44,978 bases of DNA. Origin: an uncultured Lachnospiraceae bacterium. Lineage in GTDB: Bacteria; Bacillota; Clostridia; Lachnospirales; Lachnospiraceae. The stretch spans positions 1 to 44,978 of the forward strand of contig CACZFF010000020.1 in the NCBI GenBank assembly GCA_902780385.1, in the 5' to 3' direction. The notes below the pieces were generated by a model. That model saw only the letters and a program-made list of their open reading frames with translations, searched no databases and was not told the origin of the DNA. Shown piece after piece: positions 1 to 44,978 of the stretch (position 1 is the first letter of the stretch; the number at the start of each line of letters is the position of its first letter). Position numbers and translations under genes: made by a program.

Positions 1-141
1 TATATCAAGAAAAGTGGCTGAAAACACCAGTATTTATAAGGAATTATTAAGTGATTGCCTATTTGTAAGTCTAATTATTATGCGGAACTATAGATAATTT
101 ACTATAACATTGAGCTGCATTTAAGCTTTTTTGCCGGTGGC

Positions 142-717
142 TTAGGCGCCGGCAAAGCGGAAGACGATTCCGACGACCGCCGAGAAGGCGATGAAAGCAA
201 TGGGATGGATCTTGGGGAACAGCTTCTGTCCGACGAAGATGATGACTCCAAGAAGGATCGCCTTGAACAAAAACAGGTCAGCGATCTTATGACTTGCCAT
301 GAAGGCATCGATATTGATCAGGGCGACCTTGGCGACATTGAGACCGGCTGCCGTGATCATGGCGATTGAGGCAGGGCGAAGACCGTAGAGAGCGTTCTGG
401 ACATGCCTGCTGCTCTGGAACTTCTGCAGGAAGCCGCAAATGATCAGAATGATGATCATAGAGGGGGTCGCAAGTGCGACAGTGGCCACGATACCGCCCG
501 GATATCCCGCCGTCTTGAAACCGGCAAAGGTCGACATGTTAATGCCGATCGCGCCGGGGGTTGATTCAGAGATCGCGATCATGTCCGCGATGTCCGAGTG
601 TGAGAACCAGTGGGTCTTGTCCGACATCTCATAGAGGAAGGGGAGCGTAGCAAGTCCGCCGCCGATGGAAAAGAGACCGGTCTTGAAAAATTCAAAAAAG
701 AGCCGTAAATAGATCAT
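142..717 (-). CDS. ChrA-type chromate transporter subunit, second of a split pair
   Basis: A 191-residue polytopic membrane protein of the chromate ion transporter family (CHR). It carries the family's N-terminal FSIGGG-type glycine motif near residue 17 and the STPGAIGIN motif near residue 52, followed by several hydrophobic segments. Full-length ChrA has two homologous halves of about 190 residues; here each half is its own gene, the known short-chain CHR arrangement in which two subunits are thought to form one transporter. Its ATG lies inside the end of the upstream gene (ATGA overlap, positions 714-717), so translation is probably coupled. Chromate export is the family function; in an anaerobe the real substrate (sulfate or another anion) is uncertain. 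The sequence downstream, 1-141, shows nothing recognisable. Confidence 0.88.
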   Translation of the reverse strand: MIYLRLFFEFFKTGLFSIGGGLATLPFLYEMSDKTHWFSHSDIADMIAISESTPGAIGINMSTFAGFKTAGYPGGIVATVALATPSMIIILIICGFLQKFQSSRHVQNALYGLRPASIAMITAAGLNVAKVALINIDAFMASHKIADLFLFKAILLGVIIFVGQKLFPKIHPIAFIAFSAVVGIVFRFAGA

Positions 718-1298
718 GATTTTTTCTCTGCCTCCTTTTTATTGTCATTATTGTCACGGAAGCCGCCGATGATCACACCGAGGATGCCGGATGTGATGAC
801 CAGGATGGCGGCGGGAACAGCGACCGGGAGAACGCCGGACAGAGCCGTCATCAGAAAGACGCCGATGTAGAGGCAGAGGCTGACCTTGTCCACGACAGAT
901 TTTTTCCACAGGCGCAGGACCGCCTGGACGATGAGGACACAGACACAGACACGGATACCTGCAAAAGCGTTCTGGACGACTGGCATATCGGCAAAGCCCT
1001 GCAGGAATGTGGCGATGATCAAAATAATGATAATGGGTATGGTGACAAAGCCCAGTGTGGCGGCGATGGCACCTGCCACCCCTTTTCTGCGGCTTCCGAT
1101 AAAGGTTGCGACATTGAGGGCGATCAGACCGGGGGTGCATTGTCCGATGGCAAAATAATCTGTCAGGTCCTGGGTCGTGGTCCAGCCGCGGTCCTGGACC
1201 AGATCGCGCTCGAGCAGCGGCAGCATGGCGTATCCGCCGCCGAAGTTGACGGCGCCGATACGCAGGAAGGCGAGGTATAATTCCAGAATATCTTTCAT
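714..1298 (-). CDS. ChrA-type chromate transporter subunit, first of a split pair
   Basis: A 194-residue membrane protein homologous to the gene that follows it. The VNFGGGYAMLPLLERDLV block near residues 17-34 and QCTPGLIALN near residues 52-61 are the CHR-family signatures. The ATG at 1298 follows an AAGGAG ribosome site five bases upstream. With the overlapping second gene it makes a two-gene operon transcribed away from the FGGY kinase. The C-terminus is lysine/glutamate rich and presumably cytoplasmic. The family assignment is firm; the transported anion is not established. Confidence 0.88.
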   Translation of the reverse strand: MKDILELYLAFLRIGAVNFGGGYAMLPLLERDLVQDRGWTTTQDLTDYFAIGQCTPGLIALNVATFIGSRRKGVAGAIAATLGFVTIPIIIILIIATFLQGFADMPVVQNAFAGIRVCVCVLIVQAVLRLWKKSVVDKVSLCLYIGVFLMTALSGVLPVAVPAAILVITSGILGVIIGGFRDNNDNKKEAEKKS

Positions 1299-1604
1299 AA
1301 GGCTCCTTTTCAGACAGGTTCTTCTTTCTGATGTAATAATGCTTTTGCATGTAATAATGCTCTTGCAGGATTATTTGCCTGCCGGCAGAGATTTTTCCAG
1401 AGGTATTATACCATTTGGGACACAATTTAACATCTGAAATTTTTTATGGAAGTGTCTGCATTGATATGCAGCTCGCTCTGACGAGCGGCACGTTCGGGAA
1501 GAGTGTTCAAAAATCTCTGCTTTTTTATTATAGTAGTATTTATGGACAAGGAATATTTAGTGTCATGAAACGAAAGTACGCGAAGACATTGGGGACAGGG
1601 GATA
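1299..1604. other. Divergent spacer between the chrA pair and the FGGY kinase
   Basis: This 306-bp spacer must hold both divergent promoters. A perfect TATAAT occurs on the minus strand at 1410-1405 without a convincing -35 box. On the plus strand TATAGT at 1529-1534 is the best -10 candidate. Just upstream of the chrA start (1320-1372) an 18-19 bp unit containing atgtaataatgct occurs twice in tandem. No gene is seen. Confidence 0.4.
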
Positions 1605-3176
1605 ATGACAATGGAAAAAGATAAGAGACATTATAAAAAGTACACGATGGGCATCGATATCGGGACCGGCGGTGTGAGAGTTGGGCTCTTTACGCTGGCC
1701 GGCGAGGCTGTGGTATTCAGCACAGCGGATGTCAGGTCAGCGATCCCCGGTCCGGGAATGACGGAACAGGAGCCGCTGGACTGGTGGAAGGCACTTGTGG
1801 AGTCGACGCATAAAGCGCTCGAAAAGAGCGGGATCGCGGCGGAGGAAATCTGCGGTGTCGGCATCAGTTCTACAGTCAGCACGCTTCTTCTGCTCGGGAA
1901 GGATATGGAAGTCCTTCGTCCGGCGCTGATGTGGTGTGATGTCCGGGCGACAAAACAGGCGGAAAGGATTGCGGCTACCGGCGATCCTGTCCTCAAATAC
2001 AACGGCCATGGCAATGTCTCTGCAGAGTGGGGCCTTCCGAAAATGCTCTGGCTCAAAGAGAATGAACCCGACAACTGGGAGAAGGCGGCCTGGATCTGTG
2101 AGTGCCTGGATTACATGAATTACCGGCTGACGGGCTGCCTTGTATCCTCCATCAATCCGATCACCATGCGCTGGCATTATGACAGTCACAAGGGGGGATG
2201 GGAAGCCGGTTTTTTGAAAAAGATCGGGCTGGAAGACGCCGGGGATAAATTCCCGAAAGAAGTTCTGGAGCTGGGCAGGCCGATCGGGAAGGGGCTGACA
2301 CGGGATGCTGCCCGCGAACTTGGCCTGTATGAGGGGATGCCAGTCGGAGCCGGCGGCTGTGATGCCCTTCTTGCCTCGATCGGCCTTGGCATCACCCGGC
2401 CGGGAAAGGTCGCGCAGACGACCGGGACATCCAATCTGCAATTCACGCTTTTGGAAAAAGAAGTTCATGATCCCGGTTTGTACGGAGCATTTCCGGACAT
2501 CACCATCCCCGGCTATTATGGCCTGGAAGGGGGTCAGACTTCCTCCGGCGGTGTGATCAAATGGTTTCTGGAAAAGGGCTTTGCCGACAGTTACAAAAAG
2601 CAGGCGGAGGCAGAGGGCTGTTCCGTGCTGGACCTTCTCAACCGGGAGGCGGAAAAGCTCCCGATCGGGTCGGAAGGTCTGCTCATGCTGGAATATCTGC
2701 AGGGCAACCGCACCCCCTGGGTGGACTCCGATGTGCGGGGACTGCTCTATGGTCTGTCACTGGGGCACACGCCGGCCCATATTTACCGGGCAATTCTGGA
2801 GGCGACCTGCTATGGGACTGCCCTTATTTTGAATGTCTATAAAAAATATGTCGACCTTCAGGAAATCTGCCTGAGCGGAGGAATGACCAGGAGCGATCTC
2901 TATCTGCGTATACTGGCCGACGTCACCGGATTGACCTTGCATATCCCGCGGGAGACAGAGGCTTCCTGTTTCGGCGCTGCGATCCTGGGGGCTGTGGCAG
3001 GGGGCGCCTATGAGGATATCCACACTGCTTCGCAGAGTATGGTGCAGTATCAGTCTACGATCAGCCCCGATGCGGAAAACCATCGCCGATACCAGTTTTA
3101 CCTGAAAAAATATGAAGAGGCCTACATGCTCATGAAAGACTGGATGCACGAGGTCTCCTCATATTCTCTGAAATGA
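1605..3176 (+). CDS. FGGY-family carbohydrate kinase
   Basis: A 523-residue sugar kinase of the FGGY family (xylulokinase, ribulokinase, glycerol kinase and relatives), transferring phosphate from ATP to a ketose or polyol. The N-terminal ATP-site motif GIDIGTGGVRVGLF is at about residues 17-30. The linker TTGTSN near residue 270 and the C-terminal LSGGMTRSDLYLRILADV block near residue 420 match the family, as does the length. The start at 1605 follows an AGGGGATA site; an in-frame ATG at 1611 is an alternative. It lies tail to tail with the DeoR gene (three bases between stops) and faces the aldolase-PTS operon, so it may phosphorylate a free ketose in the same pathway. Substrate specificity cannot be read from the motifs. 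Confidence 0.9.
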   Translation: MTMEKDKRHYKKYTMGIDIGTGGVRVGLFTLAGEAVVFSTADVRSAIPGPGMTEQEPLDWWKALVESTHKALEKSGIAAEEICGVGISSTVSTLLLLGKDMEVLRPALMWCDVRATKQAERIAATGDPVLKYNGHGNVSAEWGLPKMLWLKENEPDNWEKAAWICECLDYMNYRLTGCLVSSINPITMRWHYDSHKGGWEAGFLKKIGLEDAGDKFPKEVLELGRPIGKGLTRDAARELGLYEGMPVGAGGCDALLASIGLGITRPGKVAQTTGTSNLQFTLLEKEVHDPGLYGAFPDITIPGYYGLEGGQTSSGGVIKWFLEKGFADSYKKQAEAEGCSVLDLLNREAEKLPIGSEGLLMLEYLQGNRTPWVDSDVRGLLYGLSLGHTPAHIYRAILEATCYGTALILNVYKKYVDLQEICLSGGMTRSDLYLRILADVTGLTLHIPRETEASCFGAAILGAVAGGAYEDIHTASQSMVQYQSTISPDAENHRRYQFYLKKYEEAYMLMKDWMHEVSSYSLK

Positions 3177-3179
3177 CAA

Positions 3180-3956
3180 TTATACAATATCCAGCCGGAT
3201 CCCTTTGTCCCTGATCAGCTTCTCCCAGGCGGGGGTGATCCCTGTGTCCGTGATGATCCTGTCCATGTCGTCGATGCTGGCGAAATAACCGGGGGTCACG
3301 TGGCCGAATTTCGAGGAGTCGGAGATCAGGATCTTCTCCAGTGACATGGAGATTGCGGCTTTTTTCAAATCTCCGATGTACTGGTCCGTACAGGTCAGGC
3401 CCATGGTTTCATGTATACCGGACGCGCACAGGAAGATCTTGTGGGCGCGGAGCTGACGCATGAAACGGATCCCCTCCTCCGAGGAGAAGACCTTTGTGTT
3501 GCGATGGTAATATCCTCCGGCGAGGATCAGCTGAATATTGGGCTTATCGCAGAGCCGGGAGACGATGTAGGAACTGTAGCAGATCACAGTCAGCGGCATG
3601 TCATCCGGTATGAGCTCCGGCATCATTCCTGTCGTCGTGCCGGAGTCGAGGACGATGACATCTCCGGGGGATAAGAGTTTGACCGCAAAGGCATTGATCC
3701 GACGCTTTTCCTCCCTGTAGTGGACCTCTTCCTCAGAATAGAGATAGGGATGCGGAGCTGACAGGGAAGGGGATCCGGTCTGTACCGTCGGCGCAGAAAC
3801 CGGTGCCTGCAGGCCGTGCTCTTCAATATATTGCAGATCTCTTCTGATCGTCATCTGCGAGACGCCGAACAGCTTTGCCAGCTCCTCGATCGACACAAAA
3901 GGATCCGCTTTCATTTTATCCAGGATCTGGATGATTCTGGCTTCTTTCTTATTCAT
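3180..3956 (-). CDS. DeoR-family transcriptional repressor
   Basis: A 258-residue regulator with an N-terminal DeoR helix-turn-helix (about residues 1-55, including VSQMTIRRDLQYIEEHG) and a C-terminal DeoRC phosphosugar-sensing domain (VIVLDSGTTTG near residue 90 and ILAGGYYHRNTKVF near residue 130). ATG 3956 is chosen because GAGAGG lies nine bases upstream; a TTG at 3965 would add three residues. It is divergent from the aldolase-PTS operon across a 453-bp spacer and convergent with the FGGY kinase, the usual position for a local repressor released by a phosphorylated intermediate. Between about residues 55 and 75 is a Pro/Ser-rich linker (PTVQTGSPSLSAP), somewhat longer than usual. Confidence 0.9.
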   Translation of the reverse strand: MNKKEARIIQILDKMKADPFVSIEELAKLFGVSQMTIRRDLQYIEEHGLQAPVSAPTVQTGSPSLSAPHPYLYSEEEVHYREEKRRINAFAVKLLSPGDVIVLDSGTTTGMMPELIPDDMPLTVICYSSYIVSRLCDKPNIQLILAGGYYHRNTKVFSSEEGIRFMRQLRAHKIFLCASGIHETMGLTCTDQYIGDLKKAAISMSLEKILISDSSKFGHVTPGYFASIDDMDRIITDTGITPAWEKLIRDKGIRLDIV

Positions 3957-4280
3957 AAATGCCAACCTCTCATTTCATTTGCTGCAGGCGTAATCCCACT
4001 GACTTCCTATGACGGGAGGAGCCTTCTTCAGTCCTGTTTATTCTTTACAAAAACAATTTCTAACAGATTATCACATCTTACAACAGTTATACCATTATCC
4101 ACCTTTTTTTTCAACTGAAATAACATGCCGCGAGGCTTTGCTCCTTTTGGGAGAAAAGCCTTTTTCAGGTGTTCGGAAGATCGGAATTTTGGTTCCCGTG
4201 ACACGTAGAACAGTATTCTATAAACAAAGTCCTAAAACCGCACAAATTAACAAAAAATTACAAATAATCACAAAATAACC

Positions 4281-4309
4281 TTGACAAAATGTGAATTACT
4301 GTGTATCAT
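4281..4309 (+). promoter_or_regulatory. Sigma-A promoter of the aldolase-PTS operon
   Basis: TTGACA at 4281-4286, a 17-bp spacer and TATCAT at 4304-4309, with TG just before the -10. It is the only strong match in the 453-bp divergent spacer 3957-4409 and lies 100 bp before the aldolase ATG. The 4240-4280 stretch just upstream is very A-rich with repeated caaa/acaaa words and is a plausible DeoR operator region; no clean palindrome was seen. Confidence 0.75.
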
Positions 4310-4409
4310 AAGCACATAAAACAACAGAAAACAAGTTTTCAGAAGAATTATGTGAGAAAAACAAAGGTATAACACACATTTATTCACAAAAAAGGAAAGG
4401 GGAAAACAA

Positions 4410-5261
4410 ATGCTGACATCATCAAAGAAAATTCTGGAGGCTGCAAGAGCGGGACATTTCGCAGTTCCTTCCGCAAACTTCGTGGACGCCGCTTCACTCA
4501 AGAGCCATGTCCTGACTGCCGAGGCCATGGGGCTTCCGCTGATCATCGGTCTGGCAGAGAGCCACTTCGGCCGTTTCTTCTCGATCGAGGAAGGTGCCTG
4601 GTTCGGAAAATTCTATGCCGAGCAGGTAAAGACACCCATCGTCCTGCATCTGGATCACGGCGAGTCCGTTGAGATGACCAAGAAGGCTGTTGACCTTGGT
4701 TTCACCTCTGTCATGCTGGATGCCTCCATGGAAAGCTTTGATGTCAATATCGAGATGACAAAGCGGGTCATCGATTATGCACGTCCCCGCGGTGTCACAG
4801 TCGAAGCGGAGATCGGCCATGTTGGAACCGGAGCCAAATACGACAACGATTCCGACAACATCTATACAACTGTCGAGGAAGCAGCGAAGTTTGTCGAACT
4901 CACGGGCGTCGACTCCCTTGCAGTTTCGATCGGAACAGCGCACGGCCTCTACAAGGGCACACCCAAGATCAACTTCGACCGCCTGCACGAGCTGGCCGCA
5001 GAAGTCAAGGCACCCCTGGTCCTGCACGGCGGCTCCTCTTCCGGAGACAGAAACCTCAACCGCTGCGCAACCGAAGGTATCGCCAAGATCAACATCTACT
5101 CCGACTTCATGGTGCAGGGTGCAAAGGCAGTCTACGATCTGCCTAAGCAGGAAGCGGTCGTCGAAGACTATTACACCATCAAGGACGCAGCTAACAAAGG
5201 AATGGCCGACATGCTCCGTCACTGCTACGCGGTCTTCGAGACAAAGGCTGTCACTCTGTAA
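4410..5261 (+). CDS. Class II (zinc) ketose-bisphosphate aldolase
   Basis: A 283-residue class II aldolase of the fructose/tagatose-bisphosphate aldolase family. These enzymes split a ketose 1-phosphate or bisphosphate into DHAP plus an aldehyde, using zinc. Visible active-site residues are Asp82 and His83 in VLHLDHGES, Glu134 in EAEIGHVGTG, His178 in GTAHGLYKG and His206 in LVLHGGSSSG. GAAAGGGG precedes the ATG by seven bases. It is the first gene after the operon promoter. Together with the downstream PTS and isomerase it indicates that the imported polyol is finally cleaved to triose-level products. Which ketose phosphate it takes is unknown; the family includes FBP, tagatose-BP, fructoselysine-derived and other substrates. 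Confidence 0.9.
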   Translation: MLTSSKKILEAARAGHFAVPSANFVDAASLKSHVLTAEAMGLPLIIGLAESHFGRFFSIEEGAWFGKFYAEQVKTPIVLHLDHGESVEMTKKAVDLGFTSVMLDASMESFDVNIEMTKRVIDYARPRGVTVEAEIGHVGTGAKYDNDSDNIYTTVEEAAKFVELTGVDSLAVSIGTAHGLYKGTPKINFDRLHELAAEVKAPLVLHGGSSSGDRNLNRCATEGIAKINIYSDFMVQGAKAVYDLPKQEAVVEDYYTIKDAANKGMADMLRHCYAVFETKAVTL

Positions 5262-5345
5262 AAGGCATTCAGGGAACTGTTTTTACAGAGGAGCTTAAAC
5301 AGAGAAACTTTTACAGACAAGTTTTTTCAGAGAAGTTTTTCAGAG
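5262..5345 (+). repeat. Spacer tandem repeats (ttttacagagg unit)
   Basis: The aldolase-yjbQ spacer is built from imperfect copies of a tttt(a/c)agag(g/a)ag word: tttttacagaggag, cttttacagacaag, ttttttcagagaag and tttttcagaggagg. The last copy is the ribosome-binding site of the next gene, so the unit looks like a multiplied RBS segment. Confidence 0.65.
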
Positions 5346-5354
5346 GAGGAAAAA

Positions 5355-5876
5355 ATGGCTGTTTATAAAGAAACCATCAAAGTTAAATCCCACGGCGGAA
5401 CCCCTTCCTACATCAACATCACCGGTGATGTCCGCAGAGTGATCGAGGAGAGCGGCATCAAGAGCGGCATCTGCGCCGTGATTTCGCCCCACACGACCTG
5501 CTCCGTCTTTTTCGAAGAGTTTGTTCACGACTTCAATGAGGCGGGCGATGAGTTCCTGCAGGAAGATCTCAACGACGTTCTCCGCAAGATCATCCCTGAG
5601 CAGACTTCCGCGGGAATCTACCACTATCCCGGTGAGAAGCACTATGAGGCAGTTGAGTCCTGGCCGGATGCGGAGGCATACCTTCCCGGCGGCGACCGCA
5701 CAGCACTCTGGAACGGAGATGCACACCTTCGTGCCACCCTTCTGGGTTCCAGCCAGGTGCTCGATGTGACAGACGGAAAGCTCGGCGTCGGAACGACCGG
5801 CTACATCTACTTTGTTGATTTCGACCGCACCAGAGAGCGCCAGCGCCGCTGCATCATCACAGTGATCGGAGAATAA
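5355..5876 (+). CDS. YjbQ/UPF0047-family protein
   Basis: A 173-residue protein of the YjbQ (UPF0047) family. The conserved block SPHTTCSVFFEE (about residues 38-49) and the C-terminal HLRATLLGSSQ (about residues 122-132) are the family hallmarks. Members were linked to weak thiamine-phosphate-synthase-like activity, but their physiological role is poorly defined. The family's conserved histidines are present. AGGAGG lies five to six bases before the ATG. Being inserted between the aldolase and the TPI-family gene of a polyol PTS operon suggests a role with sugar phosphates, which is inference only. Confidence 0.85.
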   Translation: MAVYKETIKVKSHGGTPSYINITGDVRRVIEESGIKSGICAVISPHTTCSVFFEEFVHDFNEAGDEFLQEDLNDVLRKIIPEQTSAGIYHYPGEKHYEAVESWPDAEAYLPGGDRTALWNGDAHLRATLLGSSQVLDVTDGKLGVGTTGYIYFVDFDRTRERQRRCIITVIGE

Positions 5877-5945
5877 AGCATTTATCAAAAGCGCATTTTT
5901 AATAAAGCATATATCAATAAAGCATCAGCCAAAAGCATTGGCACG
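5868..5945 (+). repeat. Stop-codon-containing tandem repeat after yjbQ
   Basis: The unit aataaagcat(ttatc) recurs three times (starting near 5873, 5900 and 5915) with related aaaagc(g)cat words between. The first copy contains the TAA stop of the preceding gene, so the gene's 3' edge seems to have been duplicated in tandem. Confidence 0.6.
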
Positions 5946-6008
5946 GAAGAAGTATTTCACAGGAAACTGCCATGGCAGCGTGACTGCCACTACCAGAAGA
6001 GTAAAAGT

Positions 6009-6175
6009 CGATTGCTCCGCATGGCAAGGCCATGCTCCCGCAATCGCCCCCATGTATTCGACAATCGCTCCGCTTGCTTTGCTGCGCGTAGCTTTTTGTC
6101 TCATACATGGGGGTCCGATCAAATGTCTGTATGTCTGGACGAGCAAGCTCGTCCATCCCCACAGCCGCTTGATCG
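6009..6175. repeat. String of three intergenic stem-loops
   Basis: Within the 345-bp yjbQ-TPI spacer are three successive inverted repeats. GATTGC/GCAATC encloses GCATGGC/GCCATGC (6010-6045). CCCCCATGTA (6047-6056) pairs with TACATGGGGG (6104-6113). CGATCAA (6116-6122) pairs with TTGATCG (6169-6175) and encloses TGGACGAGC/GCTCGTCCA (6136-6155). The word tgctgcgcgtag near 6081 followed by catacatg is shared with 26523-26549. An open frame from 6012 crosses this block but has no ribosome site. Confidence 0.7.
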
Positions 6176-6221
6176 AACTTTTACAGTAAATATTCAGAAA
6201 GCATCTCAGGAGAAAGAAAGG

Positions 6222-6923
6222 ATGATAAAAATGGAGAAAAGAGCACTGCGTTCCCCTTTCCTGATCGTCAATCCCAAGGCCTATATCTACGGGCAGGAAT
6301 CCCTGGATCTGGCACTGGTCTGCGAGAGACTGACACAGGAATTTGATATTGACATTGTCTTTACGGCACAGCATGCGGATCTGCGAATGATCGCGGAGAA
6401 GACAAAATACATTATCCTGACCGCGCAGCACATGGACGGCATCGTTCCCGGCCGCGGCATGGGTCACATCCTTCCGGAAGGAATCGTGGATGCAGGCGCA
6501 CAGGCAGTCGTTCTCAACCATGCGGAGCATTCCCTGACAGTTACCGCCCTGGGCAAGGCCATGGCAAGAGCCAAGGAACTGAACCTGATCACGATCGTCT
6601 GCGCAGACACTCCTGCGGAGTGCGCAGCTATTGCACAGCTTGACCCCGATGTTATGATCTGCGAGCCCACAAGCCTGATCGGCACCGGCAAGACCAGCGA
6701 CGATGATTACATCCTCGCTACCACTAAGGCAGTCCGCGATGTCAACCCCAATGTCAAGATCCTGCAGGCAGCAGGCGTCACGACCGGCGATGACGTATAT
6801 CGCGTGATCAAGCAGGGCGCGGATGCCAGCGGCGGCACCAGCGGCATCCTCAACGCGCCCAGCAGAGAGGGACGCATCCGCGAGATGCTCGAAGCGATCC
6901 AGAAGGTCAACGCAGAGAGATAA
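6222..6923 (+). CDS. Triose-phosphate-isomerase-family isomerase
   Basis: A 233-residue TIM-barrel protein resembling the short archaeal-type triosephosphate isomerases. The catalytic set is visible: Asn and Lys in VNPK (near residues 16-19), His in LNHAEHS (near residue 97) and Glu in CEPTSLIGTG (near residue 148). C-terminal phosphate-binding glycines lie in AAGVTTG and SGGTSG. An AGGAG site sits about nine bases before ATG 6222. Since a glycolytic TPI gene is normally elsewhere, a copy inside a polyol operon may isomerise a tetrulose- or triose-phosphate, as EryH does in erythritol catabolism of Brucella. That parallel is inference. The product of the aldolase, GAP or DHAP, is the simpler alternative substrate. 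Confidence 0.85.
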   Translation: MIKMEKRALRSPFLIVNPKAYIYGQESLDLALVCERLTQEFDIDIVFTAQHADLRMIAEKTKYIILTAQHMDGIVPGRGMGHILPEGIVDAGAQAVVLNHAEHSLTVTALGKAMARAKELNLITIVCADTPAECAAIAQLDPDVMICEPTSLIGTGKTSDDDYILATTKAVRDVNPNVKILQAAGVTTGDDVYRVIKQGADASGGTSGILNAPSREGRIREMLEAIQKVNAER

Positions 6924-7088
6924 TTCCGTACAGACTCATGTGAGATGTGAGTATAAGCGTCCTGCAGGGACCGCCAATGGGAACCTGACTGCACAGTCAA
7001 TGGAAAACCGGCTGCACAGTCATCAGCATAGAACACACTTAGCTGTAAGATCATATTTTTTATCAAGATTATTTAAGGAGGAATCATC

Positions 7089-8402
7089 ATGTTCGGTATT
7101 GCAAATGAACTCGAGGCTCTGGAGAAGAAGGGTACACCTATCAAAATGGCTATCATCGGCTGCGGCCAGATGGGACGCGGAATGACCAGCCAGGTCGTCC
7201 TGATGAAGGGCATGATGCCCGCTGTCGTTGTCGACATCAAGATCGAGAACGCAAAGAACGCTCTGCTCAATGCAGGTATCGCCGAGGATCAGATCATCGA
7301 GGCAAAGACAGCTGCAGAGGCCAGCGAGATCGTCAAGTCCGGCAAATATGCCATTTCCAGCGACGCAAATGTAGCCATCGGCGCTGAAGGCGTGGACTGC
7401 ATCGTCGACGCAACAGGTGTTACCGAGATCGGCGCGCACATCGCAGTCGACTCCATCAAGGCTCACAAGCACATCATCATGCTCAACGTCGAGTGTGACG
7501 TCGTTATCGGATCTCTTCTGTACAAGATGGCCCAGGAAGAGGGCGTCATCTATTCCGGCAGCGCAGGCGATGAGCCCGGCGCAGTCATGGAGCTCTATGA
7601 TTTCGCAAAGGCACTCGGCTTTGACGTTCAGGTCATCGGCAAGGGCAAAAACAACAAGGTCAACCTTGAGTGCACACCTGAGACCTGCAAAGAGGAAGCT
7701 GCTTCCAAGCACATGAACCCCAAGATGCTCACCTGCTTCAAGGACGGCACAAAGACCATGGTCGAGATGACTGCCATGTCCAACGCAACCGGCTATGCTC
7801 CCGCAGTTACCAACGGCTCCGGCTATCAGGCAACTGTCAAAGAGCTGGATCAGGTCTATCGCCTCAAAGAGGACGGCGGTATCCTGGATCGTTACGAAGT
7901 TGTTGACTACATCAACGGCGTAGCTCCCGGCGTGTATGCGATTGTTACTTCCAAGCTTCCCGAAGTTATCGCAGAGATGAAGTACCTCCAGGTCGGCCCC
8001 GGTCCCAACTTCACACTGTTCCGTCCTTATCACCTCACCAGCCTTGAGACTCCCATGTCTGTCGCACGTATCCTCCTTCACGGCGTGCCCAGCATCGTTC
8101 CGAAGGCAGGCGGCCCTTACGCTGAGACAACCACCATCGCCAAGAAGGATATGAAGGCAGGCGAGTACCTCGACGGCATCGGCGGCTTCACCTGCTACGG
8201 CGGTTTCATGGATTTCCAGGAAGCCAAGTCCAAGAACGCTCTGCCCATCGGCCTGGTCAATGCAAAGACAAAGATGGTCAAGGACGTCAAGAAGGGCGAG
8301 CTGATCACTTACGATATGGTCGAGCTGGACGAGTCCTCCTACATTCTGCAGCTCAGAAGGAAACAGGACGAGATGCTTGCAAAGGGCGAGCTGACCTGGT
8401 AA
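7089..8402 (+). CDS. SAF-domain NAD(P)-dependent oxidoreductase, DRL-like
   Basis: A 437-residue protein with an N-terminal Rossmann domain (AIIGCGQMGRGM at about residues 20-31), a homoserine-dehydrogenase-like middle region (YSGSAGDEPGAVMELYDFA near residues 155-173) and a C-terminal SAF-type domain (from about residue 345, IAKKDMKAGEYLDGIGGFTC). The architecture matches the family that includes the DXP-reductoisomerase-like enzyme DRL of Brucella, a reductoisomerase making a branched polyol phosphate. The family assignment is from memory of domain order, not alignment. AAGGAGG precedes the ATG. Its place in a polyol-PTS operon suggests it converts a branched or linear polyol phosphate; alternatively it is a simple polyol-phosphate dehydrogenase. 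Confidence 0.7.
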   Translation: MFGIANELEALEKKGTPIKMAIIGCGQMGRGMTSQVVLMKGMMPAVVVDIKIENAKNALLNAGIAEDQIIEAKTAAEASEIVKSGKYAISSDANVAIGAEGVDCIVDATGVTEIGAHIAVDSIKAHKHIIMLNVECDVVIGSLLYKMAQEEGVIYSGSAGDEPGAVMELYDFAKALGFDVQVIGKGKNNKVNLECTPETCKEEAASKHMNPKMLTCFKDGTKTMVEMTAMSNATGYAPAVTNGSGYQATVKELDQVYRLKEDGGILDRYEVVDYINGVAPGVYAIVTSKLPEVIAEMKYLQVGPGPNFTLFRPYHLTSLETPMSVARILLHGVPSIVPKAGGPYAETTTIAKKDMKAGEYLDGIGGFTCYGGFMDFQEAKSKNALPIGLVNAKTKMVKDVKKGELITYDMVELDESSYILQLRRKQDEMLAKGELTW

Positions 8403-8481
8403 TCCTGTTCCCGATCGCTTATCTCTTTAAAAGAGCGTGAGTTTCCCCACTGAGATCAATGTAAAGCAAAAACAAAAGAAG

Positions 8482-8522
8482 GGCACGTGTGTTTTTCTAA
8501 AATAAGGTAAAACATACGTGCC
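8482..8522 (+). promoter_or_regulatory. Intra-operon hairpin before the PTS genes
   Basis: GGCACGTGTGTTTT (8482-8495) pairs with AAAACATACGTGCC (8509-8522), 14 positions with one G-T wobble, in the 182-bp gap between the oxidoreductase and EIIC genes. No U-run follows, so it is more likely an mRNA processing or stability element than a terminator. Confidence 0.6.
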
Positions 8523-8584
8523 TGATTTCAAAAGCACTTCACACTGAAAGTGCCTGTACGACAGATGCTGACAAGGAGGAGAAA

Positions 8585-9118
8585 ATGAGTATTATATCGA
8601 GTTTGGCGGAGGGCTTCATCGGTCTGTTCCAGGCTGGCGGAAACACCTTTGCAGGCTGGGTCACCGGTATCATTCCGCTGGTCGTCTGCCTGATGACGGC
8701 GGTCAATTCCGTGATCAAACTGGTCGGCACGGAGAGGGTAGAAGCCTTTGCAAAGAAGATCACCAGATTTACAGTACTGCGTTATACGCTGCTGCCCCTG
8801 ATCGCGGTTTTCTTTCTCGGCAATCCCATGTGCTATTCTTTCGGAAAATTTGTCGATGAAAAATACAAACCCGCCTACTACGACGCGGCAGTCAGCCTGG
8901 TGCACCCGATCACAGGACTTTTCCCGCACGCAAATCCCGGCGAGCTCTTCGTCTGGATGGGTATTGCCCAGGGACTTCAGGAGAGAGGCCTCTCCACTGC
9001 AGGGCTTGCGATTCGTTATTTCATCGTCGGCCTGATCGTTATTCTGATCCGCGGTATCCTGACCGAGCGCATCTATTTCGCACTGACCGGCAGGAACAAA
9101 AAGGCTGAGAACGCATAA
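8585..9118 (+). CDS. srlA: PTS glucitol/sorbitol-type EIIC component
   Basis: A 177-residue integral membrane protein matching GutA/SrlA, the first part of the split EIIC of the glucitol-family PTS. Family blocks are FIGLFQAGGNTFAGWVTGI at about residues 14-32, LLPLIAVFFLGNPMCYSFGKF and HPITGLFPHANPGELFVWMGIA. Its length is close to E. coli SrlA. AAGGAGGAG lies just before the ATG. It forms the translocation channel with the next gene. The family takes up sorbitol but also D-arabitol, xylitol and other polyols, so the substrate cannot be named from this subunit. Confidence 0.93.
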   Translation: MSIISSLAEGFIGLFQAGGNTFAGWVTGIIPLVVCLMTAVNSVIKLVGTERVEAFAKKITRFTVLRYTLLPLIAVFFLGNPMCYSFGKFVDEKYKPAYYDAAVSLVHPITGLFPHANPGELFVWMGIAQGLQERGLSTAGLAIRYFIVGLIVILIRGILTERIYFALTGRNKKAENA

Positions 9119-9136
9119 GGGAAGGGAGACATCGAG

Positions 9137-10147
9137 ATGTATAATACGATTCAGATTAAAGCCGGTGAAGGCGGCTGGGGCGGCCCCCTTACGATCACAC
9201 CTACAGAGAAATGCCACACCGTCCTTTGCGTGACCGGAGGCGGTATCCACCCTGTAGCCCAGAAGATCGCTGATCTCACAGGCGGCGTAGCTGTTGACGG
9301 ATGGAAGACCACCCTTCCTGACGACGAAGTCATGATCGCGGTCGTTGACTGCGGCGGCACTGCCCGCTGCGGAGTTTATCCCAAAAAGAAGATCTTTACT
9401 GTCAACCTGATGCCCGTCGGCCAGTCCGGCCCTCTGGCAATGTTCATCAAACCTGAAATCTATGTCTCCGCAGTGCGTGAGAAAGACATTACTGTTGTCG
9501 GTGAGGAAGCCGCTGCAGCCGCTGCCGCACCTGCACAGGCGCAGCAGGCTCCCGCAAATGACGGATTCAAGACCAAGGAACAGGCCAAGGAAGAGATCCG
9601 CCAGGCAAATGAGGGCAAGAAACAGAGCATCGTCGTTACCATCGGCAAGGGCGTCGGCGAAGTTGTCAGCAAATTCTTCCAGGCAGGACGTGAGTCCATC
9701 GACATGGTGATTCGCAACATCCTGCCCTTCATGGCCTTTACAAGTACACTGCTCGGTATCATCAGTGCCAGCGGTCTGGGCGACATTATCGCCAACACGA
9801 TCTCCCCGCTGTGCGGCACGCTTCCCGGCATGCTCGTGATCTCACTGATCTGCTCGCTGCCCTTCCTGTCTCCGATCCTCGGCCCGGGCGCGGTTATCGC
9901 GCAGGTCGTCGGAACACTCCTGGGCGCTCAGTTTGCCGCCGGAGCCATTCCTGCACAGTACGCGCTTCCCGCTCTGTTCGCCATTGACGGACAGGTCGGC
10001 GCAGACTTTGTCCCCGTCGGACTCAGCCTCGGTGAGGCGGAGCCGGAGACAATCGAACTCGGTGTCCCCGCAGTCCTGTTCTCCAGGATCGTGACAGGTC
10101 CCGTCGCCGTGATCATCGCCTTCGTATTCAGTATCGGACTGTTCTGA
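9137..10147 (+). CDS. srlE: PTS glucitol/sorbitol-type EIIBC component
   Basis: A 336-residue EIIBC protein. The EIIB domain (about residues 1-125) starts with GEGGWGGPL and carries the phospho-cysteine region VVDCGGTARCGVYPKK (about residues 75-90). An Ala/Gln-rich linker (about residues 118-140) leads to the C2 membrane half (residues 190-336; SLPFLSPILGPGAVIAQVVG and GADFVPVGLSLGEAEPETIE are typical). It accepts phosphate from EIIA and passes it to the incoming polyol. It is 18 bp downstream of EIIC and close in length to E. coli SrlE. Confidence 0.93.
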   Translation: MYNTIQIKAGEGGWGGPLTITPTEKCHTVLCVTGGGIHPVAQKIADLTGGVAVDGWKTTLPDDEVMIAVVDCGGTARCGVYPKKKIFTVNLMPVGQSGPLAMFIKPEIYVSAVREKDITVVGEEAAAAAAAPAQAQQAPANDGFKTKEQAKEEIRQANEGKKQSIVVTIGKGVGEVVSKFFQAGRESIDMVIRNILPFMAFTSTLLGIISASGLGDIIANTISPLCGTLPGMLVISLICSLPFLSPILGPGAVIAQVVGTLLGAQFAAGAIPAQYALPALFAIDGQVGADFVPVGLSLGEAEPETIELGVPAVLFSRIVTGPVAVIIAFVFSIGLF

Positions 10148-10152
10148 TCGTG

Positions 10153-10275
10153 AAACAGGACGAAAGCAAAACAGGACGAAAGCAGTAAAGCTGAACAGGA
10201 CGAAAGCGAAGCAGGACGAAAGCAGCAAAGCTGAACAGAACGAAAGAAGTAAAGTGGAGAAGGACGAAAGCTGTT
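10153..10275 (+). repeat. Tandem acaggacgaaagc repeat between PTS genes
   Basis: Six to seven imperfect copies of (g)aacaggacgaaagc separated by 4-10 variable bases (for example near 10154, 10172, 10193, 10210, 10233, 10260). The last is followed by aacaggaaaggag, the EIIA ribosome site, which resembles the unit. Copies and spacing are too irregular and short for a CRISPR array, and no cas gene is near. Confidence 0.75.
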
Positions 10276-10297
10276 AAACAGGAAAGGAGTGGACAGT

Positions 10298-10669
10298 ATG
10301 AAATACAAGTCAGTTATTACCGGGATCGGACCGGAAGCTCTTGAGTTTTTAAGCCCTGAACTGGATCTTAATTTTGTGATCATCTTCAATGAGGATGCGC
10401 CGCCGGAACTGGCAGAGCTCGCAATTCTGCATACAAACGCAGCACTGGAAGGAATGCCTGCTGTGGGCGACACCTTCAAACTCGGCAAAAAAACTTATAA
10501 AATCACTGCGGTGGGCAGCGAAGCTCCGCATACCCTTGCGACGCTCGGACACTGCACCCTGGCATTCAGCCCGGATGAAACAGCTTATCGGCCCGGCTGC
10601 ATCATGCTGGACGGCGAACCCATCACCCGCGACGATCTTGCCGCAGGCGAGACAATTGAGATCTATTGA
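10298..10669 (+). CDS. srlB: PTS glucitol/sorbitol-type EIIA component
   Basis: A 123-residue cytoplasmic EIIA protein resembling GutB/SrlB. The likely phosphorylated histidine is His45 in AILHTNAAL, aligning with the IHCHG region of E. coli SrlB. The TFKLGKKTYKITAVGSEA and LGHCTLAF blocks also match. ATG 10298 follows AAAGGAG by eight bases; an in-frame GTG at 10289 overlaps that site and is rejected. It takes phosphate from HPr and gives it to EIIB. Confidence 0.92.
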   Translation: MKYKSVITGIGPEALEFLSPELDLNFVIIFNEDAPPELAELAILHTNAALEGMPAVGDTFKLGKKTYKITAVGSEAPHTLATLGHCTLAFSPDETAYRPGCIMLDGEPITRDDLAAGETIEIY

Positions 10670-10725
10670 TTCAAGATCTTCTGAAAAAAGCGAGTCTTGA
10701 CCATTCTTGGATCATATTGTAATGC

Positions 10726-10765
10726 TGATTCCTTATTTCTCCCCCCGCTGAGAGATAAGGAATCA
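10726..10765 (+). promoter_or_regulatory. Hairpin between EIIA and GutM genes
   Basis: TGATTCCTTATTTCT (10726-10740) pairs with AGAGATAAGGAATCA (10751-10765) with one non-canonical position and an 10-base C-rich loop. No U-tract follows, so partial attenuation or RNA processing between EIIA and GutM is more likely than full termination. Confidence 0.55.
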
Positions 10766-10841
10766 GACTACTACCGCTGATTCCCGCGGAAAGAAGCGCA
10801 GGCAGGAAATACAAGAAAGAAAGGCAAAGGAGGATTTCAGT

Positions 10842-11318
10842 ATGAGCGGAATATTTGCCGAAGGGAGGCTTTCCGGTTTATCTATTGCAATCCTTGTGCT
10901 GTTTTGTCTGATAGCCATACAGTCCGTTGGCGGATATCTGCAGATCAAAGATTACCAGAAGGCCATCCGCCGCATGCGTAAACTCGGCAATGTCGGCGTC
11001 GGTCAGCGCAGAGGAAGATTTCTGAACGGACATGTCGTGATCATAGCCTGCGACCAGGCAGGAGTGATCACAGGCGCGGAGATTATGGACGGGATCGGCG
11101 TATGGGCACGGTTCCATAAGACAGATTCTTTCCTGGACCAGCCGCTTGTCGGCAGCACGGTATCCTCCTTCATCGAAAAGACAGAAGACCTCACCAAAGC
11201 ACAATTCAACCGCTGGCGCGGATATGTGCGGGCCCTGGAGGCACTGGACGCAAGGCTTTCGGGAAAGGAACTGACGCGGGAGCAGGAGCGGTATATGGAA
11301 AAAAAACGGAAGGGATGA
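10842..11318 (+). CDS. gutM: GutM-family glucitol operon activator
   Basis: A 158-residue protein of the glucitol operon activator (GutM) family. An N-terminal hydrophobic segment (about residues 10-32) is followed by KAIRRMRKLGNVGVGQRRGR and HVVIIACDQAGVITGAEIMD, the family's conserved core. GutM proteins accompany glucitol-type PTS genes and modulate operon expression; the mechanism is poorly known, and the membrane segment argues against simple DNA binding. It has AAAGGAGG before the ATG. It ends the aldolase-PTS transcription unit, with a strong terminator 115 bp downstream. Confidence 0.88.
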   Translation: MSGIFAEGRLSGLSIAILVLFCLIAIQSVGGYLQIKDYQKAIRRMRKLGNVGVGQRRGRFLNGHVVIIACDQAGVITGAEIMDGIGVWARFHKTDSFLDQPLVGSTVSSFIEKTEDLTKAQFNRWRGYVRALEALDARLSGKELTREQERYMEKKRKG

Positions 11319-11432
11319 ATTACGATCCCTTGGCCTGATGCTTCAGCATACAATTTGCTGATTGACGGACAGAGATCAAACAGAGTCTGATCGATTGCAT
11401 ACATCGATATACTCCTGAAAACAGGAGCTCCC

Positions 11433-11484
11433 AGGGCAGAGACATCGACAGCGCACGACGCTGCTGATGCCTCTGCCCTTTTTT
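11433..11484 (+). terminator. Rho-independent terminator of the aldolase-PTS operon
   Basis: AGGGCAGAGACATC (11433-11446) pairs with GATGCCTCTGCCCT (11466-11479) with one mismatch, extended by CAGCG/CGCTG, and is followed by a TTTTTT run. Confidence 0.85.
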
Positions 11485-11616
11485 GCTTTTCCCTTGTAAA
11501 CAGGAGGCTGGAGCTTCTGCGCTTTTTTGGAAAACATGGATACAGGCTTGAGTTATATGTATAATCTATAGAAAATTAAACAAAAACTATCATTATTGTT
11601 AAAGTAATATCTATGG

Positions 11617-11645
11617 TTGATTTTAGATTTTTGTACATGTATAAT
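11617..11645 (+). promoter_or_regulatory. Sigma-A promoter of the SDR gene
   Basis: TTGATT (11617-11622), 17-bp spacer, TATAAT (11640-11645). It lies in the AT-rich gene-free stretch 11485-11840 and gives a leader of about 190 nt. A second TATAAT at 11560-11565 has no good -35. Confidence 0.7.
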
Positions 11646-11840
11646 TGATTTCATAGATATATCAGATAAAAATCCTGCCATTCATAATTTTTAAACATGG
11701 AAATCTTTTGTTGCAGCTATTATTTCGGGGGATAGGTAAATGGCTGCAGATGGCTGCAGGGAATCGGGCATATTTTCAGGCCGCGCCCCGTCAAAGGCAG
11801 GACCGCAGCATGTTTTACGCAGATGCTTAAGGAGGTAAAA

Positions 11841-12614
11841 ATGAAACAGTATTTTGATCTTAAAGGAAGAGTCGCGATTGTCACCGGATGCTCCGGCGGA
11901 CTTGGTGTGCAGATGGCGAAAGCGCTGGCAAATCAGGGAGCGATCATTGTTCCGATTGCCCGCAGGCAGCAGAAAATTGAAGAAGTCGCCGCCGAAATCC
12001 ATGAGGAGTTCGGTGTTGAGACGTTCCCTGTCCGCTGCGACATCACAGACACACAGATGGTCGAAGAAATGATCGACAAGGTCCTGGAAAAATACGGAAG
12101 GATCGATATCCTGATCAACAACGCAGGCACAGGCGCAGTTGCTCCCGCAGAGGATATCACCGACGATCAGTTCTCCGGCGAAATGAATGTCGACCTGTTC
12201 GGAACCTTCAAAGTGGCACGTGCCGCAGCCAAGAAGGCCATGATCCCTGCCGGATATGGCAGAATCATCAACATCGCTTCCATGTACGGCCTTGTCGGCA
12301 GCAAAGTCGCCGGCTCTGCACCCTACCATGCAGCCAAGGGCGGCGTTGTCAATCTGACCCGTGCACTTGCGGCAGAGTGGGGAAAATACGGCATCACCGT
12401 CAACGCGATCTGCCCCGGCTACTTCTATACCCCTCTTACAAAAGAGACACTCGACTCTGACTTCTTCCAGCAGAACGCAAAGACCATGATCCCTGAGGAA
12501 CGCTACGGCAATGAGGGAGAACTGGATACCGCGGCAATTTTCCTCGCTTCTCCGGCTTCCGGCTATGTCACAGGCGTCAACCTCCCCGTGGATGGAGGCT
12601 ATACCTGCATGTAA
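11841..12614 (+). CDS. Short-chain dehydrogenase/reductase (polyol or gluconate-type)
   Basis: A 257-residue classical SDR. The cofactor loop VTGCSGGLG is near residues 15-23, NNAG near residue 90, and the catalytic Ser-Tyr-Lys set is seen as IASMYG and YHAAKGG (about residues 146-170). The C-terminal ASGYVTGVNLPVDGGYTC is typical of gluconate 5-dehydrogenase and polyol dehydrogenases. AAGGAGG lies five bases before ATG 11841. It has its own promoter and terminator but follows the PTS operon, so it likely oxidises a polyol or polyol phosphate from the same substrate. Substrate and NAD/NADP preference are not determined. Confidence 0.9.
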   Translation: MKQYFDLKGRVAIVTGCSGGLGVQMAKALANQGAIIVPIARRQQKIEEVAAEIHEEFGVETFPVRCDITDTQMVEEMIDKVLEKYGRIDILINNAGTGAVAPAEDITDDQFSGEMNVDLFGTFKVARAAAKKAMIPAGYGRIINIASMYGLVGSKVAGSAPYHAAKGGVVNLTRALAAEWGKYGITVNAICPGYFYTPLTKETLDSDFFQQNAKTMIPEERYGNEGELDTAAIFLASPASGYVTGVNLPVDGGYTCM

Positions 12615-12678
12615 AGAAATACCCGGCCTGAGAAGAGATAAACAGGGTGAGAAAATATTCAGAACTTTTTGCAGACAG

Positions 12679-12727
12679 ATCAGAAAAACCAGCGGCTGGA
12701 ATTGCTCCGGCTGCTGGTTTTTCTGAT
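12679..12727. terminator. Terminator after the SDR gene
   Basis: A 15-bp perfect stem, ATCAGAAAAACCAGC (12679-12693) with its complement at 12713-12727, ending in a T-run on both strands. Confidence 0.85.
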
Positions 12728-12777
12728 GTATAATTGTGCTTCCGTGCAGGAACTCTGAAGATATTGTATACTAATGG

Positions 12778-12880
12778 ATGAGTCACGAGGGACGGTTCTG
12801 CCTGACTCATTTTGTGAGGGGACGGTTCCGGGACACAGGGACATCTTTGTCTGTCCCATCCCTTGAAGAGGGGGCGAAAG
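12778..12880. repeat. Two palindromes with GACGGTTC in or beside the loop
   Basis: ATGAGTCA (12778-12785) pairs with TGACTCAT (12803-12810) around a loop containing GAGGGACGGTTCT. It is directly followed by a second block, gaggggacggttccgggacacaggg, ending in a TGTCTGTCCC arm. The same loop core occurs at 13590, 32745 and 38672. It fills most of the gene-free gap 12728-12965. Confidence 0.75.
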
Positions 12881-12965
12881 GCTGTTTCGAGACGTGATTG
12901 GCTCATTCTGTGCTGATAGTCAGACAGCTGTCAAATAATAACAACCAGTAAAAACGGGAGAAAAA

Positions 12966-13586
12966 ATGGATAATAAAAAAATCGACACGGTAGTGTTTGA
13001 CATCGGCGGTGTCCTGGTGGAACTGGGGCGTTTCCGCTTTCTGGAAAAGAAGGGCTTTACGGGAGAGAAGGCGAACCGGGTGATGTACGCTACCATGCGC
13101 TCAAAGGACTGGGTGCAGATGGATCTGAATAATATTCCTGTGGAGGAAATCCTTGAGCGCTTTATCAGAAATGACCCGGAAATGGAAGAGGAGATCCGGC
13201 ACATGTTCGGTGATCTGCACGGCATTGTGGAGCCCCGCGAATCCAGCCTGCCCTGGCTCCAGCGCGTCAAAGAGAGCGGCAGGAGGATTCTGTATCTCTC
13301 CAATTATTCCCACAAGATCATGAGGGAGTGCGCGGACGCCTTATATTTTCTTCCCGAAATGGAGGGCGGACTTTTTTCCTGTGATGTCCACATGGTCAAG
13401 CCGGATCCCGACTTCTTCCGGCTTTTGATCGAGAAGTATCAGCTGGACCCTGCGCGATGTGTGTTTATTGACGATATCGAGACAAACCTGGAGGGGGCCC
13501 GGGCAGTGGGCATGCACACGATCCTTTTTGAGAATCCTGAGCAGGCGGAGGCTGAACTGGACAGGATGCTGGGCATCGAAGGCTGA
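12966..13586 (+). CDS. HAD-superfamily hydrolase (phosphatase)
   Basis: A 206-residue HAD phosphatase of the YihX-like group. Motif I is VVFDIGGVLVELG (about residues 9-21; nucleophile Asp12). Motif II is YLSNYS near residue 112, motif III the Lys of MVKPDPDFF near residue 144, and motif IV VFIDDIETN near residues 165-173. The cap is small and alpha-helical. GGGAG precedes the ATG. It may dephosphorylate a sugar phosphate from the adjoining polyol pathway, but these enzymes are broad-specificity and proximity is the only evidence. Confidence 0.88.
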   Translation: MDNKKIDTVVFDIGGVLVELGRFRFLEKKGFTGEKANRVMYATMRSKDWVQMDLNNIPVEEILERFIRNDPEMEEEIRHMFGDLHGIVEPRESSLPWLQRVKESGRRILYLSNYSHKIMRECADALYFLPEMEGGLFSCDVHMVKPDPDFFRLLIEKYQLDPARCVFIDDIETNLEGARAVGMHTILFENPEQAEAELDRMLGIEG

Positions 13587-13589
13587 AAA

Positions 13590-13621
13590 GGAGGAGACAT
13601 GGACGGTTCTCTGTCTCCTCC
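13590..13621. repeat. GACGGTTC-loop palindrome, copy 2
   Basis: Perfect 10-bp arms GGAGGAGACA (13590-13599) and TGTCTCCTCC (13612-13621) around loop TGGACGGTTCTC. It starts three bases after the HAD stop codon. Confidence 0.8.
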
Positions 13622-13634
13622 CTGTCTTCTTAAG

Positions 13635-13685
13635 AAAGGCTCTTTCGCGTTCCTCTTATGCAGAGAAACAGGAAAGAGCCTTTTT
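13635..13685 (+). terminator. Terminator after the HAD gene
   Basis: AAGGCTCTTTC (13636-13646) pairs with GAAAGAGCCTT (13672-13682), followed by a T-run. The stretch to 13852 holds no supported gene. Confidence 0.8.
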
Positions 13686-13852
13686 ATATATTCATATATG
13701 TTTGCGGCTGTGAGACTATGGCCAAAAGCTTGTCACTTCGGCAGAGTGATCTTGCCGGTCAGGGCAGTCCAGGCGGCAGTCTTGGGGGAAGTCAGATAAA
13801 TCTGAACCTTGGAGGTTCCCATGCGGCCCGGGAGAACTTTCGTCTTCAATCA

Positions 13853-15424
13853 TCAGTCCAGAAAGCGCACGCGCTCGAGGAATTCCCGGCTCCGGGTCTT
13901 TTCGCGGATGGTGTGAATGCCCGAGGAAATGACCCAGACGGCGATTCCCCTGCGGGCACAGAGGACCAGCAGATCGATGATCATTTCGTGGTAGATGGAT
14001 TCCTGCCCCAGGAATGGAAAAAGGCAGATGAGCACTTTCGGGTTCATGAGGTACCACTTGAAATAGGAGAGGCGGAGCCTTTCCGGCATGGACCAGGTGC
14101 TGATCGGTTTCAGCAGGGCATCTTTGTCAAACCATTCCGAGGATTCGTCGAGGATGCTGTCCATCAGGTGTTTGTGCAGAAAGTGCTTGCCGGCCTTGGG
14201 GATCAGGCTGGTGCTGAGGTTTTCGAGGGCGGACAGGTTGTCAAAAAGGACGCCGCCTGTGCGGTCCGGCATGGCAATCTGTACGGCAATCCTGCTGCCG
14301 ACCATCCTGCGCAGGTCCCGGCAGGAAACCGGCAGACCGTCCAGCAGGAAGATCCCGGAGTCCCAGTTTTTATTCCCCAGAAAACAGTCGCGGATGCAGG
14401 CGCCTGTGCGGTAGTTTTCATCCTGTAAAAGACCGATTTCTCCGCTGTCAAGTGAAAAATCGATCGGCGGCAGTCCATTGAAGGTCAGATTTGATAAGGT
14501 CAAAACGGATGTCTTGTCCATGGGGGCAGCAATTCGGAATGATTCCGTTGAAGTGTCTGCATCAGCAAACTGTACATGCCTTCTGTCAAAATAGAGATCA
14601 GACTTGCTGTCAGAATAGAAATTGAACTTGCCGCCGGGATTCTCAGGGTGTGTAAAAAAAGGAGATTGAAGCGCCCACTGTGTGCGGGAAAGCCTGCCGG
14701 GCTTCCATCCCAGAATATCGTATAGTCTGGAGCCGTATTCTTCCGGGTACAGGCGGTAGCTGAGGCGCCGGTTTTTAAAAATATCGATGCGGTCCGCATA
14801 CTGGAACAGAAAAGCTTCATCCAGTTCCATGAGGAAGACGGCAGTTCCGTGCTCCATGAGGAGGCGGATGCAGTCCATAAAGGGCCTGAGATCCTGCTGC
14901 CGAAGGATTTCCGTGATTCTGTCGAGTACGATGACCTGGGCGTGGGAGAGCCATGCCTTGAAGGCCGAAAGGCGGTAATAGTCAGGCATGGTCAGCGTTG
15001 TCAGAGGGGTATCCCAGTCAAAGAGAATGCCCATCTGCTGTCTGACTTCGTCTGCCTCTTTTGTAAAAAGTCTCTCTGCCTCTGCGTGCAGGCGGACCCG
15101 GCGCGCATTTTTGTCGAAAGCGCATACATAGTCGCGGGCGGTGAGCTCCTTTGCCTGAAAACGATTGCGGTCGATCACCATCGTGTTTTCCCGGATCCAG
15201 CGCATGATCTCAGAGTATCCTGTCCGCTCGCCGCACAGGAAAACTCTGCCGGATTCAATGCGGGTCTTCCCGGAAAAAATTTCCCGGAAGGCAGTTCCGG
15301 AAGTCCTGTGGTTGTCTACATAGATTCCGATCCCTTCCCCCTTGGACAGCATGATGTCAAAATGGTATTCCCTGCCCGCATTGACGAATATTCCGTTTTC
15401 GATTCGAATCAGTTCTTCAATCAT
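13853..15424 (-). CDS. ABC-ATPase-like pseudoenzyme next to a two-component system
   Basis: A 523-residue protein with the two-cassette layout of sugar ABC ATPases (RbsA/MglA) but without the catalytic motifs. In the first half the P-loop position reads GIYVDNHRTSGTAF (residues 33-46, no GxxGxGKS/T). The signature reads LTMPDYY (144-150) in place of LSGGQ, and Walker B reads VIVLDRI (164-170), lacking the Glu. In the second half the P-loop reads LLQDENYRTGACI (332-344) and the signature WSMPERLRL near residue 450. Helix and strand spacing, and phrases such as HAQVIVLD and ADRIDIFKNRRL, still follow the fold. ATG 15424 has AAAAGGA seven bases upstream. It is last in the order transporter, response regulator, kinase, this gene. 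A regulatory adaptor role is inference; the frame is intact, so it is not a decayed gene. Confidence 0.7.
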   Translation of the reverse strand: MIEELIRIENGIFVNAGREYHFDIMLSKGEGIGIYVDNHRTSGTAFREIFSGKTRIESGRVFLCGERTGYSEIMRWIRENTMVIDRNRFQAKELTARDYVCAFDKNARRVRLHAEAERLFTKEADEVRQQMGILFDWDTPLTTLTMPDYYRLSAFKAWLSHAQVIVLDRITEILRQQDLRPFMDCIRLLMEHGTAVFLMELDEAFLFQYADRIDIFKNRRLSYRLYPEEYGSRLYDILGWKPGRLSRTQWALQSPFFTHPENPGGKFNFYSDSKSDLYFDRRHVQFADADTSTESFRIAAPMDKTSVLTLSNLTFNGLPPIDFSLDSGEIGLLQDENYRTGACIRDCFLGNKNWDSGIFLLDGLPVSCRDLRRMVGSRIAVQIAMPDRTGGVLFDNLSALENLSTSLIPKAGKHFLHKHLMDSILDESSEWFDKDALLKPISTWSMPERLRLSYFKWYLMNPKVLICLFPFLGQESIYHEMIIDLLVLCARRGIAVWVISSGIHTIREKTRSREFLERVRFLD

Positions 15425-15453
15425 GGGAATCCTTTTTTCACTCTTTCCGACCA

Positions 15454-15598
15454 TGCCGCTCGTAAGAGCGGTATCCTGAAGCGTTTTCGCGTAGGCGAAA
15501 ACGGTGAAGAATCAGCGGAGCTTTGGGCCGTCTCGCGGCACAAAGCTCTGGAGTGAAAAATCTTGTATCGACAAGATTTTTCACTCTTCGTAACGAAG
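15454..15598. repeat. String of five consecutive hairpins
   Basis: Five inverted repeats in 145 bp. TGCCGCTC/GAGCGGTA has loop GTAA (15454-15473). CGTTTTCGC/GCGAAAACG has loop GTAG (15482-15503). GAGCTTTG plus GCCG pair with CGGC and CAAAGCTC (15518-15548). GAGTGAAAAATCTTGT forms a perfect 16-bp stem with loop ATCG (15551-15586). CTTCG/CGAAG closes the set (15586-15598). The 16-bp stem overlaps the histidine kinase stop codon and may also end or process its transcript. Confidence 0.85.
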
Positions 15599-16423
15599 GG
15601 GGAGTGTCAGGCAGCATTCAGTGCCGATGCCGGGGACGCTGTAGACCCGCAGACCGTAGTCGTCGCCGAACATGAGGCGGACACGTGTGTTGACATTGGC
15701 CAGGGCGATGCCTCCCCTCTTTTTGCGCGGCAGGGCGGACATGTTGACTGTCTCCGGAGTTTCTCCGCCGGTCTGCGACAGTCTGCGGTTCAGCGCTTCC
15801 ACATCCTCTTCGGTCATGCCCACACCGTCATCCCGCACCCGCAGAAAGAGGGTCTTTTCACTGTTTTCGATGATGATCCGCACAGTGCCGTCTTCGATTT
15901 TGCCCTCCAGTCCGTGGACGATGGCATTCTCAACCAGGGGCTGGAGAATGAGCTTGGGCATGCGTGCCTCCAGGAGCTCCTCGTTCTCCATCTCGACCTC
16001 CAGGGAGAGCTTGTCCCCGAACCGGCATTTCTGGACGGTAAAATAGTTTTCCACGTTGTCGAGTTCGTCGGAAAAGGTCACGGACTGCTGCACGTTGGAA
16101 ATAGTGTAGCGGTAGAAGGTGGCCAGTGCCTCGGTGGTCTCCGCAATCTCTTCGCAGCCGGCCATCAGGGCATCGGCACGGATGGCTTCCAGGCTGTTGT
16201 AGAGAAAATGGGGGTTGATCTGGTTCTGCAGAGCCAGATATTCTGCCTGCTTCTGCTGGAGCTTCTGCTGCTCCTCACCGTAGAGCTGCTGATTGATATC
16301 CTTCAAAAAAACGTCCAGGGCAGGAGAATCTTTCCAGTTCTCTGAAAGGAGACGCCGCATGTCTCTTTCCCGGCTGTAGCGCCGCAGTGCCCGATAGAGT
16401 TTCCATTGTGAAATCAGCCACAT
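15581..16423 (-). CDS. Soluble LytS/YesM-type sensor histidine kinase without sensor domain
   Basis: A 280-residue kinase with the His_kinase domain (LALQNQINPHFLYNSLEAIR, phospho-acceptor His72) and a HATPase domain (N-box LVENAIVHGLEG, G-box RDDGVGM, later GIALANVNTRVRLMFG). YesM kinases normally have two membrane helices and a large outside domain. Here only about 45 residues precede a coiled-coil-like EEQQKLQQKQAEYLALQNQ, with no membrane segment. ATG 16423 has GGAGAAAA upstream; a longer frame to 16477 lacks a ribosome site. It pairs with the response regulator upstream. With no input domain of its own it probably needs a partner, for which the neighbouring ABC-like protein is the obvious candidate (inference). 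Confidence 0.88.
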   Translation of the reverse strand: MWLISQWKLYRALRRYSRERDMRRLLSENWKDSPALDVFLKDINQQLYGEEQQKLQQKQAEYLALQNQINPHFLYNSLEAIRADALMAGCEEIAETTEALATFYRYTISNVQQSVTFSDELDNVENYFTVQKCRFGDKLSLEVEMENEELLEARMPKLILQPLVENAIVHGLEGKIEDGTVRIIIENSEKTLFLRVRDDGVGMTEEDVEALNRRLSQTGGETPETVNMSALPRKKRGGIALANVNTRVRLMFGDDYGLRVYSVPGIGTECCLTLPLRYEE

Positions 16424-16473
16424 GAGTTTTTCTCCATTCCAAGGTGTTGTTGTTCCATGGCGCTGTACCGCAT

Positions 16474-16560
16474 ACATGAATCACAGACATGAATCACTGA
16501 CATGAATCACAGGCATACATCAAAGGTATACATCAAAGGTATGCATCACAGGCATCAGCA
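16474..16560 (-). repeat. Tandem atgaatcac / atacatcaa repeats before the kinase
   Basis: On the plus strand catgaatcac(a/t)ga occurs three times, then gtatacatcaaag twice, then gcatcacag twice: an imperfect 13-14 bp ladder filling half of the 231-bp spacer 16424-16654. Confidence 0.7.
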
Positions 16561-16654
16561 AAACCGAAAACAGTTTCAAATAAAGAATTGCCTTTTTAAA
16601 TGACTGTCTTTGAATGACTGTCTTTGCAGCGTCTGCCTGAAAATGCCGGATGAT

Positions 16655-18265
16655 TTATCTGTAAAGCTTACGGTAATCCGACGGACTGATGCCGGTGATC
16701 TTTTTGAAAAGTCTGGAAAAATATTTCAGGTCTTTGTAACCGACCATTTCGCAGACGTCCATCACTGAGCAGTCGTCGTTCATCAGTAGGCTCTTGGCGC
16801 GCTCGATCCTGACATGGGCCAGGTAGTCGGCAAAGCCCTGCCCGGTCTCTTTTTTGAAAAGGCTGGAAAAGTAGGTGGCATTGAAGCCGACCATCTCGCT
16901 GACGTCCTCCAGACGCAGAGGTTCCTCAAAGTGCTCCTGGATATATTTTTTGGCCAGTGTGATCGGGCGGCTCTCCTGCTCTGCCTTTTCCTCCTGCATC
17001 TGTCCGATGACTCCTGTAATTTCCTGCAGCAGCAGGTCGTGGATTTCCTGCAGGCTTCGACAGTACCAGAAGCGCTTGATCAGGTCCTCTTCAAAGGACG
17101 GGGCATTGCTTTTCTGCTGTGCCAGGCCGAAGCTGCAGGCACGGACCACTTCCTGGAACCATTCTGCGGCCATAATTCCGTTAAGAGGACGCAGCCGCAG
17201 CAGTTCGGAGAAACTGTTTGCCAGGGTCGCCTCAAAGAAGGACCTGTCGAGGTATTCTGCCGATTCCTGAAATTTCTTGCGGATACCGGGCTGCATGCGA
17301 TAGTGGCTGTCAAAAGAGATGTCCTCCGATTCCGCGTCGCGGACGGAGGCTCTTCCGCAGACTCTGTCCGCACAAAGCCAGACTGCCTCCCGGAGAGAGG
17401 CGGAGAGTTCGCTCGTCGTCGGTTTGCGCTTTCCAATGGAAATACTCACACGGATCCCCCAGAAAAGATCCCGCTGCTGTTCGATTTCCTTGCGGATTTT
17501 GGTGGAGCACTGGCGGACGTCAACAGCATCAAAGGAAGGAGCGCTGATGATGGCGGCGATTCCTTCCGGAATCAGGCCGGCTGCCGATGCCTCGGAGATT
17601 TTTTCGATATTTTTGCGCACAATATCCAGCGAATGCTGCATCAGGATCCTTCTGCTCCCCGGACCGCTCTCTGTGTCGGGTATATCGGGGTGGATCACCA
17701 TGGCATAGAACACATTTCCGGCGGGAGTCTCCCTGCCCTCTGTTTCCGGCAGGAGATCGACGCCATAGCTGTCATGGATCTCATCAACATTGCTGAAGGG
17801 GAGCTTGCGCAGCGCTGTGTCCCTCAAGTCCATCAGAAGCTGTTCTTGGTGATTTGCCGTGTTTTTCCGGCGGCTGGATTGATTTCCTTCTTCCCCGAGC
17901 CTGTCCCGGATGCGCAGGAGAATGGAATAGAGTTCATCCTTTTTCAGGGGTTTGAGAAGATAATCCTCCACACCGTATTTAATGGCCTTCTGGGCATATT
18001 CAAATTCCCGGTAACCGCTGATGATGATGCAGTGCAGGGTCGGCTGCAATTCCCGCGCCTGGCGGATCAGGTCGATTCCGCTGCAGCCGGGCATGCGGAT
18101 ATCGGTGACCAGAAGATGGGGCTGTGTCTCTTCAATCAGCCGCAGGGCACTGAGGCCGTCGTGGGCGATACCCGCGATTTCATAGCCCATCTGCTCCCAG
18201 TCGATCAGCCTTTGAAGAAGGAAGATGACTTTTTTTTCATCGTCGGCGAGGATGACTTTCAACAT
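16655..18265 (-). CDS. YesN-type response regulator with AraC DNA-binding domain
   Basis: A 536-residue regulator. The receiver domain (residues 1-120) has the acidic pair in LADDE, phospho-acceptor Asp55 in VTDIRMPG, and the Lys of LLKPLKKDE. The middle (about 160-420) is a variable region resembling the GGDEF-like spacer of YesN proteins. The C-terminus (about 435-536) has two AraC helix-turn-helix motifs: LRLEDVSEMVGFNATYFSSL and SVMDVCEMVGYKDLKYFSRL. CAGGAG lies upstream of ATG 18265. It would be phosphorylated by the adjacent soluble kinase and most likely activates the RbsABC-type transporter genes upstream. Confidence 0.92.
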   Translation of the reverse strand: MLKVILADDEKKVIFLLQRLIDWEQMGYEIAGIAHDGLSALRLIEETQPHLLVTDIRMPGCSGIDLIRQARELQPTLHCIIISGYREFEYAQKAIKYGVEDYLLKPLKKDELYSILLRIRDRLGEEGNQSSRRKNTANHQEQLLMDLRDTALRKLPFSNVDEIHDSYGVDLLPETEGRETPAGNVFYAMVIHPDIPDTESGPGSRRILMQHSLDIVRKNIEKISEASAAGLIPEGIAAIISAPSFDAVDVRQCSTKIRKEIEQQRDLFWGIRVSISIGKRKPTTSELSASLREAVWLCADRVCGRASVRDAESEDISFDSHYRMQPGIRKKFQESAEYLDRSFFEATLANSFSELLRLRPLNGIMAAEWFQEVVRACSFGLAQQKSNAPSFEEDLIKRFWYCRSLQEIHDLLLQEITGVIGQMQEEKAEQESRPITLAKKYIQEHFEEPLRLEDVSEMVGFNATYFSSLFKKETGQGFADYLAHVRIERAKSLLMNDDCSVMDVCEMVGYKDLKYFSRLFKKITGISPSDYRKLYR

Positions 18266-18279
18266 GATGCTCAGCTCCT

Positions 18280-18360
18280 GAAAAAACTTATGATCTGAAA
18301 AAACCTGTGTCTGAAAAAACTTATTCCTGGCACAAACTTATGTCTGAATAAATCTTTTTC
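18280..18360 (-). repeat. Tandem ctgaaaaaactta repeats before the response regulator
   Basis: On the plus strand ctgaaaaaactta(tg), ctgaaaaaacctg, ctgaaaaaactta and ctgaataaatc follow one another. Read on the gene strand the final unit (aagttttttcaggag) supplies the ribosome-binding site of the response regulator. Confidence 0.7.
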
Positions 18361-18371
18361 TTTAAGAAAAA

Positions 18372-18404
18372 ATGCTGCCACGGCACCGGGTGCTGTGACA
18401 GCAT
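18372..18404 (-). terminator. Terminator between transporter and two-component genes
   Basis: On the minus strand an ATGCTG...CAGCAT stem with inner GTG/CAC and GCACC/GGTGC pairing is followed by a six-base T-run (plus-strand A-run 18366-18371). It separates rbsB from the response regulator, allowing independent or attenuated expression. Confidence 0.8.
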
Positions 18405-18413
18405 GCATTATAC

Positions 18414-18444
18414 GTTACTGTTCACGCCCTCTTGAGGGCGGAAC
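18414..18444. repeat. gttactgttcacgccct hairpin element, copy 1
   Basis: CGCCCTC (18425-18431) pairs with GAGGGCG (18434-18440), flanked by GTTC/GAAC. The leading cgttactgttcacgccct closely matches 22456-22473. The rest of the 18266-18616 spacer holds no gene. Confidence 0.65.
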
Positions 18445-18616
18445 CAAAGCCACGCAAAGACACCTCGAGGCTCGTGCCAGTCTGAACAGCAATATATTAT
18501 ACACCAACAGGGTGCCTTTGCGATAACAATCCTGACATCTGGTCAGGCCGGCTCTGGTCAGGCCAGGCATCCGTCAATCACTTTCGAGATGCTGTGGATC
18601 TGGCCGGGACGCAGTA

Positions 18617-19618
18617 TTATTCGTAATCCGCGACGTTTTCCTTGTCGATCCAGATGTTGGTGGTGATGATGGTATTGCTCTCGAGGGTCTCGCCGTCGAT
18701 CAGCTTGCAGGCTGCTTCGATGCCGTTGGCTGCCATTGCGCCGCCGTCCTGGGAAACAGTACCGGTGATTCTGCCGTCCTTGATGGCCTCAAAACCGTCG
18801 GGTGTGCCGTCAACGCCGGTAATGATGATGCCGCTGTCTGCGCCTGCTGCGTTGCCTGCGCCGACTGCCATGCCGTCGTTCTCGCAGATGATGGCGTCAA
18901 GGTCATAAGCGGAGAGCCAGCTCTCGACTGTGCCCTGTGCGGAAGCGGTATCCCACTGGCAGTCAGCGGGCTCCACGACCTGGACCATGTCGGGATAGTT
19001 CTTGAGGACGTTCTCATAGCCTTCCAGTCTCTGCAGGCCGCCGGCATCACCGGAGGGGCCTGTGAGGATTGCGATGTTGCCCTTGCCGCCCAGAAGGTCA
19101 GCGACGTGCTGCATCTCGGTCTCGCCGGCAGTTACGTTGTCACCGCAGGAAAGTGCGGAGATACCGTGATTCTCCCAATCTGTGCAGGCGGAGATGACGT
19201 TGATCATGATCACGCCCTTGTCTGCTGCAGCCTGTGCTGCATCGCCGAGTCCGTCGGGATCTACGGGCTCAAACAGGATTGCCTGGTAGCCTTCGGAAGT
19301 GCACTGCTCGATCTGGCTGATCTGCTTTGCAGCGTCCTGGTCAGCGCTGAGGATGGTGAGTTCGACACCAAGCTCTGCAGCCTTGGCTTCTGCTGCCTCG
19401 GTGACAGCGATCTGGAATGCGTTGGTCTGGTGCTGCTGGATCAGGGCGATCTTGTAGCCGCCTGCAGCTGCATCAGAGCCGGCTTCAGCCTCAGTTGTCT
19501 CGGCTGCATCTTTTTCTGCAGTATCGGAGCTGCTCGCAGAAGAGGAGCCGCCGCAGCCTGCGAGCAGGCCTGCAGACAGGATACCGGCCATAAGGATGGC
19601 CATCAGTCTCTTTTTCAT
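18617..19618 (-). CDS. Sugar ABC transporter substrate-binding lipoprotein (RbsB-like)
   Basis: A 333-residue periplasmic-binding-protein-like lipoprotein. The signal peptide ends in the lipobox LLAGC near residue 20, followed by a Ser/Ala/Glu-rich tether (to about residue 55). The mature domain is Peripla_BP_4 type: KIALIQQHQTNAFQIAVTEAAE, AILFEPVDPDGLGDA and CENDGMAVGAGNAA fit the ribose/galactose-binding fold. ATG 19618 follows GGAGG. It binds a monosaccharide or related ligand and delivers it to the RbsA/RbsC partners; the exact sugar is unknown. Confidence 0.92.
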   Translation of the reverse strand: MKKRLMAILMAGILSAGLLAGCGGSSSASSSDTAEKDAAETTEAEAGSDAAAGGYKIALIQQHQTNAFQIAVTEAAEAKAAELGVELTILSADQDAAKQISQIEQCTSEGYQAILFEPVDPDGLGDAAQAAADKGVIMINVISACTDWENHGISALSCGDNVTAGETEMQHVADLLGGKGNIAILTGPSGDAGGLQRLEGYENVLKNYPDMVQVVEPADCQWDTASAQGTVESWLSAYDLDAIICENDGMAVGAGNAAGADSGIIITGVDGTPDGFEAIKDGRITGTVSQDGGAMAANGIEAACKLIDGETLESNTIITTNIWIDKENVADYE

Positions 19619-19624
19619 ATTCTT

Positions 19625-19740
19625 TCCTCCTTGGTAGAATAAATAAAAATGCTGTTGCATCACATGCGGCCGCTTAACAGCAGCATGAGAATGCTGTTTA
19701 CATCACACACGGCATGGACTGCAGCCGTGTGAAAATGTCC
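19625..19740 (-). repeat. Repeat and hairpin block between permease and lipoprotein genes
   Basis: The words aatgctgttgcatcaca (near 19648) and aatgctgtttacatcacac (near 19691) form an imperfect tandem pair. ACACGGC/GCCGTGT makes a hairpin near 19707-19730. It may set the higher expression of the binding protein compared with the membrane subunits. Confidence 0.5.
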
Positions 19741-19757
19741 TTTACATGTGCCGCCGC

Positions 19758-20720
19758 TTAATTCTTCCTGCTCTTGCCCTTGACGTCGATCAGGACAGCC
19801 AGGACGATGATGAGACCCTTGACGATCTTCTGCCAGTGAGAGGAGACGCCGAGGATATCGAGGCCGTTGGCGATGACAGTGATCAGAAGTGTGCCGACGA
19901 CAACGCCCCAGGGCTTGCCGACACCGCCGGTCATGGAGACGCCGCCCACGACACAGGCCGTGATGGCATCCATCTCATAGCTCTCAGCTGCGGTGGGCTG
20001 TCCGATGGTGACACGGGAAGTCATCAGGAAACCGCACAGACCTGCCAGGAAGCCGGCAATCGCAAAGGTGGAGATGCGGATCGCGGTAGTGTTGATACCG
20101 GCAACTTTCGCTGCCTGCAGGTTGCCGCCGCAGGCGTAAACTCTGCGTCCGTACACGGTTTTTGCCAGTACGAAGGAGCAGATGATAATGACAATGATCA
20201 GGAAAACGGCCAGCATGGGAATGCCTGCGATGGAACCGGCGGCGATTGCCTTGTAGGGCTCGCTCATGCCGATGACAGGCTTGCCGTTAGAGGCCAGCAG
20301 GGCAAGTCCGCGGACTGCGGTCATTGTGCCCAGGGTCATGATGAAGGGCGGCAGTTCGCCGACGGCGACGCCGACACCGTTGATGAGACCGACGCCGAGT
20401 CCGGCCAGCAGTGCCGCGATCAGGGCCAGGATCAGAGGATTGTTTCCCTGTCCGAGCATGGCGGCCAGGATGCCGGAAAAGGCTACGGTGGAACCGACAG
20501 ACATATCAAATCCGCCGGAAATAATGACGAACATCATACCGAATGCCAGGATTCCGTTGATGGATGCCTGCTTCAGAATGTTGACCAGGTTGCTGGGTGT
20601 GATGAAGCTCGGCTTGAGGATCGTCAGTCCGATGACGATAATGATGAAAATTACAAAAATAAAGTATTCGCTGATCAGCGATTTCAGATTTTTTCCTTTG
20701 TTCAGCTCATCCTGTTTCAT
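19758..20720 (-). CDS. Sugar ABC transporter permease (RbsC-like)
   Basis: A 320-residue polytopic permease of the BPD_transp_2 (RbsC/MglC) family. It has 8-10 hydrophobic segments with the family blocks SGGFDMSVGSTVAFSGILAA near residue 70, INGVGVAVGELPPFIMTLGT near residue 115 and VVGGVSMTGGVGKPWGVVVG near residue 258. ATG 20720 has GGGAGGAG upstream; the frame extends 15 codons further without a ribosome site. It lies 34 bp after the ATPase gene. Confidence 0.93.
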   Translation of the reverse strand: MKQDELNKGKNLKSLISEYFIFVIFIIIVIGLTILKPSFITPSNLVNILKQASINGILAFGMMFVIISGGFDMSVGSTVAFSGILAAMLGQGNNPLILALIAALLAGLGVGLINGVGVAVGELPPFIMTLGTMTAVRGLALLASNGKPVIGMSEPYKAIAAGSIAGIPMLAVFLIIVIIICSFVLAKTVYGRRVYACGGNLQAAKVAGINTTAIRISTFAIAGFLAGLCGFLMTSRVTIGQPTAAESYEMDAITACVVGGVSMTGGVGKPWGVVVGTLLITVIANGLDILGVSSHWQKIVKGLIIVLAVLIDVKGKSRKN

Positions 20721-20754
20721 GAGTTGCTCCTCCCGTTTATGTGAATGGTAATTA

Positions 20755-22248
20755 TCAGACCTCAATTTTGGATGCCAGAGTCATGATCTCTTCCTGAGAG
20801 AACTGGTCACGGCTGAGTTCGCCGGAGAGATTTCCTTCAGACATGACGGCGATCCTGTCGCAGACACCCATGAGCTCCGGGATCTCCGAAGAGATCATGA
20901 TGACCGCTTTGCCCTGCTGTACCAGATTTCCAATCAGCAGGTAGATATCACGCTTTGCACCGACATCGATGCCGCGTGTAGGCTCATCCAGAATGATGAT
21001 GTCCGGATCGTTCAGAAGCCATTTGCCGATGACAACCTTCTGCTGATTGCCGCCGGACAGGTTTCCGACGATCTGATCTCCGGAAGGAGTCTTGATCTTG
21101 AGTTTTTCGATATATTCCTGAGAGGCTTTTCTGGCCTTGGTCTTGCTGTAGAGACCATTCTCCAGCAGCTTTTTGATGGCGACCATGGCGATATTGTCAT
21201 TGACTGTACCGCGCAGGTTGAGGCCGGTGACCTTGCGGTCCTCCGTGACCAGTGCAACGCCCTCTTTGATGATGTCTTTGGGAGAGTGGACGGTGATCTT
21301 TTTGCCCTTGACGAAAATCTCGCCCTGCGAGAGCTTGTGCATACCGAAGATTCCCTCGACCAGTTCACTGCGCCCTGCGCCGACCAGACCGCCGATGCCC
21401 AGGATCTCGCCCTTGCGGACCGAGATGCTCACACCTTTGACCTTGTTGTCCGCGCGCACGATGTTTTTTGCCTCGAAGACCACTTCGCCGATCTTGGCCT
21501 CAGCCTTAGGGAAGACGTCTGTGATCTCACGGCCGACCATCATCTTGATCAGCTGCGGCTCGTCCAGATCCTTTGCATCACCGGAACCCACATAAGTGCC
21601 GTCGCGGTAGACGCTGATCCGGTCGCAGATGGTAAAGATCTCATCCATGCGGTGGGAGATATAAATGATGGCGACACCCTGCTCCTTCAGTCTGCGGATA
21701 TGTCCGAACAGAAGCTCAACCTCTCGGTCCGTGATAGCCGCAGTGGGCTCGTCCATGATGATGACTTTCGCGTTGACTGAGATGGCCTTGATGATTTCGA
21801 TCAGCTGGCACTGGGCCACTGTCAGGTTCCGCAAAAGCTCCATGGGGGAAACGTGCAGTCCGCATTCCGCGATCAGACGTTTCGACTCCTCGATCTCGGC
21901 CTTTTTGTCAACGAGACCATTTTTGCGGATCTCGCGGCCGACGAAAATATTTTCATAGACGGGCATGTCGAGGATCGGGTTCAGCTCCTGGTGGATCATC
22001 GCAACGCCTCTGTCCATTGCTTCCTTGGGATTGGATACCTGATAAGGCTGTCCGTTGAAGAGGATCTCGCCGCCCTCATCTTTTGTGTAGATTCCCATCA
22101 GAATCTTCATCAGCGTCGACTTGCCTGCGCCGTTTTCCCCCATCAGCGCATGTACTTCTCCGGGCCTGACCTGCAGCTGAACATGATCCAGAGCCTTCAC
22201 ACCGGGAAATGTCTTACTGATGTCTTTCATTTCCAAAATATAGTCCAT
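20755..22248 (-). CDS. Sugar ABC transporter ATPase, two cassettes (RbsA/MglA-like)
   Basis: A 497-residue tandem ATPase. The first cassette has Walker A GENGAGKSTLMKIL (near residue 37), Walker B VIIMDEPTAAITD and the altered signature LTVAQCQ. The second has a divergent P-loop (GGLVGAGRSELVEG), signature NLSGGNQQ and Walker B IIILDEPTRGIDVG. This asymmetry is normal for RbsA. GGGAGGGAAGT precedes the ATG. It is the first gene of the transporter operon; its intact motifs contrast with the pseudo-ATPase 6 kb downstream. Confidence 0.94.
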   Translation of the reverse strand: MDYILEMKDISKTFPGVKALDHVQLQVRPGEVHALMGENGAGKSTLMKILMGIYTKDEGGEILFNGQPYQVSNPKEAMDRGVAMIHQELNPILDMPVYENIFVGREIRKNGLVDKKAEIEESKRLIAECGLHVSPMELLRNLTVAQCQLIEIIKAISVNAKVIIMDEPTAAITDREVELLFGHIRRLKEQGVAIIYISHRMDEIFTICDRISVYRDGTYVGSGDAKDLDEPQLIKMMVGREITDVFPKAEAKIGEVVFEAKNIVRADNKVKGVSISVRKGEILGIGGLVGAGRSELVEGIFGMHKLSQGEIFVKGKKITVHSPKDIIKEGVALVTEDRKVTGLNLRGTVNDNIAMVAIKKLLENGLYSKTKARKASQEYIEKLKIKTPSGDQIVGNLSGGNQQKVVIGKWLLNDPDIIILDEPTRGIDVGAKRDIYLLIGNLVQQGKAVIMISSEIPELMGVCDRIAVMSEGNLSGELSRDQFSQEEIMTLASKIEV

Positions 22249-22456
22249 ACTTCCCTCCCATGCAGCGGTCCCCGCTGCATTTCGGTTGACTGCTGTTTCT
22301 GTTTTTGCGCTGATTATTTTAGCAGAGACAATTTTTGCATCAAATGGCGTATTTTCACTTCAGGGGGGACAATTTTCAGATGTTTTGCAGTTACTGTCAC
22401 AGTTGCAGGGGATTGTGCAGCTTGACGAGACGGTGTTCCCTCAGCCGCCTTTTGAC

Positions 22457-22577
22457 GTTACAGTACACGCCCTATCGAGGGCGTGTACATGTAACGCTGC
22501 GAAAATCGCATTCCAATGCGCTGCGCGCGCGATTTTCGCCGTTCAACTCGGGTTTTGCGCAAAAAAGCGCGCAAAAC
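22457..22577. repeat. String of three hairpins upstream of the rbsA-like gene
   Basis: GTACACGCCCT (22463-22473) pairs with AGGGCGTGTAC (22478-22488) with loop ATCG and an outer GTTAC/GTAAC. GCGAAAATCGC (22499-22509) pairs with GCGATTTTCGC (22529-22539). GTTTTGCGC (22552-22560) pairs with GCGCAAAAC (22569-22577). Two further ctgtacagtaa words occur near 22597 and 22740. The whole 532-bp gap 22249-22780 otherwise holds only the divergent promoters; a TATACT at 22673-22678 is the best plus-strand -10. Confidence 0.8.
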
Positions 22578-22780
22578 ATCTCGCGTTTCAGGTGGGTCTG
22601 TACAGTAACTTTTTGACTTCAACATCATAAATAATGCATTGGAGGACATTTTCAATCAGTGGCCGGACATGCTATACTGGTCATGGATTTGTCGGGATCC
22701 GCGAAACAGCCTGGCAGAGCGCTTGCGCTTCAGACGGATCTGTACAGTAATGTTTAACACCCAGGGAGGGATAAGGATTT

Positions 22781-22870
22781 ATGAAAAGAATGATTATCGT
22801 AGTAACTGCGATCACAGCTATTGCAGCAATTGCAATCACGACCATCTCCGTTCCGGACAGATTTGAATGA
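22781..22870 (+). CDS. 29-residue hydrophobic peptide
   Basis: A short frame with ATG 22781 and TGA 22868-22870, preceded by CCAGGGAGGG and AAGGA. It encodes a basic N-terminus (MKR) and a continuous hydrophobic stretch (about residues 4-23, Ile/Val/Ala/Thr rich), ending DRFE. That is the shape of a single-span membrane peptide, with resemblance to small toxin-like or membrane-modulating peptides but no recognised family. It is followed by tandem repeats and a bidirectional terminator, so it looks like its own transcription unit. Size makes it uncertain. Confidence 0.55.
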   Translation: MKRMIIVVTAITAIAAIAITTISVPDRFE

Positions 22871-22945
22871 TGTGGTTCAAAGGATGTGATTCAAAGAAAC
22901 GTTTCATGATTCAAAAGAAATGATTCAAAAGATGTGAAACATCAT
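22859..22945 (+). repeat. Tandem gattcaaa(r)gatgtg repeat after the small peptide
   Basis: Five imperfect copies of (g/t)(a/g)ttcaaargatgtg. The first recognisable copy (atttgaatgatgtg) contains the TGA stop of the peptide gene. Confidence 0.65.
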
Positions 22946-22970
22946 AGGAAATAATCCGGTTTATATGCAC

Positions 22971-23019
22971 AAAAAAGGATTGAGGAAAAGCATTTACAGC
23001 CTTTCCTCAATCCTTTTTT
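22971..23019. terminator. Bidirectional terminator
   Basis: A perfect 18-bp stem, AAAAAAGGATTGAGGAAA (22971-22988), with its complement at 23002-23019, giving T-runs on both strands. It serves the small peptide gene (plus) and the HPr-LDH gene (minus). Confidence 0.9.
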
Positions 23020-23157
23020 ACATTTTTCTTATCGTATTTCTTATCGTATCATCTCATATCATCATTTCAGAACTGCGCACCCGCAGTGAAACGGGTTTTG
23101 CAGGCCGCTGTCCGCACTTCCCGGCAGGGCGCGGGGGTGCGGGCGGTGAAGAAATCA

Positions 23158-24456
23158 TCAGATGACTTCCGCGGGACCGAAATCCAGCTGCTCGTTGAAG
23201 TTGCGGGCGTTCTCCATGGTGACGGCTGCGATCGCCTGCAGGGCCTCTCTGGTGAAGAAGGCCTGGTGGGAGGTCAGGATCAGGTTGGGGAACATGGTCA
23301 GACGCGCGACGATATCGGTGTCGATCATATCGTCGGAGCGGTCCATGTAGACGTTGGCATCCTCGCCCTCGTAGACATCCAGCGCGACAGCGTGGAACTT
23401 GTTGGCCTGCAGTCCCTTGATCAGGGCATCTGCGTCGATGAGGGGACCGCGGGAAGTGTTGACCAGCATGACGCCGTCTTTCATCATGTTGATGGCTTCC
23501 TCGTCGATCAGGTGATAGGTGCCGCCGTCGCCCATGATCAGGGGAGCGTGCACAGAAATGAGGTCGGCCTTTCTGAGGACATCTTCTTTGGAGGCATAAG
23601 TGAGGAGACCTTCCTCCTCAAGAGCCTTGTTGGGGAATGCGTCCCAGCCCATGACCGTCATGCCGTAGCCCTTGCAGATGCGGGCCATGATCTGGCCGAT
23701 GCGGCCGGTGCCCAGAATGCCGGCGACCTTGTTGTTGAGGTCGACGCCCAGCAGTCCGCTCAGGGCGAAATTGTTGTCCTTGACCTTGATATAGGACTTG
23801 TGGATGCGGCGGTTTGCAGCCTGAATGATGGTCATGGCATGCTCAGCGACCGCATAGGGGGAATAGGCCGGAACACGCAGGACCTTGATGCCGTATTCCT
23901 TTGCGGCTTCCGCATCGACGTTGTTGAAACCGGCGCAGCGCAGCAGGATCAGGCGGACGCCGCCTTTGGCGAGAACCTTGATGACTTCGCGGGGAGCTTC
24001 ATCGTTGACGAAAATGCAGACAGCGTCGAAGCCTTCTGCAAGATGGGCGGACTCGATGGTCAGTCTGCTGCTGAAATAAGTGATGTCTACATTGTAAGTT
24101 CCTTCGCCCTTGTCCTTGGAGAGTTCACTGAAGAAGAGGCGGTCATAATCTTTTGTGCCGTAGAAGGCGACGCGGAGAATATCGGAGGATTTGTCCTGGG
24201 GAGCGACTTCACTGAGAACACCCTGGATGATCTCAATGGCCTTGTCCTCGTCCGGACCTTCCGCGGTGATATTGAGAACGGAACCTTTTTTTGCCTGGAG
24301 GGCAAGAATCTGCAGGACATTCTTGCCGGAAGCCGTTTTCCCCTCATACTCAAGGGTCACGTTGCTCTTGATTCCGGTGCAGGCCTGTGCCAGCAGGGCC
24401 GCGGGACGGGCATGGATGCCGAGAGGATTTTTTACAGCGTACTGTAAGCTTTTCAT
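23158..24456 (-). CDS. HPr domain fused to D-lactate dehydrogenase
   Basis: A continuous 432-residue frame joining a PTS phosphocarrier to a dehydrogenase. Residues 1-88 are an HPr domain: His15 in NPLGIHARPAALL is the EI-phosphorylated histidine with its Arg17, and the rest (LEYEGKTASGK...KKGSVLNITAEGPDEDKA) matches HPr throughout. Residue 46, the HPrK target Ser in Firmicute HPr, is Asn. Residues 93-432 are a D-2-hydroxyacid dehydrogenase most like fermentative D-LDH (VPAYSPYAVAEHA). The NAD loop GILGTGRIG is at 246-254 with Asp272, and the catalytic set is Arg336, Glu365 and His397. ATG 24456 is preferred over 24462 because AAAGGA lies six bases upstream and His then falls at 15. It has its own promoter. 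The likely role is NADH-dependent pyruvate reduction under PTS phosphate control; regulation is inference. Confidence 0.92.
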   Translation of the reverse strand: MKSLQYAVKNPLGIHARPAALLAQACTGIKSNVTLEYEGKTASGKNVLQILALQAKKGSVLNITAEGPDEDKAIEIIQGVLSEVAPQDKSSDILRVAFYGTKDYDRLFFSELSKDKGEGTYNVDITYFSSRLTIESAHLAEGFDAVCIFVNDEAPREVIKVLAKGGVRLILLRCAGFNNVDAEAAKEYGIKVLRVPAYSPYAVAEHAMTIIQAANRRIHKSYIKVKDNNFALSGLLGVDLNNKVAGILGTGRIGQIMARICKGYGMTVMGWDAFPNKALEEEGLLTYASKEDVLRKADLISVHAPLIMGDGGTYHLIDEEAINMMKDGVMLVNTSRGPLIDADALIKGLQANKFHAVALDVYEGEDANVYMDRSDDMIDTDIVARLTMFPNLILTSHQAFFTREALQAIAAVTMENARNFNEQLDFGPAEVI

Positions 24457-24538
24457 ATGCATTCCTTTCCTGAAACAATGTAGAATATTTAATCGAAATA
24501 ATGTTACTGATTGAACAAAATTCTACCAATAATATTAT

Positions 24539-24567
24539 ATTATAATAGGTTAGCTTTGTTTAATCAA
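24539..24567 (-). promoter_or_regulatory. Sigma-A promoter of the HPr-LDH gene
   Basis: On the minus strand TTGATT (24567-24562), a 17-bp spacer and TATAAT (24544-24539). The predicted leader is about 75 nt. Confidence 0.8.
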
Positions 24568-24697
24568 TAGTCTGCATGCATGGATATATATTTACCTGCA
24601 TTTATGGATACCTGCCTGCTGACTGGCTGTGTTACACACATGCTTTCTGGAGGGCGTGAGAATTATGACGGGATTAATCCCGGTCAAAACCTGTAAA

Positions 24698-24738
24698 AAA
24701 TGCCCGGCAGAAGTCGTTAAGATCTCTGCCGGGCATTT
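24698..24738 (-). terminator. Terminator after the GH25 gene
   Basis: AAATGCCCGGCAGA (24698-24711) pairs with TCTGCCGGGCATTT (24725-24738); on the minus strand it runs into TTTTTT. It lies 150 bp past the lysozyme stop. A palindrome CGGGATTAATCCCG sits nearby at about 24669-24682. Nothing else is seen in 24568-24889. Confidence 0.8.
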
Positions 24739-24889
24739 GTGATCAATATGTTTTATAAAGTATTAGTACTGTAAAGCGTATTCTTTTTATTATAATCACA
24801 CTTGTGGCCATGGGCGAGTGCCCGCAAACATGTATGAATAAACTACGCGCTGCTCCGGAATATCAGAAAAGCAATGTTTTCCCCTGACA

Positions 24890-26239
24890 TTATTTTCTGA
24901 TAGAAGGATTCAGGAGCAGGTTGCAGTCTGCGTCGTCCTTGATTCCGTTGATCCTGCCGCGGGAGGTAAACTGCCACATATCAAATTGTGTGGGAGCTGC
25001 CATCGTATCTGCGTGTGTCCAGACAGGAGATTTGGGCTTGTTGGTGCCCCAGTAGGCATACCAGGTGGCGTATTTGGTCAGTCTGGAGGGATTATAATAT
25101 TTGTTGTAGTAGGTCAGGTTGAAATAGTAACCTGCGCGGTAACCGCCGCCGGTGATCGTGCGGCAGAAGGCTTCGGTCATATCTGTGATCTTGGTCCTGC
25201 TGCTGACTTTGGTGTAGCGCATGGAGTCATATTCCCAGTCAAAGAAAACAGGAAGGTTGATATTGAAGGGCTTGATGACCGTCATGCAGCGCTTGGCTTC
25301 GTTGATCGCCTGTTTGGTGTTGGCAGCGTAGCTGAACCAATAGATACCGACAGAGAGGCCGGCTGCCTTGGCGTTCTTGATATTCTGGTAGAAATATTTG
25401 TCTGTGGTGCTCTTGCCGTATCCGGCGCGGATCATGACGGCACTGACACCGGCTGCTTTTACTTTATAGAAATCAATGCTTTTATTGTGCTCGGAGACAT
25501 CGATCACATGGGCATATCTGGAAGAAGCTTTAGCAGAGCCGGCAGAAGGACCGAGATTCTTCAGAAGCTTTCCGCCTTCATCGAACTGGTAGTAATTGTT
25601 GCCGATTTTCTGGCGCCCTGTCAGAATAGCGCCGATATGCGCCTTCTTGTTGCAGCTTGCGTAATACTTATTGCCGCCGGTGGTGAACCAACCGGTGACC
25701 ATGCGGCCCTGGGAATTAAAGAAATATTTCCTGCCGCAGATATTCCGGAAACCTGTCGCCACAGCTCCCTTGTAAGGAGAGGAGGAAAGACTGAGATAAT
25801 AGTAATAGTTCCCGATTTTTACGAGACCGGTCAGGATCTGTCCCATACCTTTTTCGCCCTGCACATGGCTGGCGAAATACGTCTTACCGCCGGTCCTGAA
25901 GAAACCGACTTTCATGTTTCCGTTTGAATCAAAGTAGTAAAGCTTTCCGTTGCGCTTTACAAAGCCTGTTTTGTAGGAGCCGCTGGAGGACTGCAGACGC
26001 AGGTATCCGCCGACCTTTTTCCATCTGGCTCCGGAGACATCTACAGACACGGGTGTTTCCGTACTTTCGGTAATGAACGATTCACTGCTGACCCCGGGTC
26101 CCGATGTTTTTCCTGTTTCCGCTGCGGATGCCTGAGCTGTTTCGTTTCGGACAGCAGCTCCGGCAGGCATACAGAGCATTCCTGCTGCCATCGTGAAAAC
26201 CAGGAAACCGGTGATCAGCTTTCTGAACTGAATTTTCAT
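24890..26239 (-). CDS. Secreted GH25 lysozyme with cell-wall-binding repeats
   Basis: A 449-residue secreted muramidase. A signal peptide (about residues 1-28, ending PAGAA) is followed by a Thr/Ser/Glu-rich linker. About seven choline-binding-like repeats come next (residues 85-225; units such as KTGFVKRNGKLYYFDSNGNM and VTGWFTTGGNKYYAS). The C-terminal GH25 domain covers about 240-449, with HVIDVSEHN at its start and the catalytic Asp/Glu in PVFFDWEYD. GH25 enzymes cut the MurNAc-GlcNAc bond of peptidoglycan. GGGAGGGTGT precedes the ATG. A cell-wall turnover or bacteriolytic role is likely; no phage genes are near. Confidence 0.93.
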   Translation of the reverse strand: MKIQFRKLITGFLVFTMAAGMLCMPAGAAVRNETAQASAAETGKTSGPGVSSESFITESTETPVSVDVSGARWKKVGGYLRLQSSSGSYKTGFVKRNGKLYYFDSNGNMKVGFFRTGGKTYFASHVQGEKGMGQILTGLVKIGNYYYYLSLSSSPYKGAVATGFRNICGRKYFFNSQGRMVTGWFTTGGNKYYASCNKKAHIGAILTGRQKIGNNYYQFDEGGKLLKNLGPSAGSAKASSRYAHVIDVSEHNKSIDFYKVKAAGVSAVMIRAGYGKSTTDKYFYQNIKNAKAAGLSVGIYWFSYAANTKQAINEAKRCMTVIKPFNINLPVFFDWEYDSMRYTKVSSRTKITDMTEAFCRTITGGGYRAGYYFNLTYYNKYYNPSRLTKYATWYAYWGTNKPKSPVWTHADTMAAPTQFDMWQFTSRGRINGIKDDADCNLLLNPSIRK

Positions 26240-26378
26240 ACACCCTCCCTTTTTACTGAAATATACAATCTATTGATTATGTGGACACTAATTAGTCAGT
26301 ATATAGAAAAAATGTGATGTGTCTATGCTTAATCGGAAAATCTGGACGGAAATGTGATGAAAACAGCGAGTCAAGCGG

Positions 26379-26572
26379 CCGCAAATGCCGAGCTCGCTCG
26401 GGCATTTGCGGACATTTGACGAGCGTCCAAACACGAGGAAGGAGCCGTTTTGCGCGCGGTTTTCGCGAAAAACGAGCGGAATCCGAGTGATTGGAGCGAT
26501 GCGGGAGCGCGGGACGCGCAAAGCAGCGCGTAGTTTTCATCATACATGTTTGCGGGCAGCCGCCCATGAAAC
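26379..26572. repeat. Palindrome-rich spacer element
   Basis: CCGCAAATGCC (26379-26389) pairs with GGCATTTGCGG (26401-26411) with an inner CCGAG/CTCGG. ACGCGC/GCGCGT lies at 26514-26531. GTTTTCAT/ATGAAAC encloses GGGC/GCCC at 26533-26572. The word agcagcgcgtag followed by catacatg matches the block near 6081. The 26240-26378 stretch holds the GH25 promoter region, including palindrome actaattagt near 26287, and no gene. Confidence 0.65.
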
Positions 26573-26580
26573 TGAACTAT

Positions 26581-26624
26581 AAAAAAGAGCACTGCTTTTT
26601 GAAAATAATCTGAAAACAGTGCTC
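26581..26624 (-). terminator. Terminator of the tRNA-Lys gene
   Basis: GAGCACTG (26587-26594) pairs with CAGTGCTC (26617-26624); on the minus strand it is followed by TTTTTT. It starts five bases past the tRNA 3' end. Confidence 0.8.
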
Positions 26625-26629
26625 GCAAG

Positions 26630-26702
26630 TGCGCCGTCAGGGACTCGAACCCTGGACACCCTGATTAAGAGTCAGGTGCTCTACCAACTGAGCTAACAGC
26701 GC
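26630..26702 (-). tRNA. tRNA-Lys (anticodon CTT)
   Basis: A 73-nt cloverleaf read on the minus strand. The acceptor GCGCTGT pairs with ACGGCGC (one G-T), the D-arm is GCTC...GAGC, and the anticodon stem CCTGA/TCAGG has loop CTCTTAA giving anticodon CTT. The T-arm is CCAGG-GTTCGAGT-CCCTG-like with GTTCGA. The 3' CCA is not encoded (discriminator A then CTT), so it needs CCA-adding enzyme. Confidence 0.95.
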
Positions 26703-26756
26703 ATATTCTATGAAATTTTTATTCGGAATGTTTTGCTCTTTCCGAACGCAAGTGTT

Positions 26757-26785
26757 ATTATATGCGATGTTATTTTGAATTGCAA
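26757..26785 (-). promoter_or_regulatory. Promoter of tRNA-Lys
   Basis: On the minus strand TTGCAA (26785-26780), a 17-bp spacer and a perfect TATAAT (26762-26757), 55 bp before the tRNA 5' end. Confidence 0.8.
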
Positions 26786-26842
26786 GCACTTTTTGAAAAA
26801 TATTTGATTTATTTTTAGGAAAAATCAAAAATCGTATATCTG

Positions 26843-26851
26843 TGGTATAAT
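26843..26851 (+). promoter_or_regulatory. Extended -10 promoter of tatD
   Basis: TGGTATAAT at 26843-26851 is a perfect extended -10 element. The -35 position is A-rich without a clear hexamer. Confidence 0.65.
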
Positions 26852-26929
26852 AGGGTACTGTTTCAATACAGAAAAGACCGCCGGGACGCCCTGGCGGGCG
26901 GCATGGCCGGTGAGAGGGAAATATATTTT

Positions 26930-27703
26930 ATGAGCATGATTTTCGAGACGCACGCACATTACAATGACGAGGCATTCCTGGAGGACCGGGAGAAGATATT
27001 TGCACAGTTTCCGGAGAAGAGGATCGGACGTGTCGTCAACATTGCTTCAGATCTGGAGAGTATTGACGAGTGCCTGGAACTGGCGGAAAAGTATCCGTTT
27101 ATGTATTGTGCTCTCGGTATCCATCCTTCTGACTGCGCGCCCCTGACAGATGAACTGCTGGCACAGATCCGCGGGAAGCTTCAGAATCCCCGCGTGGTCG
27201 CGGTCGGTGAAATCGGCCTTGACTATTACTGGGACACCCCGGACAGACCGATCCAGAAACACTGGTTTGAGGAGCAGCTGGAGATGGCCCGCCAGGCAGA
27301 CCTGCCGGTTGTCATCCACTCGCGCGAGGCGGCGCAGGAAACAATGCAGATCATGAAGGCGCACCGCGCTCAGGAGATCGGCGGAGTGGTGCACTGCTAT
27401 TCCTACAGTGTGGAACTTGCCCGGGAATTCGTGAAGATGGGGTTCTTCATTGGAATCGGCGGTGTTGTGACTTTCAAAAATGCCAAAAAGCTCAAGGAGG
27501 TCGCGGCGGGTATTCCCATCGAGAATATTGTGATTGAGACCGACAGCCCCTATCTGGCGCCTGTTCCTTACCGCGGCAAGAGAAACAGCTCTCTCTATCT
27601 CCCTTATATCGCTGAGGCGATCGCGCAGATCAAGGGAATGGATACGGAGGAAGTCATCGCCCGGACAGAGGAAAACGCCGAGCGCCTCTACAGACTGCGT
27701 TGA
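26930..27703 (+). CDS. tatD: TatD-family metal-dependent DNase
   Basis: A 257-residue TIM-barrel hydrolase. Metal ligands are visible: the HxH of ETHAHYND (near residue 8), Glu in AVGEIGLDYYWD, His in VIHSREA, His in VHCYSY and Asp in IETDSPY. TatD enzymes are 3'-5' exonucleases/DNases. ATG 26930 (or 26936) is chosen; a longer frame from 26903 begins in a GC-rich inverted repeat with no ribosome site. It sits directly before ksgA, a common Firmicute arrangement. Confidence 0.93.
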   Translation: MSMIFETHAHYNDEAFLEDREKIFAQFPEKRIGRVVNIASDLESIDECLELAEKYPFMYCALGIHPSDCAPLTDELLAQIRGKLQNPRVVAVGEIGLDYYWDTPDRPIQKHWFEEQLEMARQADLPVVIHSREAAQETMQIMKAHRAQEIGGVVHCYSYSVELAREFVKMGFFIGIGGVVTFKNAKKLKEVAAGIPIENIVIETDSPYLAPVPYRGKRNSSLYLPYIAEAIAQIKGMDTEEVIARTEENAERLYRLR

Positions 27704-27775
27704 ATTAAATGCGCTGAATTAATTGCGCTGAATTAATGCAGGTTTAATTCATGAAGGTATTTATAGAAGAAAGGT
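27697..27775 (+). repeat. Tandem tgcgctgaattaat and ggtatttat repeats
   Basis: The unit tgcg(c/t)tgaattaa occurs three times; the first copy contains the TGA stop of tatD. It is followed by aaggtatttat twice, the second copy carrying the ksgA ribosome site region. Confidence 0.75.
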
Positions 27776-27782
27776 ATTTATT

Positions 27783-28673
27783 GTGGAAAAACTCACATCA
27801 CCAGGTGTTACACGTGCAGTACTGGCACATTTCGGGATCCGCGCCCGCAAAAAATACGGACAGAATTTCCTGACCGACGGCAATATTGTCCGGGGGATCG
27901 TGGAAGCTGCCGGCATCACAAAAGAGGACTGTGTGCTGGAGATCGGTCCGGGAATCGGGACGATGACACAGTGCCTGTCGGAGGCGGCCCGTATGGTGGT
28001 CTGTGTGGAAATTGACGAGACCCTTCGTCCGGTCCTTGCGCAGACACTTGAGGACTGTGACAATGTGGAAATTCTCTGGCAGGATATTCTCAAGACAGAT
28101 CTCAAGGCTCTGTCGGACAGATTTAATGAGGGCAGGCCGCTCAAGGTGGTGGCGAATCTTCCATATTATGTGACGACACCTATCCTGCTGCGGCTTCTGG
28201 AAGACAAGGGAAGATTTGAGAGCATTACGGTCATGGTACAGAAGGAGGTCGCCGACCGGATCTGTGCCGGCGCGGGCAGCAAGGAGTACGGCGCACTGTC
28301 CCTGGCGGTGCAGTATTATTCGTCTCCCGAGGTCGTCCTGAAGGTTCCGCCCGCATGCTTTATGCCCAGGCCGGCTGTCGAGAGCGCCGTGCTCCATCTG
28401 CAGGCGTATGAACAGGCTCCGGTGGAAGCGGATGAGGAATTCCTCTTCGCCCTTATACGGGCATCCTTCAACCAGCGCCGCAAGACCCTGGCAAACGGTC
28501 TGTCCCACGGCTTCCGATGCAGGGGAAGGGTGCTGACCCGAAGTGAAGTGGAGGAAGCTCTCACAGCGCTTGGCTTTTCCGCGGATATCCGCGGGGAAAA
28601 GCTCTCTCTGGAGGAATTTGCCGCCCTCAGCAGACAGCTGGAAAAAGCGCGGGGCCTGCAGCCTGATATTTAA
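27783..28673 (+). CDS. rsmA: 16S rRNA dimethyladenosine transferase
   Basis: A 296-residue KsgA/RsmA methyltransferase that dimethylates two adjacent adenosines near the 3' end of 16S rRNA using SAM. It shows QNFLTD near residue 27, motif I LEIGPGIGTMTQ near residue 57 and catalytic motif IV NLPYYVTTP near residue 127. The C-terminal FNQRRKTLANGL is the helical domain signature. The start is GTG 27783 with GAAAGG upstream. Length is typical. Confidence 0.95.
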   Translation: MEKLTSPGVTRAVLAHFGIRARKKYGQNFLTDGNIVRGIVEAAGITKEDCVLEIGPGIGTMTQCLSEAARMVVCVEIDETLRPVLAQTLEDCDNVEILWQDILKTDLKALSDRFNEGRPLKVVANLPYYVTTPILLRLLEDKGRFESITVMVQKEVADRICAGAGSKEYGALSLAVQYYSSPEVVLKVPPACFMPRPAVESAVLHLQAYEQAPVEADEEFLFALIRASFNQRRKTLANGLSHGFRCRGRVLTRSEVEEALTALGFSADIRGEKLSLEEFAALSRQLEKARGLQPDI

Positions 28674-28683
28674 CATCATAAAC

Positions 28684-28720
28684 GTTACTGTTGCTCCTTA
28701 TACTGGGCGTAAACAGTAAC
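28684..28720. repeat. gttactgtt inverted repeat
   Basis: GTTACTGTT (28684-28692) pairs with AACAGTAAC (28712-28720). The leading cgttactgtt matches the elements at 18413 and, less exactly, 22456. Confidence 0.6.
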
Positions 28721-28758
28721 CGGCAAAGGATCAGTTAGGAACAGAACTTCTACTTTCT

Positions 28759-28787
28759 TTGACATCAATATGTCACTGTGCTAAACT
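28759..28787 (+). promoter_or_regulatory. Promoter of the TPR gene
   Basis: TTGACA (28759-28764), 17-bp spacer, TAAACT (28782-28787), 53 bp before the GTG start. Confidence 0.65.
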
Positions 28788-28839
28788 GATTTTACGGATA
28801 GACGCTGAGAAAAAAATGGTAGAGCGAAGAGGTTTGGCA

Positions 28840-30225
28840 GTGGATAAATACGAATTAAAAGTGAGCTTGGATGAGATTGACAGCCTGATTGCGGAGAGGC
28901 GTTTTGCAGACGCAGCAGACATCGCGGACACGATCGACTGGACCCGTGTAAAAGGTGTCCATGTTCTCTGCAGGATCAGTGACCTCTATAAGATCAACAA
29001 AAGATATAAAGACAGCCGCGATCTGATGGAAATGGCATACGAGAGGAATCCATCAGGCAGAAAGATCATTTATTCCCTATGTGAGCTTGAACTGAAGCTG
29101 AATAATTACATCCACGCCCTGCAGCTCTATAATGCCTTTATCAACGTGGCACCCAGAGACCCGGACCGTTTTCTCCTGCAGTACAAGCTGTACAAGAAAC
29201 AGGACGTCAATGTGTATGAACAGATTGCTGTTCTGGAGGAGTTCCTGCAGCGGGATTTCCGCGAGAGATGGGCTTATGAACTTGCTGTTCTGTATCAGCG
29301 CGCAGGAGAGGAACAGCGCTGCATCAGCCAGTGCGATGAGATTGTGGCTTATTTCGGCGACGGACGCTTTGTGATACGTGCCCTTGAGCTGAAGAAGTCC
29401 ATGACACCGCTCACGCCGCAGCAGGAGGAGCGCCTTGAAATCCTCAGGAGCGGCGGCACGATCGAGCCCCCTGTGCCTGTACAGGAGGACAGCGAAGAAA
29501 GCGGATCAGAAGCGGAGAGTGCTGAAGAGTCCGGACCTGAACAGGAAGAAGCTGAAAACGCAGAGGAAGCCGGACCTGTATCTGAAAAGGAAGAACCCGA
29601 AGAGACAGGAACCGGATCTGAAAAGAAAGACACTGAAGAGCCTGATTCTGCAGCAGTCGAAAAGGCGGCGGACCCCGAAGATAATGCTTCCGGCGGGAAG
29701 AAGGAGAAAGAGGGCTTTGACGATGAAGAGCTCGAAGAAGACGCAGACACTTCGGAGCCTTCCGCGACACCGGAGGAATACACGGACGTTCTTCTGCGCG
29801 ATGCCAGAATGGAGGAGACGATCGCCCGAGGTATGCGTGAACTCGGTGACGGAGATTACGACAGTGTCCTCGCCCAGGAGACCAGCGGGCAGTTTGCCAT
29901 GGTGATGGAAGAGGATTCCCCCGATGAGACACAGATTGAAGGTCAGCTGGATCTGGCCCAGATCATGTCAGAGTGGGAGAAAATCCGCAAAGACAGCGAG
30001 CAGCAGCGTCTCGCTGAGGCACGCAGGCGGGTGATGGAGAGATCCGAGACTGTCAAACGTGAGCTGTATGGAGACGACTATACAGAAAGCGGCACTTCGG
30101 ACGGTGCATCTGTTCCCGCAGATCCGGCAGGTGAGAGCACTTCTGAACCGGGCAGGACAGGGACGACACGCTCCTGGAAGAAGGAAGATGTGGAAAATGG
30201 TCTGCGAGCAAAGAAAAAAAGCTGA
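28840..30225 (+). CDS. Tetratricopeptide-repeat protein with acidic C-terminal region
   Basis: A 461-residue cytoplasmic protein. The N-terminal 200 residues are helical TPR-like repeats (FADAADIADTIDW, YKDSRDLMEMAYERNP, NYIHALQLYNAFINVAP, QRCISQCDEIVAYFGDG), a form common in Lachnospiraceae but without assigned function. Residues 215-320 are a low-complexity Glu/Ser/Pro stretch (repeated EESGPE / AEESG-like words). The tail (about 325-461) has short helices (VLLRDARMEETIARGMREL, LDLAQIMSEWEKI) and ends in a basic AKKKS. GTG 28840 has GAAGAGG seven bases upstream; an in-frame ATG at 28816 is an alternative. A scaffold role is plausible but unproven. Confidence 0.8.
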   Translation: MDKYELKVSLDEIDSLIAERRFADAADIADTIDWTRVKGVHVLCRISDLYKINKRYKDSRDLMEMAYERNPSGRKIIYSLCELELKLNNYIHALQLYNAFINVAPRDPDRFLLQYKLYKKQDVNVYEQIAVLEEFLQRDFRERWAYELAVLYQRAGEEQRCISQCDEIVAYFGDGRFVIRALELKKSMTPLTPQQEERLEILRSGGTIEPPVPVQEDSEESGSEAESAEESGPEQEEAENAEEAGPVSEKEEPEETGTGSEKKDTEEPDSAAVEKAADPEDNASGGKKEKEGFDDEELEEDADTSEPSATPEEYTDVLLRDARMEETIARGMRELGDGDYDSVLAQETSGQFAMVMEEDSPDETQIEGQLDLAQIMSEWEKIRKDSEQQRLAEARRRVMERSETVKRELYGDDYTESGTSDGASVPADPAGESTSEPGRTGTTRSWKKEDVENGLRAKKKS

Positions 30226-30310
30226 AAGTCCGCAAGCAAAGAAAAAAGCTGAAAAGCCCGCGTAAAGAAAAAACTGAAAAGTCTGCGAGCAAAGGAAAAA
30301 GCTGAAAAGT
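30205..30310 (+). repeat. Tandem repeat copied from the TPR gene's 3' end
   Basis: Four imperfect 26-30 bp copies of a unit containing gcgagcaaagaaaaa and gctgaaaag. The first copy is the last eight codons and stop of the TPR gene; the next three lie in the spacer before glgB. Confidence 0.8.
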
Positions 30311-30392
30311 CTGGAAACAGGATTTGCGAAAGAGTCCTGAAAATGAAACACGACACTGCAAACAACAGCAATAAGAACAGAAAGGGGAACTT

Positions 30393-32312
<1,920 letters not shown>

Positions 32313-32332
32313 TCTGAGACAGGGGGTAAAAC

Positions 32333-32722
32333 GTGGTACTCCATGAATCTGCTGAAGATTATCTTGAAACCATATTGGTTCTTTTTGAAAGAAACGGACA
32401 GGTGCGATCCATTGACATCGTCAATGAAATGAACTTTTCCAAGCCCAGCATCAGCATTGCGATGAAAAAACTCCGCGAGAACGGTTATATCCGTATGGAT
32501 GTCAACGGGCTCATCACATTGACAGATGAAGGCAGGCTGATCGCCGAGCGAATTTACTCCCGGCATAAACTGCTGACAAAGGTCCTCGAGGCAATCGGAA
32601 TCGATGAGAAAAAGGCGGAAGATGAAGCCTGCAAGATTGAACACGATATCGATGACGAGACCTACGACAGGATCCGTGACTTTTACCTGCGTTATACCGA
32701 AAAAATGAAACAGGAAGAGTGA
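32333..32722 (+). CDS. DtxR/MntR-family metal-dependent regulator
   Basis: A 129-residue protein with the winged-helix domain of DtxR/MntR repressors (SAEDYLETILVLFERNGQVRSIDIV near the start, then MNFSKPSISIAMKKLRENGYI). The dimerisation/metal domain follows (RHKLLTKVLEAIGID, DEACKIEHDIDDETYDRI, including the Glu/His pair). There is no C-terminal SH3 domain, as in MntR. The start is GTG 32333 with AGGGGG upstream, 20 bp after glgB, so it may be co-transcribed. The metal (Mn or Fe) is not certain. Confidence 0.88.
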   Translation: MVLHESAEDYLETILVLFERNGQVRSIDIVNEMNFSKPSISIAMKKLRENGYIRMDVNGLITLTDEGRLIAERIYSRHKLLTKVLEAIGIDEKKAEDEACKIEHDIDDETYDRIRDFYLRYTEKMKQEE

Positions 32723-32744
32723 AAAATATCGTTGATGCCGCGAA

Positions 32745-32777
32745 GGAGGAGACACAGAACCGTCCCCTGTCTCCTCC
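32745..32777. repeat. GACGGTTC-loop palindrome, copy 3 (inverted)
   Basis: Arms GGAGGAGACA (32745-32754) and TGTCTCCTCC (32768-32777), loop CAGAACCGTCCCC, which is the complement orientation of the 13590 copy. A second stem ATCACCCGCC/GGCGGGTGAT lies at 32811-32844 and may terminate the dtxR transcript. Confidence 0.8.
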
Positions 32778-32984
32778 AAATAGACATCGCATATAAATGT
32801 TGCATGAAGAATCACCCGCCGGCGGGAGAACGCAGGCGGGTGATTATCATGAAAACGGCCAATGTTCGAAGTATCTGACAGAAAGCAGAACACTTGTCGG
32901 TAATTGGACTTCGGCATTGGTTTATTCTGTATTAGATAATTTGGTAATAGTAAATCTAAGTATTTTGTTACAAGGAGTGAAAAA

Positions 32985-33467
32985 ATGGTCAGAATCACTA
33001 TGAAAGACGGCGGCGTCATTGATCTCGAACTTGATGAAAAGGCTGCTCCCATTACTGTTGAAAATTTCCTCAAGCTTGTAAACGCAAAGTTTTATGACGG
33101 CACCATCTTCCACAGGGTCATCTCCGGCTTCATGATCCAGGGCGGCGATCCCCAGGGAACCGGCATGGGCGGCCCCGGCTGGACCATCAAGGGTGAGTTC
33201 GCCCAGAACGGCGTCGACAACCCCATCAGCCACAAGAGAGGGGTCATCAGCATGGCCCGCGCCATGGATCCCGACAGTGCCGGCAGCCAGTTCTTTATCA
33301 TGCATGCCGACGGCGAGTTCCTTGACGGACAGTACGCCGCCTTCGGCCATGTCGTAAACGGTATGGATGTTGTCGACCGCATTGCTTCCACCCGCACCAA
33401 CCGCTGGGCAGGCGACCGCCCTTACGAGGACCAGGTGATGGAGACCGTTCGCGTCGTGGAGGAATAA
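32985..33467 (+). CDS. Cyclophilin-type peptidyl-prolyl cis-trans isomerase
   Basis: A 160-residue single-domain cyclophilin, catalysing proline isomerisation in protein folding. It shows the core FHRVISGFMIQGGDPQGTG (Arg and Phe of the active site), MARAMDPDSAGSQFFIM, and the Trp position region TNRWAGDRP. No signal peptide, so cytoplasmic. ACAAGGAG precedes the ATG. It has its own terminator. Confidence 0.95.
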   Translation: MVRITMKDGGVIDLELDEKAAPITVENFLKLVNAKFYDGTIFHRVISGFMIQGGDPQGTGMGGPGWTIKGEFAQNGVDNPISHKRGVISMARAMDPDSAGSQFFIMHADGEFLDGQYAAFGHVVNGMDVVDRIASTRTNRWAGDRPYEDQVMETVRVVEE

Positions 33468-33515
33468 GCGGAGCGTATAGAGAGAATTAAATAAGGCCAT
33501 ATATTGGACATACAG

Positions 33516-33559
33516 ACAGTTTCTGCTTCATGCCGCGCATGGGCAGGAACTGTTTTTTT
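33516..33559 (+). terminator. Terminator after the cyclophilin gene
   Basis: ACAGTTTCTGC (33516-33526) pairs with GCAGGAACTGT (33543-33553, one wobble) followed by seven Ts. Confidence 0.85.
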
Positions 33560-33691
33560 GCACTTCTTGTTTCTATTCACGGTAAAGACGGTTGAGATAA
33601 CTTAATAAGCAGTTTACACAATGACCGTTTTGATTCCGCTTTTTTATAGCAACCACTTCTTCGAAAATATGCATTTTAAAAAATCCGTTTA

Positions 33692-33720
33692 TTGACAAAC
33701 GGACCTTTAGCGGTAATAAT
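33692..33720 (+). promoter_or_regulatory. Promoter of the 1493-residue surface protein gene
   Basis: TTGACA (33692-33697), 17-bp spacer, AATAAT (33715-33720). The -35 box is in the loop of a CCGTTT/AAACGG inverted repeat (about 33685-33702), a possible operator. Confidence 0.65.
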
Positions 33721-33734
33721 AGTTTTACTGAACT

Positions 33735-33795
33735 AACCATTTCCAGGGAGACTTGCCCCATCCGGGCAGGTCTTTTCATGACTTATGGGTTAGTT
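33735..33795 (+). promoter_or_regulatory. Nested leader hairpin, possible attenuator
   Basis: AACTAACC (33735-33742) pairs with GGTTAGTT (33788-33795) and encloses GACTTGCCC/GGGCAGGTC followed by TTTT, an intrinsic-terminator shape. It lies in a 5' leader of about 220 nt (33727-33949). I do not recognise it as a known riboswitch class. Confidence 0.4.
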
Positions 33796-33949
33796 GCTTC
33801 TAACAGAAGATGTTTTTAATAGAAGCTTTTGCTGCTGCCGGATTCTGTGCGGGGAGATCGGGCCCTTCTCCCTGCTGCAGGGTGGATCGGATGCGGCTCC
33901 TTCTATTGAAGACATGGCGCACTGTTCGTTGAAAACAAAAGGAGGAGAA

Positions 33950-36900
33950 ATGCACAGAAAGGTGACTAAATTTCTTTCCCTGTTTCTTTCTGCAGCCATG
34001 ATGGCAGGCTCTTTATCCGTACCTGCTGTGGCAGCGGAGCCGGCGGTCTATCAGGAGTCGGCAGCGGAGGAAACAGAAGCACTCCCTGAAGAGACGGAAG
34101 CAGAGGAGAGCGGCGCGGAGGAAACAGAAGCGCTCCCTGAAGAGACGGAAGCAGAGGAGAACGGCGCGGAGGAATTCGACGCAGAAGAGTCTGTGACAGA
34201 AGAGACCGGATCGGAAGAGGATGCGGAACAGGGAGAAGACCAGGATACAGAGGATACTGTCGTGGAATCGGAAGATGCTGAGGATGTGCAGGAAGAGACT
34301 GCTGACCCGGAAGCTGCAGATGGGACAGAGGAATCTGCTGAGGAAGAACCTGCAGCTGAAGCAGAACCTGCAGAGGCAGAGGATACTGCTCTGGAATCAG
34401 CGGATACCGCACAGGAGACTACAGCGACAGAAGCTGTTATGGATGCGGAGGAAGCCACCGGTTCAAACTCTGATCTTACCGGCCAGGGCTATGTCCTGAT
34501 GAACATCCCTTATGCGGATTTCTTTGCAGCAGAGGGAATTGACGGCGTGGACATCGTCTCCACGGCGACGGTCAAGACCTATAACCAGAACATGGCAGGC
34601 GGTTCCTACCATGCGGGCTATGAAGCAGCGGATCCGATCAGCGGCGCAGAGATCCTGGGCGTGATCTATCCGGTCTATGTCGAAGACCTGAGTGTCCTGC
34701 AGGGTATGACACAGGTCACGGATGCGGATACAGCGACCATTACCGTGGCGGCCGGCAAGAGCTCGACGACCACAAAGGAAGTTTCCGGTAAGGATCTCCT
34801 GTTTGCGTCCGGCAGCTATGCTTTCTACATTCTGGGCCAGGAACCGGCCAATTACAAGACCCTGTCCGGCAGCGCCGGAAGCTACAGCTTCTCGGCTGTA
34901 AAGAACGGCGCACAGGCGGCGCAGATCGCCAGTGCGAATCTCACCTATGGCGGCCATTACACAGACCTGACCCTGAATGTGGAAGCGGACGAGGTCGATG
35001 ACGATGCGGTCGTGACAGGTGTTGTCCTGACGGCAGACGGCAGCGATTATGTGCTGCGCCATGTGGAGAATATCTGGCGCAAGACATCCCTGGGCTGGAA
35101 CTGGACCGATCTTGACGGCGCAGGCCTGTCCGGCAAGACCATCACGGGAATCACCTACTACCTGCAGGACGGCGGTGTCTACGAATATGCTGCAGACGTC
35201 ACTGTGAAAAAACAGCTCAGCGATGTCGAAGCGGCTTTTACAGATGCCAATGCGATCACAGTGAAGGGACTTCCCGAGGATATTCAGAACCCTAAGGCAA
35301 CGGTCTCCAGCGTGGTCGGCCGCGGCGAGACAGCCGTTGTGATCGCCGATGGTGCGGACCTTGTGGATGGTGTCGTGACCACGGCCGATGCGGCAGTCAG
35401 CGGCACGAAATACAATGTCAAGGTCGTCAGCGACAATTATGCCGACGTGACGATGCAGGCGGCGTTTGAGGAACTGCAGCTGACCAGCATCGCCGGTCTC
35501 AACTATTTCTATACAGATACGACGGGTGATCTGGACAATACCCTGTACCGGGCGACCGTATCCGGCAGGGGCGGCAGTACGATTTACGACTTTGCAAAGA
35601 CTGACCTTACTCCGGTCGGGGAGACCGGCTATGCCTATGCGACCGCTCCCAATGTGACTCCTCTGAGCGGAACCCTCTACGGCTATGGAGAAGGCACTGC
35701 CACAAACTACAAGGAAGTATACGGTAATCTCGGAGTCAGCACTGACGTGGACAGCGCCTATGACGCGGTTACCAGTGCAACAAGCTTCAGCGGTCATCAC
35801 GCAAAGGATATTCCGTCTCTTGTTGCTTTCGGAACTGTTGACGGAGAGAAGGCGATCACAGGCCTTACTCTGGGCCGCGCGTCCTCAACTGTCGATGCCG
35901 TGACCTATGTTGAGGCGTCCATCCTGAATGCGGCAGGCCAAAGCCTGACCGATGACCAGACAGCAGCTCTTGCTGTAACACTGAAGGCAAACCCCATGAC
36001 AGCTCCGTCTGACGCAGAGGTCAACGTAGCTCTGAGCAGTGCGTCCTTTGCATCCTCCAGATATGGAAATGCTGAGTTTGCCATTGTTCCGGACGATTCT
36101 GTCTCCGGTTATGTCTGGAGCGAATACTGGAACAGCATTTACGGAGCAACCATCAGCAACGGCGAGACGACTGTCGGCGCGGTCCATTGGATCGACCTGT
36201 ACGGTGAAGCGGCGACATCCGGCTCTCACTACAACAAGGTGGAAATTGCGCTTAACAACGGTTCAAGTAAAGGATCCAACCAGGCAGATGTCAGCCGTTA
36301 TGCAGCATTCTACGATACAAACACCGGAAACATTAAAGCAGGGACCTACACCATAAATGTTTATGCGGAAGGATATTCCACACTGACAGCAGAGGTTGAG
36401 GTCAAGGCGGAAGAGATGACCTCCGTGTCCATCGGCGGAGTGAATTATTACTATGCCGATACAACTGATGATGACGCTATGACCGTCTACCAGGCAACAG
36501 TGAGATCCCGTGCGGGAAGCACCACCTATAACTACATGAAGTCCGACCTGACCCAGGTCACAGACACAGATTTGTCCTATATCGCAGCTCCCAGCGCCAC
36601 AGCTCTGACAGGTACGCTGTACGGATACGAGGCGGGAAGCGGAAAAGCTACAAACTACAAGGAAGTCTACGGAGATCTGGGCGCCAGCACAGATGTGGAC
36701 AGCGCCTATGACGCCGTGACGAGCGCGACCGGATTTACAGGTCATCACGCCAAGGATATTCCGTCTCTGGTGACCTTTGGAACGGATGCATCGGGAGAGA
36801 AGGTGATCACAGGCCTGACTCTGGGACGCACCACGACAACCGTTGACGCTCTGACTTATGTTGAGGCAGGTGTCAAGCAGGCGGCAGGCAAGGAACTGAC

Positions 36901-38431
36901 CAAAGAACAGGCTGAAGCGATTGCAGTTACACTTACAGCTTCTCCCATGACGGCTCCTTCCGACAAGGAAATCAACGTGTCGCTGGCCAGCGCTTCCCTG
37001 GCATCCTCCAGATACGGCAAGGCGGAATTTGCCATTGTACCGGATGACAGTGTTTCCGGTTATGTCTGGAGCAGCTATTGGAACAGCATTTACGGAGCAA
37101 CCATCAGCAACGGCGAGACGACTGTCGGTGCGGTACACTGGATCGATTTGTACGGCGAAGCGGCGACCTCCGGCCCTCACTACAACAAGGTGGAAATTGC
37201 CCTCAACAACGGCACCAGCACCGGCTCCAACGAAGCGGAAGTCAGCCGTTATGCCGCATTTTTCGACGGAGATTACATCAAGTCCGGAACCTATACCATA
37301 ACGATCTATGCGGAGGGCTATTCCCCTCTGACTGCTCAGGTTGCGGTTGATGTTAAGATCACTGACAAGACAGCGGTTTATAACGGATCTGAAGTCACAG
37401 CAGATGAAGCGGTTCTGACCGGTATCGATGGCGATGTTACCTATACCTATTACTCGGATGAGGCCTGCACCACAGCTCTCGAGTCTGCACCTGTAAACAG
37501 CGGAACCTATTATGTGAAGGCTGTTGCCGCAAACCTCGTCACATCCAATCCGGCGAAGCTGACGATCAAGAAGGCAGCACAGTCCTTTACAGCAAAAGCT
37601 TCTGCCGCATCCGTAGAAGTCGGCAAGACCGTAAAAGTGACTGCATCCGGAGCGAAGGAGACAAATAAATATACCTTCACTTCCTCCAATACCAAGGTTG
37701 CCGCAGTCAATGCATCAGGTGTAGTCACCGGCAAGGCAGCAGGTACTGCCACGATCACCGTTAAGACTGCCGCCACAGCAAACTACGAAGCAGGGTCCAG
37801 GACAGTCAAGATCACTGTCAATAAAACCCTGAAAAAACCCGGCAACTGCCACTTTACCAAGTGGAACAATTCCAAATATTCCAGCTGCCGGATCAGCTGG
37901 AACAAGGTCGACGGAGCAGAAGGTTACCAGACGCTTCTCTCCTGGACGGATGGCAGCCACTCCAGCCAGACCGTCGTGAAGTCCAATGTCCTGTACAGAG
38001 ACTGCACGGTTGCTGTCAATCATGTCAGCCAGATGAAAGTCAGGGCATTCCACACGGTGAACGGCAAGCGGGTCTACGGCCCCTGGTCAAACGTGGAATA
38101 CATCACTCCTTCGCCGACTAAGCTTACGACCAAAAATACCAGCTCCGGATCCAACCTGAAGATGAACATCAGCTGGAACATTATCTACGGCTGCAACGGA
38201 TACAATGTTTTCATCACAACAAATCCGAACGGCACCTGGTATTGGAACCAGTCGACCTCCGTCAAAGCAGACGCCACCAGTGCGGTGATCACCAAGTACA
38301 GAGGATCCAAGCTCAAAAAGAACACAAAATATTACGTCCGCATTGTGACAAGACGCAAACGCAACGGCGTCTTCTGCACTGTGCCCATGCCTGCAGCAAA
38401 CACATATATCGGTTCCTTTACCATCAAGTAA
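33950..38431 (+). CDS. Very large secreted repeat protein with Tp47-like domains
   Basis: A 1493-residue exported protein; ATG 33950 follows AAAGGAGGAG. A signal peptide (residues 1-29, ending AVAA) is followed by a highly acidic Glu/Ala-rich stretch (30-175). Next come one Tp47-like segment (GYVLMNIPYADFFAAEG near 178) and an intervening beta-rich domain. Two long repeats of about 316 residues (about 505-820 and 821-1135) are nearly identical in places. The C-terminus has an MBG/Big-2-like domain (about 1200-1285) and two FN3-like domains. Three D-x-V-[ST]-x-A-T motifs, at Thr207, Thr611 and Thr927, resemble the covalent-FMN attachment sequence. No LPXTG or membrane anchor is seen. It lies beside FMN-binding electron-transfer genes. 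Surface adhesion or electron-transfer roles are both possible. Confidence 0.85.
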   Translation: MHRKVTKFLSLFLSAAMMAGSLSVPAVAAEPAVYQESAAEETEALPEETEAEESGAEETEALPEETEAEENGAEEFDAEESVTEETGSEEDAEQGEDQDTEDTVVESEDAEDVQEETADPEAADGTEESAEEEPAAEAEPAEAEDTALESADTAQETTATEAVMDAEEATGSNSDLTGQGYVLMNIPYADFFAAEGIDGVDIVSTATVKTYNQNMAGGSYHAGYEAADPISGAEILGVIYPVYVEDLSVLQGMTQVTDADTATITVAAGKSSTTTKEVSGKDLLFASGSYAFYILGQEPANYKTLSGSAGSYSFSAVKNGAQAAQIASANLTYGGHYTDLTLNVEADEVDDDAVVTGVVLTADGSDYVLRHVENIWRKTSLGWNWTDLDGAGLSGKTITGITYYLQDGGVYEYAADVTVKKQLSDVEAAFTDANAITVKGLPEDIQNPKATVSSVVGRGETAVVIADGADLVDGVVTTADAAVSGTKYNVKVVSDNYADVTMQAAFEELQLTSIAGLNYFYTDTTGDLDNTLYRATVSGRGGSTIYDFAKTDLTPVGETGYAYATAPNVTPLSGTLYGYGEGTATNYKEVYGNLGVSTDVDSAYDAVTSATSFSGHHAKDIPSLVAFGTVDGEKAITGLTLGRASSTVDAVTYVEASILNAAGQSLTDDQTAALAVTLKANPMTAPSDAEVNVALSSASFASSRYGNAEFAIVPDDSVSGYVWSEYWNSIYGATISNGETTVGAVHWIDLYGEAATSGSHYNKVEIALNNGSSKGSNQADVSRYAAFYDTNTGNIKAGTYTINVYAEGYSTLTAEVEVKAEEMTSVSIGGVNYYYADTTDDDAMTVYQATVRSRAGSTTYNYMKSDLTQVTDTDLSYIAAPSATALTGTLYGYEAGSGKATNYKEVYGDLGASTDVDSAYDAVTSATGFTGHHAKDIPSLVTFGTDASGEKVITGLTLGRTTTTVDALTYVEAGVKQAAGKELTKEQAEAIAVTLTASPMTAPSDKEINVSLASASLASSRYGKAEFAIVPDDSVSGYVWSSYWNSIYGATISNGETTVGAVHWIDLYGEAATSGPHYNKVEIALNNGTSTGSNEAEVSRYAAFFDGDYIKSGTYTITIYAEGYSPLTAQVAVDVKITDKTAVYNGSEVTADEAVLTGIDGDVTYTYYSDEACTTALESAPVNSGTYYVKAVAANLVTSNPAKLTIKKAAQSFTAKASAASVEVGKTVKVTASGAKETNKYTFTSSNTKVAAVNASGVVTGKAAGTATITVKTAATANYEAGSRTVKITVNKTLKKPGNCHFTKWNNSKYSSCRISWNKVDGAEGYQTLLSWTDGSHSSQTVVKSNVLYRDCTVAVNHVSQMKVRAFHTVNGKRVYGPWSNVEYITPSPTKLTTKNTSSGSNLKMNISWNIIYGCNGYNVFITTNPNGTWYWNQSTSVKADATSAVITKYRGSKLKKNTKYYVRIVTRRKRNGVFCTVPMPAANTYIGSFTIK
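34064..34165 (+). repeat. 51-bp tandem duplication in the acidic region
   Basis: Two adjacent 51-bp units (34064-34114 and 34115-34165) differ at only a few bases and encode EETEALPEETEAEE-type 17-residue repeats. Confidence 0.85.
35480..37350 (+). repeat. Two 0.95-kb intragenic repeats
   Basis: Copies with a 948-951 bp period encode the duplicated Tp47-like unit. The stretch 36128-36177 is identical to 37079-37128 over 50 bp, while other parts are well diverged at both DNA and protein level. Confidence 0.85.
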
Positions 38432-38515
38432 AAACCATCAGAAGCATCAGGCAAAAAGGGAACTTCAGGAACAGGAAGCAGATTAAGCTGCTGAATATGT
38501 GACTGAACATGACAT

Positions 38516-38704
38516 GGTCACAACCTGGCCGGGTTGTGACCAGTAACGAAAAGTGCGCAGGACCTGCCTGTCCGCAGGTCCTGCGCACATATGATGAAAA
38601 CAATTGATGTCAAATGTTCGCGTATCCGGATGTGGCTGCACGTCCGGATACGCGGATATTTGAAAAACCCGGGAGGAGACACAGAACCGTCTCCTGTCTC
38701 CTCC
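38516..38704. repeat. String of four hairpins including a GACGGTTC palindrome
   Basis: GGTCACAACC (38516-38525) pairs with 38532-38541. GTGCGCAGGACCTGC (38553-38567) forms a perfect 15-bp stem with 38574-38588. CGCGTATCCGGA (38619-38630) pairs with TCCGGATACGCG (38643-38654) and extends to about 24 pairs. GGAGGAGACA/TGTCTCCTCC (38672-38704) has loop CAGAACCGTCTCC. A perfect TATAAT (38711-38716) follows directly and is the likely -10 of the FMN operon; no -35 is visible because the palindrome occupies that place. Confidence 0.85.
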
Positions 38705-38739
38705 CCGCGATATAATCGGAAAGAGGTAAGAAAGAAGAA

Positions 38740-41262
38740 ATGAAATCAGATCGATTCCGCGCTTTATTAAAACAATTGTCAGTTCTGACCAATTTCTGGC
38801 CGGCTGTATTGGTCGTCCTTGCGGTCGGGTTCGCTTTACCCCGGACCATTCCTGTGTTGAAAACACTTCCGGAACGGCTCATTCTGACGGAGGTAAATGC
38901 TGCAGAGGAAAAGCCTGCTCTGCCCGATCCGGAGGAGGAGACAGAGGAGAAGCTCGAGGATTCCGGTAATACCTATGAAGACGGTGTCTACACCGGATCC
39001 TCCAGCGGTTACGGGGGCAAAGTAACTGTGCAGGTGACCGTGATAGAGCACAAGATCACGGATGTATCCGTTTTGAGCGCTCCCGGGGAGACGGCAGAGT
39101 TTCTGGCAAAGGCAAAAGGAGTGATCAGCAGAGTCCTTCAGGCACAGACCTGGGAGGTGGATGTGGTATCCGGTGCCACCTACAGTTCCAGAGGAATTCT
39201 CGGCGCGATCCGGAATGCCCTCACAGGAGAAACGGTGGAAAATGAAGCGCCCCCTGAGAAAGAGGGCCCTGTTGCGCCCATTAAGAAGGTACCGTTTGAC
39301 GACAATGTCAAATGGAAAGACGGCGTGTATATAGGGAGCGCGCAGGGATACGGCGGGACCATCAAGGTGGAGGTGACGATCAGACAGGCTAAGATCGCAG
39401 CTATCCGGGTCCTTGATCATAGTCATGAAAGTGATTCCTATTTTAACAAGGCCAAAAAAGTCATCAGCAGGATCCTCAAAGCAGGAACCCCGAATGTGGA
39501 TACAATTTCCGGAGCAACCTACAGCTCGAACGGGATCATCAATGCTGTCAAAAATGCGCTGAAAAAGGCGGCAGGAGACTCTTCCGCGGATACGGGAAAT
39601 CCTGCGCAGAATCCTCCCAAAAACCCCGCACAGGATGACGGCACGGACCAGGAAGATCCCAATCTTGAAAACGGCCTGAAGGACGGAACTTATACGACGG
39701 ATGTCGTCTGCACGGACAACAATATTTTTGAATATACGATCCGGCTGACAATGCTTGTAAAAAACGGCAGGATCACTTCCCTGAAAGCCGTCCGGATCAA
39801 GGACCAGTCCGACAATCCCGATATGAACGCGACCTATCTGGGCTATGCGGTATCAGGACGTAAGGACGGTGGAAAAACCATGCCGGGAGTCATTGCGCAG
39901 ATTCTGAAGCTGCAGACGACAAAGGATGTGGACATTGTCAGCGGAGCCACCTATTCGTCAAAGGCTATTCTGCGGGGTGTCAAAACCATGCTGCGGCAGG
40001 CGGCCAAAAATCCGTCTGATAAAGAAGATGACGAAAACGATGAAGAGGGCGGAACGGAAAACGGTGATGATCCCGGAAAGACGGATCCGACTCCCCATGA
40101 AGAAGATGAAAATGGCGGAAACGAAGAAGAGGAAGAGGAGCCGGCAGCCGGTTATGGAGACGGAACCTACGTGGCCGAAGCGGACTGTATCGACCAGTCT
40201 GAAGATCCCTTGTTCGAATACACCGTAAAGACGACGATCGTCATTGAGAACGGAAAGATTGTTTCGATCGACGTGGAACGGATCAATGATAATTCGGAAG
40301 ATCCGGACAACAATACCATTTATCTCAACTATGCCGTAAACGGAAGGACACGGAAAGGAGTCGAATACAAGAGCATTATTTCCCAGATCCTTGATAAACA
40401 GGGCGCAGGGGACATAGACGTTGTTTCGGGTGCCACTTATTCTTCCAATGCAATCATAGAAAGCGTTACAAAGGCGCTCGCGGAAGCTGCGGAAGCCTAC
40501 AACCCTCCTGAAGAGGACGGCGGAGAAGGCAGCGGCACGGGAAATACCGGCTCCGAAGAAGGAGGAGAAGGAAGCAGCACAGGCAGCACCGGCTCCGAAG
40601 ACGGCGGAGAAGGCAGCAGTACTGGTAATACCGGCTCTGAAGACGGCGGAGAAGGCAGCAGTACTGGTAATACCGGCTCTGAAGAAGGAGGAGAAGGAAG
40701 CAGCACAGGCAGCAGCGGCTCCGAAGACGGCGGAGAAGGCAGCAGTACTGGTAATACCGGCTCCGAAGAAGGAGGAGAAGGAAGCAGCACAGGCAGCAGC
40801 GGCTCTGAAGAAAGCGGAGAGGGAAGCAGCACGGGCAGCAGCGGCTCTGAAGAAAGCAGCACGAGCAGCACCTCCGAAGAAGAAAAGAATACCAATAAGT
40901 ATCTCGATGGCACCTATTCGGCGACCGTAAAGTGTGAAGATTACGAGGATGACCCGCTTTTCACCTATAAGATTAAGGTGACGATCGTCATCAAAGACGG
41001 GAAGATCAAAGACGTCTCAGTCAAAAAGACAGATGATGATTCGGAGGACCCGGAGAGCAACGAACTCTACTTCGGCTATGCAGCCGATGGCAGGACCAAA
41101 AAGGGAAAGCATTATGACGGTATTCCCGATCAGATCATAGACCGTCAGTCTTCTTCCGGGCTGGATGCAATCAGCGGAGCGACATATTCCTCGAAGGCAA
41201 TGATCAAAGCGGCAGAAAAGGCTCTTTCCGATGCCGAAAATCCTGACGCGGACGGAAATTAA
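38740..41262 (+). CDS. Membrane-anchored surface protein with five FMN-binding domains
   Basis: An 840-residue protein. One N-terminal membrane helix (WPAVLVVLAVGFALP, near residues 19-33) is followed by five FMN_bind domains. Each ends in a covalent-flavin motif: VDVVSGATYSS (Thr147), VDTISGATYSS (Thr260), VDIVSGATYSS (Thr404), IDVVSGATYSS (Thr566) and LDAISGATYSS (Thr815). Domains 1-2 are short (about 80 residues) and domains 3-5 longer (about 110) with an extra acidic loop. Charged Pro/Glu linkers separate them; the fourth-to-fifth linker is eight 14-residue Gly/Ser/Glu repeats (594-705). In this family ApbE attaches FMN to the Thr and the domains shuttle electrons outside the cell. It is first in an operon with the next two genes. 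No apbE is in the window. Confidence 0.92.
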   Translation: MKSDRFRALLKQLSVLTNFWPAVLVVLAVGFALPRTIPVLKTLPERLILTEVNAAEEKPALPDPEEETEEKLEDSGNTYEDGVYTGSSSGYGGKVTVQVTVIEHKITDVSVLSAPGETAEFLAKAKGVISRVLQAQTWEVDVVSGATYSSRGILGAIRNALTGETVENEAPPEKEGPVAPIKKVPFDDNVKWKDGVYIGSAQGYGGTIKVEVTIRQAKIAAIRVLDHSHESDSYFNKAKKVISRILKAGTPNVDTISGATYSSNGIINAVKNALKKAAGDSSADTGNPAQNPPKNPAQDDGTDQEDPNLENGLKDGTYTTDVVCTDNNIFEYTIRLTMLVKNGRITSLKAVRIKDQSDNPDMNATYLGYAVSGRKDGGKTMPGVIAQILKLQTTKDVDIVSGATYSSKAILRGVKTMLRQAAKNPSDKEDDENDEEGGTENGDDPGKTDPTPHEEDENGGNEEEEEEPAAGYGDGTYVAEADCIDQSEDPLFEYTVKTTIVIENGKIVSIDVERINDNSEDPDNNTIYLNYAVNGRTRKGVEYKSIISQILDKQGAGDIDVVSGATYSSNAIIESVTKALAEAAEAYNPPEEDGGEGSGTGNTGSEEGGEGSSTGSTGSEDGGEGSSTGNTGSEDGGEGSSTGNTGSEEGGEGSSTGSSGSEDGGEGSSTGNTGSEEGGEGSSTGSSGSEESGEGSSTGSSGSEESSTSSTSEEEKNTNKYLDGTYSATVKCEDYEDDPLFTYKIKVTIVIKDGKIKDVSVKKTDDDSEDPESNELYFGYAADGRTKKGKHYDGIPDQIIDRQSSSGLDAISGATYSSKAMIKAAEKALSDAENPDADGN
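40519..40854 (+). repeat. 42-bp coding tandem repeat, eight copies
   Basis: Eight 42-bp units encode variants of GGEGSSTGNTGSEE. Codon differences group the units, suggesting expansion of pairs of units. It forms a flexible, charged spacer in the multi-FMN protein. Confidence 0.9.
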
Positions 41263-41277
41263 TGGGGATAGATCAGG

Positions 41278-41733
41278 ATGAAATACAGGAATTTTATTAC
41301 GAAGGTGCTCTGCTTTTTACTCGTCTTTGCGGCTTTTGTCCCCTATCAGGCAAAAGCTGCCAGAAAGGCGGAGGAGGAAGCTGAAAACGCCGCGAAAATT
41401 GCAGAGGTGGAAGCAGCAAACCGGGAAGTGCGCAAACAGATGGCGGAAGCGGAAAACGCCTCCCCATATACGGACGGGGTCTATGAAGGCACTGCAGAGG
41501 GCTTCGGAGGGCCGGTCAGTGTGGAAGTGACAATCGACGGAGGGGATATTACGGAGATCCGCCTGCTGGATGTCTCCGGAGAAGACCCTGCATATCTCAT
41601 GCAGGTTGAATCGCTTCTGGACCAGATGCTGCAGACACAGGGAGTGGACGTAGATACGATCAGCGGAGCGACATTTACCTCGAAAGGACTGATCCATGCA
41701 GTGACGGAAGCTCTCCGGAAGGCAAGGAGGTAA
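41278..41733 (+). CDS. Single-domain FMN-binding exported protein
   Basis: A 151-residue protein. An N-terminal signal or anchor helix (FLLVFAAFVPYQAKA, residues 12-26) is followed by a Glu/Ala-rich helix (about 30-60) and one FMN_bind domain with VDTISGATFTS (Thr132). It is 15 bp after the five-domain gene and eight bp before the ferredoxin-like gene, so it probably sits between the membrane iron-sulfur protein and the long flavin protein. Confidence 0.9.
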   Translation: MKYRNFITKVLCFLLVFAAFVPYQAKAARKAEEEAENAAKIAEVEAANREVRKQMAEAENASPYTDGVYEGTAEGFGGPVSVEVTIDGGDITEIRLLDVSGEDPAYLMQVESLLDQMLQTQGVDVDTISGATFTSKGLIHAVTEALRKARR

Positions 41734-41740
41734 TCCTCAT

Positions 41741-42646
41741 ATGGTTCAGCAAAACGAACAAGTGAAGAAACCGGTTCCTGCATCTGTAAAAAGGAAGACC
41801 GCAAACCGGAACAAAGCTTTGATGAGAGCGGCTTTACAGGTCCTTTTTTTCGTGACCATGCCGGGCGCATTCGTCGCTGGTTTTAACGGGATAAAATATA
41901 TTTTCCGCACGATGGGAACAGGAAGTGTCCTGGAAATAAACAGCTTTGCCATGGTGCTGATCGGTCTGGGCGGATTCACGCTGCTGTTCGGCAGATTTTT
42001 CTGCGGATATGTATGTTCCTTCGGAGCGCTTGGAGATCTGGTTTACTGGCTGTCCGGCCTTTTCCAGAAGAAAGTCCTGAAAAAGAGAAAGCAGTTTTCG
42101 CTGCCTAAACAGGCACTTCCGGTCCTGCAAAAGCTGAAGTACCTGAATCTTGCCTTCATTGTCCTTATGACAGCAGCAGGTCGGATGGAATCCCTGCACG
42201 GAACCAGCCCCTGGGACGTCTTTTCAAGGTTCACCGCCCTGAAACTGCCGACCGCTGACTATCTCCCCGGAATCATCTGCCTGATCCTGATTCTGATCGG
42301 GATGGCGGTACAGAGCCGGTTTTTCTGCCAGTTCCTGTGCCCGCTGGGCGCTTTCTTTGCCGTACTGCCGATCCTGCCCTTCGCGATGCTGCACAGAGAC
42401 GCCCCCAACTGCCTGAAAGGATGCTCCGCATGCAAAAACACCTGTCCTGTCGGATTAAAGCTGGAAACGGACGGTTTTAGAAACGGAGAGTGCATATCCT
42501 GCGGAAAATGCGCCGGAGTATGTCCCAAAAACAATCTTCAATATCCCGCAGCAACATTATTTAAAAACGATATTATCTACGTCCTCTTTCGGGCAGCTGT
42601 TTTTTTCGGGCTCGGTGTATGGCTTGGCCTGTGCCGCTTTTTCTGA
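41741..42646 (+). CDS. NapH/NosR-like 4Fe-4S membrane protein
   Basis: A 301-residue protein with about five hydrophobic segments. Paired cysteine motifs flank helices (GRFFCGYVCSFGALGD near residue 85; RFFCQFLCPLGAFF near residue 190). Two [4Fe-4S] ferredoxin motifs follow: CLKGCSACKNTCPVG near 226-240 and CISCGKCAGVCP near 251-262. It resembles the electron-transfer membrane modules NapH/NosR/RnfH-like that feed electrons across the membrane to flavin proteins. AAGGAGG overlaps the end of the preceding gene, indicating translational coupling. The donor (ferredoxin or quinol) is not shown. Confidence 0.88.
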   Translation: MVQQNEQVKKPVPASVKRKTANRNKALMRAALQVLFFVTMPGAFVAGFNGIKYIFRTMGTGSVLEINSFAMVLIGLGGFTLLFGRFFCGYVCSFGALGDLVYWLSGLFQKKVLKKRKQFSLPKQALPVLQKLKYLNLAFIVLMTAAGRMESLHGTSPWDVFSRFTALKLPTADYLPGIICLILILIGMAVQSRFFCQFLCPLGAFFAVLPILPFAMLHRDAPNCLKGCSACKNTCPVGLKLETDGFRNGECISCGKCAGVCPKNNLQYPAATLFKNDIIYVLFRAAVFFGLGVWLGLCRFF

Positions 42647-42672
42647 ATGGGCAGTTCAAATCGTTCATTGTC

Positions 42673-42873
42673 CTACTTTTTATCCCGAAGTTTTCCGGTG
42701 ACACGACATCGTTCGATCATTTTTGCAATCTCCTTCCGCTTGTGACTTCCTGTTTTAATACGAAAGACAGATTTGACACCAAAAAAGATAATCAGGACAA
42801 GAGTAAGGATTGCAAAAACAGCAGCACATATGAAACAGGTTGATGCTACAGAATTATAGAATTCAATTGTCAT
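42673..42873 (-). CDS. Small membrane protein coupled to the Ser/Thr kinase gene
   Basis: A 66-residue protein with one membrane helix (FICAAVFAILTLVLIIFFGV, about residues 14-33) and a basic cytoplasmic tail (about 34-66). Its ATG overlaps the kinase stop codon by four bases (42870-42873), so it is co-translated with the kinase. I do not recognise a family. It is convergent with the iron-sulfur gene, 26 bp apart. Confidence 0.7.
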   Translation of the reverse strand: MTIEFYNSVASTCFICAAVFAILTLVLIIFFGVKSVFRIKTGSHKRKEIAKMIERCRVTGKLRDKK

Positions 42874-44978
42874 ATATCCCCTTCTTCCTCCTCTGAATCT
42901 GCAGCATCAGGATTCACCTTGCTCGTGTTTCCAAAACAGTCATCAATGGAACCGTATGCCTTTGTCACATTGGATCTCACACGCTTAATTACCTCCAGCT
43001 GGTCAGGCGATGAGCTTTCCGCATTATTCATAAAGTTATTCGCACGGTCCAGAGTCTGAAGTATGGTATCTCTGGAGACGTTGTCATTCATGTAATTCAC
43101 ACAGTGAAGGTTGATCTCCGTCGCGATCGTATCGCAGATGCGGATCGGGTATCCGATATTGGTCTGGCTTTTCAGGGTGTCCAGCCGAATGGACAGATCA
43201 TCGAGAGTAGCCCAATAGTCCGCAAACTCATGCTCAAACTCGAATGTCTTTGTATCCCCGCTGGTCTTTTCGTAGAGTTCTGCCAGTCGGAGGATCAGTT
43301 CTGCCGATTCCTGTCTGTCTGCTTCGAGGCCCCCGGTTTCGACAGCTTCATTCAGATAACTGATCGATGCACCCTGCCCGCTGGGATATACGAGATAGAC
43401 CAGCGTACCCAGACGGAAGTTGAAATCGGAATAAGTTGCTGCATCCCTGTCATTCAAATATTCAATGTTGCGCTTGCGGCTGTCCGGATCATAATCCACT
43501 CCGTTTATACAGTCTGTGATACTGTTATATGCAGCGATAAATTCATTATCTGAAAGACTGTCAATGTCATCGATCAATCCCTGATATGCTTCAGGATTTC
43601 CTGGATCCAGATTGATGGCTTTTTTATACATTTCTGCTTTCTGTGAAAAGTCAAAGCACGCTGCGGCTGACTGAACATACTGCTCATAAAGTTGTTTCTG
43701 CTGATTAACAGTTATACTTTTGCTGACTCCCACGGCCAGAGCCATCAGCAGTGCCAAAATTCCACAGACAAGGAGAGTTTCCCGTAATCTGTTTCTGCGT
43801 TGTATGGTGGAATCATCTATCTTCTGGACATGTTCCAGTGCATACATCAATTCGGAACAGTTCTGATATCTTCCGGAAGGATCCGGTGTGCAGCATTTTT
43901 TGATGATCTTCTCGATGCCGCTTCCCTGAAGATGCGGAGCAGCTGCTCCTACAGGATACATCCCGCCTTTTGTTATCACAGGACTCTTTCCTGTAAGCAG
44001 TGTGTACATAGTTGTACCGAGTGCATAGATATCTGTTCTTCCGTCTAAACGAGTCTGATTTCTGAACTGTTCCGGTGCTGCAAAACTGATATCCTTATTC
44101 CTCGTGTTATCTTCTCCGGCATGATACACATCTTTCAGTATGACACTGCCATCAAAACAGAGGACAACATTGTCTGGACGTAGCCTCTGATAAATGACCG
44201 GAGGTTTTCTGCTATGAAGATAAGCCAGTGAATTACAGATTTGTTTCGCCCACTTAATGACTTTATCTGGACTCTGCGGTCCCTGAATACGTAGCATTTC
44301 CTGTAAGCTGATATTTCTGTCAGACGGATTTTTTTCACTGGATGAGCTGCCTTGATTTACGGGACGCTTGGCTTGAATCTTCTGCTGATTTTTCTCAGAA
44401 GGTTCTTCTGCAGTTTTTTGTTTTCGCTGAGAGCCGGCAGCTGAGGAATTGCTTTCTCTTTCAATCGCTTTAAGGGCTTCCTGGAACTGCACTGCAGTCT
44501 GATACCGTGACGCGGGGTTTGCCTCAAGAGCAACTCTCAGTACATTCCAGATTTGTCTGCTCCCATTTTCCGGGGCAGGAAGTGCCTCCCCTGCAAGTCT
44601 TCTTCTTTGGGCTGAATCCACCTGTTCCCTGGACACTTTACCGGCAGGAAGGAACGGTTCTCTACCATTGTTTAAAAAGCGGTAAAGAACCAGAGCCAGA
44701 GAATACACATCTGATCTGGCATCTGTATTCTGCATAGCAAAAGTTTCCGGCGCCATATAGGAAATTGTGCCCTTAAAGGAAAGGACATTTCTGCTTCCGG
44801 CCACAGATCGGGAAATGCCAAAATCCCCCAGTTTAAAAAATCCATGATTATTTACAAAGATATTCTGAGGTTTAATATCTCTATAAAGCGGAGCAGCAGA
44901 GTACCACATCCATAGGAGCCAGTGCACCGCATGGTTGTGGGTGAATGCCAAAGGAAACTTACTGGTTCCGGATGTAAT
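42870..44978 (-). CDS. Membrane Ser/Thr protein kinase with a second degenerate kinase lobe (5' partial)
   Basis: The frame stays open to the window edge, so the N-terminus, including the Gly-loop and Lys, is missing. About 700 residues remain. First comes a PknB-like C-lobe with catalytic YRDIKPQN, DFG in KLGDFGISR and APE in YMAPETF. A charged Lys/Glu/Ser linker follows. A second C-lobe-like region has YQRLRPDN where HRDxKPxN is expected and KDVYHAG at the DFG position, but intact AAPEQF and DIYALGTTMYTLLTGKSP. No second N-lobe is visible. Then a membrane helix (LLVCGILALLMALAVGV) and a long extracellular helical region of TPR type (KAINLDPGNPEAY) lead to an acidic tail. Its base composition looks more A/T-rich than the neighbouring genes. 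The second lobe is probably a pseudokinase. Confidence 0.85.
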   Translation of the reverse strand: MTSGTSKFPLAFTHNHAVHWLLWMWYSAAPLYRDIKPQNIFVNNHGFFKLGDFGISRSVAGSRNVLSFKGTISYMAPETFAMQNTDARSDVYSLALVLYRFLNNGREPFLPAGKVSREQVDSAQRRRLAGEALPAPENGSRQIWNVLRVALEANPASRYQTAVQFQEALKAIERESNSSAAGSQRKQKTAEEPSEKNQQKIQAKRPVNQGSSSSEKNPSDRNISLQEMLRIQGPQSPDKVIKWAKQICNSLAYLHSRKPPVIYQRLRPDNVVLCFDGSVILKDVYHAGEDNTRNKDISFAAPEQFRNQTRLDGRTDIYALGTTMYTLLTGKSPVITKGGMYPVGAAAPHLQGSGIEKIIKKCCTPDPSGRYQNCSELMYALEHVQKIDDSTIQRRNRLRETLLVCGILALLMALAVGVSKSITVNQQKQLYEQYVQSAAACFDFSQKAEMYKKAINLDPGNPEAYQGLIDDIDSLSDNEFIAAYNSITDCINGVDYDPDSRKRNIEYLNDRDAATYSDFNFRLGTLVYLVYPSGQGASISYLNEAVETGGLEADRQESAELILRLAELYEKTSGDTKTFEFEHEFADYWATLDDLSIRLDTLKSQTNIGYPIRICDTIATEINLHCVNYMNDNVSRDTILQTLDRANNFMNNAESSSPDQLEVIKRVRSNVTKAYGSIDDCFGNTSKVNPDAADSEEEEGDI

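Follow-up and report, generated by a model that had tools for sequence, protein, structure and literature searches.

A recurrent fusion of HPr and D-lactate dehydrogenase in Lachnospiraceae and other bacteria, and its possible role as a PTS-linked switch

The window, by which we mean the whole stretch of 44,978 nucleotides analyzed from an uncultured Lachnospiraceae bacterium, carries on its minus strand a gene in which an HPr domain precedes a D-lactate dehydrogenase (D-LDH). The gene and the signals around it are as follows.

23158..24456, minus strand: HPr-D-LDH fusion gene, 432 aa plus stop, with a further in-frame ATG 6 bases upstream at 24462
24464..24471, minus strand: putative ribosome-binding site AGGAAAGG, assigned from the sequence
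24539..24567, minus strand: sigma-70-type promoter-like site TTGATT-17-TATAAT, 10 of 12 matches
22971..23019, no strand assigned: terminator-like 21-bp hairpin downstream of the fusion, flanked by T and A runs

No break interrupts the minus-strand frame from either ATG down to the stop at 23158, and a start at ATG 24462 would yield 434 aa. We take ATG 24456 as the start, because the spacing from AGGAAAGG (7 bases, against 1 base to ATG 24462) suits the inner ATG only and because most relatives start there. Counted from this codon, His15, Arg17, Asn46, Arg336, Glu365 and His397 all stand at the positions named in the original prediction, whose central claim, a single uninterrupted frame comprising a complete HPr and a complete D-LDH, is borne out by the 432-aa frame and its Pfam content. 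That the gene should have its own promoter is also plausible: the candidate at 24567-24539 is legible by eye in the close relatives L005, L054 and L055, and the 2-kb region holds six promoter-like sites against a shuffle mean of 1.9. The downstream hairpin is stable (-32.4 kcal/mol, z -8.8); a consensus terminator scan lists no terminator. Judged from these signals, with a promoter-like site upstream and a hairpin downstream, the gene looks monocistronic.

Opposite nearly the entire fusion gene runs an antisense open frame of 453 aa (23086-24447, plus strand); similar frames occur opposite the fusion gene in 28 of 37 loci, and this one is most likely a codon-usage shadow. Redox control by Rex was considered as a feature of the family and rejected, since no site is conserved across 45 upstream regions. 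Scored against the Rex operator consensus, a candidate upstream of the fusion in the window (TTGTTCA-N4-GTAACAT) agrees at 11 of 14 positions (shuffle p 0.04). Sites with 12 of 14 matches (p 0.01 or less) occur in four of the 45 regions (L019, L020, L023 and L025), one common site being shared by L020, L023 and L025.

No partner gene, PTS genes included, is conserved across 37 loci in flanking stretches reaching up to 6-7 kb; setting aside the fusion gene and its antisense shadow, the widest shared neighbor cluster reaches 7 of the 37. Just upstream of the fusion lies a GH25 lysozyme-like protein with choline-binding-type repeats (24890-26239, minus strand), a similar protein being present in 7 of 37 loci, the window among them. 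The same contig carries a sorbitol-type PTS EII gene (EIIBC-GUT, 9137-10147), so that the organism probably uses PTS sugars. Elsewhere in the window, five FMN_bind stretches occur in an 840-aa protein (38740-41262) that lies near a 4Fe-4S (Fer4_5) protein (41741-42646), and the two may form a flavin-based electron-transfer unit. A 533-aa protein (13853-15454) without a Pfam match, weakly similar to sugar ABC ATPases of the RbsA/AraG type, adjoins a histidine kinase and an AraC-type response regulator; it may be a degenerate ATPase with a sensory function. Finally, a 693-aa protein with protein-kinase domain matches is encoded at 42870-44951 (minus strand).

For the protein itself we collected 55 distinct full-length fusions, the titled records among them coming mostly from Lachnospiraceae or Erysipelotrichaceae. 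Its parts, with the residues found across this set, are listed below.

24205..24456, minus strand: HPr domain, residues 1-84 (Pfam PTS-HPr; PDB HPr chains; AF2 secondary structure E-H-E-E-H-E-H)
24412..24414, minus strand: codon of His15, the HPr phosphorylation site, invariant in 55 of 55
24406..24408, minus strand: codon of Arg17, invariant in 55 of 55
24319..24321, minus strand: codon of Asn46, at the regulatory Ser46 position (Asn in 44, Asp in 8, Ser in 2, Glu in 1 of the 55)
24181..24204, minus strand: linker, residues 85-92, of nearly fixed length family-wide
23161..24180, minus strand: LdhA-type D-lactate dehydrogenase domain, residues 93-432 (Pfam, solved relatives)
23449..23451, minus strand: codon of the LDH catalytic Arg336, invariant in 55 of 55
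23362..23364, minus strand: codon of the LDH catalytic Glu365, invariant in 55 of 55
23266..23268, minus strand: codon of the LDH catalytic His397, invariant in 55 of 55

The PTS-HPr match scores 82.5 bits against a curated cut-off of 23 (Pfam; residues 7-83 when numbered from ATG 24462, that is, two higher than here), and solved HPr chains in the PDB match this half, best 3le1 and 1rzr. In an AF2 model of the fusion built from 48 sequences (mean pLDDT 83.5, pTM 0.71), residues 2-83 follow the HPr order of strands and helices (beta-alpha-beta-beta-alpha-beta-alpha) and the LDH runs from residue 94 on; the Foldseek matches listed belong to the LDH half, and the HPr fold is called from the order of secondary-structure elements in the model. 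By block, pLDDT is 84-93 over residues 1-80 and 69 in the linker block 81-90; with this less certain linker and a pTM of that size, the model says nothing on the relative placement of HPr and LDH. The segment from position 81 to 95 measures 14 residues in 53 of the 55 fusions and 15 in the remaining two.

In the second half, Pfam recognizes 2-Hacid_dh (96.8 bits) and 2-Hacid_dh_C (144.2 bits), both over cut-off, and these together with PTS-HPr and a marginal, overlapping NAD_binding_2 make up the Pfam content of the protein. NCBIfam D-LDH models, which may not cover LdhA-type enzymes, score under cut-off (vanH_gen 201.5 against 540 bits, PRK12480 174 against 579, PRK08605 166.5 against 356). 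The nearest solved relatives are the D-LDHs of Fusobacterium nucleatum, Escherichia coli, Salmonella and Pseudomonas aeruginosa, and by Foldseek the LDH domain shares 41-43% identity with the F. nucleatum (5z21), E. coli (5z1z) and P. aeruginosa (5z20) structures. The fusion has the catalytic Arg/Glu/His and the NAD-binding GxGxxG of LdhA-type D-LDHs, the latter reading GTG(R/K)IG, and on these sequence grounds D-LDH activity is very likely. According to an excerpt of PMC4230899, the D-LDHs of F. nucleatum, E. coli and P. aeruginosa are tetrameric and allosteric, with pyruvate, oxamate, FBP and Mg2+ as effectors. The F. nucleatum enzyme also accepts 2-ketobutyrate (same excerpt), so that a substrate other than pyruvate is possible for the fusion.

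In order to follow the architecture beyond the window, six peptide patterns of the fusion protein were scanned against a genome collection in which 84,980 species are represented by a single genome each, an approach that finds close relatives only. The 48 loci found comprise 36 fusions (one cut by a contig end), five stand-alone Blautia D-LDHs at about 51% identity, and seven archaeal dehydrogenases. Isolates and MAGs are both represented among the 36, and named carriers include [Eubacterium] cellulosolvens LD2006, Bilifractor porci, Lactimicrobium massiliense and Erysipelotrichaceae bacterium 7770_A6, along with the Lachnospiraceae isolates NK4A144, MC2017 and KH1T2. Counting the window's own genome each time, the fusion is present in 17 of the 37 same-genus genomes, in 13 of 397 sampled genomes and 13 of 334 genera of the family, and in 3 of 398 sampled genomes of the phylum, the other two belonging to one genus of another family. 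In that second family as a whole it occurs in 9 of 189 genomes and 6 of 30 genera. Carriage is patchy yet spread over at least two families.

The original prediction had named an assembly error merging two genes as a danger to its reading, and recurrence across independent genomes rules this out. All fusion rows listed in the genus, family, phylum and second-family surveys have no internal stop; with the fusion in 36 of 48 independent loci and in 17 of 37 same-genus genomes, we regard an assembly or frameshift artefact as excluded, its probability being close to nil. An origin from phages or plasmids was likewise rejected: the fusion peptide patterns had no match in viral contigs; all 2736 matching plasmid records lie below 60% identity, the 10 listed begin no earlier than query residue 80, and in seven plasmid records a single place spans at least 80% of the query; in 62 phage records no place reaches 80% query coverage.

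The HPr halves of all 55 fusions form one group (SH-aLRT 91 by a quick method, on 82 weakly resolved columns), which sits beside 24 of 27 ptsH-type rows, the other three lying nearer the Crh-like clade. The LDH halves, too, all 55 of them, fall into a single group (99), although long branches leave the order of the outgroups unsure. Because each half forms one clade, the simplest view is that the fusion arose once. Across the 55 fusions, HPr and LDH pairwise distances are correlated (Pearson 0.77), as would be the case if both halves had travelled together.

A vestigial HPr domain, drifting after an accidental fusion, would fit one observation: the HPr half evolves about twice as fast as the LDH half (mean pairwise distances of 0.438 and 0.217). 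However, the median dN/dS amounts to 0.067 in the HPr half and 0.032 in the LDH half (54 usable pairs out of 67 close ones, involving 32 of the 55 sequences, with several dS values close to saturation), His15 and Arg17 are kept in every fusion, and the architecture occurs in six genera of the second family; drift of this kind is therefore extremely improbable. Eight HPr columns are invariant (G13, H15, A16, R17, P18, A20, A23 and E70), seven of them at positions 13-23 (hypergeometric P 5.6e-7, indicative only, as the sequences are related), whereas E70 is invariant also in ptsH-type and Crh-like rows. A further set of eight fusion loci, which come from seven second-family genomes and were compared over the HPr half only, likewise retains both H15 and R17. 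This pattern indicates that the phosphorylation site of the fused HPr is under very strong constraint, and phosphorylation by EI appears likely.

The invariant His15 motif and the phosphocarrier-type placement in the tree would also suit an ordinary extra phosphocarrier for sugar uptake, to which the LDH is attached as a passenger without regulatory link. Against this, a stand-alone HPr is already present in all 14 carriers outside the genus and in the window's genome, and the linker is short and nearly fixed in length, which together make an additional carrier rather improbable.

The residue at position 46 requires separate treatment, as the original prediction had seen in its replacement the loss of control by HPrK. 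Asn46 is indeed present and, with Ser46 absent from the fused HPr, HPrK control of that domain is unlikely. This loss is, however, no peculiarity of the fusion: the EI-linked HPr of the same genome has Lys46, and two of the 55 fusions and a third fusion locus, L188, keep Ser46. Four HPr proteins are encoded in the window's genome. The copy adjacent to EI (C9:20315; EI at C9:19796, an EIIC-EIIA gene lying upstream) reads H15/K46, the one 3.1 kb from HPrK (C9:58981; HPrK at C9:62357) is Crh-like and reads E15/S46, and a copy on C19, located 0.7 kb past an EIID gene, reads D15/T46. A split between EI-linked His15/Lys46 and Crh-like Glu/Asp15/Ser46 proteins is seen in the window's genome (C9 and C19; loci L001, L002 and L004) and in related genomes.

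A sample of 60 distinct stand-alone HPr rows, consisting of better-scoring HPrs with fetched loci and thus no census, gives 37 with His15 (position 46: Lys 18, Ser 15, Arg 4) and 23 without (Ser 22, Thr 1). The 37 divide into 27 ptsH-type rows with HARP (Lys 18, Ser 5, Arg 4) and 10 rows of an HLRP class, all with Ser46. This class, which combines the active site HLRPAGILC with Ser46, forms one strongly supported clade (L082, L085, L088, L089, L094, L095, L097, L142, L151 and L152, of which L142 has the variant HLKPAGTLC). The Crh-like rows form one clade (98) and have lost His15 in 22 of 22; they were chosen by a motif containing Ser46, and only their His15 loss is a finding. The fusion follows a wider division of labor, in which HPr is of phosphocarrier type and Ser46 is often on another protein; because the loss of Ser46 fits this division, Asn46 alone is no sign of a new mode of control. 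Crh-like proteins are usually described from Bacillus. Among the papers listed from the open-licence PMC literature, no account of such a functional split of HPr in Lachnospiraceae was found; a related paper, available as an excerpt, concerns the Crh of B. subtilis (PMC12291648).

Asn or Asp at position 46, along with residues kept in the fusions and not in ptsH-type HPr (Q24, C26, A42 and Q49 among others), could point to an HPr role independent of phosphorylation, be it as a structural or oligomerization module or as the binding site of another regulator. Such a role leaves unexplained why invariance is focused on G13, H15, A16, R17 and P18, and the Crh-like paralogues, which have another job, did lose His15 throughout; we consider it unlikely.

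EI is found in 28 of 31 carriers, 14 of 17 within the genus and 14 of 14 outside it. The three same-genus carriers without a match (G012, G021 and G032) are 73-88% complete, so that true absence is possible but unproven. HPrK is present in 15 of the 17 same-genus carriers. The frequency of EI would also fit a tethering role, in which HPr docks the LDH on EI, the reaction of EI liberates pyruvate from PEP, this pyruvate is reduced where it is made, and phosphorylation only times docking and release. The docking surface for EI, which in other HPr proteins we take to be helix 1 plus the patch at 47-53, is kept (A20 and A23 invariant; V47, L48 and L53 in 98% of fusions). Yet docking does not in itself require an invariant His15, and EI may be too scarce to serve an abundant LDH; tethering is accordingly a minor possibility.

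A Ldh_1_N protein (L-LDH/MDH) over cut-off is absent from 10 of the 14 carriers outside the genus; it is present in 14 of 17 same-genus carriers, where the fusion therefore need not be the sole LDH, and in 9 of 12 same-genus non-carriers. Stand-alone LdhA-type enzymes (45% identity or more) occur in one of 31 carriers and one of 12 non-carriers, and D-hydroxyacid dehydrogenases of weaker similarity (32-36%, with E at or below 1e-40) in several genomes, the window's included. In 8 of the 14 outside carriers there is neither a Ldh_1_N protein nor a second LDH-domain match at E 1e-40, and the fusion there may be the sole NAD-dependent LDH recognizable by both searches. This status need not apply to the window's own organism.

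Taken as a whole, the protein can be described as a fermentative, allosteric LdhA-type D-LDH whose phosphorylatable N-terminal HPr serves as a regulatory input reading PEP/pyruvate, a description that we consider about as probable as its opposite. By analogy, an HPr held close to an allosteric enzyme would most simply be a switch read from EI. In E. coli, HPr has been reported to bind and regulate PykF, PfkB, NagB and Adk (excerpt of PMC8167557, citing Rodionova 2017), and in B. subtilis unphosphorylated Crh inhibits methylglyoxal synthase (excerpt of PMC12291648). In the switch that we propose, EI charged by PEP would phosphorylate His15 of the fused HPr, whose phosphorylation state would therefore track the PEP/pyruvate ratio. 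Inflow of PTS sugars would drain phosphoryl groups and leave HPr unphosphorylated and the LDH active, converting surplus pyruvate and NADH to D-lactate; when sugar is short and PEP/pyruvate high, His15 would be phosphorylated and the LDH restrained. Lacking Ser46, the fused HPr would stand outside HPrK/CcpA control. An effect of HPr on LDH activity is plausible, and so is its sign; that the unphosphorylated form is the active one we infer from its accompanying high sugar flux. Such an effect would give the direct link between PTS state and pyruvate reduction that the original prediction suggested. The specific proposal that the LDH is switched in cis by covalent PTS phosphorylation, EI writing PEP/pyruvate onto His15 and thereby setting the rate at which pyruvate, which EI itself produces, becomes D-lactate, is tentative, and we place it somewhat below an even chance.

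Several observations weigh on the other side of this switch. Asp46 (8 of 55) or Glu46 (1 of 55) could mimic phosphorylation of Ser46 and, in the manner of S46D HPr, make phosphorylation by EI slower. The patchy carriage and the lack of a conserved adjacent PTS gene count against it, as does the low lactate of the carrier Bilifractor porci, given in an excerpt of PMC7738495 as 0.4 mM, under a detection limit of 0.8 mM, with the glucose of the medium unused.

The fusion combines two known families and is both real and conserved. Descriptions of PTS control of metabolism usually invoke transport, CcpA, or loose binding of HPr to enzymes. If the switch is true, the fusion would offer an unusually clear example of direct PTS action on the end step of a fermentation, by a PTS-gated enzyme independent of HPrK/CcpA and fixed in several gut lineages, including some without another recognizable NAD-dependent LDH. 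Sugar supply may then directly switch lactate production in the gut bacteria that carry it, which bears on how Lachnospiraceae and Erysipelotrichaceae of the rumen and gut form D-lactate, a compound of importance in host acidosis. Since sensor and enzyme reside in a single protein that can be purified, the idea is open to a direct test.

That no HPr-LDH enzyme had been described, as originally supposed, agrees with our search of the open-licence PMC literature, in which none of the titles and abstract beginnings listed deals with an HPr-lactate dehydrogenase fusion; subscription papers and domain-architecture databases lay outside its scope, and the architecture may have been noticed earlier. 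The terms 'HPr domain' and 'D-lactate dehydrogenase' met in one paper only, PMC8745565, where the excerpt available uses them apart.

Comparison with known systems sets the fusion between several of them. Solved LdhA-type chains, unlike the fusion, are about 330-360 aa long and without HPr. With HPr (PtsH) the fused domain has in common the fold, His15, Arg17 and the hydrophobic patch at 47-53; it differs in its dehydrogenase partner, in Asn or Asp instead of Ser46 in 52 of 55 fusions, and in forming its own clade. Crh resembles the fusion in its HPr fold and in acting on metabolism and not on transport (excerpt of PMC12291648), but it has lost His15 and kept Ser46; the fused HPr, which is the reverse, was rejected as a Crh on this ground. 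Multiphosphoryl transfer proteins (FPr/FruB, DhaM and others) likewise contain HPr within a longer protein, and there it is paired with PTS domains such as EIIA and EI (excerpt of PMC2405797), whereas the partner here is a metabolic enzyme; since the fusion has no EI or EIIA domain over the Pfam cut-off, this identity was rejected too. The E. coli HPr reported to act on PykF, PfkB, NagB and Adk is a precedent for HPr acting directly on enzymes of central metabolism; it is a separate, dissociable protein, with LDH not among the targets named in the excerpt of PMC8167557, while in the fusion the HPr is joined covalently to the enzyme.
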